DNA from: Bacteroidia bacterium | GTDB taxonomy: Bacteria; Bacteroidota; Bacteroidia; Bacteroidales; Prolixibacteraceae | Length of the DNA: 64,000 nucleotides | Assembly (NCBI GenBank): GCA_025358025.1 | Contig: JANYKW010000194.1 | Span: 1-64,000, forward strand | Reading direction: 5' to 3' | Shown here: piece after piece, positions 1 through 64,000 of the stretch | How positions within the stretch are numbered: the stretch's first letter is position 1 | Layout: every line of letters begins with the position of its first letter | The notes under the pieces: model-generated | The model's database searches: none | The model's input: only the letters and a program-made list of their open reading frames with translations | Told to the model about the DNA's origin: nothing | Translations under genes and position numbers: made by a program

Positions 1-44
1 AAAATATCAAGGAGCAGTTAATCGTCGAATTGTATTCGAAATAA
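1..44 (+). CDS. rpsD: 30S ribosomal protein S4, C-terminal end only (partial)
   Basis: Frame from base 3 reads [13 protein letters not shown], an S4-like C-terminus directly upstream of rpoA. Confidence 0.8.
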
Positions 45-58
45 TTAATATAAGGTTT

Positions 59-1051
59 ATGGCAATTTTAGCTTTCCAGAAGCCGGATAAGGTGATCATG
101 ATTGAGTCGGATGACAAAGTCGGTAAATTCGAATTTCGTCCGCTAGAACCCGGTTATGGTATTACCATCGGGAATGCATTACGCAGAATCTTGTTGTCAT
201 CTTTAGAGGGATATGCTATCACAACGATTAAAATCGAAGGTGTTGAGCATGAATTTTCTACAATTCCGGGAGTGATTGAAGACGTTACAGAGATGATTCT
301 AAATTTGAAACAGATTCGTTTCAAAAAAGTGGTTGAAGATTTTGACAGTGAAAAGGTTACTGTTACAATTTTCGGACAGAACAAATTCAAGGCAGGAGAC
401 ATAAACAACTTTATTACAGGTTTTCGTGTTCTGAATACGGATCTACTGATCTGCCATATGGAAACGGATGTGAAACTTCAAATTGAGTTGACCATCGAGA
501 AGGGACGCGGATATGTACCAGGAGTTGAGAACAAACCTGTTGATGAGGAGTTTGGTGTCATACCTATTGATTCTATTTTCACTCCTATAAAGAATGTGAA
601 ATATTCCGTCGAAAACTATCGGGTTGAACAGAAGACTGATTATGAAAAATTAATTATTGATATTCATACTGATGGGTCTATCCATCCGAAAGATGCATTG
701 AAGGAAGCTGCTAAAATTCTGATATACCATTTCATGCTCTTTTCTGACGAGAAAATTACACTTGACTCAGATGAGAAATTTGCCAACGAAGAATTTGATG
801 AGGAAATTCTGCACATGCGTCAGTTGCTGAAAAACAAACTGGTTGATCTTGATCTTTCTGTACGTGCACTTAACTGCCTGAAGGCTGCTGATGTGGAGAC
901 TCTCGGAGAGCTGGTTACTTACAACCGGAATGACCTGTTGAAATTCAGAAATTTTGGCAAGAAATCCCTCACTGAACTCGATGATTTGTTGGTTAATCTT
1001 AATTTGAGTTTCGGGATGGATATCAGTAAGTATAAATTAGACAAGGAATAA
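59..1051 (+). CDS. rpoA: DNA-directed RNA polymerase subunit alpha
   Basis: Full-length ORF with RpoA motifs ([21 protein letters not shown]-terminal [19 protein letters not shown]); followed by rplQ. Confidence 0.98.
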
Positions 1052-1056
1052 TTGAA

Positions 1057-1542
1057 ATGAGACATAGAAAAGGGTTTAATCATTTAGGAAGAACCAGCTC
1101 ACACAGGAAAGCAATGCTTTCCAATATGGCAAACTCACTTTTGCTGCACAAGCGTATTACTACAACCCTTGCAAAAGCAAAAGAGCTGAGAAAATTTGTT
1201 GAACCATTGATTACTCGTGCCAAACAGGATTCGACCCACAACAGAAGGGAAGTTTTCAGTGATTTGAAAAGTAAATCAGTCGTGACTGAACTGTTCCGCG
1301 ATATTATTGTAAAAATTGGCGAGCGCCCGGGAGGATATACCAGAATATTGAAAACGGGAAACCGTTTGGGTGATAACGCTGAAATGTGTATAATAGAACT
1401 TGTTGACTACAACGAAAACATGTTGTCAACACCGAAAGCAGATACAACAAAGAAACGACGAACCCGTAAGCCTAAGAAAGCGGAAACTCCTGCAAAAGAG
1501 GTTGTTAAAGTTGAAGCAACTGCGGAAGAATCTCCTTCCTAA
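1057..1542 (+). CDS. rplQ: 50S ribosomal protein L17
   Basis: [26 protein letters not shown]17 signature; C-terminal extension. Confidence 0.97.
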
Positions 1543-1564
1543 TTCTTCGGATTCATAAATACTG

Positions 1565-1595
1565 ACAAAAGCCATCCATTGAGGGTGGCTTTTGT
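1565..1595 (+). terminator. Intrinsic terminator after rplQ
   Basis: ACAAAAGCCAtCC-attga-GGgTGGCTTTTGT hairpin followed by T-rich sequence. Confidence 0.8.
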
Positions 1596-1788
1596 TTTGG
1601 TAAATTATGAGAATTTTTGTTCGGGTATTTTTTTTTTAAATATTTACCTTCTTTGTTAGATAAATATATAAATGAATTCATTTTTTGTGTAATTTTCACC
1701 TGCATATCAGTAAGATCTTCAGGTTTATGTTTGGAGATGTGGCGGTTGTGAATTCATGTAAATAGATAACTAACATTATTGACTCTTT

Positions 1789-3102
1789 ATGGAATACATT
1801 AAGCAGAAGCTTTTAAAGAAGGGTGAAGAAGAGCGCCTTGTAGTAAAACGGTTGATCAGCGAATTTGGAAGTACCGTGCTTGAATCGGTTAATATAGATC
1901 AGGTACTTACTGGAATGAAGGGGATCACAGGTTTATTGACAGTAACCTCCAAACTTAATCCAAATACCGGAATAACCTACCGGGGATATACCATTCCTGA
2001 GATTCAACAGAAATTACCAAAGGTAAGGCCAGAGGGTGAGCCGCTTTCCGAGGGACTTTTCTATCTTTTTCTGCTTAACGAAATTCCCACCAAAGTGGAA
2101 GTAGATGCACTGAGCAGAGAGTGGGTAAGCCGCAGTGAACTTCCCGAGCATGTTATGGAGATTATGGATGCAATGCCTCTGACGAGTAAACCAATGACCC
2201 AGTTCAGTACTGCCATATTGGCCATGGCAACTGAATCGAAATTTCAGAAAGCACATCGTGACGGTCTGCATAAGAACGATTACTGGAATACAACATTTGA
2301 GGATGTAATGGATTTAATAGCTCGTCTTCCTGTGGTAGCTGCATACATTTATCGACGCAACTACAAAGACGGTAAGTTTATACCTCCTGATCCCAATCTG
2401 GATTGGGCAGCAAATTTTGCCCATATGATGGGATATGACAGTGACGAAGTATACCGTCTTTTCAGGATGTACATGATGGTTCATGCAGACCATGAAGGAG
2501 GAAATGTTTCTGCACATGCCACACACCTGGTCGGTTCTGCCCTGAGTAATCCTTATTATTCATATGCTGCCGGGATGCTTGGTTTAGCTGGTCCTTTGCA
2601 TGGATATGCCAACCAGGAGGTGATCAACTGGATTTTTGAGATGCAGGAAGAGATAGGCACCAGCGATACGGAAGAGGAGGAGAGAGCCAAAATTGAAGCA
2701 TATGTTCGCAAAACCATCTCTTCAGGTCAGGTGGTTCCGGGTTATGGTCATGCAGTATTGCGGGTAACCGATCCGCGTTTTATTGCACAACAGCTATTTG
2801 CTCAGAAATATGTAGAGAATGACAGTTTGGTTAATACTGTTAACCTCCTTTATGATATTGTTCCTCCAATTTTGCAGTCACTGGGCAAAATAAAAAATCC
2901 CTGGCCAAATGTGGATGCATTCTCCGGCTCATTGCTGATGCATTATGGTATTAAAGAACATTTCTTTTATACAGTCATGTTTGGTGTGAGCCGTTCCCTT
3001 GGTGTACTGGCTCAGTTGGTTTGGGATAGAATGTACAATCTGCCATTGGAGAGGCCATCCTCCGAAACGCTGGAGTTTTTCAAACAGAAAGCGGGGATTT
3101 AA
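1789..3102 (+). CDS. gltA: Citrate synthase (mitochondrial/eukaryotic-like type)
   Basis: 437 aa; RGYTIPE, HADHEGGNVSAHATHLVGSALSNPYYSYAAGMLGLAGPLHG, VPGYGHAVLRVTDPR. Confidence 0.93.
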   Translation: MEYIKQKLLKKGEEERLVVKRLISEFGSTVLESVNIDQVLTGMKGITGLLTVTSKLNPNTGITYRGYTIPEIQQKLPKVRPEGEPLSEGLFYLFLLNEIPTKVEVDALSREWVSRSELPEHVMEIMDAMPLTSKPMTQFSTAILAMATESKFQKAHRDGLHKNDYWNTTFEDVMDLIARLPVVAAYIYRRNYKDGKFIPPDPNLDWAANFAHMMGYDSDEVYRLFRMYMMVHADHEGGNVSAHATHLVGSALSNPYYSYAAGMLGLAGPLHGYANQEVINWIFEMQEEIGTSDTEEEERAKIEAYVRKTISSGQVVPGYGHAVLRVTDPRFIAQQLFAQKYVENDSLVNTVNLLYDIVPPILQSLGKIKNPWPNVDAFSGSLLMHYGIKEHFFYTVMFGVSRSLGVLAQLVWDRMYNLPLERPSSETLEFFKQKAGI

Positions 3103-3135
3103 GAGCCCATTCATTACCGCCAGGCAGAAGTAGAA

Positions 3136-3186
3136 GCACAGAGGTCCACAGAGCATAAGAATCTTAATCTCTGCGAAACTTTGTGC
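3136..3186. repeat. Imperfect inverted repeat with CTCTG(T/C)G-type units
   Basis: GCACAGAGGTCCACAGAG (3136-3153) versus CTCTGCGAAACTTTGTGC (3169-3186), 14/18 complementary, with TAAGAATCTTA between. Confidence 0.6.
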
Positions 3187-3237
3187 TTTTCTGTGTTACT
3201 CCGTGTAATACGTAAACATGTCACCAGAAATTTTAAT

Positions 3238-5148
3238 ATGTCATACAATGGGTTAAAAGATTTTGTATTGGTTTTGGAACGGAACAATGAACTGATAAGG
3301 ATCAATCAGAAAGTTGATACCATTCTTGAAATCACAGAGATCGCGGATCGTATTTCCAAAAGTCCCGGCGGAGGGAAGGCTCTTTTGTTTGAGAACAATG
3401 GAACAGCCTTCCCTCTTCTCATGAATGCATTTGGATCCAAATCCAGGATTTGCATGGCATTGGGACAGCCTTCCCTTGATCGTGCAGCGGAGGAGCTGGA
3501 AGAACTGTTTAAGCAATTGGGGGGACCAGCAGAGAATTTTCTGGACAAGTTAAAATTACTTCCATTACTATCCAGAATCGCATCCTGGATGCCGAAAAAG
3601 AAATCCGGAAGAGGCAGGTGTCAGGAGGTCGTGATGGAACAGCCCGATTTGACCATGTTGCCGGTATTGACATGCTGGCCGGCCGATGGCGGACCATTTA
3701 TTACATTGCCGGGTGTGGTTACACGCGATCCGGAAACAGGGGTTAGAAATGTAGGGATGTACAGGATGCAGGTTTTTGGTCCAAATACTACAGGAATGCA
3801 TTGGCACAAGCACAAAACTGGCGCCCGTCATTATAACGGGTACAAAAGAATGGGTAAAATAATGCCTGTTTCTGTTGTTCTGGGTGGGGATCCTGCCTAT
3901 ACCTACGCAGCCACTGCACCGCTGCCCGATCAAATTGACGAATACATGCTTGCCGGATTTTTAAGAAAAAAGAAAGTTGAACTTGTCAGGTGCCTGACCA
4001 ACGACCTGGAAGTGCCTGACGATGCTGATATTATTATTGAAGGATATGTTGATCCTTCAGAGGAGTTGGTTTGGGAAGGACCTTTTGGCGACCATACCGG
4101 TTTTTATTCTTTGGCTGATTGGTATCCGCTGTTTCATGTAACTTGTATTACCCACCGGAGAGATGCTATATATCCGGCGACCATCGTTGGAATTCCCCCG
4201 CAGGAAGATGCCTATATCGGACTGGCAACCGAGAAGATTTTTCTTGCTCCGATGAAAATGACCATGATCCCGGAGCTTAAGGACCTATACCTTCCACCCG
4301 AAGGAGTTGCCCATAATCTTACCCTGGCCCGCATAGAAAAAAATTATGCCGGTCAGGCTTTAAAGACCATGAATGCCATGTGGGGTGCGGGACAGATGAT
4401 GTTCAATAAAATCATGCTGGTCACAGATCAGGATAATCCATGGGATAACATGGAGGAGTTTGTCAAAAAGATTAGTGACAGAATTGATCCGGTCCATGAT
4501 ATTGTATTCTCTTCCGGTCCAATGGATGTCCTTGATCACTCATCCTCCAGATTTGCATTTGGATCCAAGATGGGAATTGATGCAACCACAAAATTTGCCG
4601 AGGAGCTTGAGGATATTCAGGTTGATAAAGTTGTTCCCAAAGCATCTGAGTTTCAAAATCTGATCTGTGAGATTCCTGTAATCAAAACCATGGAAACATC
4701 ATTGCTGGATAAAGGAATCTCAGCGCTGATCCTTGGGATTGAGAAAGAATCAAGTTTTAACTTGCCTGACCTGACAAAGTTGTTATTGAAGCATCAGGCA
4801 ATTCGGCGGGTTAAATTTATTCTTTTAGTGGATTCAGCACTTCCGATTGAAAATCCGGAAATTGTTGTCTGGTATATTACAGGTAACATTGATCCAAAAC
4901 GGGACTGTAAAATTTTTGAGGCAACACATTTGCACGAAGTACCCCATATGGTAGTTGATGGAACACGTAAAACTTCCCGGGATGGCTTTAACCGCGACTG
5001 GCCTAATCCGGTTTTATCTTCGCCAGAAACGATAAGTCAGGTCGACAGCAGGTGGAGTGAGTTTGGATTGGGCGCATTGATTCCTTCACCTTCTTTGATC
5101 TATTATCCGCTGAAACGTGGCGAGGGCGCGGTATCTTTATCGTTTTAA
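3238..5148 (+). CDS. UbiD-family decarboxylase (menaquinone biosynthesis decarboxylase-like)
   Basis: Start reassigned to MSYNGLKDFVLVLERNNEL; PEGPFGDHTGFY-like WEGPFGDHTGFYS motif; about 636 aa. Confidence 0.88.
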   Translation: MSYNGLKDFVLVLERNNELIRINQKVDTILEITEIADRISKSPGGGKALLFENNGTAFPLLMNAFGSKSRICMALGQPSLDRAAEELEELFKQLGGPAENFLDKLKLLPLLSRIASWMPKKKSGRGRCQEVVMEQPDLTMLPVLTCWPADGGPFITLPGVVTRDPETGVRNVGMYRMQVFGPNTTGMHWHKHKTGARHYNGYKRMGKIMPVSVVLGGDPAYTYAATAPLPDQIDEYMLAGFLRKKKVELVRCLTNDLEVPDDADIIIEGYVDPSEELVWEGPFGDHTGFYSLADWYPLFHVTCITHRRDAIYPATIVGIPPQEDAYIGLATEKIFLAPMKMTMIPELKDLYLPPEGVAHNLTLARIEKNYAGQALKTMNAMWGAGQMMFNKIMLVTDQDNPWDNMEEFVKKISDRIDPVHDIVFSSGPMDVLDHSSSRFAFGSKMGIDATTKFAEELEDIQVDKVVPKASEFQNLICEIPVIKTMETSLLDKGISALILGIEKESSFNLPDLTKLLLKHQAIRRVKFILLVDSALPIENPEIVVWYITGNIDPKRDCKIFEATHLHEVPHMVVDGTRKTSRDGFNRDWPNPVLSSPETISQVDSRWSEFGLGALIPSPSLIYYPLKRGEGAVSLSF

Positions 5149-5150
5149 AT

Positions 5151-5181
5151 TTTGTTGGATACAATATTTTTTTTAACTTTA
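5151..5181 (+). promoter_or_regulatory. Candidate Bacteroidetes promoter for rubrerythrin
   Basis: TTTG-N19-TAACTTTA, close to TTTG/TAnnTTTG. Confidence 0.5.
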
Positions 5182-5239
5182 GCACAAATCGGTCGATAAA
5201 TTATTTTCCATGTTCCTGTTTACAAATTAAATACTAGTT

Positions 5240-5815
5240 ATGAATACACTAAAAGGTTCAAAAACAGAACAAAATCTTCTGAAGGCATTTGCAGGAGAGT
5301 CTCAGGCCAGGATGCGTTACGACTATTATGCAAAGCAGGCAAAAAAGGAGGGACTGGAACAGATAGCCTCAATTTTTGAAGAAACATCCCTGAACGAGCG
5401 TTCGCATGCAAAACAATTCTTTAAATTTCTTGAAGGAGGAATGGTTGAAATAACGGCTTCCTATCCTGCCGGAAGGGTTGGGTCAACACTCGAAAATTTA
5501 AAAGCGGCTGCTGACGGTGAAAATGAAGAATGGACAGAATTGTATCCGGAATTTGCACGCATTGCTGAAGAAGAGGGTTTTAAGGCTGTAGCTGCAATAT
5601 TTAAGATGATTTCGAGGGTAGAAAAGGCTCATGAAGAAAGATACAGAACTTTGTATGACAATCTTGAATCTGGCATGGTTTTTAAAAGAGGGGATAAGGT
5701 AGTATGGAAATGCCTGGTATGTGGTTATTTACATGAAGCAGTGAGCGCACCTCAGATCTGTCCGATATGTGGCCATCCTCAGGCTTATTTTGAAATCCAG
5801 GGGAAAAATTACTAA
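5240..5815 (+). CDS. rbr: Rubrerythrin
   Basis: Ferritin-like EESQAR/EEXXH elements and C-terminal CLVCGYLH...[11 protein letters not shown] rubredoxin domain. Confidence 0.95.
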
Positions 5816-5820
5816 CCTGA

Positions 5821-6831
5821 ATGACAGTTCTTCATGATTTTATACGGGCATTGCCCAAAGCAGAATTACACATTCATATTGAGGGATGCATTGAACCTGA
5901 GTTGATGTTTCATTTGGCAGAACGGAATGGGATCAAATTGAAGTATCCTTCCGCAGATTCTTTGCGAAATGCTTACCGGTTTGAGAATCTTCAGGATTTT
6001 TTGGATATTTATTATGCCGGTAGTTCTGTCCTGCTGTATGAACAGGATTTTTATGACATTACCTGGGCCTACCTGCTGAAAGCTCAGGAGAACAATATCC
6101 TGCATACAGAGGTGATGTTCGATCCACAGGCTCATACCTCACGGGGAGTTCCTTTCAGTGCCGTTATTGGGGGAATCTATCGTGCTTTGGTTGATGGCTA
6201 CGAGAAACTTGGGATTTCCTTCAGATTGATACTTTCATTCCTTCGGCACCTGAGCGCGGAAGATGGATTCAAAACGCTGGAAGAGGCGGTTCCTTTTCAG
6301 GGCTGGATAACTGCAGTGGGCCTGGATTCTTCGGAGAAGAACTTTCCCCCCGATTTATTTGCTGATTTGTTTGAAAAGGCTATAGAGATGGGCTTCCTTA
6401 CAGTTGCACATGCAGGAGAGGATGGCCCACCCGAATATATCTGGGCCGCTCTCGATCTATTGAAAGCATCCCGTATTGATCATGGAAACAGTGCAATACA
6501 AGATTCGGATCTGGTTGATGTTTTGGGAATCTACGAGATTCCTCTCACATCCTGTCCAATTTCCAATCTTAAGCTGAAATTAATTCAATCTATGGCCGAT
6601 CATCCTTTGAAAGAGATGCTTGACAGGGGGATAAAAGTCAATGTTAATTCAGATGATCCGGCCTATTTCGGGGGATATCTCAATGATAACTTTATCGCGG
6701 TGGCAGATGCGCTAAATTTATCGAAAGACGAGATCGTTCATCTTGTTAAAAATTCATTTGAGGCTTCCTTTATCACCGATGGAGAGAAAAGAGCCTTTCT
6801 TAAAAAAGTTGAAGAAGCTTCTTGTTATTAA
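5821..6831 (+). CDS. add: Adenosine/adenine deaminase
   Basis: PKAELHIHIEGCIEPE, TVAHAGEDGPPEYIW, RIDHGNSA, VNSDDPAYFGGYL. Confidence 0.9.
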   Translation: MTVLHDFIRALPKAELHIHIEGCIEPELMFHLAERNGIKLKYPSADSLRNAYRFENLQDFLDIYYAGSSVLLYEQDFYDITWAYLLKAQENNILHTEVMFDPQAHTSRGVPFSAVIGGIYRALVDGYEKLGISFRLILSFLRHLSAEDGFKTLEEAVPFQGWITAVGLDSSEKNFPPDLFADLFEKAIEMGFLTVAHAGEDGPPEYIWAALDLLKASRIDHGNSAIQDSDLVDVLGIYEIPLTSCPISNLKLKLIQSMADHPLKEMLDRGIKVNVNSDDPAYFGGYLNDNFIAVADALNLSKDEIVHLVKNSFEASFITDGEKRAFLKKVEEASCY

Positions 6832-6863
6832 ATTCAGGCTTCTTTTTGCTATGTCTGAAAAAT

Positions 6864-6913
6864 AAGGATAAAGGATAAGAGGATATCCTCTATCCTTTAA
6901 ACTTTATCCTTCC
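6864..6913. repeat. Degenerate AAGGATA/TATCCTT inverted repeat between convergent genes
   Basis: AAGGATAAAGGATAAGAGGAT|ATCCTCTATCCTTTAAACTTTATCCTT; perfect GAGGATATCCTC core. Confidence 0.7.
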
Positions 6914-6914
6914 T

Positions 6915-8276
6915 CTAAGGTTTCGGATACCCGTCCATCTGGTGAAGATTGTCGCCGATTTCCTTGTCCGACATTTCGTAGTCTGAAAGTTGTCCCCGCA
7001 TATATTTGTCATAACCTACGAGGTCCATCAACCCATGACCGGAGAGGTTAAAGATGATGATTTTTTCCTTGCCCTCCTCTTTTGCTTTTTTTGCTTCGCG
7101 GATGGTAGCGGCAATGGCATGGGTTGTTTCCGGTGCCGGAACGATACCTTCCGTTTTAGCGAAAAGCATACCTGCCTCGAAACATTCAGACTGGTTGATA
7201 GCGATTGGAGTAACATAACCTGCTCTCACTGCAGCACTTACCAATGGTGACATGCCATGATAGCGCAAACCGCCAGCATGGATGGGTGCAGGTATAAAGT
7301 TGTGTCCAAGACTATACATCGGTAACAACGGGGTCATTTTGGCGATATCCCCATGATCATACATAAATGTCCCTTTCGTCAGGGTAGGGCAGGAGGCTGG
7401 CTCCGCACCAATAATTTCAATATCGTCACCATTGATTTTATCCTGAATGAACGGGAAAGCGAGTCCGGCAAAATTGCTTCCTCCCCCGCAACAGCCAATT
7501 ACGATATCAGGCTTTTTGATGCCGACTTTTGCCAACTGCTTTTTGGCTTCCAGTCCAATAACTGTCTGATGCAACATGACGTGGTTGAGAACGGAACCCA
7601 GTCCGTAACGGGTTTTCCCGGTAGGGTCTGTTACGGCTGCTTCAATCGCTTCGGAAATGGCAATACCCAAACTTCCCGGAGTATCCGGAAACTCGGCCAA
7701 TACGGCACGACCCGCAGCGGTTTCCATACTTGGACTTGCCACACAAGTTCCACCCCATGTGTTCATCAGGATTTGGCGAAATGGTTTTTGTTCATAGCTG
7801 ACCCTGACCATGAAGACTTTGCACTCAATGCCGCCAATCAGAGCGCAGGCAAAGGAGAGGGCACTGCCCCACTGACCTGCCCCGGTCTCCGTGGTAATTC
7901 TTTTGATTCCGAATTGTTTGTTGTACCAGGCTTGGGGAATGGCGGTGTTGGGTTTATGACTTCCGGCAGGGGATACACTTTCGTTTTTGTAAAAAATTTT
8001 AGCAGGAGTTCCCAATGCTTTTTCCAGTTCAAAGGCGCGAATCAAAGGACTGGGTCTCCAAATCTTTAACATCCCCTGAACTTCTTCCGGAATACTGATC
8101 CAACGCTCGGTACTTACTTCCTGTTCGATCAGGTTCATAGGGAAAACGGGTGCAAGCATTTCAGGTGAGATGGGCTTTCCGTCCGGACCAAGAGGAGGAA
8201 GCATCGGAAGATCAGCTGCGAGGTTATACCATTTTTTTGGCATTTCCGATTCATCGAGATAAATTTTCTTTTCCAT
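6915..8276 (-). CDS. trpB: TrpB-like PLP-dependent enzyme (tryptophan synthase beta, TrpB2 type)
   Basis: [63 protein letters not shown]. Confidence 0.93.
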
Positions 8277-8304
8277 TTTTTCTGGGTTTATTATTTCGAA
8301 ATCA

Positions 8305-8352
8305 ATTAAAAAAGGAAAGGGGAGATGCTGCGTAAACAGACATATCCCCTTT
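8305..8352 (-). terminator. Intrinsic terminator in the trpB leader (candidate attenuator)
   Basis: Minus-strand RNA AAAGGGGATATGTCTG-TTTACG-CAGCATCTCCCCTTT followed by CCTTTTTTAATT; 12-bp stem with one mismatch, plus CTG/CAG. Confidence 0.75.
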
Positions 8353-8376
8353 ATGGTTTAATTACAGGTATACCGC

Positions 8377-8442
8377 CTACGCTTCTTGTATCAAGTCGCG
8401 CCAAAGCCAGTTCGAGCCCCTGTAATTTGTAAGTGTAATCAT
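8377..8442 (-). CDS. Candidate trp leader peptide MITLTNYRGSNWLWRDLIQEA
   Basis: 21-codon ORF with two Trp codons (TGG CTT TGG) upstream of a terminator hairpin and trpB; not in the supplied ORF track because of its size. Confidence 0.7.
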   Translation of the reverse strand: MITLTNYRGSNWLWRDLIQEA

Positions 8443-8464
8443 ATTTTTTATCCTAAACTGTGAG

Positions 8465-8494
8465 CGAAAGTAAGAATTATTTTAAATTTCACAA
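8465..8494 (-). promoter_or_regulatory. Candidate promoter of trp leader/trpB
   Basis: Minus strand TTG-N19-TACTTTCG (consensus TAnnTTTG, one mismatch). Confidence 0.5.
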
Positions 8495-8594
8495 TGGTTC
8501 TGTAAAAATAATTTCAAATAGAAGAACTTTGAAAGTTTAGATCTGGGAGTTGAGAGAAGAAAAATGAGGGATAATCAAAATATTTTTATTTTCA

Positions 8595-8632
8595 TAAAAA
8601 AAGGCCGCTGGTTTTTCAACCAGGACCTTTTT
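8595..8632. terminator. Bidirectional intrinsic terminator
   Basis: AAAAAAAGGccgCTGGTTtttcAACCAGgaCCTTTTT between the trpB promoter region and osmC 3' end. Confidence 0.75.
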
Positions 8633-8667
8633 GACGTTACAAGCTTTAAAAATTGATAAATAGAGAT

Positions 8668-9087
8668 TTATGCTTTGTGCAACACAATCTCGTGTGTGAC
8701 CGGAATTCCTTTTTTAAGTGTGGCTGCGACCCCGCAATAGCGCTCATCCGACAAGTTAACCGCCTTTTCGAGCTTTTCCATTGGAAGGTCCTTCCCCCAG
8801 AACTCGTAGATAATATGGAGTGAAGTGAAATGTTTTGGGTGTTCTTCTGTCATTTCCCCTTCTACTTTCACATTCAAGTCGACAAGTTCTACCCTCATCT
8901 TTTCAAGAATAGAGACAATATCCATCCCCGTGCACCCAGCTAGTGCTACCAGCATCAAAGCTTTTGGTCTCGGGCCCAGATCGCTTCCTCCATTGGACTG
9001 ATCTGCATCAATGGTTAATTTGTGGCCGTAAAGTTCGGTCTCGAATGTCATTCCTTTCTTCCAGGTGAGATTAATTTCTTGCTTCAT
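8668..9087 (-). CDS. OsmC family protein
   Basis: 139 aa; ALAGCTGMDIVSILEKMR and RYCGVAATLKKG typical of OsmC/YhfA. Confidence 0.9.
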   Translation of the reverse strand: MKQEINLTWKKGMTFETELYGHKLTIDADQSNGGSDLGPRPKALMLVALAGCTGMDIVSILEKMRVELVDLNVKVEGEMTEEHPKHFTSLHIIYEFWGKDLPMEKLEKAVNLSDERYCGVAATLKKGIPVTHEIVLHKA

Positions 9088-9198
9088 AATCAGGATTTAT
9101 GGGATTGAGTAGGATTACCAGGATTAGTATAAATCATCTGTTAATAATTTGTTTTTCAATCATTTTTTGGTACGAAGTGGATCTGAAATTGTTTCAGA

Positions 9199-9564
9199 TT
9201 AATTGGCTGTAACCCTTAATACATCTTCAATGGCACTGACAAAAGTCTCTTTTGGCAATGCCCCCTGTGCCATTTGTGGTTGACCTTCAAGGGGGATGAA
9301 CAATAAGGATGGAATACTTTGGATACCAAACATACCGGCCAGTTCGCGCTGATCTTCAGTATTCACTTTGTAGATATTCAGTTTTGTGTCATACTTTTCC
9401 TGCAACTCTTCCAGAATCGGAGCAATCATTTTACAAGGCGAACACCAGTCAGCATAAAAATCTACAATGGCCGGTACTGTTCCTTCAAATTTCCAATCTT
9501 TGTTTGCTTCAAAATTAAATACTTTCGCTTTGAAAGTTTCCAGGGTCAAATGTTCTAGTGCCAT
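9199..9564 (-). CDS. trxA: Thioredoxin
   Basis: FYADWCSPCKMIAP active site; IQSIPSLLFI. Confidence 0.95.
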   Translation of the reverse strand: MALEHLTLETFKAKVFNFEANKDWKFEGTVPAIVDFYADWCSPCKMIAPILEELQEKYDTKLNIYKVNTEDQRELAGMFGIQSIPSLLFIPLEGQPQMAQGALPKETFVSAIEDVLRVTAN

Positions 9565-9590
9565 AATTCTATTTGTAAGAAATTAATAAT

Positions 9591-9603
9591 TTGCTATTAG
9601 CAA
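9591..9603. promoter_or_regulatory. Operator-like palindrome TTGCTATTAGCAA
   Basis: Perfect 13-bp palindrome just downstream of a minus-strand -7 box (CAAAAGTA at 9615-9622). Confidence 0.55.
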
Positions 9604-9614
9604 TAATGTTGATG

Positions 9615-9622
9615 CAAAAGTA
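9615..9622 (-). promoter_or_regulatory. Candidate -7 box (TACTTTTG) for thioredoxin
   Basis: Matches TAnnTTTG on the minus strand about 50 bp upstream of trxA. Confidence 0.5.
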
Positions 9623-9662
9623 AATTTATATTTTGATAATAAAAACTTTTTAATAAAAATAT

Positions 9663-9675
9663 TTGCTATTAGCAC
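9663..9675. promoter_or_regulatory. Operator-like site TTGCTATTAGCAC
   Basis: Second copy of core GCTATTAGC. Confidence 0.5.
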
Positions 9676-9730
9676 AAAATGCTTTTGTAAATAGTTGACT
9701 TATTTGTAGTTTTACAGTCAGGGAAAGCTA

Positions 9731-9743
9731 TTGCTATTAGCTT
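9731..9743. promoter_or_regulatory. Operator-like site TTGCTATTAGCTT
   Basis: Third copy of core GCTATTAGC. Confidence 0.45.
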
Positions 9744-9849
9744 TTAGCAATTAGCTTTTAGATTTGAGTTGAGAGTCGTGTCTATATTGGGTTTTCTGCA
9801 ATAATAATCTGGATACAAATTGTCAGCTAATTGCAAATCGTCGTTAAAA

Positions 9850-9870
9850 CTAATAGCTAATAGCTAATAG
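9850..9870. repeat. Tandem CTAATAG x3, containing an inverse copy of the operator core (GCTAATAGC)
   Basis: CTAATAGCTAATAGCTAATAG directly read, about 20 bp upstream of marR start. Confidence 0.7.
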
Positions 9871-9889
9871 ATTATATAATTCAGCATCT

Positions 9890-10306
9890 ATGGATAAGGG
9901 AATTGAAATTTTGGGTTTGGTATACGAGGTGAAAAAGAAATGTGCTGCGATCGACAACCAGTTAATGGAACATTTGCATCTTTCCCAGTCGGAATTACTC
10001 TTCTTTAGTTCGTTGAATAATTGCATAGAAATCAACAGTCCTGAGCTGGCAAAAAACATGGGATTATCCCCATCACGTATAAGCAGGGTTATTGAAAAAC
10101 TGGTTGTGGATGGCTACCTGGATAGGAACATTGACAAAACAGACAGACGGGCCATCACACTCTGTTTGACTGAAAACGGAAAGAAGATCAGATCGGAGAT
10201 CGACAAAAGCAGACAGGAATGTGAAACAAGGCTTAGTAATGTTCTGCCTAAATCTGATATTGAAAAATTTCGCGAGATCATTGGTAAGATGATCAAAGAG
10301 ATGTAA
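9890..10306 (+). CDS. MarR family transcriptional regulator
   Basis: LAKNMGLSPSRISRVIEKLVVDGYLDRNIDKTDRRAITLCLTENGK winged-helix signature. Confidence 0.92.
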   Translation: MDKGIEILGLVYEVKKKCAAIDNQLMEHLHLSQSELLFFSSLNNCIEINSPELAKNMGLSPSRISRVIEKLVVDGYLDRNIDKTDRRAITLCLTENGKKIRSEIDKSRQECETRLSNVLPKSDIEKFREIIGKMIKEM

Positions 10307-10364
10307 TCTAAAGAAATAATACGAATTCGTTCATCCCTCCATTGATTTCTTTTGATTCTCTTTC

Positions 10365-10604
10365 TTAAATTATTTTTACAGAGTAATCGATTGATATTTC
10401 TTTATCATTTCCATAGAAATAGGTTTTCACAGAACGACTGTATTGGATGTCGAGGCCATATTGCTGCAACTCATTCAGGCACCTGAAAAGATGACTTTGG
10501 CTGATTCCCATGGTTAATGCAAATTCGGCGGGAGTGCCTGTATGTCCGGATTTGATCAGCCGGTTCATCTTTTTTATTCGTTCGAGATTTTCAAATAGCT
10601 TCAT
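10365..10604 (-). CDS. Small helix-turn-helix protein
   Basis: MKLFENLERIKKMNRLIKSGHTGTPAEFALTMGISQSHLFRCLNELQQYGLDIQYSRSVKTYFYG; start shortened from the supplied ORF, whose N-terminus overlaps the transporter gene. Confidence 0.6.
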   Translation of the reverse strand: MKLFENLERIKKMNRLIKSGHTGTPAEFALTMGISQSHLFRCLNELQQYGLDIQYSRSVKTYFYGNDKEISIDYSVKII

Positions 10605-10708
10605 TGCATTTGGATTCAATATTTTGGAATGAGTTAAAAAACTTATTTCTATTCCTGAATAATTATTATAAAAGCAAGATAAAATTGCATATAAGCATAG
10701 CCAATTGA

Positions 10709-12856
10709 CTAGAACGGCAATTGCTTTTGCCACATTCTGAAATATTTGCCTTGTTGCTGCCAGAGAAGTGTATGGTTTCCCTCTTCCACCACCAATCCCT
10801 TTTCCAAAACTGCAATATGATCCGCATGAATTACGGTACTTAGCCGGTGTGCAATAATAAGAACTGTCCTCCCCTGTCTTTTAAGTTCCCGGATGGTCTC
10901 CTGAACAAATTGTTCGGATTCGTTGTCGAGTGAGGAGGTAGCTTCATCAAACAGAAGGATTTCCGGTTCTCTGTAGAGAGCCCTGGCAATGGCAATCCGT
11001 TGTTTCTCCCCTCCCGACAAGGTGGTTCCATTTTCGCCGATCCAGCTATTTAAGCCGTCTGGAAGCTTTTCAATAAAAGTTTGCATTCCCAATGAATGGC
11101 ATATATCCATGACCTTGGTGAGGTCGGGGGAAAATTCTCCAACCGCGATATTTTCCAGCAGTGAACCGGTAAAGAGGTCAAGCCGCTGAGGGACGACTCC
11201 CACTAATTTGCGAAGGCTTTCTGTTGATACTTGCGCAAGGTTGTAATTACCCATTGAGATACTGCCAGCGTTTAAGGGATATAATTTTTGGATCAGCGCA
11301 ACCAAGGTAGTTTTACCCGAACCGCTTTCACCAACCAAAGCTGTGATCTCTCCTTTTTTGATGCAAAATGAAAAATTCTCAAAGACTTCGGTTCGGGTAC
11401 CGTAAGTAAAACAAACCTTGTGAAATTCGATGCTTCCAATCTTTTCACGCGGAATTTCGAGTTTGTTTTCATCTGATTCCTGGTCAAGATCCATGATTTC
11501 AAACAACCTGTCAGCCGCTATCAACGCATTCTGAATAGACTTATTCATACCAATCAGGTTGGATGCCGGTCCTGTGAAATAACCTGCCAAAGCATAGAAA
11601 GAGAGAAGTTCGCCGGGTGTAATTGTTTGATCTAATACGTAGTATGATCCTACCCAAAGTAATACAATGGTTGAAATACGGCTGATCAACTCCGTTCCGG
11701 TAGATGAAAAGAGGCTATTCGTTGTGGACCGGTATATTGAACGGAGCAGGTTAATAAAGCGGATCTCTGTCTTGAGGTTGGAATAGGATTCCAATCCAAA
11801 CTCTTTGATTGTACGGACTGAATTGAGGGATTCTACCAACTGGCTTTCCAGCTCGGCTGTATCTTCCATCAGTTTTCGTTCTCTTTTTTTGTTCAGCTTG
11901 TTGGTTATGTAGTAAATTGCACCATACAAAGGGATTACAACTGAAACCAACAGGGCAAGTTTCCAACTATAGACAAACATCAGAACAAAGGAGAAAATAA
12001 CTATAAATAGGCTAACCAGCAGCGAGATGGCTATGTCATTGATAAAAGCACGTATTTTCACCGCATCATTGATCCTGGAGATGATTTCGCCGACACGCAT
12101 TGAATCAAAGAAATACTGGGGAAGTTTGAGCAGATGCTTGTAATAGCCCAGAATCAGTCGGGCATCAATTTTTTGTCCAGTCTTTAACACGAAAATGTTT
12201 TTTGTATAACCGATGAATAGTTGAAAAAAAGTCAGAACCAGCATGAGTACGCTCAGTAAGTTCAACAGGTTGGTATTATGGTCGACCAATACAAAATCTG
12301 TGATCTTCTGAATATATATGGAAGTAGATAATCCAAGAATGGTATAAACAATTGCTCCCAGCAGGGCTTGAATCAGGATATTTTTATGAGGTTGCAGTAA
12401 AAAAATGAATCGGCGGAACACAGAATATTTTTCATTCTTGGGTTGAAAAGTAGCTCCCGGAGTTATCAGTATCAAAACACCAGTCCACAAATCTGCAAAA
12501 TTTTGCAGGGTTGATTTGTGCATCTCACCATCACCCGGATCCATATATTCAATATGTGTTTTGTTAATATGATAGATGACTACATAATGGAGCAGGACTT
12601 TTTGAAGGAGTACATGTGCTATTGCCGGGCATGGAATATCGGTCAGGGATTCGATCCCTCCCCGCACTCCCTTGGCAGTGAAACCCAATCGTTCGGCAGC
12701 TTTTATCAGACCCCAGGCATTGGTGCCTTTTTGGTCGGTTCCAGCCATTTGGCGTATTTTTGAAACAGGAATACCCAGTTGATAATGGGCAGCTACTGAA
12801 GCAAGGCATGCTGCACCACAATCAGTGATGTCACGTTGTTTGATCTTTGTCTTCAT
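10709..12856 (-). CDS. Peptidase C39-containing ABC transporter (PCAT; bacteriocin/peptide exporter)
   Basis: N-terminal QRDITDCGAACLASVAAHY C39 motif, TM domain, ABC ATPase GESGSGKTTL / LSGGEKQRIAIARAL / LLFDEATSSLD. Confidence 0.95.
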   Translation of the reverse strand: MKTKIKQRDITDCGAACLASVAAHYQLGIPVSKIRQMAGTDQKGTNAWGLIKAAERLGFTAKGVRGGIESLTDIPCPAIAHVLLQKVLLHYVVIYHINKTHIEYMDPGDGEMHKSTLQNFADLWTGVLILITPGATFQPKNEKYSVFRRFIFLLQPHKNILIQALLGAIVYTILGLSTSIYIQKITDFVLVDHNTNLLNLLSVLMLVLTFFQLFIGYTKNIFVLKTGQKIDARLILGYYKHLLKLPQYFFDSMRVGEIISRINDAVKIRAFINDIAISLLVSLFIVIFSFVLMFVYSWKLALLVSVVIPLYGAIYYITNKLNKKRERKLMEDTAELESQLVESLNSVRTIKEFGLESYSNLKTEIRFINLLRSIYRSTTNSLFSSTGTELISRISTIVLLWVGSYYVLDQTITPGELLSFYALAGYFTGPASNLIGMNKSIQNALIAADRLFEIMDLDQESDENKLEIPREKIGSIEFHKVCFTYGTRTEVFENFSFCIKKGEITALVGESGSGKTTLVALIQKLYPLNAGSISMGNYNLAQVSTESLRKLVGVVPQRLDLFTGSLLENIAVGEFSPDLTKVMDICHSLGMQTFIEKLPDGLNSWIGENGTTLSGGEKQRIAIARALYREPEILLFDEATSSLDNESEQFVQETIRELKRQGRTVLIIAHRLSTVIHADHIAVLEKGLVVEEGNHTLLWQQQGKYFRMWQKQLPF

Positions 12857-13998
12857 CCGTTTTTTCGTTTAGGATTGAGCCAATTGTCTGCTTTGTCATA
12901 CAGAAGCTGAAACAGGGTGCGGTCTGCAACTTTAAATCTCCCTGTTAGTGTCATACCTTTAATAATATTTCCTTTGGTGCCGTTTTTCAGCGCTAAATAT
13001 CTTTGATCCATCCTGCATCTGACCCTGAAAAATGGACTGTTACCAATATAGACAACATTGCTGGAGATCTCCTTCACGCATCCTGATGCTACTCCCCATA
13101 AATTGTAATTGAAAGCATGGAATTGAAATGCGGCCAACATCTCCTTCTCGATCATGCCTATATCTGATGGTGAGATGAAACACTCCACCAGGAGGTCGTT
13201 CTCCGGAGCAATTTTGGCTATTAGCTGATTAGATACAACAAAATTACCGGCCTGGATTCCGGTAAAACCGGTTATTGTCCCTGAAACCGGAGCTTTGAGA
13301 CAATATTGTTCCTTTTCCTTTCTTAGCTGATTTATTCTGAATCCATGCTCGATAAGGCTAAGGTTAACATCCTTCAGGTTCTGTTGCCAAAGCGTGAATT
13401 GCAGGGCTTGAATGGTGAAATACCTCTGTTTCTCAGAGAGGTATTGATTCGTGACGGTTTCAAAATCATGCTTTGGCGTAATACCTTTTCCGAACAGCTT
13501 TTCTGCCAGTAAATACTCACTTTCAGCATGTTGCAGCAGGGTTTTTTGCTCTGCTAATTTTCCGGAAAATGAAATGTAATCCTGTCTGTACAGTGCTGAA
13601 TGCAGGCTATCCCATTTTCCAAGAATCAATTTATTTAAGTCAGAGAGGAGTATCATGTCATCTTTCTGTTTGAAATCCAGAAGTTTGATCTCCTGTTCAA
13701 TTTTGTCAGAGGCAATAATCAAAAGGGTATCTTCTTTTATTACAGATTGATTTTCAGAAATCCGGCACGAAATCACTTCGCCTGTCACTACCGGAATAAC
13801 AGGATTGTCTTCGTATCCTGATCTCACAACTCCTTCGCTCTGCGTCGTGACCTGAATATGGACCAAGGGGAGCAAGCTGAATAATATTGCAATTAATATA
13901 ATAACAGATAGATAGATAATCCGTCCTGAAGCATTTTGTTCAGAAAAGTAATTTTCACAACTGCTTTTTATAATTTCCGGCGGGAAAAGTTCAGGCAT
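12853..13998 (-). CDS. HlyD family secretion protein (membrane fusion protein)
   Basis: Single N-terminal TM, coiled region, LKAPVSGTITGFTGIQAGNFV; overlaps the PCAT gene start. Confidence 0.9.
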   Translation of the reverse strand: MPELFPPEIIKSSCENYFSEQNASGRIIYLSVIILIAILFSLLPLVHIQVTTQSEGVVRSGYEDNPVIPVVTGEVISCRISENQSVIKEDTLLIIASDKIEQEIKLLDFKQKDDMILLSDLNKLILGKWDSLHSALYRQDYISFSGKLAEQKTLLQHAESEYLLAEKLFGKGITPKHDFETVTNQYLSEKQRYFTIQALQFTLWQQNLKDVNLSLIEHGFRINQLRKEKEQYCLKAPVSGTITGFTGIQAGNFVVSNQLIAKIAPENDLLVECFISPSDIGMIEKEMLAAFQFHAFNYNLWGVASGCVKEISSNVVYIGNSPFFRVRCRMDQRYLALKNGTKGNIIKGMTLTGRFKVADRTLFQLLYDKADNWLNPKRKNG

Positions 13999-14284
13999 GA
14001 TTTTATTTGCTTAAAAGTAAATTGCTACAAGTAAGTTAAGGCAAAAAAAAAGGAAACAAGAATTTTGGAACTTCTTTTTAGGAATAGTTGGTGCTTGATT
14101 TATCTAAAGTTGCTAATTTTACGGCTTTAGAAATGAATTTGACCATTAGCTATTTTGGCAATCTAAAATTATGATAATGAGCCAATTTCAATATTCATGA
14201 TTCTCTCTTTGGAAATTTGCTGCCAGGAAATCGGATATATGCACATTAATTATTGTTCTAAATAAGTATAAATCAACTGATAAG

Positions 14285-16075
14285 ATGACTTTAAACAGAT
14301 TAATTGGCGATTTGCCAAAAGTGGGTATCCGTCCCGTTATTGACGGACGGCTGCAGGGTGTTAGAGAGTCGCTCGAAATTCAAACGATGAATATGGCCAG
14401 GGCTGCCGCACAGCTAATCAGTGAAAATCTTCGATTCCCCACCGGAGAGAAGATTGATTGCATTATTGCCGATTCGACCATTGGAGGGGTAGCTGAAGCT
14501 GCCATGTGTGCGGAAAAATTTGCCCGGTCCGGGGTAGGTGTATCGCTAACCGTTTCTCCCTGCTGGTGTTATGGAACAGAGGTGATGGATACTGATCCGC
14601 TGCTGCCCAAAGCAGTATGGGGTTTTAACGGTACGGAAAGACCTGGGGCAGTATATCTTGCAGCGGCATTGGCAGGATACGCACAGAAGGGTCTTCCAGC
14701 ATTTGGAATTTATGGTCACGATGTCCAGGACAAGAAAGACGGTTCCATTCCTGATGATGTTAAAGAAAAGATTTTACGCTTTGTCAAAGCCGGTTTGGCA
14801 GTGGCACAGATGAAGAATAAGTCATATCTCTCTCTTGGAGGTATGTCTATGGGTATAGCCGGATCGTATGTTGACCAGGAGTTCCTGCTTGATTATTTGG
14901 GCGTCCGCACAGAGGTGATCGATATGTCCGAGCTTGTACGACGTGCCGAGAGAGGTATCTACGATCATGCTGAATATGAAAAGGCACTCGCCTGGGTGAA
15001 AAAGAATTGCAAAGAGGGAGATGATGTCAACGATCCATCCAGGCATGCAACCCGTGAACGGAAAGACTGGGAGTGGGAGATGTCGGTCAAAATGACCCTC
15101 TCAGCCCGCGACCTGATGGTAGGCAATCCCAAATTAAAAGAGATGGGATTTGGAGAAGAGGCCTTGGGTCACAATGCCATCATGGGAGGTTTCCAGGGAC
15201 AGCGTGCCTGGACAGATCATCTTCCCAACGGGGATTTCATGGAGGCGATTCTGAACTCTTCCTTCGACTGGAACGGTATCCGTCAGCCATTTGTATTTGC
15301 AACAGAGAATGACTCGCTGAATGGTGTATCTATGTTGTTTGGGCATCTGCTTACCAACACTGCCCAGATATTTTCGGATGTACGAACATACTGGAGTCCG
15401 GAAGCTGTTGAACGGGTAACAGGTAGTAAGCTGACAGGAAAAGCTGCTGATGGAATTATCCACCTGATTAATTCAGGTTCTACGACGCTTGACGCTACGG
15501 GAAAGCAAAAACAGAATGGTGAATCAATGATGAAGCCTTTTTGGGAGATTTCACAAGAAGAAGCACAGGCATGTCTGGATGCAACAGATTGGGCCCCGGC
15601 TGATCTCGGATACTTTCGCGGAGGAGGTTACTCTTCCCACTTCAAAACGGAAGGAGAGATGCCGGTAACAATGAGCCGCATCAATCTGGTAAAAGGGGTT
15701 GGGCCGGTACTTCAACTTGCGGAAGGATGGACCATTGACCTTCCTGAAGAGGTGCATATCACATTGGATAAACGTACAAATCCAACATGGCCGACAACCT
15801 GGTTTGCTCCCCGCCTGAACGGGAAAGGTGCCTTTGCTGATGTCTACAGTGTGATGGCCAATTGGGGTGCCAATCACGGTGCCATTAGTTACGGCCATAT
15901 CGGAGCAGATTTAATTTCTCTGGCAGCGATGCTCAGGATTCCTGTTTGCATGCACAATGTGAAAGAGAGCAAGATTTTCCGCCCTGCATCATGGAGTGCA
16001 TTCGGAATGGACAAAGAGGGCTCAGACTACCGGGCCTGCGACACCTACGGACCGCTTTACGGGAAAACAAAGTAA
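14285..16075 (+). CDS. fucI: L-fucose isomerase
   Basis: 596 aa; [68 protein letters not shown]. Confidence 0.96.
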
Positions 16076-16135
16076 TAAACTGATAATTAGGATCAGTCTA
16101 AATTTATTGCTTTAAAATATTGTATAGAATTGAAC

Positions 16136-16169
16136 AAAAACCGGAGGAAAATTCGCCCTGCGGTTTTTT
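16136..16169 (+). terminator. Intrinsic terminator after fucI
   Basis: AAAAACCGgaGG...CCctGCGGTTTTTT. Confidence 0.65.
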
Positions 16170-16319
16170 AGTTTCCCAATTTAGATAACTTATCTCTCCG
16201 TTTCTCGTTTAATCAGACAGTCACAGGCATAATTGTCAATTGCCTCTGTCACTGAGTGAGATGGTTGCTGAGCCTGTTTGAGGATTGGTGGTCAATTGTC
16301 CGTTTATTAAATTATTTTG

Positions 16320-18701
16320 ATGGGTTTGAACGTATCTGTAAGTCAGTCGATTTTTTCGAAAGAAAGCGTGCTGAAAGACTATTATATGGTTTTTCTCAGC
16401 AGACAGTTAAGTATTTTGGGAAGAAAAGAAGTTCATCTTGGCAAGGCGCCATTTGGTATTTTTGGCGATGGTAAGGAGTTGGCTCAGGTTGCCTACGTGA
16501 AAAGTTACCGGGAAGGAGACTGGCGCTCAGGGTACTACCGCGACCAGACATTTATGCTAGCAGCTGGAATGATGACTCCTACAGAATTTTTCTCCCAGCT
16601 TTACGGGGATACCGATCGTGCAAACAATCCATCCACAGGTGGCAGGAATTTTAACAATCATCATTCCACTGCCAACAGGAATCCTTCAGGGGAGATGAAA
16701 GAGCTTGCGCTGATGAAGAATTCGGCCGCGGACCTATCTCCTACTGCAGGACAGATTCCGCGTCTGTTAGGTTTGGCCCAGGCCTCGAAACTTGTTCGCG
16801 ATCATCCTGAGTTTGTTCCACATACGGCAGGAAAAATCACCGGTAATGAGGTGGCATTTGGATCCATTGGTGAATCCAGTACCTCCGAAGGGATGTTTTT
16901 TGAAACCATCAATGCTGCCTGTGTACTCCAGGTACCAATGGTTGTGGCGATTTGGGACAATGGATATGGAATCAGTGTCCCTGTAGATTTGCAGACTGCT
17001 AAAGGCAGCATTTCCAAGGCGCTGAAGGGATTTGAGGCTGACAACATGGATGCAGGGTGTAAAATTTATTCCTGTAAAGGATGGGATTACCCCTGTCTGG
17101 TCAAGACATTTGAAGAAGGAATTGCAGTTTGCAGATCAAAACATCAACCGGTCATTTTTCATATAGACGAACTGACACAACCTTTGGGCCATTCAACTTC
17201 AGGATCACACGAACGGTACAAAAGCGCAGAACGCCTGCAATGGGAAGAGGATTTTGACCCTATCGTAAAATTCAAGGAGTGGATCCTAACTGCGGGGCAC
17301 GCTACCCTGGAAATGCTGGCTGACCTGGAAGATAAGGCCTCTGCAGAAGCCAGGGCCGCCCGTGATCAGGCCTGGCTCAATTATATTGCCGGATTTGAAA
17401 TGGAGCGTAGTTCTTTGAAAGAGATTGTCACTTCTGTTGCGAACAATTTTGAGCTGCTGTCGAATAAGTCAGCAGAGTTGAAAGCTATATTAAAAGCCGC
17501 TTACCCTACAAGAAAAGCGTTGATAAGATTTGCAAAATCCTTGCATCGGACGATCAATGGTAATACCTCGCTAATTGACCAGGAACTCCAACTTGCTTCC
17601 TGGATAAGAAACTCAGAAGAGATCGGAGAACGGCTTTTCAGCATTCCTCATGCAGAAAAAACAGACAAAAACAGTACCGGGGATCTCGTTAAAGCTTCTT
17701 ACAGTAATGATCCCTCCTGGGTAACCGGTTCAGAATTGCTGAATCAGAATTTTGATTTGTTACTGCAAAAATATCCTTTGATGCTCTCATTTGGGGAAGA
17801 TACCGGTGTTTTGGGAGGAGTCAACCAGGAGACAAAGGGATTGTCAGAAAAATATGGTCTGCACCGTGTTTTCGACACCGGAATCCGTGAAACGACCATT
17901 ATCGGGCAAGGGATAGGCCTTGCGTTGAGGGGGTTTAAACCCATTGCAGAAATTCAATATCTTGATTACCTGATTTATGCCCTACCAACTTTGGCGGATG
18001 ATCTCTCTACGTTGAATTACCGTACCTGTGGCAGACAGATTGCACCGCTGATCATTCGTACCCGCGGCCACCAGTTGCAGGGCATGTGGCATTCAGGTTC
18101 ACCCATGAGCATGTTGCTCGGTGCGATGAGAGGTATTCATCTGTGTGTACCTCGAAATATGACACAAGCTGCAGGATTTTACAATACCTTGCTTCAAGGA
18201 GATGACCCTGCATTGGTGGTTGAGCCGTTGAAGGGATATTATGTAAGGGAGAGGCTTCCTGAAAATATCGGGGAGTATTGTGTCCCACTGGGTGTTCCGG
18301 AAATACTGACAGAGGGTACCGATTTGACGCTGGTTACCTATGGCTGGAATGTGGCGATAGCACTGGAGGCAATCAGCTTGTTGAAACCAATGGGAATATC
18401 TGTAGAACTGATTGATATGCAGACTCTTGCGCCTTTTGATACCGGTCATCTGATTACCTCATCGCTTTTAAAAACCAACAGGCTGGTATTGCTGGATGAA
18501 GATGTACCCGGCGGAGGTACCGGATATATGCTTCAAAAAATATTGGAGCAGGCGGAGGCATTTTATGCCCTGGATGATCAGCCGCTGGTTATTTCAGCCA
18601 AGGATCACCGCGGTGCATATGGCACTGATGGCGAATATTTTTCGAAACCGAATGCGGATTCGGTAGCAGAGGCAATATTTATAATGATGAGAGGTAACTG
18701 A
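16320..18701 (+). CDS. Fused 2-oxoacid (branched-chain type) dehydrogenase E1 alpha-beta
   Basis: YREGDWRSGYYRDQTFMLAAGMM; GEDTGVLGGVNQETKGL; RTRGHQLQGMWHSGSPMSMLLG. Confidence 0.9.
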   Translation: MGLNVSVSQSIFSKESVLKDYYMVFLSRQLSILGRKEVHLGKAPFGIFGDGKELAQVAYVKSYREGDWRSGYYRDQTFMLAAGMMTPTEFFSQLYGDTDRANNPSTGGRNFNNHHSTANRNPSGEMKELALMKNSAADLSPTAGQIPRLLGLAQASKLVRDHPEFVPHTAGKITGNEVAFGSIGESSTSEGMFFETINAACVLQVPMVVAIWDNGYGISVPVDLQTAKGSISKALKGFEADNMDAGCKIYSCKGWDYPCLVKTFEEGIAVCRSKHQPVIFHIDELTQPLGHSTSGSHERYKSAERLQWEEDFDPIVKFKEWILTAGHATLEMLADLEDKASAEARAARDQAWLNYIAGFEMERSSLKEIVTSVANNFELLSNKSAELKAILKAAYPTRKALIRFAKSLHRTINGNTSLIDQELQLASWIRNSEEIGERLFSIPHAEKTDKNSTGDLVKASYSNDPSWVTGSELLNQNFDLLLQKYPLMLSFGEDTGVLGGVNQETKGLSEKYGLHRVFDTGIRETTIIGQGIGLALRGFKPIAEIQYLDYLIYALPTLADDLSTLNYRTCGRQIAPLIIRTRGHQLQGMWHSGSPMSMLLGAMRGIHLCVPRNMTQAAGFYNTLLQGDDPALVVEPLKGYYVRERLPENIGEYCVPLGVPEILTEGTDLTLVTYGWNVAIALEAISLLKPMGISVELIDMQTLAPFDTGHLITSSLLKTNRLVLLDEDVPGGGTGYMLQKILEQAEAFYALDDQPLVISAKDHRGAYGTDGEYFSKPNADSVAEAIFIMMRGN

Positions 18702-18737
18702 ACAAATAATTGAAGTACCAATTCCAATGGGCTCATT

Positions 18738-19751
18738 TCATTTTCTAACTGAAGATTCTCTGATCGCCAACTTTGTTTGAAGAACTACTGTTCCTGAAAA
18801 AGAAGGATCATCCATCTTTTTGAAAAAGAGTTCTGCTGCTTTGATCCCAATTTCCCGCGTTGGATGCATGGTAGAGGTCAATTGCGGAGTGGAAAAGGAG
18901 GCATGAAACTCGTCTGCAAATCCTATCACACCAATCTCTTCAGGAATTTTAATACCCCGAGTCCTTAGTTCTTGCATCACGGCAAAAATGACCATGTCAT
19001 TGATACCGAAGATGGCATCCGGGGGTTCCGGTAGGGCGAGCCACTCATCAGTTATTTGAATGGCCTCATCGATCAACATGTTACAAGGGCGCAAAAGAAC
19101 AGGGTCAAAAACCAAACCGTATTTTTTTAGCCCGCTCAGGTATCCTGCTACCCTGTCGTGGGAGATGTTGAGGTGGGCAGGTCCTGAAATAAAGGCAATA
19201 CGTTGGTATCCACCCTCATGGAAATGGTGGATAATCTTCTCAACCGCATCTTTGTTGTCGATCGCAACACAGGGAACCTGGTCGTCAAGGCAGATTCGGT
19301 CAAAAAATACGAGTGGAATTTCATTCTCAATCAACCGGACGAAATGTTCGAACCGATCCGTCTCCTTACTCAAACAAACAATCATTCCATCCACCCGGGC
19401 TTTTAAAAGATTGGAGACCGACTCAATTTCCCGTTCTATTGATTCGTAGGAGGATGCCAGAAGAATAAAATAACCACGGCTCTTGGCAAATTCTTCAATC
19501 CCGGAGATGATAGAGGAGTAAAAATGAGTAACAAGATCGGGAACGATGACACCGATCATCCTGGTCTCCTGTTTGAGTAATCCCATGGCCAGGGGATTGG
19601 GGGTGTAATTTTTTGCCAGCGCCAGATCCTGAACTTTTTTGGTAATCTCCGGACTAATATCCGGATGGTTCCTCAATGCTCTGGATACCGTCGAAATGGA
19701 GATATTCAATTCGGTAGCAAGATCTTTTAACGAGAGATGCCGTTTGGCCAT
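18738..19751 (-). CDS. LacI family transcriptional regulator
   Basis: MAKRHLSLKDLATELNISISTVSRALRNHPDISPEITKKV; start moved to the ATG at 19751. Confidence 0.93.
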   Translation of the reverse strand: MAKRHLSLKDLATELNISISTVSRALRNHPDISPEITKKVQDLALAKNYTPNPLAMGLLKQETRMIGVIVPDLVTHFYSSIISGIEEFAKSRGYFILLASSYESIEREIESVSNLLKARVDGMIVCLSKETDRFEHFVRLIENEIPLVFFDRICLDDQVPCVAIDNKDAVEKIIHHFHEGGYQRIAFISGPAHLNISHDRVAGYLSGLKKYGLVFDPVLLRPCNMLIDEAIQITDEWLALPEPPDAIFGINDMVIFAVMQELRTRGIKIPEEIGVIGFADEFHASFSTPQLTSTMHPTREIGIKAAELFFKKMDDPSFSGTVVLQTKLAIRESSVRK

Positions 19752-19857
19752 GACAATATAAAATGGTTTGGTTGAAATTATAAAAACTATCTCAGGAAGA
19801 GCTTGAATTGGGAATAAAGAGGGAATAAAAAATGTTCCACAACACTTTTTCCTCTCC

Positions 19858-19869
19858 GCAAAGCTTTGC
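19858..19869. promoter_or_regulatory. Operator-like palindrome GCAAAGCTTTGC
   Basis: Perfect 12-bp palindrome in the divergent lacI/MFS intergenic region. Confidence 0.4.
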
Positions 19870-20038
19870 AAGTAGAAAAATATTTGGCAAAATGGATAAG
19901 TTTCGTGACTTTTGAAAGGCATTGTTCAATGCAAATTCCATATACTGTTGGAACATCTTATAATTTAAAAATTCGGCCAATGTCTATCATACACAAACGT
20001 ACCATCAATTCAAAAAATCAATTATTATTCTGTAAGAA

Positions 20039-21661
20039 ATGAAAAGTACAAAAAAAGGTCTCTTTACCACGGAAGACGGAAGAAATCATACATTTATTTT
20101 CTTTCTGGTTGCGCTTCTGTTTACTTTATGGGCAGTTGGTAACAGCTTGATAGACACCATGGACAAACATTTTCAGGACTATTACCATCTGACAAAAGCC
20201 GACTCTGCCAATGTTCAGTTTTCGCATTATCTGGGGTATTTTTTTATGGCCTTACCTGCCGGATGGTTTATTCATAAACTTGGTTATAAGTGGGGGATTA
20301 TTCTAGGTCTGAGCTTAGCTGCATTGGGTTGTCTGTGGTTTTATCCCGCAACCAAAATTGATGGATTCTGGGCCGTTCTTTTGGGCGTTTGTTTGGTGGC
20401 CATGGGTTTTTCATTCCTCGAAACTGTTGCCAATCCATATACAACTGTTTTAGGAGATCCAAAATATGCAGCTTCACGAATTAATCTGGCGCAGTCATTT
20501 AACGCCATTGGCTGGCCAATTGCTCCATATATTGGCGGCTTATATTTTTATCATTCTGATGTTGCTCTTAGTGCCGTGCAAAATGCTGAAATAGCCCATA
20601 AAACAATGTGGATACCTTATGTGTCACTTGCCTTGATCATTATAGTTCTTATCGCAGCTTTTATTAAAAGCAAGATGCCTGATGTAGTTGGAAATGAGAA
20701 TAATAATTCAGGAAGTGAAACAGCTAAAGTTGATGTATTTGGTCAGCAAAACCAATTGTCGACGATCCTGTTATATGTATGCGCAATATTGTTCAGTTTT
20801 GCTCTGGGGATGATTGTCCGCTTCTTTGTTCAATTGTTTTACATGGACAGGGCGACACTTGCCAATCCGCAGGCGATGGTCGCATTAAACCATATTTTAA
20901 CCAGGGTATTTTATATTGTTACCGGTATTGTAGGTTTAGCTTCAATTATTTTTATTGCAATTAAAAAAGGAAAGCTGATACACAGAGACAGTTTATGGTC
21001 GGCGCCACATTTTACTGGTGCAACCATTGCACAGTTTCTTTACGTAGCTGCACAAGCAGGAATATTCAGTTTTTTTATCAATTATATGGTTGAAGAGGTT
21101 CCGGCGCTAGGCGAAAGCTGGAAATCCAACTTCTTTATTGGAGGCGATAATGGGTCAATTCTTAGGAATGGAGCTTATTTTCTTACTGAAAAGGGTGCTA
21201 CATCGCTCATGTCGTGGCTGGCATTTCCATTATTCCTCATTGGTCGGTTTACCGGTTCGTTTATTTTGAGAATTACAAAAGCGCACCACATGCTTGGACT
21301 GTATGCTGTTATTAATGTGATATTGATGTTTGTAATCGTTGCTAAATTGGGCTGGATATCTGTAATAGCCGTTTTCCTCAGCTTTTTCTTTATGTCTATT
21401 ATGTTCCCAACTATATTCTCGCTTGGCATTTTTGGATTGGGAGAAAAATCGAAATTGGCATCTTCATTCATCGTAATGGCCATTATGGGCGGTGCTGTAT
21501 TGCCAAAAGTGATGGGTGCGATAGGGGATGCAGAAGGTATGTCGGCAGGATATGTCGTTCCGGCTATTTGTTTTATGGCTATTGCCCTCTATGGTTTCTT
21601 CTGGACAAAACTAAGCGGTTCTGAGGGATTAAATGGCGTTAAGATTGGAACAGGACATTAA
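20039..21661 (+). CDS. FucP-like MFS sugar transporter
   Basis: 540 aa, multi-TM; HYLGYFFMALPAGWFIHKLGYKWGIILGL and FSFLETVANPYTTVLGD typical of the FHS/FucP family. Confidence 0.85.
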   Translation: MKSTKKGLFTTEDGRNHTFIFFLVALLFTLWAVGNSLIDTMDKHFQDYYHLTKADSANVQFSHYLGYFFMALPAGWFIHKLGYKWGIILGLSLAALGCLWFYPATKIDGFWAVLLGVCLVAMGFSFLETVANPYTTVLGDPKYAASRINLAQSFNAIGWPIAPYIGGLYFYHSDVALSAVQNAEIAHKTMWIPYVSLALIIIVLIAAFIKSKMPDVVGNENNNSGSETAKVDVFGQQNQLSTILLYVCAILFSFALGMIVRFFVQLFYMDRATLANPQAMVALNHILTRVFYIVTGIVGLASIIFIAIKKGKLIHRDSLWSAPHFTGATIAQFLYVAAQAGIFSFFINYMVEEVPALGESWKSNFFIGGDNGSILRNGAYFLTEKGATSLMSWLAFPLFLIGRFTGSFILRITKAHHMLGLYAVINVILMFVIVAKLGWISVIAVFLSFFFMSIMFPTIFSLGIFGLGEKSKLASSFIVMAIMGGAVLPKVMGAIGDAEGMSAGYVVPAICFMAIALYGFFWTKLSGSEGLNGVKIGTGH

Positions 21662-21703
21662 TTATTCTATGCTATTCATTGTTTTATATTTTAATTAGAA
21701 AAA

Positions 21704-22678
21704 ATGAAAAGAATTGTTGTTGCCGGAGCAGGTGGATTTATAGGAGGGCATTTAGCCCGGAAGTTGAAAGATATGGGTAACGATGTTCGTGCAGTGGACA
21801 AGAAACCATTGAACCAATGGTACCAGGTTCACCCCGATATTGATAACCTCATCCTTGATTTGAACAGTAAGGAAAACTGCTATACTGCGTTAAACGGATA
21901 CAACGAAGTTTTTAACCTGGCAGCTGACATGGGAGGGATGGGCTTTATCGAGACGCACAAAGCTGAATGTATGTTGAGTGTGCTAATTAATACACACTTG
22001 TTGATGGCTGCGAAAGATCTGGGAATTGACCGCTTTTTTTATGCCTCTTCTGCCTGTGTGTATAATGGAGACAAGCAGCAGGAAACTGACAATCCCGGAC
22101 TCAGGGAATCTGATGCTTATCCCGCACAATCGGAAGATGGATATGGATGGGAGAAGCTATTTTCTGAAAGAATGTGCCGTCATTTCCGAGAAGATTACGG
22201 AATTAATACCCGTGTAGCCCGCTTCCACAATGTGTACGGACCGCACGGGACCTGGGATGGTGGTCGTGAAAAAGCACCGGCAGCCATGTGCCGTAAAGTT
22301 CTGGAAGCTGAATTGTATGGAAAAGATGAGATCAATATATGGGGCGATGGAGAACAAACACGAAGTTTCATGTATATCACAGAATGTGTTGAGGGTATTC
22401 TGAAAATCATGTACAGCGATATCCTGGAACCAATCAACCTGGGAAGTTCTGAAATGGTGTCGATCAATCAACTGGTTGATATCGTAGAAAAAATTGCCAA
22501 AAGAAAGCTGAAGCGTACTTATGATCTGGATGCCCCGAAAGGTGTTCGCGGACGCAACAGCGATAATACACTCATCCTGGAATTGCTTGGATGGGAACCT
22601 ACATTACCGCTTGCCGTCGGGATGAAAGAGACCTACGACTGGATCAGAACCCAAATGGAAAGTGGCGGAATCAAATAG
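21704..22678 (+). CDS. NAD-dependent epimerase, GDP-mannose 3,5-epimerase-like
   Basis: GAGGFIGGHLARKL; NLAADMGGMGFIE; RFHNVYGPHGTWDGGREKAPAAMCRK; GDGEQTRSFMYI. Confidence 0.85.
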   Translation: MKRIVVAGAGGFIGGHLARKLKDMGNDVRAVDKKPLNQWYQVHPDIDNLILDLNSKENCYTALNGYNEVFNLAADMGGMGFIETHKAECMLSVLINTHLLMAAKDLGIDRFFYASSACVYNGDKQQETDNPGLRESDAYPAQSEDGYGWEKLFSERMCRHFREDYGINTRVARFHNVYGPHGTWDGGREKAPAAMCRKVLEAELYGKDEINIWGDGEQTRSFMYITECVEGILKIMYSDILEPINLGSSEMVSINQLVDIVEKIAKRKLKRTYDLDAPKGVRGRNSDNTLILELLGWEPTLPLAVGMKETYDWIRTQMESGGIK

Positions 22679-22693
22679 TCAGTAGGAGATCTG

Positions 22694-23830
22694 ATGAGAG
22701 AAAAAACAGTATTGGTTAGCGGATGTTACGACCTATTGCATGCCGGTCACATTGCCTTCTTCAAAACAGCATCTCAATACGGCAAGCTTTATGTGAGCCT
22801 CGGAAAAGATGAAAATCTGCTGAAATTGAAGGGTAGGAAACCCTATTTCTCGCAGGAGGAGCGGGTATACATGGTAGGTGCCATCAAATATGTGACCGAA
22901 GCTTTTGTCTCGGTGGGAGATGGGATGCTCGACTTTGAAGAGGATATGAAACGGCTGAAGCCAGATTTTTTTGTAGTGAATTCGGATGGATACACCGACG
23001 GGAAGAGGCGCCTGTGTAAAGAAAATAACGTCGAGCTGATTGTATTGGAGCGGATTCCTGAGAAAGGTCTGCCTGCCCGGTCTAGTTCCCAGTCCAAGAA
23101 GGATCTGAAATTTCCATATCGCCTTTGCCTGGCAGGGGGATGGATGGATCAGCCCTGGGTCTCCAGGATCCATCCCGGTCCTTGCATTGTCGTGCAGATC
23201 TGGCCCGAATACGATTTCAGCGACCGCTCGGGAATGGCCACCAGTTCGCGAAAAATTGCGGCTGAATTATGGGGTGGCAAAATGCCGGATGGAGATTTAC
23301 AACGAAACGCAAAACTGCTTTTTGGAGCTGAGAATCCACCGGGTTCCGAATATATTTCTGGATCACAGGATCAACTTGGAATATTGTTGCCCGGGGCTAA
23401 CCGGCTGGATTATGACGGAAAATACTGGCCGTTTAGCATTGAATCGACTGTTGATGCAGAGACTTGCGAATGGTTATCCGGGGTACTTTATCTTATCCCG
23501 CTGGCTCCGCGTCCTGAAGGATACAATCCACTGGTGGAAAAGCACCTGGCTGTTGGGAATGTCAAGGAACTGGGAGACGCAGGCATCCTGTGCTGGGATG
23601 GAATTGTTCAAAGGGACGTCAATAAACTGGGAGAAGGGATGAAACGAACCTTCCTTTCCTGGAGAAAAATCTTACCATATACCGTGCCTGATTGGGTGAT
23701 GGAAGAAATGGAGAACAATTGGCTTTCAAAATATCCGGGAGCAATTACATCTGGCAGTGGCGGGGGATACGTGATTGTTGCCTCGGCGTCAGAAATTACC
23801 GGAGCGATGAAAATTAAAGTGAAATATTAA
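22694..23830 (+). CDS. Bifunctional protein: N-terminal HIGH-type nucleotidyltransferase fused to a GHMP-type sugar kinase
   Basis: N-term GCYDLLHAGHIAFFKTAS; C-term LCLAGGWMDQP, DRSGMATSSRKIA, SGSQDQLGI, TSGSGGGYVIVAS (GHMP motifs). Confidence 0.75.
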   Translation: MREKTVLVSGCYDLLHAGHIAFFKTASQYGKLYVSLGKDENLLKLKGRKPYFSQEERVYMVGAIKYVTEAFVSVGDGMLDFEEDMKRLKPDFFVVNSDGYTDGKRRLCKENNVELIVLERIPEKGLPARSSSQSKKDLKFPYRLCLAGGWMDQPWVSRIHPGPCIVVQIWPEYDFSDRSGMATSSRKIAAELWGGKMPDGDLQRNAKLLFGAENPPGSEYISGSQDQLGILLPGANRLDYDGKYWPFSIESTVDAETCEWLSGVLYLIPLAPRPEGYNPLVEKHLAVGNVKELGDAGILCWDGIVQRDVNKLGEGMKRTFLSWRKILPYTVPDWVMEEMENNWLSKYPGAITSGSGGGYVIVASASEITGAMKIKVKY

Positions 23831-23837
23831 ACCTTGC

Positions 23838-24440
23838 ATGAGCAAAAATTATTGCCTGATTTTTGCAGGGGGAGCCGGAACCCGTTTCTGGCCCCGTAGC
23901 CGGGTCATGAAGCCAAAGCAATATTTGAATCTGTTCGGCGATCAGTCGCTGATTCAGAATACCATCAGCCGTTTCGCCCAAATGATACCTTCTGATGGCA
24001 TCTTTGTGGTTTCGGCAGAAGGGCAGAAAGTGATACTGGAGCAACAAAGCACTGGAATTCCGGTTCGGAATTTGATTTTTGAGCCAGTGGAAAAAAATAC
24101 CCTGCCTGCCATAGGACTGGCAGCCATGATTCTGGATATTGAAGATCCGGAAGGAATTCTGATTGTATCTCCATCTGATCACCTTATCGGAACGACCTCA
24201 GCAGTTGGGAAGAAGTCTATAAATTTGATGAGAAGGATGAGAATCAGAATGTGAAATCAGAAGAGGTCAAAAAATTCCTGTGTCTATGCGCCTGACAGTC
24301 TTGTCGCTGTGGTGGGAATGGAAGACGTGATCGTTGTCCAGGAAGGTAATACCATTCCGGTGTGCAAACGCGATCGAGCGGAGGAAATCAAACAGGTGGT
24401 GGGTGAAATTTCAAGGCGAAAGCTTGACCAGTATCTATAA
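23838..24440 (+). pseudogene. manC: Mannose-1-phosphate guanylyltransferase, internally deleted and frameshifted
   Basis: Intact N-term IFAGGAGTRFWPRSR...PSDHLI, then junction into another frame NDLSSWEEVYKFDEKDENQNVKSEEVKKFL, then back to VYAPDSLVAVVGMEDVIVVQEGNTIPVCKRDRAEEIKQVVGEISRRKLDQYL*. Confidence 0.85.
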
Positions 24441-24469
24441 AATAAAATAATTTAAATTCGCTGGAAAAG

Positions 24470-25477
24470 ATGTATAAAATGCTGGTTTTTATTTTGTTTT
24501 TGCTGTTTGAAACAAATGTAGTCTATGGTCAGGATACTGCAAGTCCGGCACATCCTGCCATGATGTATGGTGACACTTCCCGGACTGGCATCCCATTTTC
24601 CAAGGATCCCTATGTCATCTGGTTTAATGGTCGGTTCCTGATGTATTATTCTGTCCCGGGGTTTACGGACAAGACAGGAAATGTAAATGGCTGGGGAATC
24701 GGAATTGCAGAAAGCACGGATCTTGTCAACTGGAAAAGATTGGGGGAAGTAAACACAGATCCTGAAGCGACATACGAATCAAAAGGAATGTGTGCTCCTT
24801 GTGCCCTCGTGGTCGGGAACAAAGTCAATCTCTTTTACCAGACCTACGGGAATGGAAGGAAAGATGCCATTTGCCATGCATGGTCGACCGATGGCATTCA
24901 TTTTGCCCGGAATAAAACCAATCCTGTTTTTCATCCCGATGGAACCTGGAATTGTGGACGTGCCATTGATGCGGAGGTCATTAAGTTCAATGGTCAATAT
25001 TTTTTGTACTACGCAACCCGTGATTCTGCCTATAAAATTCAGATGCAGGGTGTCGCTGTAGCCAGCGGGAATACGGGTTTTAACAGGGGTGACTGGAAAA
25101 ACCTTTCTTCGGATGGTCCGATGCTGAAACCTGAACTTCCTTGGGAAAAGGATTGCATCGAAGCTGCCTCTGTCATAAATAAAAACGGGGAGCTTTTCAT
25201 GTTTTATGCAGGAGCCTACAACAATGCACCGCAGCAGATCGGAGTCGCGAAAAGCAGTGACGGAATACACTGGAAGAGAATATTTGCAGATCCTTTTCTT
25301 CCTAACGGGAAACCCGGTGAATGGAATTCAAGCGAATCGGGACATCCGCATATTTTTGCCAACCCGGGGGGAGATGATTACCTCTTTTTCCAGGGAAACA
25401 ATACGAAAGGAAAAAACTGGTTTCTTTCCAACGTACGCATCGGATGGAAAAACGGCGAACCATTTAGTCTTAAATAA
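24470..25477 (+). CDS. Secreted five-bladed beta-propeller glycosidase-like protein (GH43/GH32-like superfamily)
   Basis: Signal peptide; repeated WSTDGIHF / KSSDGIHWKRI / YLFFQGN blade motifs. Confidence 0.65.
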   Translation: MYKMLVFILFLLFETNVVYGQDTASPAHPAMMYGDTSRTGIPFSKDPYVIWFNGRFLMYYSVPGFTDKTGNVNGWGIGIAESTDLVNWKRLGEVNTDPEATYESKGMCAPCALVVGNKVNLFYQTYGNGRKDAICHAWSTDGIHFARNKTNPVFHPDGTWNCGRAIDAEVIKFNGQYFLYYATRDSAYKIQMQGVAVASGNTGFNRGDWKNLSSDGPMLKPELPWEKDCIEAASVINKNGELFMFYAGAYNNAPQQIGVAKSSDGIHWKRIFADPFLPNGKPGEWNSSESGHPHIFANPGGDDYLFFQGNNTKGKNWFLSNVRIGWKNGEPFSLK

Positions 25478-26886
25478 TGAAACGAAGGGAAATTTTAAAA
25501 GCAACAGCCGCGGTAACCGTGGCCTCCTGTATCCCCAATCTGGCCGGAGCATCCATGGGATCAGAATTCCTGCTCCCTGATGGGAAAGGAGAAAAACTAT
25601 CGGCAATTCCCCGTTTTGGAGATGGCCGTGACTGGTTTTTTGAGCGGCGATACGGCATGTTCGTTCACTGGGGACTCTATTCCATCCTGGGATGGCACGA
25701 ACAACACCAGTGGCGCGCAAGGGTGCCGAGGGCCGAATATGTGAAGTTTGCCGGACAGTGGAACCCAAAGAAATTCAATCCCGAGGAGTGGCTCGATCTG
25801 ATGGAGGAATCCGGCATGAAATACATCACCATCACCACCAAGCATCACGACGGATTTTGCATGTGGGACACGAAGCAAACCGGCTTCAATACGATGAATA
25901 CCCCTTATAAAAAGGATGTAATCGGGATGTTGGCGGATGCCTGCCATAAACGCAAAATGCCACTTTGTTTGTACTATTCGATTGCCGACTGGAACCAACC
26001 CAACTATCCCAATCAGGGAAGGCATCATGAATTGCCTCCTCAGCCGCAGGATTATCCCGACTGGGACAAATACATGCTCTTCCTGAAGGAACAGGTTTGG
26101 GAACTCTGCTCCAACTACGGAGAGATTCACGGATTCTGGTGGGACATGAATGTTCCGAAATACGTAGACCCCACGGTGAATGCAATGATCCGGAAACTGC
26201 AACCCAATGCTGTGATAAACAACCGAGGATTTGATATAGGCGATTTCGGGACCCCTGAACGAGATTACGACAACGCTGCCACCGAAGCCAAAGGGTTTGA
26301 CAAGCCCATTGAGGCTTGCCAGTCGGTAGGAATGGAAAGCTGGGGATACAAAAAAGACGAGGATTATTATACCCTTCGCCACCTGACCGGCAGCATCGAC
26401 CGCTATCTGGCAAGGGACGCCAATTACCTATTGAATGTTGGCCCAACGGGAGAAGGTATCATACCGCAGGAATCCTCAGCAATTCTGAAGAAAATCGGGA
26501 AATGGAAAAAATCTGTCAATGAATCTTTTAGTCAGGTCCGGGCGGATTCCGGTATAGTCAATATCCCGGGCATTCTGGCTACAAGTCACGATAAAACCCT
26601 CTACATTCACCTGAACAAGGCCCCCGTTGGCAACGGAGTCAAATTGAAACCTGTCAATATATTGCCGGTCAAGGCAACCCTGCTGAACAATGGAAAACCA
26701 ATTGATTGTGTAGTCAATTTGTGTCCCAGCGATCATACCTCCCAACAGCCGTACCTTAGGTTGCGAAATCTCCCGGCAGGTGAAATGGCCGATACTGTCA
26801 TGGTGGCAAAACTTGAATTTGACAGACCTTTGGATCAGATTATCCAACCACTGAAAACAGAATCAAATATTGAATTAACCAAATAA
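25477..26886 (+). CDS. Alpha-L-fucosidase, GH29 family (twin-arginine/lipobox-like N-terminus)
   Basis: RRYGMFVHWGLYSILGWHEQ, TTKHHDGFCMWDT, GFWWDMNVP; N-term MKRREILKATAAVTVASC. Confidence 0.88.
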   Translation: MKRREILKATAAVTVASCIPNLAGASMGSEFLLPDGKGEKLSAIPRFGDGRDWFFERRYGMFVHWGLYSILGWHEQHQWRARVPRAEYVKFAGQWNPKKFNPEEWLDLMEESGMKYITITTKHHDGFCMWDTKQTGFNTMNTPYKKDVIGMLADACHKRKMPLCLYYSIADWNQPNYPNQGRHHELPPQPQDYPDWDKYMLFLKEQVWELCSNYGEIHGFWWDMNVPKYVDPTVNAMIRKLQPNAVINNRGFDIGDFGTPERDYDNAATEAKGFDKPIEACQSVGMESWGYKKDEDYYTLRHLTGSIDRYLARDANYLLNVGPTGEGIIPQESSAILKKIGKWKKSVNESFSQVRADSGIVNIPGILATSHDKTLYIHLNKAPVGNGVKLKPVNILPVKATLLNNGKPIDCVVNLCPSDHTSQQPYLRLRNLPAGEMADTVMVAKLEFDRPLDQIIQPLKTESNIELTK

Positions 26887-26897
26887 ACAGCAAAAAA

Positions 26898-28409
26898 ATG
26901 AAAAGAAAAATTTATTCACTGACAACACTGGCTATTCTGACCATACTGCTCGGCATGATGTCGACCGTTCCGGTATTGGCACAGAAGTTTGAGCCGACGC
27001 TCGAATCCTTTAAGCAATATACCTACCCTGCGTGGTTCCGTGATGCAAAATTTGGCATATGGGCGCATTGGGGACCGCAGGCAGTACCCCGGCAAGGGGA
27101 TTGGTATGCCAAAAAAATGTATCAGGAAGGCGGTGATGATTATAAATACCATGTGGCGCATTACGGTCATCCATCCAAATTCGGGTACAAGGATATTATC
27201 CCCCTGTGGAAAGCAGAGAAGTGGAATCCGGATCAACTGATGGCTCTGTACAAAAAGGTGGGTGCCAAATACTTTGTCAGCATGGCTACACATCACGATA
27301 ATTTTTTCCTTTGGGACTCTAAAATACACAAATGGAACTCCGTAAACATGGGCCCGAAAAAGGATGTTGTAGGTTTGTGGCAGCAAGCTGCCAAAAAGGA
27401 GGGATTGCGTTTTGGTGTATCAGAACATCTGGGAGCCAGCTATACCTGGTTTCAAAGCAGTCGCGGGGCTGACAAGACGGGCCCGATGGCAGGTATTTCT
27501 TACGACGGAGTAAATCCCGAATTTGAAGATCTTTATCATCCAAAAACTGCAGCTGACGACAAAGCCTGGCTGACAACAAATCCGGAGAATCAAAAAAACT
27601 GGTTGTCCTGCATTTCAGAATTGATAAGTAAATATCAGCCAGATCTCTTGTATTCGGATGGTGAACTCCCTTTCGGCGAAGTAGGAAGAACCATGCTGTC
27701 AAACTATTATAACCAGGATATCGCAAAAAATGGCGGAAAACTGGAGGCTGTTTATACAGCCAAATTGCGAGCCTCTGAGGGTCGCTGGGTACAGGATCTT
27801 GAGCGGGGAGCAATGGATTCAATCAGTCCATATCCATGGCAGACTGACACCTCCATTGGCGATTGGTACTACCGAACCGGGCAGAAATACATGACTGGTA
27901 CACAGGTAGTCCAGATGCTGGTTGATATTGTCAGTAAAAATGGCAACTTGTTGCTAAATGTTGTTCAAACGCCAGAAGGTGATCTCGAACCTGATGTATT
28001 GAATATTTTAAATGAAATAGCGGCCTGGATTCCGGCCAACGGAGAAGCGATCTATGGCACCCGACCATGGAAAATTTACGGCGAAGGGCCAACCACTCAA
28101 AAAAGTCAGGAAAAGGGCAGGTTTGGCGGTTTGAAAGATGTAAGACCTTATGAATCAACCGATATAAGGTTTACCACCAAGGGTGATGCCTTGTACGTTT
28201 TTTGCATGGGAGTTCCAACGGAAGATGTGAGAATTCTTTCCCTGGGGAAAAATTCAAAGGTTTCCGGACAGAAAATTGCTTCAGTCAAAATGTTGGGCAG
28301 TAACGATAAAATATCGTGGAAGCAGGCAGCTGATGCCATGGTGATAAGCAAACCTTCAAAATTGCCTGCATGGGCGGTTGTAACATTCAAGATTGAGTTT
28401 AAGAAGTAG
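26898..28409 (+). CDS. Alpha-L-fucosidase, GH29 family (Sec signal peptide)
   Basis: AKFGIWAHWGPQAVPRQGDWYAKKMY, ATHHDNFFLWDS, LLYSDGELPFGE. Confidence 0.9.
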   Translation: MKRKIYSLTTLAILTILLGMMSTVPVLAQKFEPTLESFKQYTYPAWFRDAKFGIWAHWGPQAVPRQGDWYAKKMYQEGGDDYKYHVAHYGHPSKFGYKDIIPLWKAEKWNPDQLMALYKKVGAKYFVSMATHHDNFFLWDSKIHKWNSVNMGPKKDVVGLWQQAAKKEGLRFGVSEHLGASYTWFQSSRGADKTGPMAGISYDGVNPEFEDLYHPKTAADDKAWLTTNPENQKNWLSCISELISKYQPDLLYSDGELPFGEVGRTMLSNYYNQDIAKNGGKLEAVYTAKLRASEGRWVQDLERGAMDSISPYPWQTDTSIGDWYYRTGQKYMTGTQVVQMLVDIVSKNGNLLLNVVQTPEGDLEPDVLNILNEIAAWIPANGEAIYGTRPWKIYGEGPTTQKSQEKGRFGGLKDVRPYESTDIRFTTKGDALYVFCMGVPTEDVRILSLGKNSKVSGQKIASVKMLGSNDKISWKQAADAMVISKPSKLPAWAVVTFKIEFKK

Positions 28410-28411
28410 TT

Positions 28412-28476
28412 AATTTGGTGCAAAGATAAAACGACTTCAGTTTTTAACTGAAACCGTTTTATCTTTGCACCAAATT
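28412..28476. promoter_or_regulatory. Perfect 22-bp inverted repeat with -7-like box in each arm
   Basis: AATTTGGTGCAAAGATAAAACG ... CGTTTTATCTTTGCACCAAATT; inner TTCAG/CTGAA; TATCTTTG at 28460-28467 (+). Confidence 0.8.
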
Positions 28477-29236
28477 GAAAATCATGTTGGATACATTATT
28501 GCAGCACCGAACCATTCGGAAATACAAAACGACGGATATTGGGGAGGAACTGTTAAACAAGATTCTGGAGGCTGGATGCAAGGCTTCAACGACGGGAAAC
28601 ATGCAGGTCTATAGCGTCATTGCGAATCGTGATCCTGCAATGAAAAAGCGTTTGGCAGGTTGCCATTTCAATCAGCCAATGGTAGAAAATGCTCCTGTTG
28701 TGCTGACTTTTTGCGCCGATTTCAACCGTTTCAATCTATGGTGCAGACAAAACAATGCCGATCCGGGATACGATAATTTTCTTTCCTTCTTCACTGCATC
28801 GATTGATGCACTGCTGGTGGCTCAGAATGTTTGTGTGGCAGCTGAGAGTGAAGGACTCGGAATATGTTACCTTGGAACAACAACCTACCTGGCAGGAAAG
28901 ATTATTGAAGTGCTGCAACTTCCGCAGGGAGTGGTACCTGTGACTACGGTTACATTAGGCTGGCCGGACGAGAACCCTGAATTGACAGACAGGCTGCCAT
29001 TGGAGGCAATCGTGCATAAAGAGACTTACAAGGATTATAGTCCGGAAGATATCAATCGTATATATTCAGGGAAAGAAGCTTTGCCCGTATATCAGAAATT
29101 TATTATCGAAAATAATAAAGAAACACTTGCTCAGGTATTTACAGATGTTCGTTACAAAAAAACTGACAATGTAGTTTTTTCGAATATGCTTTTGGAGGTT
29201 CTCAAGCGACAGGGATTTATGAACCAACAGCCATGA
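28475..29236 (+). CDS. Nitroreductase family protein
   Basis: LLQHRTIRKYKT; GLGICYLGTT; start may be the ATG at 28484. Confidence 0.85.
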   Translation: MKIMLDTLLQHRTIRKYKTTDIGEELLNKILEAGCKASTTGNMQVYSVIANRDPAMKKRLAGCHFNQPMVENAPVVLTFCADFNRFNLWCRQNNADPGYDNFLSFFTASIDALLVAQNVCVAAESEGLGICYLGTTTYLAGKIIEVLQLPQGVVPVTTVTLGWPDENPELTDRLPLEAIVHKETYKDYSPEDINRIYSGKEALPVYQKFIIENNKETLAQVFTDVRYKKTDNVVFSNMLLEVLKRQGFMNQQP

Positions 29237-30009
29237 TGATCAACAAAATTCAATATAGAATTGCCCCTGGATTCGAAGGTCTGGAAAGTTGGATTAAAGA
29301 TCTGCCAGGAAATTTTGCATCCACTGGAATTTCAATATTTAAAGACCGGAACGAGGTCAGGCTATTTAAAGTTTCAGGATTGGAATTGAATGTAAAAGCC
29401 TTCAAATTGCCCAATTTGATCAATCGCTTTGCCTACGTTTACCTGAGAGGATCAAAGGCTGCCAGATCGTTTGAATATGCCCACCGTTTTTTGGAAGTGG
29501 GCGCTTCAACTCCTGCTCCAGTTGCATTTGTCGACTGTCTGTCGAAAGGACAATTGAAAGAGAGCTACTATGTTACGCTACACTACAATCATGATTTTAC
29601 CCTCCGTGATGTGCTGAATGATCTGGTTCCTGATAAAGAAAATATTCTGGTTCAGTGGGTTCGTTTCACCTGGTCGCAACTACACAAGAACGGAATTTAT
29701 CATCTCGACTATTCTCCGGGTAACACATTGATACACAAAGATAAAGAGAAGTATAATTTTGCAATTGTCGACCTAAACAGGATGAAATTTGTATCTGTTG
29801 GTTTCAACAAAGGCATTCAGAATTTTCGACAGCTTGATACCGGGGCAGAGACCCTCAGGTTAATTGCTGCCGAATATGCATCTCTATGTGAAGAGCCTGC
29901 TGAGAGGGCAATCTCACTGTTGCTAAGGCATGACAGAAAAAACAAGTCCTACCGCCGAAGAAAAGAAAACTTCAAAGACTGGGTACGGGGGGCAGAAAGC
30001 GAATCTTAA
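29233..30009 (+). CDS. Lipopolysaccharide (Kdo/WaaP-like) kinase family protein
   Basis: HKNGIYHLDYSPGNTLIHKDK...IVDLNRMKF kinase-like catalytic loop. Confidence 0.7.
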   Translation: MMINKIQYRIAPGFEGLESWIKDLPGNFASTGISIFKDRNEVRLFKVSGLELNVKAFKLPNLINRFAYVYLRGSKAARSFEYAHRFLEVGASTPAPVAFVDCLSKGQLKESYYVTLHYNHDFTLRDVLNDLVPDKENILVQWVRFTWSQLHKNGIYHLDYSPGNTLIHKDKEKYNFAIVDLNRMKFVSVGFNKGIQNFRQLDTGAETLRLIAAEYASLCEEPAERAISLLLRHDRKNKSYRRRKENFKDWVRGAESES

Positions 30010-30017
30010 ATGTTTTT

Positions 30018-31088
30018 CTATTCAATATTCTTTTGTTTGGGATTCAAAACGTCCAGAAACACCAGTTTATCGTAGAGATCTGAGGCTTTGATGAGTTCCA
30101 TACATTTGGTTACAGGATAAATGCATTTCCTCCCTCCAAATACAGAACATGGACGGCAGGTTAAAATACCATCGGGCGGTTGTATTTGATAATCTTCCGG
30201 TTGACCCAGGGCAGAAAAGCCAAAGGCAGGATGAGTCCCACCCCACACAGAGATGGTTCTGATACCTGACAGAGCTGCAAGGTGCATGTTGGATGAGTCC
30301 ATGGCGATCATCAGATCAAGCATCCGGATCATGGCTATCTCCTCCGACAAGGTGAACTTCCCGGCTACCAGATGAATGTTACCGCTGTGTTGTTCAAGCT
30401 GTTTTAAAAGTTTAATCTCTCTTTCCCCCCCCCCAAAGAGGAAAAATACGGCCTTGTGATTTTGATTGATAAGGGTGATCAGCTCTTTGAAGTTTTCCAG
30501 TCCCCAGATCTTTGGAGCAGTATTGGCAAAAGGGGAGAGCCCAATTTTGAGGTACCCTTTCTCAGGAATTTTTCCAAGGAGAAAACTGCGTGCACTTTGA
30601 AAAGCTTCTGTGGAATAATCAATATAAGGAGCCTTCCCAATTTGGGAATCAATGCCTGCTTCAATAAAAGCATCTGCATACCTCTGCGTAGAGTGTTTTA
30701 GAATAACGATTTTTTTGGTTCGTATCAGCTTGTTTTTTTTCGCTCTCCCTTTGTCTATCGAATAGACAGGAGTACCGCTTATCCTGAAGAAAAAGGAGAC
30801 GATTTTAGTCCTGAGAACAGCATGAAGGTCAATTACCTCTTCAAAAGGTCCAATCTTTCTGAGATCCGCAAAAAGCCGGTAGAGTCCAGTTAGTCCTTTG
30901 TGCCTTTCTTCCAGTTTTGGGAAATACAGTTTAAGACGGGGAATTCCAAAGAAAAATGGCGCAAAAAATGGCCTGGTCACCAGCGTGATATGGAGTTCAC
31001 TATTACTTTCAAGGACATATCGGATCACAGGAACTGTCAGGGCTACATCACCCATCGCTGATAGACGGAATACAACTATTTTCTTCAT
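30018..31088 (-). CDS. Glycosyltransferase family 9 (heptosyltransferase-like)
   Basis: IVVFRLSAMGDVALTVPVI; DSSNMHLAALSGIRTISVWGGTHP. Confidence 0.9.
   Translation of the reverse strand: MKKIVVFRLSAMGDVALTVPVIRYVLESNSELHITLVTRPFFAPFFFGIPRLKLYFPKLEERHKGLTGLYRLFADLRKIGPFEEVIDLHAVLRTKIVSFFFRISGTPVYSIDKGRAKKNKLIRTKKIVILKHSTQRYADAFIEAGIDSQIGKAPYIDYSTEAFQSARSFLLGKIPEKGYLKIGLSPFANTAPKIWGLENFKELITLINQNHKAVFFLFGGGEREIKLLKQLEQHSGNIHLVAGKFTLSEEIAMIRMLDLMIAMDSSNMHLAALSGIRTISVWGGTHPAFGFSALGQPEDYQIQPPDGILTCRPCSVFGGRKCIYPVTKCMELIKASDLYDKLVFLDVLNPKQKNIE
30425..30434 (-). repeat. G10 homopolymer (C10 on + strand) inside the GT9 coding sequence
   Basis: ctctttccccccccccaaag; encodes LFGGGERE in frame. Confidence 0.9.
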
Positions 31089-31463
31089 TTATTTGTACTC
31101 CTCATAGCTCTTCTCTTCGAAAAGTTTCGAGCCGGTAATTTCATTGATTTTACGTTTTACATCCGAACGGTCATCATTGATAAAATATACAGAACGGGCT
31201 GTCTGAATGAAATCATCACCGAAATCCCTGACCCGTTCTAGGTCACGAATATGGTCTTCTATCAACCATAAACGGGTATTTATTTCATACAACTGCATGT
31301 AGAGCGGATGGGATTTTTCCATAATTGTACACATCGCCTGATTGACCACTTCATATTCGGTCCTTAGGTTCTCCAGTTTGCCCGGATCTTTTATTTTTTC
31401 CAGTTTGATTTCGATAATGGTAAGCTTATCTGCAATCTCACCGTTGGATACTTCAATCTTCAT
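31089..31463 (-). CDS. DUF6165-like small protein
   Basis: MKIEVSNGEIADKLTIIEIKLEKIKDPGKLENLRTEY; immediately upstream of GT9. Confidence 0.65.
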   Translation of the reverse strand: MKIEVSNGEIADKLTIIEIKLEKIKDPGKLENLRTEYEVVNQAMCTIMEKSHPLYMQLYEINTRLWLIEDHIRDLERVRDFGDDFIQTARSVYFINDDRSDVKRKINEITGSKLFEEKSYEEYK

Positions 31464-31511
31464 GCACTTATTTTTTCTCAAAAGTACAATTAAATCTTTT
31501 TCTTTTCTCTG

Positions 31512-32282
31512 TTATATTGATTCCGGATTTCTGAAAACATCGCGGGCAGAACCCTGGGCCGTTGCCATGATCAATAAATCATCGATATTGACATGGGCCG
31601 GACGGGTGATCATGAAAAGGATGGTCTCAGCGATATCAGCAGGGTAAAGCGGAGTAATACCCTTGTAAACTTTCAGGGCGCGTTCATCGTCCCCCTTGAA
31701 ACGAACGTTTGAAAATTCAGAATTAACCATTCCGGGGGCAAGGGTTCCAACTTTGACTCCGTAAGGCAGAAGTTCTATGCGCATGGCATGAGAAATTGCC
31801 TGAACGGCATGTTTGGTGCCACAATAGACTCCACCCATCGGGTAGGATTCTTTGCCTGCAAGGGAGGAGATGTTGATAACATGACCGCTTTTTCGTTCCT
31901 TCATCCAGGGTACAACGGTTCTGGTCATGTATAGCAGACCTTTAATATTGGTGTCTATCATTCTTTCCCAGTCGTCAATTTCACCATTATCAACAGTATC
32001 CATTCCTACTGCCAGTCCGGCATTGTTTATAAGCACATCTATCGCCTTCCAGTTTCCCGGCAGGGAGTCGAGTGATGTTTGTACCTTTTCAGGTTTAGTC
32101 ACATCAAAACAAAGGAGGAGGCATTTTGCCTTGTATTTGGCCGATAATTCATGCTCGAGTTCGACCAGTCGCTTATTTCTTCTACCAGTCAGGATTAGAT
32201 CGTAACCATTGGCGGCCAGGAGATGGGACGTGGCTGCCCCAATTCCGGATGTTGCGCCTGTTATAAGTGCAATTTTTGACAT
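31512..32282 (-). CDS. Short-chain dehydrogenase/reductase (SDR)
   Basis: MSKIALITGATSGIGAATSHLL; INNAGLAVG; YCGTKHAVQ; start moved to the ATG at 32282. Confidence 0.92.
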   Translation of the reverse strand: MSKIALITGATSGIGAATSHLLAANGYDLILTGRRNKRLVELEHELSAKYKAKCLLLCFDVTKPEKVQTSLDSLPGNWKAIDVLINNAGLAVGMDTVDNGEIDDWERMIDTNIKGLLYMTRTVVPWMKERKSGHVINISSLAGKESYPMGGVYCGTKHAVQAISHAMRIELLPYGVKVGTLAPGMVNSEFSNVRFKGDDERALKVYKGITPLYPADIAETILFMITRPAHVNIDDLLIMATAQGSARDVFRNPESI

Positions 32283-32510
32283 ATCTATTCTTTTTAATGT
32301 AGCTAAAGTAGAAAAAAAGGATTGTATTTCTAGGGAATACATTCAGAAACCATTGATTTAACCTTTTTTTAATGCGCTATTTAATGGCCGGAAAGATTCA
32401 AAGATTTGCGAAGCCAATGCCATTGAATGTCATTTTCTGTTTGAGTGACAATTTCCTCGTGCTCCTTTAATTTGGCGATTGTCTGCTTAGCAATGTTTCA
32501 GCGAATCAAC

Positions 32511-32518
32511 TATCTTTG
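32511..32518 (+). promoter_or_regulatory. Candidate -7 box TATCTTTG
   Basis: Matches TAnnTTTG 20 bp upstream of the MSENSPK start. Confidence 0.5.
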
Positions 32519-32537
32519 TCATAAAAACATATCGGTC

Positions 32538-33593
32538 ATGAGCGAAAACAGTCCCAAATCTTTTACTATTGAACAGATTCCTGCCCCGGAAGATTTGCAA
32601 AGTGTCATCTATTCGATGCTTGCTATACCTCATCTTTCCCTGGTCAATATTTTCAATGAGTTTGCAGCCCCGGATCTCGATCCGTCAGCAATGAGCAATG
32701 ACAATACCGATGACTCCGGCATTTTTCAGCTGGATGAAGATGAACAATTTTATTCACTGACAATCTATGCTGATCACCGCCGTTTGGCTGTCGACCCCTA
32801 TTCAGCAGCCCAGATTCTCGTCGCCAAGGCTGTCAGAAGATTGGTGTGTTATGGCGCTGTTCCTGTTTCGATCAGCAGTTTTATGAATCATGTTGAGTTT
32901 GCCAATCCGATTGCGCAGGAGATGGTGATGGCAGCACGGCTCGGTCTGGATGCTGCAGCCAAGAGTTTTAACCTGAAATTTTCCCAAAGGAAATTACACT
33001 ACGATTATTCGGGCGACCAGGGATTTGTTCCACCGACCCTGATTATCAGTCTTTTTGGAAAACTTAAAAGCAGAAATCAACTTTTGTTACCGAAATTTAG
33101 AAAAAAGGGAGACAACCTGTTGCTGATCGGTCGCTCATACAACGATATAAATGCTTCTGAATACCTGGATTTTTACCACGAGATCAAGGAGTGGCCACTC
33201 ATGAAATTCAGCCTCTCGACAGAAAGCCGTCTCATTGACGTGATGAAAGAGGTTATTCAAAAAGATTTGGTTATTTCTGCTACTCCCGTGGGTATTGGCG
33301 GACTATTTTTTACGCTTTTGCGGAATGCTCTTCCCAATGATCTGGGATTTGATATAACCACCGATGATGAAATCAGATCCGACGCCTTTCTTTTTGGAGA
33401 GTCGATGGGCAGATATATCGTGAGCGTCTCCAGGGAAAATGAGGATGAGTTCGTTGACTACCTCTTCGACCGAAAGATTCCTGTGATGACTTTGGGGCAT
33501 GTTACCAAGGGAGAGATTAGAATTGATGACCACTCGATGGGCTTTGTTGACAAAGGGTTGGTTAGTGAGATAATTGACGATCTTGATGAGTGA
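32538..33593 (+). CDS. AIR synthase/PurL-related domain protein
   Basis: MSENSPKSFTIEQIP...; ADHRRLAVDPYSAAQILVAKAVRRLVCYGAVPVSISSFMNH; supplied ORF start lies upstream of the -7 box. Confidence 0.7.
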   Translation: MSENSPKSFTIEQIPAPEDLQSVIYSMLAIPHLSLVNIFNEFAAPDLDPSAMSNDNTDDSGIFQLDEDEQFYSLTIYADHRRLAVDPYSAAQILVAKAVRRLVCYGAVPVSISSFMNHVEFANPIAQEMVMAARLGLDAAAKSFNLKFSQRKLHYDYSGDQGFVPPTLIISLFGKLKSRNQLLLPKFRKKGDNLLLIGRSYNDINASEYLDFYHEIKEWPLMKFSLSTESRLIDVMKEVIQKDLVISATPVGIGGLFFTLLRNALPNDLGFDITTDDEIRSDAFLFGESMGRYIVSVSRENEDEFVDYLFDRKIPVMTLGHVTKGEIRIDDHSMGFVDKGLVSEIIDDLDE

Positions 33594-34314
33594 AATTAAG
33601 CCCTACCGGGATTCAGCTGTCGGGAAAAAGGAGCAGATTGCAACGATGTTCGATCGTATCGCTCCGAAGTATGATTTTCTCAATCACACCCTTTCGTTTG
33701 GTATCGATAAAGTGTGGCGCCGCAAAGCGATCCGGCTTATTTCCGGCAATTCGCCTGAGACAATTCTTGATGTGGCAACCGGAACCGGTGATTTCGCTAT
33801 CGCTGCATTAAAATCAGGTGCCCAAAAGGTTACCGGAATTGATATCTCAAAAGAGATGGTGGCTTTTGGTCGGGAAAAAATCAGGAAGTTGGGTCTCGAG
33901 GGTAAAATTGAATTATTGACCGGCGATTCAGAAGCAATACAATTCCCGGATAACAGCTTTGACGCTGCAACGGTAGCTTTTGGAGTCAGAAACTTTGAAA
34001 ATCTCAGCCACGGGCTGGATGAGCTGTTCAGGGTCCTTAAGCAGGGAGGAACGTTGTGTGTGCTTGAATTTTCAAAGCCCCGTCAGCCTTTGATAAGATT
34101 TGGATACAAATTTTACTCCAGGAGTCTGATGCCCCGGATAGGACGGATGATCTCCGGCGATTCATCAGCTTATACCTATTTGCCAGAATCTGTTGAGGGA
34201 TTTCCAGACGGAGAAAAATTTATTACTTTTATGAAGGAATCAGGATTTGTTCAAATCAGTGAATACCGGTTAACCTTTGGTATTGCTACCATCTACCTGG
34301 GTAGAAAAGTATAA
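33586..34314 (+). CDS. ubiE: Demethylmenaquinone/ubiquinone methyltransferase
   Basis: MFDRIAPKYDFLNHTLSFGIDKVWRRKAI; LDVATGTGDFAI. Confidence 0.95.
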   Translation: MSEIKPYRDSAVGKKEQIATMFDRIAPKYDFLNHTLSFGIDKVWRRKAIRLISGNSPETILDVATGTGDFAIAALKSGAQKVTGIDISKEMVAFGREKIRKLGLEGKIELLTGDSEAIQFPDNSFDAATVAFGVRNFENLSHGLDELFRVLKQGGTLCVLEFSKPRQPLIRFGYKFYSRSLMPRIGRMISGDSSAYTYLPESVEGFPDGEKFITFMKESGFVQISEYRLTFGIATIYLGRKV

Positions 34315-34369
34315 AGACCACGCATCCCTGTTGAATGCAAATTCAAAGGTATAATGTCACGAGTGATAA

Positions 34370-35200
34370 ATGAGAAATAGTGTAAATAAAATTTTGTTCG
34401 CTTTTGTGCTGCTTTTATCAGGAGCTGCAAATCCTTTGTCTGCTCAGTTGATACGGGATCAAAATCTTTCCCGTTTCGATGATCGGTTGCTTCATTTTGG
34501 ATTCTACCTGGGAATTAACACGATGGATTACCGTTTTACCCATTACAATGATGTAAGACTGAATCCTGTTTTTAGTCAGAATGACGGTTTGGCTTCTTAT
34601 GCTGAACCATTTTACAATGGCATTCATTCTTACAGGGTTGAGTGCTATCCCCTGAAGCCGGGATTTACAGTTGGGGGAGTGGTGAACCTCAGAGTCAACA
34701 AGACGGTTGATTTTCGTATTACTCCAGGGATGTCATTGGGTTCCAGGCAGATGAAGTTTACAGAAAATATAGATCGGTTCATCAGTGACCCTGCCATTGG
34801 TGGCAAACTTTATTCAGGTATTTTCTATGAACAATATTTAACTACACCATCAGCATATATTGACATCCCGGTCGGATTTAGGTACAAGGGATTCAGGAGT
34901 GGCAATCTGAGGCCGTATATTTACGGAGGGGCTGCCTACCGAAGGGATCTTGAGAGCAAGAGAATCTCTGAAAGTGCGGTGCATCTGAAAAGAAACGGAT
35001 ATTATGCGGAGGTGGCCTTCGGTCTGGATACTTATTTTCCCTTTTTCCGGTTTACCGGTGAGTTTAAATTTTCGTATGGATTGAATAACCTGATTCTTCA
35101 CGATACTAATCTTTCATCGGATATTCCATTGCCATATTATGGATTTGTGGTGAATAAATTGAATTCCAATATCTTCACACTTATTTTCTATTTTGAATAG
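34370..35200 (+). CDS. porT: PorT-like outer membrane protein (type IX secretion)
   Basis: Signal peptide, FHFGFYLGIN-like LLHFGFYLGINTMDYR, beta-barrel; adjacent to ubiE. Confidence 0.75.
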   Translation: MRNSVNKILFAFVLLLSGAANPLSAQLIRDQNLSRFDDRLLHFGFYLGINTMDYRFTHYNDVRLNPVFSQNDGLASYAEPFYNGIHSYRVECYPLKPGFTVGGVVNLRVNKTVDFRITPGMSLGSRQMKFTENIDRFISDPAIGGKLYSGIFYEQYLTTPSAYIDIPVGFRYKGFRSGNLRPYIYGGAAYRRDLESKRISESAVHLKRNGYYAEVAFGLDTYFPFFRFTGEFKFSYGLNNLILHDTNLSSDIPLPYYGFVVNKLNSNIFTLIFYFE

Positions 35201-35218
35201 TATATTTTTCATTCTATT

Positions 35219-36781
35219 TTGAAAAAAGAACTCAATATTGCTGTTTTGCCCGTTGAGGCAGGTGAGACGGAGAGGCTCAAAAGTGTTGTTGCTGATACCC
35301 TGAAGGTAGATAGAGACCGGATATTTCAGATCACTGTGGTTCGTCATTCAATCGATGCACGAAATTCCCGTATCCGCATCAACCTATCCTTAGAGGTATA
35401 CATAGACGAAAAACCGGACCAAATCCCCAAACCCGTTTTTAATTATCCTTTCGTTGGGAATAAAAAGCCGGTTGTCATCGTCGGCGCCGGACCCGCAGGT
35501 TTGTTTGCAGCCTTGCACCTCATAGAGATTGGATTCAGACCCATTATCCTTGAACGCGGGAAACAGGTGAGCCAGCGGAAAAAAGATATTGCAGCCATAC
35601 ATGGAGCGCACCTGATCAATCCTGACTCCAATTACGGTTTTGGGGAAGGTGGTGCGGGCACCTTTTCAGATGGCAAGCTTTACACCCGGTCAAGAAAAAG
35701 GGGAGATGTCAGGAAAATTCTGGAGGTACTCAATTTCCATGGGGCTCAGGACGAGATATTGGTGGAAGCCCATCCCCATATTGGGACCAATTTTTTACCC
35801 AGGGTGATCGGATCCATCAGGGACACCATTGAGCAATCCGGAGGTTCTTATCATTTTAATTCCCGGGTAACGGATTTAATCCTTGATGACGATCGAATCA
35901 AAGGGGTAGTACTTCAAAATGGAGATAAGGTTGAAGGGATCGCTGTGATTTTGGCAACCGGCCATTCAGCCAGGGATATATATTATGTGCTCCATAAAAA
36001 AAGTATTGAGCTGGAGGCAAAGAGTTTTGCTCTTGGTGTCCGTATAGAGCATCCCCAGGAGCTCATCGACAAGATTCAGTACCATGGCACCAACCGGGGG
36101 AAATACTTGCCTCCTGCTGCCTACACCATGGTAGAACAGGTTGGAGACAGAGGGGTTTATTCTTTCTGCATGTGTCCGGGTGGGGTGGTAGTCCCCGCTG
36201 CTACGGCTCCCGGCGAATTGGTCGTCAATGGTATGTCCCCTTCGCACCGGGGTGGTAAATTTGCCAACTCCGGAATGGTTACAGAGATCAGGCCGGAGGA
36301 TATTCCCAAAGAGTTTCAGCGGTTTGGCATATTTGCCGGGCTTGAATTTCAGCAGGCTGTCGAAAGAAACTGTTTCAGGGCTGCAGGTGAAAGCATGCTG
36401 GCCCCTGCCCAACGACTGGCAGATTTTACATATAACCGCAAAAGTTCTTCATTACCGGATACTTCTTACAGGCCGGGCCTGATCCCATCCAACATGTGTG
36501 ATTGGCTTCCTGTTTTTGTGACAGCCAGATTAAGGGAAGGATTGATCAAAATGGGCAAAAAGAGTAACGGATATCTTACAAATGATGCAATCGTGCTGGG
36601 AGCAGAGACCAGAACTTCTTCTCCGCTGCGCATTCCCAGGTCGGACGAAACGCTGGAACATCTGCAGATCAAAGGTCTCTTCCCTTGTGGTGAAGGTTCA
36701 GGCTATGCAGGCGGTATTGTATCTTCTGCAGTTGACGGAGAGCGGGTTGCAGATATGATCGGGCAGCTTTTTAAACCCTGA
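35219..36781 (+). CDS. NAD(P)/FAD-dependent oxidoreductase
   Basis: VVIVGAGPAGLFAALHLIEIGFRPIILERG; TTG start. Confidence 0.88.
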   Translation: MKKELNIAVLPVEAGETERLKSVVADTLKVDRDRIFQITVVRHSIDARNSRIRINLSLEVYIDEKPDQIPKPVFNYPFVGNKKPVVIVGAGPAGLFAALHLIEIGFRPIILERGKQVSQRKKDIAAIHGAHLINPDSNYGFGEGGAGTFSDGKLYTRSRKRGDVRKILEVLNFHGAQDEILVEAHPHIGTNFLPRVIGSIRDTIEQSGGSYHFNSRVTDLILDDDRIKGVVLQNGDKVEGIAVILATGHSARDIYYVLHKKSIELEAKSFALGVRIEHPQELIDKIQYHGTNRGKYLPPAAYTMVEQVGDRGVYSFCMCPGGVVVPAATAPGELVVNGMSPSHRGGKFANSGMVTEIRPEDIPKEFQRFGIFAGLEFQQAVERNCFRAAGESMLAPAQRLADFTYNRKSSSLPDTSYRPGLIPSNMCDWLPVFVTARLREGLIKMGKKSNGYLTNDAIVLGAETRTSSPLRIPRSDETLEHLQIKGLFPCGEGSGYAGGIVSSAVDGERVADMIGQLFKP

Positions 36782-36795
36782 AGGTTTTCAAAACC

Positions 36796-37575
36796 TTAAG
36801 GGTTGAACAACCTTCTGCGAAATTCCGCGCAAATAATCGCTGCCGAAACCGCCACATTCAACGATTCCAGCTCTTTGCGCCCCACGGGATATGCAGGTAT
36901 GGAGATTTTCTTAATCAGGAACGGGAGGAATTTATCAGAAATTCCTTTTCCTTCACTTCCCAAAATGATTAGTGCCTTTTCTGCCAGTTCGGTTTTGTAT
37001 AGATTTTCTCCTTCCATAAAAGTTCCATAGACCGGAACCTTAAATTCAGCTGCCATTTTGAGCAGTTCAGTCAGATCGAGATAATGAACATGTACCCGGG
37101 CAAGCGCACCCATTGTTGCCTGTACACATTTGGGATTGTAAAGGTCTGCACATTCGGGTGAGCAAAAGATGTTGGAGATGCCAAACCAATCGGCCATCCG
37201 GACGATAGTTCCCAGGTTGCCGGGATCCTGAATTCCATCCAGAACAATATTAATCCCAGGGAAGGTATCTTCAGTCACCTTTTTAACTATAGGGATTCTG
37301 AACAAGGCCAATATGGAAGATGGATTTTTGAAAGCAGAGATGCGTTCCATCTCCTTGTGAGAAAGTTGGATAGCGCTTTTGGATTTAATAATTGATTCAC
37401 AAGTTGATAAAATTTCGCCGGTGCAGTATACTTCCAACAGGTTCAGGTCGGTCTTTAAAAGGTCGAAAACTATTTTCTCGCCTTCGGCAACAAAGCAACC
37501 TGCCTGTTCCCGATCTTTTTTATGTGCAAGTGAACGGATAAATTCAATCTTCTGCCTGGAAATCATTTGCTTCAA
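36796..37575 (-). CDS. SpoU/TrmH-family RNA 2'-O-methyltransferase
   Basis: VLDGIQDPGNLGTIVRMADWFG; LILGSEGKGIS; ESLNVAVSAAIICAEFRR. Confidence 0.92.
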   Translation of the reverse strand: MKQMISRQKIEFIRSLAHKKDREQAGCFVAEGEKIVFDLLKTDLNLLEVYCTGEILSTCESIIKSKSAIQLSHKEMERISAFKNPSSILALFRIPIVKKVTEDTFPGINIVLDGIQDPGNLGTIVRMADWFGISNIFCSPECADLYNPKCVQATMGALARVHVHYLDLTELLKMAAEFKVPVYGTFMEGENLYKTELAEKALIILGSEGKGISDKFLPFLIKKISIPAYPVGRKELESLNVAVSAAIICAEFRRRLFNP

Positions 37576-37655
37576 TCCTAATATTTAGTCCAAAAATAAT
37601 CCATTTTTAATTAGCTGGGTTGATTATCTTTGTTTTAGTTTTTAAGAATGATAAT

Positions 37656-39986
37656 TTGAAGCGTTTATTATCATATGGTTTCATCGTAACAGGAATTGTC
37701 CTGTTTTCTTTTTTGATAACTGGTTGTCAGACAAATAGATATGTTCCTGATAATGAATACCTGCTATCGAAAGTCAAAATTGAGATTAACGAAAAAACCA
37801 TTGATAAAAATACCCTTAAGAGCTATCAGAAGCAAAAGCCCAACACCAGGATTTTCGGTTTTTGGAGATTCCACCTGGGGTTATACAACCTGTCGGGCAA
37901 GAAAAAAGAAAATGCATGGTTTAAAAGAATTGGAGAAGCCCCGGTTATTTACGACCCTTTTCTGACACAGAAAACCAGGGAGGAGTTTGAACGATATATG
38001 CACAGCAAAGGGTATTATAATGCTGTGATTAAAGATAGTACCTTATTGAAAAAAAATGGGAAGGCCGAAGTCTATTATTATATTACAGCGAACCAACCAT
38101 ATACAATTCGCACATACGAAACGGTAGTAAAAGATGATTCGCTGAAGAATTTTCTAAAAAATGCAGCTGCCGAAAGCTTAATCAGACCAAATTCACTTTT
38201 TGATGCAGATTTGTTGGGGAGTGAAAGTCAGAAGTTGCTTAAAAAAATTCAAAACGAAGGATTTTACAAATCGACAAAGAATATCTTTTACTATGAAGCC
38301 GATTCAACGGGAATTGGACGCGGGGTAAATTTGAAACTGGTGATAGATAAAGAGAGCTACGGCGTTTCTTCCGATGAGATAACCAGGAAAAATCACCAAA
38401 GATATACCTTCCGTAATTTTTATTACCTCAATGAAAAGGAGGTTCAAAATTCCCTGTTTTCTGAGAGCGGAGCCATGGATACCATTAAAAATGACACATT
38501 ACGGATCGGTAATCATTTTTTTATTTCCAAAAAGAAGATAAGATTGAAGCCGGATCTATTGATGAATGCCAACCATATGGCGGATAAGAAATTTTATAGT
38601 TCTGAGTTGGTAGACAGAACATATAATGAGTTTTTTGCCTTGAGGCTCTTTAAGCTTGTCAATATTCGCCTGGTCGAAACTGCGCAGAAAGATTCATTGG
38701 GCCATCCGATGCTTGATTGCTACTTTCATCTTACACCAAGCATGAGTCAATCTTACAGCGCCAGTATTGAAGGAACCAATTCACTCGGAAATTTTGGGGT
38801 TGCCGGGAATCTGGGCTATCAGCATAAAAATCTTTTCAGGGGTGGCGAGGTCTTTGATCTGATGTTTCTGGCAGCAACAGAAAAGCAAAGCTATGGTGTT
38901 GGGGATTCGGCAACTACGTTTAATTCAGTTGAGACAGGTATTGATGCCAAGATAACGGTTCCGAAGTATATAGCCCCATTTTTGAAAGTCAATTTCTTTG
39001 AGTACTCAACACCCCAAACATTCTTTAATATCTCGTATAACTACCAAAAGAGGCCCGATTATACCCGTACCATTGCCCGCTCGGCTTTTGGATATCAATG
39101 GAAATCCTCTTATTTTAAAACTCACCGGGTAAATGTACTGGATATCAATTTGGTTAAAATGTTTGCGCTCGATTCTGCCTTTCTGGACAGAATCGAGAAT
39201 TTATATATCAAAAGTTCCTATATCGATCATTCGATCACTGCTTTTAATTATTCCTACACATATAGTACCCAGACACTGAAGAAATTGGGTTACAAAGTGT
39301 TCAAATACAACATTGAAACTGCAGGCAACGTACTTTATGTCGTTAACAGTGCTTTAAACAGACCCAAATATCTGTCTGTTGGGGGAACCGTTGAACAGTA
39401 TTACCTTTTGAATACTCCTTTCGCGCAATATCTCAAGTTTGATCTGGAGTATCGAAAATTGTGGTTGGATGGCGTTTCCAATGGGATAGCTGTCAGAGCC
39501 TTTGCGGGTACCGCATTTGCCTATGGGAACTCTGACCAGATTCCTGTTGAACGAAAATATTTTTCCGGCGGAGCAAACGGCATCAGGGCGTGGCCCATCC
39601 GGACATTGGGTCCGGGCTCCTACCGGTCAGATCCCAACGAATTCCCCAACCAGTCGGGAGATATCAAGTTGGAGGCCAACGCAGAATATCGGTTTAAAAT
39701 GATTGGTCCTTTGGAAGGTGCGCTCTTTTTTGATTTAGGAAATATATGGTCGCGAAAGGATAATCGGGAGGGTGCAGAGTTTAGCCTGAACAGGTTCTAC
39801 AAAGAAATTGCCCTGGGTTCTGGCGCCGGTGTTCGTTATGACTTTAGTTACGTTATTCTGCGGCTTGATTTAGCTTTTAAAATGCATGATCCATCTTTAC
39901 CTGTGGGTGCGAGGTGGATATCGCCAGGTGATTATTTGCATAAAGGCAACGTAAACTTTGTTTTTGGTATTGGATATCCATTTTAA
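37656..39986 (+). CDS. BamA/TamA-family outer membrane protein with lipoprotein signal (TamL-like)
   Basis: C-terminal Omp85 barrel (GGANGIRAWPIRTLGPGSY); N-term LKRLLSYGFIVTGIVLFSFLITGCQ with lipobox; start moved downstream of TATCTTTG at 37625-37632. Confidence 0.8.
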   Translation: MKRLLSYGFIVTGIVLFSFLITGCQTNRYVPDNEYLLSKVKIEINEKTIDKNTLKSYQKQKPNTRIFGFWRFHLGLYNLSGKKKENAWFKRIGEAPVIYDPFLTQKTREEFERYMHSKGYYNAVIKDSTLLKKNGKAEVYYYITANQPYTIRTYETVVKDDSLKNFLKNAAAESLIRPNSLFDADLLGSESQKLLKKIQNEGFYKSTKNIFYYEADSTGIGRGVNLKLVIDKESYGVSSDEITRKNHQRYTFRNFYYLNEKEVQNSLFSESGAMDTIKNDTLRIGNHFFISKKKIRLKPDLLMNANHMADKKFYSSELVDRTYNEFFALRLFKLVNIRLVETAQKDSLGHPMLDCYFHLTPSMSQSYSASIEGTNSLGNFGVAGNLGYQHKNLFRGGEVFDLMFLAATEKQSYGVGDSATTFNSVETGIDAKITVPKYIAPFLKVNFFEYSTPQTFFNISYNYQKRPDYTRTIARSAFGYQWKSSYFKTHRVNVLDINLVKMFALDSAFLDRIENLYIKSSYIDHSITAFNYSYTYSTQTLKKLGYKVFKYNIETAGNVLYVVNSALNRPKYLSVGGTVEQYYLLNTPFAQYLKFDLEYRKLWLDGVSNGIAVRAFAGTAFAYGNSDQIPVERKYFSGGANGIRAWPIRTLGPGSYRSDPNEFPNQSGDIKLEANAEYRFKMIGPLEGALFFDLGNIWSRKDNREGAEFSLNRFYKEIALGSGAGVRYDFSYVILRLDLAFKMHDPSLPVGARWISPGDYLHKGNVNFVFGIGYPF

Positions 39987-40051
39987 GATCTGAGTTCCAT
40001 TCTTTTTTCTCCCCAAAATCCGGTAACTTGTGTTTGAGAAACCTAGCAATC

Positions 40052-40987
40052 ATGATTTTCAAACAACTTCGTGAAATTTTCGTCTTTACCAGGAAAGAGC
40101 GGAACGGGATTCTGCTACTCCTGTTTATTTTATTCCTGACACTTTGCGTGGATATAGCGCTACCATTTATTTTACCTGAAAAGGAGTATGATGTGTCATC
40201 GTGGAAGGAGGAAGCGCAGAAATATTATACCGCAATTCCTCCTGTTGCAGTGGCGGAGAAGATCACTTTTAAGGGAGTAATCGATCCCAATTTTGCCGGA
40301 TTGACGGAGTTGACAGAAATGGGTATTCCATCAGGACTTGCCAGCAACTGGGTTAAATATCTTCAAAAGGGCGGACACTTCAAGAAAAAGGAAGAGGTGA
40401 TGAAATTGTATGGCATGACCGATAACCTTTACAAAAAGGTTCAGGGTAATCTTCAGATAACGGAACATACTGTGCCTGTTAATCGAAAAGCCGGAATGGC
40501 AAGACCGAACGCAGCGGAGATATCCGGACCAATCAGAAAAGATACATTATGGAAGAACAGGGACAATGAACTAAAAAATATTCCGTCGATAGAAGTCAAT
40601 AGGGCTGATTCAGTGCAGTTGGAAGCGCTTCCGGGAATAGGGCCGGTACTTGCATCCAGGATTATTAAATTCAGGAGATTATTGGGGGGATTTTATGAAA
40701 TAGGACAACTGAAGGAAATTTATGGTATGTCGGAGGAGTTGTGGACAAAGTCATCGACCAGACTACATGCTGATCCATCTGAGATTAAGAAAATTGATGT
40801 TAATTTTCTGTCTTTGTCTGAGTTGGGAAGGCATCCCTATATTGGTTTCAGACAGGCAAGGAAAATAGTTAAAAGAAGGGATAATAGTGGAAAATTCACT
40901 CAGATTGCAGATTTGGCGCTACTTTTTTCTGCTGATTCATTGCAACATTTAGTTCCATATCTTTCAATGCGAGTCCCTGAACAGTAA
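40052..40987 (+). CDS. Helix-hairpin-helix domain protein (ComEA-like repeats)
   Basis: VNRADSVQLEALPGIGPVLASRIIKFR and related HhH repeats; one TM. Confidence 0.8.
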   Translation: MIFKQLREIFVFTRKERNGILLLLFILFLTLCVDIALPFILPEKEYDVSSWKEEAQKYYTAIPPVAVAEKITFKGVIDPNFAGLTELTEMGIPSGLASNWVKYLQKGGHFKKKEEVMKLYGMTDNLYKKVQGNLQITEHTVPVNRKAGMARPNAAEISGPIRKDTLWKNRDNELKNIPSIEVNRADSVQLEALPGIGPVLASRIIKFRRLLGGFYEIGQLKEIYGMSEELWTKSSTRLHADPSEIKKIDVNFLSLSELGRHPYIGFRQARKIVKRRDNSGKFTQIADLALLFSADSLQHLVPYLSMRVPEQ

Positions 40988-41021
40988 TTTTTTTAATTTT
41001 TAAGAAATTTATCAACAAATC

Positions 41022-41052
41022 TTGTAAGTATCGAGGAATATTTCTAAATTTG
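41022..41052 (+). promoter_or_regulatory. Promoter of rpsU
   Basis: TTG-N20-TAAATTTG. Confidence 0.65.
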
Positions 41053-41091
41053 CGACCCGAAAAGACAAAGAACAAAGTAAAAAATTAACGT

Positions 41092-41283
41092 ATGATTGTT
41101 ATTCCTATTAAAGACGGTGAGAACATCGAAAGGGCGCTGAAACGTTTCAAAAGAAAATTTGAAAAGACAGGTGCCGTAAAAGAACTTCGTGGCCGTCAAG
41201 CCTTTGAAAAACCTTCCATTACCCGTCGTACTGAGATAAAGAAGGCAATTTACATCGAGAATTTGCAGCGTTCGGAAGAATAA
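41092..41283 (+). CDS. rpsU: 30S ribosomal protein S21
   Basis: MIVIPIKDGENIERALKRFKRKFEKTGAVKELRGRQAFEKPS. Confidence 0.97.
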   Translation: MIVIPIKDGENIERALKRFKRKFEKTGAVKELRGRQAFEKPSITRRTEIKKAIYIENLQRSEE

Positions 41284-41358
41284 TTGAGATTTTTCCTCCG
41301 AAAATTGTGTTTTGAAGGATTTTTTAGTAAATTCCTAGCAATTTCAATTTTCGCTTGA

Positions 41359-42243
41359 ATGCAATATTCCAGGCAATTCCTGAATTTTTTAAAATACGAA
41401 AAGCGGTATTCTGATCATACGGTTACTGCTTATGATAAAGACCTCGACCAATTCATACTGTTTGGCAGTGAAATGGTTGAGGATTTTTGCTTTCTTAAGG
41501 CAGACCATCATTTAATCAGGCAATGGGTCATCTCGCTCATGGATCAGGGGATTACAGCAGTAAGCGTCAAACGGAAAATTTCAACGTTAAGATCACTTTA
41601 CAAGTATCTTTTGCGTGAGGGGTTGATGGAAAAAAATCCGACGGAATTGGTAATGGTTCCTAAGATTGGCAAAAAATTGCCTCATTTTGTTCAGGAGGAG
41701 GAGATGAACAAGTTAATGGACACCTCTTATTTCACAAGTGATTTTGCAGGTATTCGTGACAAGGCGGTTGTGTCACTCTTCTATGGTACCGGGATGCGGC
41801 TCGCAGAATTAAAGGGTATCAGGATGAAGGATCTCCAACTTGATGAAAAGGTGGTGAAAGTGCTTGGTAAAAGAAACAAAGAACGCCTTATCCCGTATCC
41901 TAATGAAATAAGTGTTGATCTGTCCAATTATATCAGGGTTAGGAATGAACTTTTTGGAGATTCAAACAGTTATCTGTTTGTAACAGAAAAGGGGGAGCAA
42001 TCATACGACAAACTCCTTTACAGGATCGTCAGAAAGTACCTGGGTATGGTTACTCCCATGGAAAAGCGTAGCCCGCACATTTTAAGACACAGTTATGCAA
42101 CACATTTGTTGAACCGTGGTGCTGATCTGAATGCGATCAAGGAATTGCTGGGTCATGCAAGTCTGGCAGCAACTCAGGTTTACACCCATACTACTTTTGA
42201 AAAATTAAAGAAGATTTACAACCAAGCTCATCCAAGAGCGTAA
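41359..42243 (+). CDS. Tyrosine recombinase (XerC/XerD type)
   Basis: GTGMRLAELKGI...HILRHSYATHLLNRGADLNAIKELLGHASLAATQVYTH. Confidence 0.94.
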   Translation: MQYSRQFLNFLKYEKRYSDHTVTAYDKDLDQFILFGSEMVEDFCFLKADHHLIRQWVISLMDQGITAVSVKRKISTLRSLYKYLLREGLMEKNPTELVMVPKIGKKLPHFVQEEEMNKLMDTSYFTSDFAGIRDKAVVSLFYGTGMRLAELKGIRMKDLQLDEKVVKVLGKRNKERLIPYPNEISVDLSNYIRVRNELFGDSNSYLFVTEKGEQSYDKLLYRIVRKYLGMVTPMEKRSPHILRHSYATHLLNRGADLNAIKELLGHASLAATQVYTHTTFEKLKKIYNQAHPRA

Positions 42244-42261
42244 AACAAAGGAGGAACAATT

Positions 42262-42564
42262 ATGGACGTAAAGGTACAAACAGTTCATTTTAAGGCCGAT
42301 CAGAAGCTGATTGACTTTTGTGAGAAACGGTTAAATAAACTGGACCAGTTTTTTGACAGTGTCATTGGTGCTGAAGTGATGTTGAAGCTTGAAAAAGACG
42401 AAGAACGTGTAAACAAGGTAAGCGAAATTAAACTTTCGGTTCCTGCCAACGATCCTTTGTTTGCAAAAAAACAGGCTAAAACCTTTGAAGAGGCAATTGA
42501 TTTGACGGTAGAAGCATTGAAAAAACAGATGGAAAAATACAAAACCAAAACCAATAACAAATAA
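42262..42564 (+). CDS. hpf: Ribosome hibernation-promoting factor (short HPF)
   Basis: MDVKVQTVHFKADQKLIDFCEKRLNKLDQFFD...AIDLTVEALKKQMEKYKTK. Confidence 0.92.
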   Translation: MDVKVQTVHFKADQKLIDFCEKRLNKLDQFFDSVIGAEVMLKLEKDEERVNKVSEIKLSVPANDPLFAKKQAKTFEEAIDLTVEALKKQMEKYKTKTNNK

Positions 42565-42584
42565 TTTGAAAAAAAGTCAGACGA

Positions 42585-42618
42585 TTTGATTTTAAGAAAA
42601 AAAAATAGTTTAAATTTG
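42585..42618 (+). promoter_or_regulatory. Promoter of the tRNA-tuf operon
   Basis: TTTG-N22-TAAATTTG upstream of tRNA-Tyr. Confidence 0.55.
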
Positions 42619-42705
42619 CAAACCATTTTTGAGGAGTAAAATCGGATAAAATGGTTTGCTCTTTGGAATTGATGATGTTCTTGTCGTTGTGGCGGAATCC
42701 CGATC

Positions 42706-42791
42706 GGGGAGATACCAAAGCGGCCAACTGGGGCAGACTGTAAATCTGCTGGCGTATGCCTTCGTAGGTTCGAATCCTGCTCTCCCCACCA
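42706..42791 (+). tRNA. tRNA-Tyr (GTA), CCA encoded
   Basis: GGGGAGA/TCTCCCC acceptor, CTGTAAATC anticodon loop, long variable arm, GGTTCGAATCC. Confidence 0.96.
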
Positions 42792-42830
42792 TTCGCGAGA
42801 AATATCTCCGGGGCAAAGTTGAGCAAATAA

Positions 42831-42903
42831 GCGGGAGTAGCTCAGTTGATAGAGCATTAGCCTTCCAAGCTGAGGGTCGCGGGTTTGAGTCCCGTCTCCC
42901 GCT
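42831..42903 (+). tRNA. tRNA-Gly (TCC), CCA not encoded
   Basis: GCGGGAG/CTCCCGC acceptor, CTTCCAA anticodon loop, GGTTTGAGTCC. Confidence 0.96.
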
Positions 42904-43035
42904 CGAGTTTGCTTTAATGTTCTTAGTGAGAGACCACTAAGGGTGGTATGGTTGTGAGTGCAAAGCTTGCAGCCTATTGGTTTAAAATGATTAGATGAAT
43001 TGAAATATATAACTTGAAATTAAAAATTATTTATT

Positions 43036-44223
43036 ATGGCAAAAGCACATTACGACAGGTCTAAACCCCACGTAAACATTGGTACTATTGGTCACGTTGA
43101 CCATGGAAAAACTACGCTTACTTCTGCGATTACGATGGTATTGAACAAAAAAGGACTTTGCGAAATTAAATCTTTCGACTCGATCGACAACGCTCCTGAA
43201 GAAAAAGAACGTGGTATTACTATTAATACTGCGCACGTTGAGTACGCAACAGCAAATCGCCACTACGCTCACGTTGACTGTCCTGGACACGCTGACTACG
43301 TGAAAAACATGGTAACAGGTGCTGCCCAGATGGACGGTGCGATTATCGTCGTAGCTGCAACTGACGGTCCTATGCCTCAGACCCGCGAGCACATTCTGCT
43401 TGCACGCCAGGTAAATGTTCCCCGTTTGGTTGTTTTCATGAACAAAGTTGACATGGTTGAAGATCCTGAGATCCTCGAGCTTGTTGAAATGGAAATTCGT
43501 GACCTTCTTACTTTCTACAACTTTGATGGTGACAATACTCCGGTAATCCAGGGTTCAGCTTTGGGTGCACTAAACGGCGAACCACATTGGGAAGAAAAAG
43601 TTATGGAACTGATGGATGCAGTGGACACATGGATTCCAATTCCTCCACGTGATGTTGACAAACCGTTCCTGATGCCGGTAGAGGACGTATTCTCAATCAC
43701 GGGTCGTGGTACTGTTGCCACTGGTCGTATAGAAATGGGTAAAATTCATACCGGTGACGAAATCGAACTGATTGGTCTTGGTGCTGAAAACCGCAAAACC
43801 ATTTGTACCGGAGTTGAGATGTTCCGTAAGATTCTTGATGACGGTCAGGCAGGTGACAACGTTGGTTTGTTGCTTCGTGGCGTCGACAAAAAGGAGATCA
43901 AACGAGGAATGATTCTGGCAAAAACAGGTTCAATCACTCCTCACACTACTTTCAAAGCGGAGGTTTATATCCTGAAGAAAGAAGAAGGTGGTCGTCACAC
44001 TCCATTCCACAACAAATATCGTCCCCAGTTTTATATCCGTACGTTGGATATCACTGGTGAGATTAATCTTCCTGAAGGAACCGAAATGATACTTCCTGGT
44101 GACAACGTAACCATTACGGTTGAGCTGATCTACCCTGTTGCCTTGAACCTGGGACTCCGTTTTGCTATTCGTGAAGGTGGACGTACAGTTGGTGCAGGCC
44201 AGGTGACTGAGATCTTAAAATAA
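43036..44223 (+). CDS. tuf: Elongation factor Tu
   Basis: [45 protein letters not shown]. Confidence 0.99.
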
Positions 44224-44280
44224 GCAGAAGAAAAATACTTTAAAATAAAGAGTCCCGGCTTTTGTCCGGGACTCTTACAA

Positions 44281-44329
44281 CGGATAGCTTGTCGGAAGCA
44301 AAGGTAAGTTCGACTCTTCCTGTCCGGCA
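44281..44329 (+). pseudogene. tRNA-like remnant between tuf and secE
   Basis: 7-bp acceptor-like pairing CGGATAG/CTGTCCG, intact T-loop GTTCGACTC, but only about 46 nt, with no D/anticodon arms. Confidence 0.35.
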
Positions 44330-44352
44330 AAATATATTCAAATTTTACCAGA

Positions 44353-44544
44353 ATGAAATTAACGAATTATTTCACTGAAGCCTACACCGAGCTTGTTCAG
44401 AAGGTCTCATGGCCTACATGGAGTGAGTTAAGGGGTAGTGCTGTTGTAGTATTAATAGCTTCCCTTATAATCGCACTGTTGATCTTCGGGATTGACGTCA
44501 CTTTCAGAGGTGTCATGAAGGTTGTATACAGTTTTTTCTATTAA
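44353..44544 (+). CDS. secE: Preprotein translocase subunit SecE
   Basis: 63 aa, single TM, between tuf and nusG; ELVQKVSWPTWSEL. Confidence 0.95.
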   Translation: MKLTNYFTEAYTELVQKVSWPTWSELRGSAVVVLIASLIIALLIFGIDVTFRGVMKVVYSFFY

Positions 44545-44565
44545 TTTTTCCTGGAGAGATCCCTA

Positions 44566-45114
44566 ATGAGCGAAAGTCAACACAAATGGTATGTTCTTAG
44601 AGCCATCGGAGGTAAAGAGAAGAAGGTAAAGGAGTATATCGAGAATGAGAAAGCCAATGGCGGTCTTCAGGATAATGTTTCTCAGGTCTTAATCCCTACT
44701 GAAAAAGTATTTCAGATTCGTAATGGGAAGAAAGTTGCAAAAGATCGCAATTTTTTCCCCGGATACGTGCTGATTGAAGCTACTCTGGTTGGGGAGATTC
44801 AGCACAAGCTCAGAAATATACCCAATGTAATCGGTTTTCTTGGAGATACCAAGGGTGGCGATCCTGTCCCCATGCGTCTTTCTGAAGTAAACCGGATATT
44901 GGGTAAGGTTGATGAGCTTCAGGAGAGTGGTGAAGATTTCGATGTGCCATTCTTTGTTGGAGAGACCGTAAAAGTGACCGACGGACCATTTAACGGTTTC
45001 AACGGAACCATTGAGGAAATCAATGTGGAACGTAAGAAGCTTAAAGTTATGGTTAAGATTTTCGGTCGTAAAACCCCCTTGGAGCTTAGCTTTATGCAAG
45101 TGGAAAAGGAGTAA
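44566..45114 (+). CDS. nusG: Transcription termination/antitermination protein NusG
   Basis: [38 protein letters not shown]. Confidence 0.97.
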
Positions 45115-45136
45115 AGTAAATTTTTTATAAAACGTT

Positions 45137-45580
45137 ATGGCTAAAGAAATTGCTGGATTTATCAAATTACAGATCAAGGGTGGTGCAGCAAATCCTTCAC
45201 CTCCTGTAGGTCCTGCATTGGGATCAAAGGGCGTGAACATCATGCAGTTCTGTAAAGCATTCAACGCCAGAACCCAAGATCAGGCCGGTAAAGTATTGCC
45301 GGTTGTCATCACGGTTTTTGCCGATAAGTCTTTCGACTTTGTGGTAAAAACTCCGCCGGTGGCCATTCAATTACTGGAAGCTACAAAGATCAAATCAGGA
45401 TCTGCAGAGCCTCATGTAAAAAAAGTTGGATCGGTTAATTGGGATCAGGTAAGAGAGATTGCAGAGATTAAGATGCCAGACCTTAATTGCTTTTCAGTTG
45501 AAGCAGGTATGCGCATGGTAGCAGGTACTGCAAGAAGTATGGGGATAACCGTAACTGGTCAATCACCTTTTAATAACTAA
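45137..45580 (+). CDS. rplK: 50S ribosomal protein L11
   Basis: [34 protein letters not shown]. Confidence 0.98.
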
Positions 45581-45596
45581 TAAAAGTTAAGGTTAA

Positions 45597-46295
45597 ATGG
45601 CAAAAGTTACCAAGAATAAGAAAGCTGCATTGGAGAAACTCGAGGCCGGGAAATTCTATGAACTTCGTGAAGCTGCTGCTCTGGTAAAGGAAATTTCCTT
45701 TACCAAGTTTGATGCTTCCGTTGACATTGATGTCCGGTTGGGAGTAGATCCTCGAAAAGCTAATCAGATGGTTCGTGGTGTAGTAACTTTGCCCCATGGA
45801 ACAGGGAAAGAAGTGCGTGTTTTGGCGTTGGTTACTCCCGATAAGGAGGCTGAAGCGACTGAAGCAGGTGCTGATTTTGTAGGTCTTGATAATTACATCG
45901 ACAAAATCAAAGGTGGTTGGACAGATGTAGATGTTATCATTACCATGCCCCCTGTGATGGGGAAAGTAGGAGCGTTGGGTCGTATATTGGGTCCTAGAGG
46001 CTTGATGCCCAACCCCAAGAGCGGAACTGTCACTATGGAAGTCGGAAAAGCCATCAAAGAAGTAAAGATGGGTAAAATCGATTTTAAAGTAGACAAATTC
46101 GGTATCGTTCACACTTCCGTCGGAAAAGTTTCTTTCGATCCAATTAAGATTGTGGAAAATGCAAAGGAATTTGTTCACACGATTCAGAAATTAAAACCCT
46201 CTGCTGCTAAAGGTACATACATCAAAAGTATTTACTTATCTAGCACCATGAGCCCCGGCATTCAGGTAGAGCCTAAATCCTGCCTGGAAAGTTAA
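45597..46295 (+). CDS. rplA: 50S ribosomal protein L1
   Basis: [16 protein letters not shown]. Confidence 0.98.
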
Positions 46296-46304
46296 ATAGT
46301 TGCA

Positions 46305-46826
46305 ATGAAAAGATCAGAAAAATTAGAGGTTATTGAACAATTGACCAATGAGATCAATTCATACAGCCATTTTTACATTGCCGATATCTCAGGTCTTAAT
46401 GCTGAGGTTACAGGTAATCTGAGAAGATTGTGTAACAAACGCGAAGTAAAACTGGTTGTAGTAAAAAATACACTCCTCCGTAAAGCACTGGAAAATTCTG
46501 CAAAGAATACTGAAGAGCTTTACGACGTACTTAAAGACAATACATCCGTATTATTCTCCAACGTCGGGAATGTTCCTGCCAAACTGATCAAAGAGTTTGC
46601 AAAGAAGAACAAAAGACCAATTTTCAAGGCTGCATTCGTTGAAGAATGTGCTTACATCGGAGAAGATCAACTGGATGCATTGATTGATATCAAATCAAAA
46701 GAAGAACTTATCGGTGGCATTATTACCCTGTTGCAATCGCCTATCAAGAATGTTGTATCTGCTCTTCAATCAGGAGGCCAGACTATTTCAGGCATATTGA
46801 AAACATTGGAACAACGAAGCGCATAA
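46305..46826 (+). CDS. rplJ: 50S ribosomal protein L10
   Basis: Operon position; VVKNTLLRKAL. Confidence 0.96.
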   Translation: MKRSEKLEVIEQLTNEINSYSHFYIADISGLNAEVTGNLRRLCNKREVKLVVVKNTLLRKALENSAKNTEELYDVLKDNTSVLFSNVGNVPAKLIKEFAKKNKRPIFKAAFVEECAYIGEDQLDALIDIKSKEELIGGIITLLQSPIKNVVSALQSGGQTISGILKTLEQRSA

Positions 46827-46878
46827 GAAAAATTATCAGTAAAAAAACAATCCATTAATATTTAAAATCTCAAGTAGT

Positions 46879-47256
46879 ATGGCAGATCTTAAAAAGCTTG
46901 CAGAAGAATTAGTTAACCTGACTGTCAAAGAAGTTAACGAACTTGCAGGTATCCTCAAATCAGAATACGGTATTGAACCAGCCGCAGCTGCAGTAGCAGT
47001 GGCCGCAGCACCGGTAGCAGCTGAAGCTGCAGAACCGGTCGAAAAAAGCGAATTTGATGTAATCCTCAAATTCGGTGGTCAATCAAAACTTGCTGTTGTA
47101 AAATTGGTTAAAGACCTCGCAGGTATTGGTTTGAAAGAAGCAAAAGATTTGGTCGATGGTGCACCAAAGGCGATCAAAGAAAAAGTTTCAAAAGAAGAAG
47201 CAGAATCACTGAAAGCCCAGCTTGAAGAAGTTGGTGCTGAGGTTGAAATCAGATAG
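46879..47256 (+). CDS. rplL: 50S ribosomal protein L7/L12
   Basis: Ala-rich hinge; [40 protein letters not shown]. Confidence 0.98.
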
Positions 47257-47283
47257 GAATTGGCCTGTCCTGGTAGGTTATAC

Positions 47284-47319
47284 GGTTTAGGATCCCCCCA
47301 AAGGATTCTAAACCTTTTT
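47284..47319 (+). terminator. Hairpin with T-run in rplL-rpoB spacer (attenuator candidate)
   Basis: GGTTTAGGATCC-CCCCAAA-GGATTCTAAACC then TTTTTA; 11/12 stem. Confidence 0.7.
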
Positions 47320-47353
47320 ATGTTTTTATTTTGGTTCCTTAATTTGGTAGCTA

Positions 47354-50300
47354 ATGCCCTCAATGAATATACAACAAAGGATTAGTTTTGCGTCCACCAG
47401 AAGCAGATTCGAATACCCCGATTTCCTGGAGGTTCAGATTAAATCTTTCAAAGAATTTTTCCAATTGGGAACCTCACCGGAAGACCGCAAGATGGAAGGT
47501 CTTTTCAAGGTTTTTCAGGAAAATTTTCCCATTTCCGATACGAGAAATAATTTTGTTTTAGAGTTTATTGACTATCAGGTCGATCCTCCGAGATACAGTA
47601 TTGAAGAGTGTATCGAGCGCGGACTTACATTCAGTGTCCCGTTAAAAGCCAAGCTTAAATTGTTTTGTACCGATCCGGAACACGAGGATTTTGATACGGT
47701 TGTTCAGGACGTTTATCTGGGGACGGTTCCTTACATGACCCAGACTGGATCTTTTGTGATCAATGGCGCTGAAAGAGTTGTTGTTTCCCAGCTTCATCGT
47801 TCACCAGGAGTATTTTTCGGACAGAGCGTACATGCCAACGGCACGAAGCTTTATTCTGCCCGGGTAATTCCGTTCAAGGGATCCTGGATCGAATTTGCTA
47901 CAGACATCAATAACGTGATGTATGCATACATCGACCGAAAGAAAAAGTTACCCGTAACGACTCTGTTACGTGCGATCGGATACGAAAGCGATAAAGATAT
48001 TCTTGAGATTTTTGACCTTGCCGATGAGATAAAAATTTCAAAGGCAGCCTTAAAAAAGGTGGTTGGAAGAAAACTCGCTGCCCGCGTGCTGAAAACCTGG
48101 GTAGAGGATTTTGTTGATGAAGATACCGGTGAGGTGGTCTCCATCGAAAGAAATGAGGTAATTGTCGACCGTGAAGTTGTAATTACCAATGAACATGTGG
48201 ATGAAATTCTGGAATCCGGAACAAAAACCATCCTTTTGCACAAAGAGGATGCTGTAAGCGGCGACTATGCAATCATCTACAATACATTACAGAAAGATCA
48301 GTGTAACTCCGAAAAGGAAGCAGTTCTTTATATTTACCGTCAGCTCAGGAATTCTGAACCACCGGATGAAGCCACTGCAAGAGATGTTATCGACAAGCTT
48401 TTCTTCTCAGAAGTCAGGTATGACCTGGGAGAAGTAGGTCGTTACAGGATCAACAAAAAATTGGGTCTTAACATTGAGATGACCACACGTGTGCTTACTA
48501 ACCACGATATCATCGAAATTATCAAGTACCTCATTAAATTGGTGAACTCCAAGACGGATGTGGATGATATTGACCACTTGTCAAACAGACGTGTACGTAC
48601 TGTTGGCGAGCAGATGTTTACCCAGTTTGCTGTTGGTTTGGCCCGAATGGCCAGAACCATTCGTGAAAGAATGAATGTGCGTGACAACGAAGTATTTACT
48701 CCGATTGATCTGATTAATTCCAAGACTTTGTCTTCTGTAATCAACTCTTTCTTCGGAACCAATGCATTGTCGCAATTTATGGACCAGACAAATCCTCTGG
48801 CAGAAATGACTCATAAACGTCGTATGTCTGCTTTGGGACCAGGGGGCTTGTCCCGCGAAAGAGCCGGTTTCGAAGTTCGCGACGTTCACTATACACACTA
48901 TGGTCGTTTGTGTCCGATCGAAACACCTGAAGGTCCAAACATTGGTTTGATATCCTCGCTCTGCGTTTTTGCTAAAATCAACAACCTTGGTTTTATTTCT
49001 ACCCCTTACCGCAAAGCAGACCATGGTAAAGTCAATTTAAATAACGATGACGTTACCTACTACACTGCAGAGGAAGAAGAGGGGAAAATTATTGCTCAGG
49101 CCAACGCGCTGATAGATGCTGATGGGCGTTTTATCAATTCCAAGGTGAAAGCCCGTCTGGATGCCGACTATCCCCTGGCAAACCGCGAGGAAGCTGATTT
49201 GATGGATGTCGGTCCTAACCAGATTGCTTCGATTGCTGCTTCGCTGATTACATTCCTTGAACATGACGATGCCAACCGTGCTTTGATGGGTTCGAACATG
49301 ATGCGCCAGGCTGTTCCGCTGATGCGTCCTGAATCACCAATTGTGGGCACAGGACTGGAGCGTAATATAGCAAAAGATGCTCGTATCAATATCGTGGCAG
49401 AAGGACCGGGTATCATTGAATATGTGGATGCCGATAAAATCGTTGTCCGTTATGATATGACAGAGGAAGAGCGTTATGTGAGTTTCGATCTGGAAACAAA
49501 AACATATACTTTACCAAAATATAAGAAGACCAACCAAGGTACATGTATCGATCTTAAACCAATGGTTAAAAAGGGGATGCGTGTAGAAGCCGGTGACATT
49601 ATGACCGAAGGATACGCAACTGCCGGCGGTGAGCTTGCGTTGGGACGTAACCTGAAGGTTGCCTTCATGCCATGGCAGGGTTACAACTACGAGGATGCGA
49701 TCGTGATCTCTGAAAGGATTGTTCGTGACGATATTTTTACCTCCATTCATGTGGATGAATATTCACTCGAAGTTCGCGATACCAAAAGAGGCTCAGAAGA
49801 ATTTACATCAGATATCCCCAATGTCAGCGAGGAAGCTACGCGTAACCTCGATGAGAACGGCTTAATCCGTATTGGGGCTATTGTGAAACCTGGTGATATC
49901 CTGATCGGGAAAATCACCCCGAAAGGGGAATCTGATCCTTCTCCTGAAGAAAAATTGCTGCGTGCCATCTTTGGAGACAAAGCCGGTGACGTAAAAGATG
50001 CGTCATTGAAAGCATCACCTTCACTCAATGGTGTGGTAATCGACAAAAAGCTCTTTTCAAGGGTGATCAAAGAGAAAAAAGGGAAGGTAGCTACAAAACC
50101 GCTGCTTGAACAGATTGATCGTGATTTCGAAGTCGAAACTAACCGGTTGAGAGATATCCTTGTAGAAAAATTGTTCAATCTTGTTAATGGAAAAACTTCT
50201 CAGGGAGTAAAAGATTACTTCAATACAGATTTGATTCCAAAGGGTGTGAAATTTACGCAAAAACAACTTCAGATAATTGATTATCTGAATGTTAATCCTG

Positions 50301-51166
50301 GTAAGTGGACTACCGACAAGGACAAGAACGACATGATTTATGCCCTTGTGAATAATTTTATCATGAAATACAAAGAGGCAGAAGCGGTCGCACGCCGGAA
50401 ACGTTACAACGTAACGATAGGGGACGAACTACCTGCCGGTATTCTTCAACTGGCCAAAGTATATATCGCTAAAAAGCGTAAACTGCAGATTGGTGATAAA
50501 ATGGCAGGCCGACACGGTAATAAAGGTATCGTTTCCAGAATTGTCCGCGATGAGGATATGCCTTTCCTTTCTGATGGAACCCCGGTGGATATCGTTCTGA
50601 ACCCGCTTGGCGTGCCTTCACGAATGAACCTGGGTCAAATCTATGAGACTGTTCTTGGTTGGGCAGGGAAAGAGCTTGGAGTAAAATTTGCCACTCCGAT
50701 CTTTGACGGTGCCACGCTCGATCAGATCTCCGAATATACTGAAAAGGCAGGGGTTACAAGGTTTGGAAAAACCTGGTTGCACGATGGCGAAACGGGTGAG
50801 AAATTTGACCAACCCGCTACCGTTGGCGTTATTTACATGCTGAAACTTGGCCACATGGTGGAAGACAAGATGCATGCCCGTTCAATAGGTCCTTATTCAT
50901 TGATTACCCAGCAACCGCTTGGTGGTAAGGCACAGTTCGGAGGACAGCGTTTCGGAGAGATGGAGGTCTGGGCACTGGAAGCTTTCGGTGCCTCCAACAT
51001 TCTGCAGGAAATTCTGACAGTGAAATCTGATGACGTGATGGGTCGTGCGAAAGCATATGAAGCCATTGTCAAAGGAGATCCTATGCCCCAGCCGGGCATT
51101 CCGGAATCATTGAACGTTCTGTTGCACGAACTCAGGGGACTGGGACTAAGTGTAAACTTGGAATAA
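47354..51166 (+). CDS. rpoB: DNA-directed RNA polymerase subunit beta
   Basis: 1270 aa; [39 protein letters not shown]. Confidence 0.99.
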
Positions 51167-51178
51167 ATTGGTATGTCA

Positions 51179-51216
51179 GCATCCGGAGAGCTTCTCTGAG
51201 GATGCCGGCTTTTTGT
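51179..51216 (+). terminator. Hairpin with T-run in rpoB-rpoC spacer
   Basis: GCATCCggAGAGcttCTCTgaGGATGCcggcTTTTT. Confidence 0.65.
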
Positions 51217-51254
51217 TAATCATTTGGTTATGTTACAAATATTTCCTATAAACT

Positions 51255-54200
51255 ATGGCATTCAGACGAGATAACAAGGTTAAGAGTAATTTCACCAAGA
51301 TAAGTATCAGTCTTGCTTCACCTGAAGAGATTCTTGAGCGTTCGCACGGAGAAGTTCTGAAACCTGAAACTATCAACTACCGGACTTACAAGCCCGAGCG
51401 TGATGGCCTTTTTTGCGAAAGGATTTTCGGGCCGGTGAAAGACTACGAATGTCATTGCGGTAAATACAAGCGTATCCGTTACCGCGGAATCGTTTGTGAC
51501 CGCTGTGGCGTTGAAGTTACCGAGAAAAAAGTGCGCCGCGAAAGAATGGGGCACATTTCACTGGTGGTGCCTGTCGTACACATCTGGTACTTCAAGTCGT
51601 TGCCCAATAAAATCGGTTACCTGCTCGGCTTGCCGACCAAGAAACTGGATTCGATCATCTATTACGAACGGTATGTCGTTATTAATGCTGGTATCAAGCG
51701 CAATGACGGTATAAAATACCTGGATTTTTTAACGGAAGAAGAATACATCGACATTATCGATGCGCTTCCAAAAGAAAATCATGCGTTGGATGACGAGCAT
51801 CCTGATAAGTTCATTGCCGACATGGGTGCTGAGGCATTGTATAAACTGCTTTCAAGGCTCGATCTTGATGAACTGTCTTATGACCTGCGAAACAAGGCAG
51901 GTAATGAAGGTTCACAACAAAGGAAAAGCGAGGCGTTGAAACGTCTGCAGGTTGTTGAGGCATTCCGTTCCTCCAAAGTGAGAAATCAGCCGGAGTGGAT
52001 GATTGTGAAAGTCGTTCCTGTCATTCCTCCTGATCTTCGTCCTTTGGTGCCGTTGGATGGCGGACGTTTTGCCACCTCCGACCTGAATGATCTTTACCGG
52101 AGGGTAATTATCCGCAACAATCGTCTGAAAAGACTGATCGAAATCAAGGCTCCTGAAGTAATTCTGCGAAACGAAAAACGGATGTTGCAGGAGGCTGTCG
52201 ACTCATTGTTCGACAACAGCCGCAAATCAAATGCCGTTAAAACAGATAACAACCGTGCATTGAAATCACTCTCTGACTCGCTGAAAGGCAAGCAGGGACG
52301 TTTCCGTCAAAACTTGCTCGGCAAACGGGTTGACTATTCGGCACGTTCTGTTATTGTTGTAGGACCAAACCTTAAAATACACGAATGCGGTATTCCTAAA
52401 GAAATGGCTGCAGAGTTGTATAAACCGTTTGTCATCCGTAAATTGATCGAACGCGGTATTGTTAAGACTGTTAAATCGGCAAAGAAAATTGTAGATCGCA
52501 AAGATCCTGTTGTCTGGGATATCCTGGAGAATGTGATGAAAGGGCATCCGGTTCTTCTCAATCGTGCACCTACCTTGCATCGCCTCTCAATTCAGGCTTT
52601 CCAGCCTGTTTTGGTTGAAGGTAAAGCAATTCGCCTGCACCCGCTGGTCTGTACAGGTTTCAATGCTGACTTCGACGGTGACCAGATGGCTGTTCACCTT
52701 CCCCTTGGAAATGCTGCCATTCTGGAAGCCCAGCTGTTGATGCTTTCTTCTCATAACCTTCTAAACCCCGCAAACGGTGCTCCTATCACGGTGCCGTCTC
52801 AAGACATGGTACTTGGTTTGTACTACATGACCAAACACCGCAAAGGAGCCAAAGGTGAAGGACTCTCTTTTTACTCTCCCGAAGAGGCTATCATTGCATA
52901 CAATGAAGGCAAAGTTGACATGCACACCATTGTCAATTGCAAAGTAATGGATCTGGATGAGCATGGTGAATCAAAACTTACTACGATAGAAACCACTGTC
53001 GGTCGTATTCTTTTCAATGAATATGTGCCTAAAGAAGCCGGTTATCTTAATAAGCTTATGACCAAGAAGGCTTTGCGTGATATTATCGCAGACATTCTGA
53101 AAAGGACCAACAATGCAATTACCGCGCAGTTCCTGGATGACATCAAAGACTTAGGTTACAAAATGGCTTACCGCGGCGGCCTCTCCTTCAACCTGGATGA
53201 TGTTATTATCCCTGAAGGCAAGACTGAAATGGTCGACGAGGGTTATGCCGGCGTTGAAGAAATTTCGAACAATTACAACATGGGTTTCATTACCAACAAT
53301 GAGCGGTACAACGGAGTGATCGATATCTGGACACACGTGAATGCCAAGTTGACCCAGAGTGTGATGAAGACCATCAGTACTGATAAACAGGGATTCAACT
53401 CCATATACATGATGTTGGATTCCGGAGCCCGTGGTTCCAAAGAGCAAATCCGCCAGTTGTGCGGAATGCGTGGATTAATGGCAAAACCCCAGAAATCCGG
53501 ATCTACAGGCTCTCAGATTATTGAGAATCCGATTTTGGCTAACTTCAAAGAGGGTCTCTCGGTACTCGAGTATTTTATTTCCACCCACGGTGCCCGTAAA
53601 GGTTTAGCCGATACGGCGCTAAAGACAGCTGACGCGGGTTATCTGACTCGTCGTCTGGTGGATGTGGCTCAGGACGTGATCATCAATGAGCCAGATTGTG
53701 GTACTTTGCGTGGTCTTATAGCTTCTGCACTGAAAAATAACGAAGAGGTAGTAGCCTCACTGTCTGAAAGAATCTTGGGTCGTACAACTGTCCACGATAT
53801 TTATCATCCCATGACTGGGAAGCTGATTGTAAAATCCGGAGAACAGATTACAGAAGAGATTGCTGCATTGATCGAAGACTCTCCAATTGAAAGAGTCGAA
53901 ATTCGCTCAGTACTTACTTGTGAGGCAGAGAATGGTGTTTGTGGTAAATGTTACGGACGGAACCTTGCTACAGGTAAAATGGTGCAGATGGGTGAAGCCG
54001 TCGGTGTGATCGCAGCGCAGTCTATCGGGGAGCCGGGAACGCAGCTGACACTCCGTACCTTCCACGTGGGAGGTATCGCAGGCAACGTCTCTACTCAATC
54101 AACCGTGATTTCCCGTTATGATGGTATTGCCGAGATTGAGGAGTTACGTACGGTTGAATGGACGGATGAAAAGGGTGATAAAGTTGATATTGTAGTTAGT

Positions 54201-55535
54201 CGTTTGGCTGAACTTAAGATTCTTGACAAGAACACCGGAATCCCGCTTTCAACACATTCCATGCCTTACGGATCAAGACTATTCATCAAAAACGGATCAG
54301 AAATCAAGAAAGATTCAGTTGTTTGCGAATGGGATCCTTACAACGGGGTAATCATTACCGAGTTTAACGGAAAGGTTAATTTCCAGGATTTCATCGATAG
54401 TGTAACCTACCGTGAAGAGTCTGATGAACAGACAGGTTACCGTGAAAAAGTAGTCATAGAAACAAGAGATAAAACAAAAAATCCAACACTTCGTATCCTT
54501 AACGAAAACGACGAAGATGTCAGGCATTACAACCTTCCCGTGGGTGGTCACATCAGCGTGGAAGAAGGTCAGATCGTGAAAGCAGGAGATGTATTGGTAA
54601 AGATTCCCAGAGCATCCGGGAAAGCTGGTGACATCACCGGTGGTCTTCCAAGGGTAACTGAGCTCTTCGAAGCCCGTAATCCATCCAATCCTGCTGTTGT
54701 TTCTGAAATCGACGGAGAAGTATCGTTGGGCAAGATCAAACGTGGTAACCGCGAGATCACCATCACATCTCGTTCCGGAGAGCAAAAGAAATACCTGGTT
54801 CCTCTTTCCCGCCAGATCCTTGTTCAGGAAAATGACTATGTACGCGCCGGTATTCCATTATCGGATGGTGCTACAACGCCTTCTGATATTCTGGCCATCA
54901 AGGGTCCTACCAAAGTTCAGGAATATATTGTGAATGAAGTTCAGGATGTGTACCGGATGCAAGGGGTAAAAATCAATGATAAGCATTTTGAGGTGATTGT
55001 GCGCCAGATGATGCGCAAGGTTGAAATTGTAGACCAGGGTGATACCCGCTTCCTTGAAAAGCAAATTGTGGATAAGATGGAGTTCAATACCGAAAATGAT
55101 TGGGTATACGGCAAAAAGATCGTTACCGATCATGGTGACTCCGAAAATCTGAAAGAAGGCCAGATCATTACAGCCCGTCGATTAAGAGATGAGAATTCGA
55201 TGTTGAAGCGCCGCGACAAAAAGGTGGTGGAAGCCAGGGACGCCGTTCCTGCGACCTCCAGCCAGGTTCTTCAGGGAATAACCAGAGCTTCGCTTCAAAC
55301 GAAGTCATGGATGTCGGCTGCTTCTTTCCAGGAGACTACCAAGGTATTGAACGAAGCCGCTATCAATGGCAAGGTCGATTATCTGGAAGGTTTGAAGGAA
55401 AACGTAATTTGCGGACACCTGATTCCTGCCGGTACCGGTAATCCCATGTTCAGAAATATTGTGGTGGGTTCAAAAGATGAATATGATCGTCTGATCGACC
55501 ACAAAAAATATGAAACAGTAGAAGAAGAAGAGTAA
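51255..55535 (+). CDS. rpoC: DNA-directed RNA polymerase subunit beta'
   Basis: 1426 aa; [15 protein letters not shown] catalytic motif; [16 protein letters not shown]. Confidence 0.99.
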
Positions 55536-55551
55536 TTTAAAACCGTTTAGG

Positions 55552-55866
55552 ATGCAGGACGATAATCAAAATCAACTCAATATTGAGTTAAGCGAAGAGG
55601 TGGCACAAGGGACCTATTCCAATCTTGCCATCATTACACACTCTCCTTCAGAATTTGTTCTGGATTTTGTCAGGGTGGTACCGGGTGTTCCAAAAGCTCA
55701 GGTTAAATCAAGAATTATTTTGACGCCGGATCATGCCAAAAGATTGATGAAAGCCCTGCAGGACAATCTCCAGAAATATGAATCCATGTATGGAACAATT
55801 CAAATACAGGGAGGTTTTGATCCTTTGAATTCTACTCCTTTTGGTACCCCCAAAGGACAAGCGTAA
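55552..55866 (+). CDS. DUF3467 domain protein
   Basis: GTYSNLAIITHSPSEFVLDFVRVVPGVPKAQVKSRIILTPDHAKRLM directly after rpoC. Confidence 0.85.
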   Translation: MQDDNQNQLNIELSEEVAQGTYSNLAIITHSPSEFVLDFVRVVPGVPKAQVKSRIILTPDHAKRLMKALQDNLQKYESMYGTIQIQGGFDPLNSTPFGTPKGQA

Positions 55867-55883
55867 TCATCAGGCATTTATAT

Positions 55884-55922
55884 AAAAAAATCCCCTCTGA
55901 ATTTTCGGAGGGGATTTTTTTT
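55884..55922. terminator. Strong intrinsic terminator
   Basis: AAAAAAATCCCCTC-tgaattttcg-GAGGGGATTTTTTT. Confidence 0.92.
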
Positions 55923-55981
55923 AATTGCCAACTCTTCCAAAGTTGGTAAAATTGCTGTTTCCATTATCACGGTTTAAAGTT

Positions 55982-56018
55982 TTGGAAAAGTTTTTGACGA
56001 TTGGAAAAGTTTTTGACG
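55982..56018. repeat. Tandem duplication TTGGAAAAGTTTTTGACG x2 (19-bp period)
   Basis: Two identical 18-mers separated by one A, abutting the 3' end of the GDPD gene. Confidence 0.9.
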
Positions 56019-56930
56019 TTATTTCGAGATCTTCTCCACCGCCTCACATATCACAGATACTTTATTCGTAGAAATTACATCAATGCCAGCTTTGATAGCC
56101 TGAACGTAGGAGTCAACATTCTGATTATCACCGAATCCATCTGAGAAAATTTTTACCCCTTTGGCATGGGCTTTCTCAATAAGCTCTTTGGAGAGATCTT
56201 TCCAGTTGGTATCAAGTGCATAGGGATGCCAGGTATCAATCATCCGGTCCAGATCTTTGGGACTGTGCAACGCGGGCAGCATTTTTGCATTCGGAGCTAA
56301 AGTGCGGATCTGTTCAATTTGCTGCTCGCTTACATAGAAGACAGAGCCTTCCAGCAGCTTGTATTTGCTTAGAAGATCGATGAGAACCTTGACGTTGATG
56401 TCTTTGCAGTCGACATAGAGATAAGTTTTTTGCACCGATATATTGTTATGGGCAGAGAGTAGCTGGCAAGACTCTTCCAATGTTGGGATCTTTTCAGCTT
56501 CAAAAAATGGATTGAACCACAATCCTGCAGAAAGTTTACGTGCTTCTTCAAAATTCAACTCTTTCAATGGACCTTCCCCAGTGGTCGTGCGATTAAGATT
56601 TCCATCGTGAAGGATTAATGATTTGCCGTCCTTCGTTTGCCTGACGTCTATCTCAATATAGTCAACCGCCAGATCAAGTGAGATCTGCATGGCAGAGAGC
56701 GTATTTTCCGGTGCAAATTCATTCGATGCACGATGAGTCGCCACTCCCACTACCGGCACATTAGCCGCACGAAGAGTTATCATGCCAGCCTTGGTTTTTG
56801 CATAATCAGGTTTGGAACCGATATATCCGGCAAGTTTTTGAGGTAGTCCGGATTGGTGATTTTGGCCAAAAACAGAATTGCTTCCGGCAAACAAAATAGA
56901 AAAGAAAATCATTGTTAATAGTGATTTCAT
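56019..56930 (-). CDS. Glycerophosphodiester phosphodiesterase family protein
   Basis: ATHRASNEFAPENTLSAMQISLDLAVDYIEIDVRQTKDG...LHDGNLNRTT; signal peptide. Confidence 0.92.
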   Translation of the reverse strand: MKSLLTMIFFSILFAGSNSVFGQNHQSGLPQKLAGYIGSKPDYAKTKAGMITLRAANVPVVGVATHRASNEFAPENTLSAMQISLDLAVDYIEIDVRQTKDGKSLILHDGNLNRTTTGEGPLKELNFEEARKLSAGLWFNPFFEAEKIPTLEESCQLLSAHNNISVQKTYLYVDCKDINVKVLIDLLSKYKLLEGSVFYVSEQQIEQIRTLAPNAKMLPALHSPKDLDRMIDTWHPYALDTNWKDLSKELIEKAHAKGVKIFSDGFGDNQNVDSYVQAIKAGIDVISTNKVSVICEAVEKISK

Positions 56931-57011
56931 GTAGTAGTAATTGAGTTATTAATTTGGAATATTGAATAATGGATTATCAATATTACTAAGATCTAGCATG
57001 CGGTGTTCATT

Positions 57012-57043
57012 ACTTTATCCTTTTTACTTTCTCCTTTATCCTT
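57012..57043. repeat. ACTTTATCCTTTTTACTTTCTCCTTTATCCTT pyrimidine-rich repeat
   Basis: Same word family as 6891-6913, also abutting a gene 3' end. Confidence 0.55.
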
Positions 57044-57045
57044 CT

Positions 57046-57921
57046 TTAGTTGATATACATAGCCCTGAAATCGCTGGGAGTCATATTAGTTCCGGTTTTG
57101 AACTGCCGGTTAAAATTGGAAATGTTGTTAAATCCAGATTCCATGCTAATTTGAGAAATAGGAATGCCGTTCTCAATCAGTAATTTTTTTGCATGGCAAA
57201 CTCTGAGTTCGTTCAGGAAGGTCATGAAGGTTTTTTTTGTGCTTTTTTTAAAATATTTACAAAAAGCATGTGGAGTCATGTTGGCTATTTGGGCAACATC
57301 TTCAATTTGTAAAGGGGAATGGAAATTTTTGATCACATAATGGTGTACCTTTTGGAGTCTGACAAAAGATGGGCTGTTAACATCCAGAAACGGTATACCA
57401 GTGGAAAATTCTTCTGTGAGGAGGTTCCTGGATTCTGATTTGGCAAGTTCTGCCAAAATTTCAAGCATCAGAATAATTCGGAGAGGTCCTTTTGATTTTG
57501 TCAGATCATCCAGCATCTGCAGAATATTGCTGTTTTTTGCATTTGGAAATACAAGGCCTGCCTGAGCTTTTTTCAGCAGTTCCAGGATCGGAATCATCTC
57601 CTGAACTGTGAAAAACTTCTCTCCCAAAAAATTTTCGGAAAAAAGAATGACAATGGCTTTTGCCTGCATCATGTCTGTCTGATCGTGTATATTATCATTT
57701 TTCCAATAGTGCGGAATATTGGGTCCAAGAAGAATCAGGTCACCCTCCTGGAAATTTTCGATCGTATCTCCAACAAATCTTTTTCCTTTGCTTTCAATAA
57801 CATATTTCAGTTCATACTCGGGGTGAAAGTGATATTCTGAATGAAACTGAGGTAATATTAACTTAGTTGCTAAAAATGACGAACCTTCGCTAAGCAGTAT
57901 CTTTTGGTAGATTGCTTTCAT
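57046..57921 (-). CDS. AraC family transcriptional regulator (cupin sensor domain)
   Basis: FHSEYHFHPEYELKYV cupin-like; IEDVAQIANMTPHAFCKYFKKSTKKTFMTFLNELRV HTH. Confidence 0.93.
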   Translation of the reverse strand: MKAIYQKILLSEGSSFLATKLILPQFHSEYHFHPEYELKYVIESKGKRFVGDTIENFQEGDLILLGPNIPHYWKNDNIHDQTDMMQAKAIVILFSENFLGEKFFTVQEMIPILELLKKAQAGLVFPNAKNSNILQMLDDLTKSKGPLRIILMLEILAELAKSESRNLLTEEFSTGIPFLDVNSPSFVRLQKVHHYVIKNFHSPLQIEDVAQIANMTPHAFCKYFKKSTKKTFMTFLNELRVCHAKKLLIENGIPISQISMESGFNNISNFNRQFKTGTNMTPSDFRAMYIN

Positions 57922-58025
57922 GTCTGGTATATTATTGTTTCAATGTTTGGGGATAATGGTCGAATTTTGACAAAATTATATTAATCTTTGATAATTAAAC
58001 ATTAAACTAGCTTAATATATTGAAT

Positions 58026-58033
58026 TAAATTTG
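58026..58033 (+). promoter_or_regulatory. Candidate -7 box TAAATTTG
   Basis: Upstream of the Gfo/Idh/MocA gene, divergent from araC. Confidence 0.45.
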
Positions 58034-58081
58034 CATAGTTGAGAGTTAAGAAATCAGAACAGGCAGATAACAGGTTATTCG

Positions 58082-59077
58082 ATGAAAAAAGTTGCAATTC
58101 TTGGTTTTGGTTTTATGGGTATGACCCATGCCGAAAGTATTCTAAAGAATAGCGAATTGGATTTGGTAGCCATTATTGATAAGAATCCAAAAGCGGTCGA
58201 AGAGAAATTGCTCTCAGGTACGGGTAATTTTGTGACAGGTAAGTTGGCACAAGAGAAGCTGGAACAGATAAAAAGGTATAGCAGTCTGAACGATTGCCTC
58301 GAATTTGAAGAGCTGGATGCTGTTCATATATGTGTCCACACGGACCTTCACTATGAAATGACCAGAAAAGTACTGCTTCACGGGAAACATGTTTTTTTGG
58401 AGAAGCCTTTTTGTTTGAATTTGCAGCAGGCCGAAGAGCTGATCAGACTGGCCCGGGAAAAAGATAGAATTCTGATGATTGGGCATGTGGTACGTTTTAT
58501 GCCGCCCTATCAAAAGCTGAAGGAATATATTGACAACGGGACTTTCGGAGCACTTAAGTTTTTATCCTTGTCACGATTTTCGGGAGTGCCTGCCTGGGGT
58601 GAGTGGATGGACAGGAGAACTACATACGGATCATCTGGTGGAGCATTATTTGATCTTCTCATTCACGATATTGATTATGTGAATTATATTCTTGGATTGC
58701 CTGGCAGTATCAAATGTGATTATCTGCCGGGTCTTTTAAGCAAGCATGATTACATCAGTGCACTTTGGAGTTATTTTGACAAGGACTTAAAAGTTAAAAT
58801 TGAAGGTGGAAATATTTTTCATTCTTCTTTTCCTTTTCAGGCAGGCTATATGGCAAGTTTTGAGCAGGCAAGCATACAATATTCAACCATGAAGGGGGAT
58901 ATCATCCAGATTGCCACAGATTCTTCTCTGGAGGAGGTACCTTCAGGTCTGGCAGGTGATGGTTTTTACAATGAAATTGCCTACTTCGCGCAGTGTATCA
59001 ATCAGAACAGGTCTCCTGTGGAATGCATGCCTGAATCCTCTCTGCAAACCATTCAGCTATGCTACGATCATTTATAA
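58082..59077 (+). CDS. Gfo/Idh/MocA family oxidoreductase
   Basis: VAILGFGFMGMTHAESIL; GKHVFLEKPFCLNLQQAEELI. Confidence 0.93.
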   Translation: MKKVAILGFGFMGMTHAESILKNSELDLVAIIDKNPKAVEEKLLSGTGNFVTGKLAQEKLEQIKRYSSLNDCLEFEELDAVHICVHTDLHYEMTRKVLLHGKHVFLEKPFCLNLQQAEELIRLAREKDRILMIGHVVRFMPPYQKLKEYIDNGTFGALKFLSLSRFSGVPAWGEWMDRRTTYGSSGGALFDLLIHDIDYVNYILGLPGSIKCDYLPGLLSKHDYISALWSYFDKDLKVKIEGGNIFHSSFPFQAGYMASFEQASIQYSTMKGDIIQIATDSSLEEVPSGLAGDGFYNEIAYFAQCINQNRSPVECMPESSLQTIQLCYDHL

Positions 59078-59090
59078 TTATTTAACTGGA

Positions 59091-60305
59091 ATGAAAAAAG
59101 ACTTAGCAATTTTCGGAGGAACTAAAACTGTAGAAAGGGATTTTATGTGGCCGCTCTTCGATGAAACGGATGTAAAATGTGTGGCCGACATCGTCCGGAG
59201 TGGGATATGGGGAAATCCTGATTGCGGTGGATCTGTAGCCGATTTTGAAAATGAATTTGCAACTTATTGCGGAACAAAATATGCCCTAACCTGTGTAAAT
59301 GGTTCTGTCGCACTTCGTTTGGCGCTCATCGCCTGTGGTGTAAAACCAGGAGACGAAGTGATTGTACCTCCTTACACGTTCATTGCAACTGCCTCCATAG
59401 TTATTGAAGCTAATTGTGTACCGGTTTTTGTGGATATTGATCCCAGAACTTACAATCTGGATGCTGCCAAAATAGAAGCTGCCATTACCCCGAGAACCAG
59501 GGCGATCATACCGGTTCATTTTGCCGGACAAGCCTGTGAGATGGATCTGATTATGGCGGTGGCAAAAAAACATGGATTAAGAGTCATTGAAGATGCCTGC
59601 CACGGACATGGAGCAGCTTACAAGGGGAAGAAACTGGGTTCGATCGGTGATGCAGGATGCTTTAGTTTTCAATCTTCCAAAAACCTTACCAGCGGTGAAG
59701 GCGGAGTCGTGATTACAAATGATGATGAACTTTATCAGATGATGAATTCTCTCCGCAATGTCGGGAGGGTGGATGGAGGAGCCTGGTACGAACATCACCA
59801 TGCCGGATGTAATTACCGTATTACACAACTACAGGCGGTTTTGCTTTCAAATCAGTTGAAAAAGCTGGAAGAGCAAACCTTAAAACGCCATGAGAACGGA
59901 ACCTACCTCAATGAACTTTTGTCGAAGATTGAAGGAATTACTCCTTTAACGAGAGGATTGGGAGAGACAGTTCATAGTTATCATATCTATATTTTCAAAT
60001 ACGATAAAGAGAAATTTAGCGGATTATCAAAAGTGGAGTTTTCAAAAATGCTGGCAGCCGAAGGAGTCCCCTGTTTCATGGGTTATCCGGAGCCACTTTA
60101 TAAACAACCACTTTTTCAAAAGAAAAACTTTATGTGCTATGCTATTCCGGAATCTGCAGACTATTCAAGGGTTCAGTGTCCGGTCACGGAAAAAGCATGT
60201 TATGAAGAAGCAGTATGGATTATGCAACACGCCATGCTGGGATCAAGGAGTGATATGGAACTCTTTGCTTCCGCCATATTAAAAATTCAAAAATCAATCA
60301 GTTAA
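59091..60305 (+). CDS. DegT/DnrJ/EryC1/StrS family aminotransferase
   Basis: GSVALRLALIACGVKPGDEVIVPPYTFIATA; FSFQSSKNLTSGEGGVV; start moved to MKKDLAIFGG. Confidence 0.93.
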   Translation: MKKDLAIFGGTKTVERDFMWPLFDETDVKCVADIVRSGIWGNPDCGGSVADFENEFATYCGTKYALTCVNGSVALRLALIACGVKPGDEVIVPPYTFIATASIVIEANCVPVFVDIDPRTYNLDAAKIEAAITPRTRAIIPVHFAGQACEMDLIMAVAKKHGLRVIEDACHGHGAAYKGKKLGSIGDAGCFSFQSSKNLTSGEGGVVITNDDELYQMMNSLRNVGRVDGGAWYEHHHAGCNYRITQLQAVLLSNQLKKLEEQTLKRHENGTYLNELLSKIEGITPLTRGLGETVHSYHIYIFKYDKEKFSGLSKVEFSKMLAAEGVPCFMGYPEPLYKQPLFQKKNFMCYAIPESADYSRVQCPVTEKACYEEAVWIMQHAMLGSRSDMELFASAILKIQKSIS

Positions 60306-60407
60306 TAACAAGTACTCTTACGAATTTCAAAAAAAGTCAGTTAAAGATTTGTGTCCTTTGCTACGCAACTACTACTAATTCCTTCAAGTCGATTCTACTG
60401 ACAGTGC

Positions 60408-60440
60408 AAAAGGGTTATCCATTTCGGGTAACCTTTTTGC
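60408..60440. terminator. Intrinsic terminator
   Basis: GCAAAAGGGTTA-tccatttcggg-TAACCTTTTTGC. Confidence 0.7.
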
Positions 60441-60496
60441 ATTAGTGATGGGTACTGAACGAATTGGCTAGGTACAAAATTCCGGCTAACATGAAC

Positions 60497-61078
60497 TTAC
60501 TTCACCTCCTCGTACGTTGTGTCAACAGTATTTCCGGCTTTTGTTCCTTTGGGCATCTTCTTTAATCTCCATGCCATCATTAGTTCCAAAAGACCATAAA
60601 CCAACAGAACTGCACCCAGAAATGTGATAATATTTTCGGCACTTTCAATGGGTTGAACCAACAAAAATGCGCCTCCGGATAACATTAGCAAAGCAAATAT
60701 AAGATAGATCCATGACCAGATTGACCTGGTTAATGTTCCTAAAGCTCCGAGTAACTGCATCAGTCCCAGTAACAATAAAATAATTCCAAAGAAAATTCCG
60801 AAGACCTTCACGATGATCATAGGGAAAAGAAGGAAAAGGAGTCCCCATACGATATTAAAAAATCCCTGGAAAGAGGAACTTAAGTTCATCGCATGGTTGT
60901 TTTTCTTGCACGAAAATAATAAAGTGAAGATTCCACTTAGTGTGATCATCCCTCCAACGGTCATAATTACAGATTTGAGGGTCAGGTCAGGTATAGAGAG
61001 GAAGAGCACACCAACAGCAAAAGTGAGGATTCCCCTGATGAATGCATTTTGTGTAGAGGGCAGGAAAGAAAGTCTCAT
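60497..61078 (-). CDS. HdeD/DUF308-like membrane protein
   Basis: 193 aa, six hydrophobic segments, paired GxxxLxxG helices. Confidence 0.75.
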   Translation of the reverse strand: MRLSFLPSTQNAFIRGILTFAVGVLFLSIPDLTLKSVIMTVGGMITLSGIFTLLFSCKKNNHAMNLSSSFQGFFNIVWGLLFLLFPMIIVKVFGIFFGIILLLLGLMQLLGALGTLTRSIWSWIYLIFALLMLSGGAFLLVQPIESAENIITFLGAVLLVYGLLELMMAWRLKKMPKGTKAGNTVDTTYEEVK

Positions 61079-61210
61079 AGTTTATTCTCTTAGGAAAATA
61101 AAAGGATTTTGGTATAACAATATTAGAAATTATTTGCGAAGAAATGGTTAAAATTCTGCAACTTCCGGAAGAGATTATTTGCTACCTTTCCACCAACAAA
61201 TCAACAATCA

Positions 61211-63592
61211 ATGAGAAATATAACCGGATTTCGCTACTTCGTGGCAGTGTGCTCCATCTTGATACTTATATCAACAGGCGGAGATATTAAAGGACAAGAT
61301 AATCAAAGTTATACCAAATTTGTCGACCCATTCCTGGGTACTGATTTCTTTGGTCATACTTATCCGGGTGCATCGCTGCCTTTTGCTTTGGTTCATGTCA
61401 GTCCTGACTGCAATACAGTTGGCTGGACCTATTGTGCCGGCTACACCTGGTCTGATCAGTCCATTATGGGATTCAGTCACACCCATTTCAGCGGAACCGG
61501 CATGGTAAGCGGTGGTGATATCCTTCTGCAACCCTTCGTTTCAAACAGGATGAAGATCGTTCCCGGAACAATTGAAAAGCCTGAAGAGGGATACCGTTCA
61601 AGATTTGATCACAAAGATGAGGTAGCATCTCCGGGTTATTATTCAGTCTACCTGAAAGATAATCTTGTAAAAGTTGAACTGACAGCAACAAAAAGGGCGG
61701 CCATGCACAGATATACTTTCCCTGAAACCTTGAATGCCAGGGTAATTCTGGATATTGGACATCAAATAGGCAGCACTCCGTCGACAGGAAAATCCAGGAT
61801 AGATATTATTAATGATCGACAGTTGGAAGGTTTTAAGTGTACAGAACGGGGGACTGTATATTTTGTTGCTGAGTTCAGCAAGCCATTTGAATACTATGGA
61901 ACATTTGATGCTACTTATAAAACTCCCGAGTCAGGAGGTAGTATATTCCCATACAAAAACAGTGAAATTGGTGATAAAATTGGAGCTTTTGTCTCTTTTC
62001 AAACAAGTAATAACGAACAGGTTTCAGTTAAGGTTGCCCTGTCTTACATTGATCTGGAAGGTGCAAGAAAGAATTTAAAGGATGAGATGCCGGATTTTAA
62101 TTTTGACAGAATCAGAAATGAGGCGGAGAAAACCTGGAACAAAGAGCTTTCGAGGATTGAGATATCCGGAACTACAGACAAGAAGATGGAGATCTTTTAT
62201 ACAGCCGTTTACCACTCTTTATTGGCCCAGTATATTTCGCAGGATGTTGATGGCAGGTATTTTGGGATGGATGGCAAGATTCACAAGGCAGAAGGATATG
62301 ATTTTTATGGATCATTCTCATGCTGGGATACTTACCGCTCCCAGCACCCTTTTTTGACTCTTGTAGCACCCGACCATGTAAATGATTTTTTGAAGTCGAT
62401 TGTTGCCAAAGCCAAAGATTTTGGCTGGATGCCTGCTCAACATTTTTTGAATGTTTATGGTGAGGGTATGGTAGGTGACCACCTTATCCCGATTGTGGTT
62501 GATGCGTATATGAAGGGTTTCCGGGATTTTGATGTTGAGTTTGCTTACCAGGCTATCAGAAAAAAGGCACTGGAACTACCCAAACCCCCGGTGCCGGCAA
62601 GTGCCGGACGTTCGGGACTGGAGTTTTACCTGAAATTGGGTTATGCTCCCATCGACAAGGTGACTGAGGCTGTGCCTAATACGCTGGAACTGGCTTACGA
62701 TGATTGGTGTATTGCTCAGATGGCCAAGGCATTGGGAAAGAATTCAGATTATGACCTCTTCATAAAACGGGCACTTAATTATAAAACACTATGGGACGGA
62801 AGTGTAGGTTTTATGAGGCCTAAAAAGGCCGACGGAACTTTTCTGGAGGCATTGAATGGTCGTGAACAAGTGATCGATACAGTAGGTAAGCATACTTATT
62901 ACAGGTATTTCGATCCACTTCTGGTTGGAAGACGTCCATCCAGGCACTATACTGAATCCAATGCCTGGCAATACATCTGGTCTGTTCAGCATGATGTGAA
63001 AGGGTTGATTGATCTTTTTGGGGATAACAAAAAATTTAATGACAAGTTGGATCAGTTTTTTACCATGGATCCAAATATTTCACTCCCCAAATATGTTGGG
63101 GTTGTAGGTACAATCGGTCAGTATGTACATGGTAATCAGCCATCTCATCATGTAGCTTATCTGTATAACTATTCAGGCGAACCCTGGAAAACACAGGAGA
63201 GGGTAAGGCAGGTCTGTGAGCAGCTGTATAAATCGGGTCCGGGAGGCCTTTGCGGCAATGAAGACATGGGATCACTCTCCTCATGGTATGCCTTGAGTGC
63301 CATGGGAATCTATGCAGTGACACCAGGAATTCCTGTATATAATATCGGTTCTCCACTGTTTGAGAAAGTTGTCCTTAATCTCCCTGGAGATAAATCCTTT
63401 GTTATTCAGGCAAACAAAAATTCTGCTGAGAATTTATATATTCAGTCGGCTACTTTGAACGGATCATCCTTCAACAGAACCTGGATTTCCCATGAAGAGA
63501 TTGTCAAAGGAGGAATTCTTGTTTTTGAAATGGGTTCTAAACCCAACAAAAAATGGGGGAACCTTTCTCCTCCTCCTTCTATGACCCGATAA
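61211..63592 (+). CDS. GH92 family alpha-mannosidase
   Basis: FVDPFLGTDFFGHTYPGASLPFALVHVSPD; SCWDTYRSQHPFLTLV; GNEDMGSLSSWYALSAMGIYAVTPG. Confidence 0.95.
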   Translation: MRNITGFRYFVAVCSILILISTGGDIKGQDNQSYTKFVDPFLGTDFFGHTYPGASLPFALVHVSPDCNTVGWTYCAGYTWSDQSIMGFSHTHFSGTGMVSGGDILLQPFVSNRMKIVPGTIEKPEEGYRSRFDHKDEVASPGYYSVYLKDNLVKVELTATKRAAMHRYTFPETLNARVILDIGHQIGSTPSTGKSRIDIINDRQLEGFKCTERGTVYFVAEFSKPFEYYGTFDATYKTPESGGSIFPYKNSEIGDKIGAFVSFQTSNNEQVSVKVALSYIDLEGARKNLKDEMPDFNFDRIRNEAEKTWNKELSRIEISGTTDKKMEIFYTAVYHSLLAQYISQDVDGRYFGMDGKIHKAEGYDFYGSFSCWDTYRSQHPFLTLVAPDHVNDFLKSIVAKAKDFGWMPAQHFLNVYGEGMVGDHLIPIVVDAYMKGFRDFDVEFAYQAIRKKALELPKPPVPASAGRSGLEFYLKLGYAPIDKVTEAVPNTLELAYDDWCIAQMAKALGKNSDYDLFIKRALNYKTLWDGSVGFMRPKKADGTFLEALNGREQVIDTVGKHTYYRYFDPLLVGRRPSRHYTESNAWQYIWSVQHDVKGLIDLFGDNKKFNDKLDQFFTMDPNISLPKYVGVVGTIGQYVHGNQPSHHVAYLYNYSGEPWKTQERVRQVCEQLYKSGPGGLCGNEDMGSLSSWYALSAMGIYAVTPGIPVYNIGSPLFEKVVLNLPGDKSFVIQANKNSAENLYIQSATLNGSSFNRTWISHEEIVKGGILVFEMGSKPNKKWGNLSPPPSMTR

Positions 63593-63613
63593 TTAATAAA
63601 AAATCATTCTAAA

Positions 63614-63781
63614 TTATTTTGAGGATAAAAGGTTATTCTTTTTTTCGAACATGATATTAATATGTTCTAATGTCTTGTGTTGTTTGACTTCAGAGCCAAT
63701 TTGAACGTTTTTTTCAATCATTTCCGGTGTGATTCGTACCGGGATTGATTTTTTTGGATATTTCCGCGTTTTGGTATCCAT
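63614..63781 (-). CDS. Small hypothetical protein (55 aa)
   Basis: MDTKTRKYPKKSIPVRITPEMIEKNVQIGSEVKQHKTLEHINIMFEKKNNLLSSK; below the ORF-track size cutoff. Confidence 0.4.
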   Translation of the reverse strand: MDTKTRKYPKKSIPVRITPEMIEKNVQIGSEVKQHKTLEHINIMFEKKNNLLSSK

Positions 63782-63801
63782 AGGTTGAAGTTTTATATTT
63801 G
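63771..63801 (+). promoter_or_regulatory. Candidate promoter of etfB
   Basis: TTG-N20-TATATTTG. Confidence 0.55.
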
Positions 63802-63898
63802 CCCCCCGATAGATTGAAAATTAGAGTAAACTTATGTGATGAGTCCGGAAGAATCGGGACAATTTCCATATCGGCCATTTTAAAATATATATATTCAA

Positions 63899-64000
63899 AT
63901 GAAGGGTTTAAAAATTATTGTATTGGCCAAGCAGGTTCCCGATACCAGAAATGTAGGGAAAGATGCTATGAAGGCAGACGGAACAGTAAACAGGGCAGCA
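63899..64000 (+). CDS. etfB: Electron transfer flavoprotein subunit beta (partial, N-terminus)
   Basis: MKGLKIIVLAKQVPDTRNVGKDAMKADGTVNRAA; truncated by the window end. Confidence 0.85.
   Translation, partial: MKGLKIIVLAKQVPDTRNVGKDAMKADGTVNRAA

Follow-up and report, generated by a model that had tools for sequence, protein, structure and literature searches.

A Trp attenuator has been described in Bacteroidetes, the Bacteroid-trp RNA (RF01692), in which a leader with Trp codons lies 5' of tryptophan genes (Weinberg et al. 2010, PMC2864571). In the trpL leader of E. coli (RF00513, Trp_leader), a short ORF with Trp codons is combined with strands 1-4, which form the pairings 1:2, 2:3 and 3:4, and the terminator lies about 50 nt past the last TGG. 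In Corynebacterium diphtheriae, attenuators were reported on trpB1EDGC and on trpB2A (Seliverstov et al. 2005, PMC1262725), a genome in which both of the trpB-containing units thus have a Trp attenuator. The roles considered for stand-alone TrpB2 enzymes include serine deaminase, indole rescue and phosphoserine-dependent Trp synthesis (PMC1854888, PMC11917138), and an evolutionary study described the other selective function of TrpB2 (trpB2_o genes) as unidentified (PMC1854888). Our literature search, which covered few subscription journals, turned up no attenuator described for a stand-alone trpB2 gene in Bacteroidetes. The preliminary description of the DNA analyzed here named Trp leader-peptide attenuation as classical in Proteobacteria; in Bacteroidetes it is not new either, since RF01692 is already in Rfam and in this very genome. 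What is new is the leader itself, its spread, an 18-nt ruler that is independent of the stop codon and, as we infer, the regulation of TrpB2 together with Trp supply.

The region upstream of trpB2 in the window (the whole 64-kb stretch of DNA that was analyzed) is very probably a ribosome-mediated (leader-peptide) transcription attenuator that ties trpB2 expression to charged tRNA-Trp. Its parts are present and conserved, its ORF is under selection, and its mutually exclusive pairings are species-matched and keep a constant spacing to the Trp codons; what we infer is that the promoter is used, that ribosomes stall and that readthrough depends on Trp. The features are as follows:

8668-9087, minus strand: OsmC-family gene, the upstream neighbour, in the same direction as trpB2
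8494-8465, minus strand: predicted Bacteroidetes-type promoter, with TTG (-33, 8494-8492), N19 and TACTTTCG (-7, 8472-8465)
8442-8377, minus strand: leader ORF of 21 codons, MITLTNYRGSNWLWRDLIQEA followed by the stop, with TGG at 8409-8407 and 8403-8401
8427-8419, minus strand: strand 1, leader codons 6-8, AATTACAGG, complementary to the distal part of strand 2
8382-8360, minus strand: strand 2, with the antiterminator 5' strand GCGTAGGCGGTATACC (8382-8367) running into CCTGTAATT (8368-8360), the partner of strand 1
8348-8330, minus strand: strand 3, GGGATATGTCTGTTTACGC, which comprises the 5' arm and the loop of the terminator and is the alternative partner of strand 2
8352-8316, minus strand: predicted intrinsic terminator hairpin (strands 3:4)
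8315-8308, minus strand: terminator tail CC-T6 (CCTTTT or longer in other members of the genus)
8276-6915, minus strand: trpB2, a TrpB-like PLP enzyme of 453 aa, ATG at 8276

Most of these parts had been noticed in the preliminary description, and the TTG-N19-TACTTTCG element, the 21-codon ORF with TGG CTT TGG at codons 12-14, the hairpin with its T6 tail, the trpB start and the pairing of AATTACAGG with CCTGTAATT were all recovered at the positions listed. The T-run is set off from the stem by CC, and the trpB2 start lies 39 nt beyond the terminator stem. The 10-bp pairing of GCGTAGGCGG with CTGTTTACGC proposed in the same description is real, and its length was understated: the antiterminator of the window extends to about 17 bp (duplex -20.0 kcal/mol).

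The controlled gene is of the TrpB2 type by the NCBIfam HMMs, its product scoring 703 bits against NF009057 (cut-off 366) and 621 bits against TIGR01415 (cut-off 519); the trpB1 model TIGR00263 gave 157 bits, below its cut-off of 392. The closest solved structures are 6hul, 4qys and 6hte. The gene 3' of trpB2 is convergent, and trpB2 is therefore probably monocistronic. The promoter pattern TTG-N19-TACTTTCG occurs 5 times in the window against 1.8 expected, and it is therefore weak when taken alone; in relatives, a TAnTTTTG-like box was seen by eye at a similar distance 5' of the leader ORF. The 161-nt leader folds with -43.3 kcal/mol (z = -2.9 against chance).

The locus resembles Bacteroid-trp in its Trp-codon leader, in its phylum and in its place 5' of a tryptophan gene; however, the leader peptide and the stem sequences differ, and the controlled gene is a stand-alone trpB2. 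The short Trp-codon ORF, the four strands and their three pairings are shared with E. coli trpL, as is the position of the terminator (onset 48 nt after the last TGG in the window and 54 nt in trpL), whereas the phylum, the promoter type and the target gene are different, the Trp codons are arranged as WxW rather than WW, and the stop codon lies at +21 rather than +9. In C. diphtheriae, an actinobacterium, the second trpB shares its operon with trpA, in contrast to the stand-alone TIGR01415-type gene found here.

The orthologs of trpB2 were drawn from relatives and from GTDB contigs, and the 300 nt upstream of each were examined for a leader, defined as an ORF of 8-60 codons with an ATG start and either WW or WxW; the expectation was obtained from dinucleotide shuffles. 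The conserved short Trp-codon ORF for which the preliminary description had proposed to look was found in 70 of 99 distinct Bacteroidota regions against 1.4 expected, and in 0 of 21 regions upstream of orthologs outside Bacteroidota. Additional trpB2 leaders have GTG or TTG starts or a single Trp codon. Of the 44 ORFs in the window with 150 aa or more, just one other has such a short ORF upstream of its start (24469+), and it looks coding-internal. The leaders are spread over several families of the order Bacteroidales, with a small number elsewhere in the phylum; Sunxiuqinia, Mangrovibacterium and Mariniphaga are among the relatives that have one. They fall into the type of the window genus (RGSNWLWRDF), a large MYK-type group (YGKEWxWRN(V/I)KME) and a third, varied set (NGNWWWW, NWWWR, YWRWR, KWCWR and others). 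Some close relatives with 81-88% TrpB2 identity (L010-L014) have no Trp leader upstream of trpB2, and certain lineages have therefore either lost the attenuator or replaced it.

Codon substitutions in the window genus indicate that the leader ORF is under purifying selection in its own frame only: pN/pS among 7 members of the genus is 0.28 in the leader frame, the two alternative frames give 3.2 and 0.97, and a Ser codon was exchanged between AGC and TCG with Ser kept. The corresponding values for the MYK type are 0.36 vs 0.78 and 1.16. This class, MYKSPLYGKEWNWRN(V/I)KMETRE..., comprises L015, L046, L049 and about 37 other loci; its stop codon lies 42-57 nt beyond the Trp codons in most cases, and the residues R14, N15, K17 and E19, which follow W13, are the same in all of 40 leaders, although synonymous changes have occurred. 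Three members of the class (L022, L047 and L062) read EQAWRN, EHAWRN and EWHQRN and have one Trp codon left, with the remainder of the leader and the terminator intact.

In the 74 cases retained for analysis, a hairpin with a T-rich tail lies 3' of the leader, and the pairing statistics exclude L074, L097 and L126, which were discarded automatic leader or hairpin calls. The covarying stems that the preliminary description expected are borne out by an alignment of 23 leaders, in which 10 of 10 terminator pairs have changed on both sides; the antiterminator is conserved and species-matched, being 92.9% paired vs 25-60% when slid, and 3 of its 11 pairs have changed on both sides. Exchanging terminators between leaders of the varied set weakened the 2:3 pairing from -14.6 kcal/mol with the own terminator to -10.9 with a swapped one (0 of 5000 permutations as good), and strand 1 likewise fitted the distal part of its own strand 2 better than a swapped one (own -13.1 vs swapped -8.8 kcal/mol; 0 of 5000). 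Swaps cost little in the MYK-type group (own -9.8 vs -9.1; 36 of 5000), perhaps because its terminators are much alike, and strand 1:2 swaps within the window genus alone gave 528 of 5000, from 7 sequences that are too similar to one another to be informative.

When a 12-nt segment was moved along the RNA starting at the last TGG, and the energy of its duplex with the 5' arm and loop of the terminator was computed, the antiterminator peak fell at +17 to +20 nt past the last Trp codon in all three leader types; in the window, strand 2 starts exactly 18 nt past the last TGG. The stop codon, by comparison, stands at +21 or +48 across the leader types, and in one case at +6. The conserved ruler is the 18-nt spacing between the last Trp codon and the antiterminator strand, independent of the stop codon. 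The preliminary model had the region of the stop codon as the switch; its antiterminator is supported, whereas the fixed element is the spacing and the position of the stop varies.

According to the proposed mechanism, transcription would start just past 8465, and a ribosome would trail RNA polymerase through the 21-codon leader. When charged tRNA-Trp is scarce, the ribosome would stall at codon 12 or 14, and with the usual footprint its leading edge would end short of strand 2, 18 nt past the last TGG, so that strand 2 would be free. Because strand 1 would lie under the stalled ribosome, strand 2 would pair with strand 3 once the latter is made, the terminator would be blocked and trpB2 would be transcribed. 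When Trp is plentiful, the ribosome would reach the stop inside strand 2 and cover it, strand 3 would pair with strand 4, and transcription would end at 8308-8315. Without translation, strands 1 and 2 would pair, and the terminator would form as well.

Folding of the window leader agrees with this order of events as long as the terminator is incomplete: with its 3' arm omitted, strand 2 folds as the antiterminator with strand 3, and in the folding model with the 3' arm unmade the antiterminator reaches 0.71 when a ribosome occupies the last Trp codon but 0.00 when it occupies the stop. With the complete terminator, the terminator is favoured at equilibrium in every ribosome state, and the switch must therefore be kinetic. 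The same masked-ribosome calculation for E. coli trpL, a proven attenuator, favours the terminator in all states as well; equilibrium folding therefore does not discriminate, and it was dropped as a test of switching.

Three further explanations of the leader, as well as an extension of the attenuator reading, have to be weighed. The conservation of the MYK-type peptide is more than a pure tRNA-charging sensor needs. In the extended reading, TrpB2 of Bacteroidota would belong to a Trp regulon of diverse attenuators with the 18-nt ruler, and the nascent MYK-type peptide would help to hold the ribosome; peptide sequence and tRNA charging would then both be read. We consider this combination unlikely. 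Still less probable is that the leader peptide senses free Trp or acts as a TnaC-like arrest peptide, with stalling dependent on the peptide chain. The invariance of R14, N15, K17 and E19 in the 40 MYK-type leaders and the three leaders that keep a single Trp codon would suit such a peptide; however, the residues past the Trp codons vary in the window type and in other leaders, what stays constant is the RNA pairing together with the spacing of 18 nt, and a charging sensor requires Trp codons in direct or alternating succession (WW, WWW, WWWW). Moreover, TnaC induces a catabolic gene at high Trp, which is the opposite of a biosynthetic role.

Control of trpB2 translation initiation, or Rho-dependent rather than intrinsic termination, is highly improbable. 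In its favour, the T-tract is two C away from the stem, but a U-tailed, terminator-like hairpin has been retained while all of the pairs tested changed on both sides. The distance between the hairpin and the trpB2 start varies among relatives between a few nt and more than 150 nt, and direct masking of the start site therefore fits badly. That the hairpin merely terminates the OsmC-family gene, with the short ORF arising by chance, has almost nothing to recommend it beyond the co-directional position of that gene, which has its own terminator-like hairpin at 8623-8608 and is separated from the leader hairpin by the promoter pattern and the selected ORF; the arrangement is also repeated upstream of trpB2 in many Bacteroidales genomes.

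The design is common to relatives across Bacteroidota, and a shortage of Trp in the cell therefore appears to switch trpB2 on. An attenuator designed like that of the trp operon in front of trpB2 would mean that TrpB2 counts as part of tryptophan supply in these bacteria, which adds evidence for its regulation as a tryptophan-supply enzyme.

The relation of the trpB2 leader to known RNA families was examined with covariance models. RF01692, RF00513 and the T-box (RF00230) have no match to the window leader (8000-8800) at the cut-off or at E <=10, and no family of Rfam 15 matches the trpB2 leader; assignment of the leader to any of these three families was thus ruled out. One other trpB2 leader (L117) scores 40.8 bits against RF01692, under the curated cut-off of 49 bits. 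The same genome has one copy of RF01692 (56.8 bits) directly 5' of its trp operon, and the trpB2 leader is therefore a second, unlisted Trp attenuator. The trp-operon leader is at L151:14094-14255 (minus strand) and is of the Bacteroid-trp type with WWW. The operon has the order trpB-E-G-D-C-F-A, with trpB first, ahead of trpE (trpB and trpE were named by NCBIfam, and the order G-D-C-F-A was read from the sequences).

A covariance model trained on trpB2 leaders only (R1; 23 sequences, including the window leader, L002) has the window leader as its single match in the window; as this leader is in the training set, the match speaks for uniqueness and is not an independent detection. R1 also matches the trp-operon leader of this genome, which is outside the training set, with 30.6 bits. 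Of the secondary matches in relatives, 19 of 20 inspected lie directly 5' of trpE, and one is false; 18 of the 19 have a Trp-rich leader ORF in the stretch examined, and TrpE was the best assignment for the 8 downstream proteins checked, with scores below the curated cut-off of the model. By this cross-detection, which extends to the RF01692 leader, the trpB2 and trp-operon leaders share one architecture, whether through common origin or through shared constraint. Among 119 relatives, RF01692 exceeds its cut-off in 16, and R1 has matches at E <=0.01 in 74, comprising trpB2 and trpE leaders (the E-values are rough, and some matches will be due to chance). This suggests that the existing RNA-family models miss many Trp leaders of Bacteroidota.

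In other classes of the phylum, short ORFs of the WWW type followed by hairpins with T-runs were seen upstream of trpB2 (L189, L190, L195 and L200); of these, only L189 and L200 are weakly detected by R1, in the sense direction. Trp-rich leaders were also observed 5' of trpE in relatives (L235-L244 and L247-L254), mostly with a similar terminator, GGCTCATCG...CGGTGAGCC or AGCGGCTTATCG...CGGTAAGCCGCT. RF01692 at E <=0.001 misses them in the genomes searched with it, and by their sequences these trpE leaders look like a further undescribed leader type.
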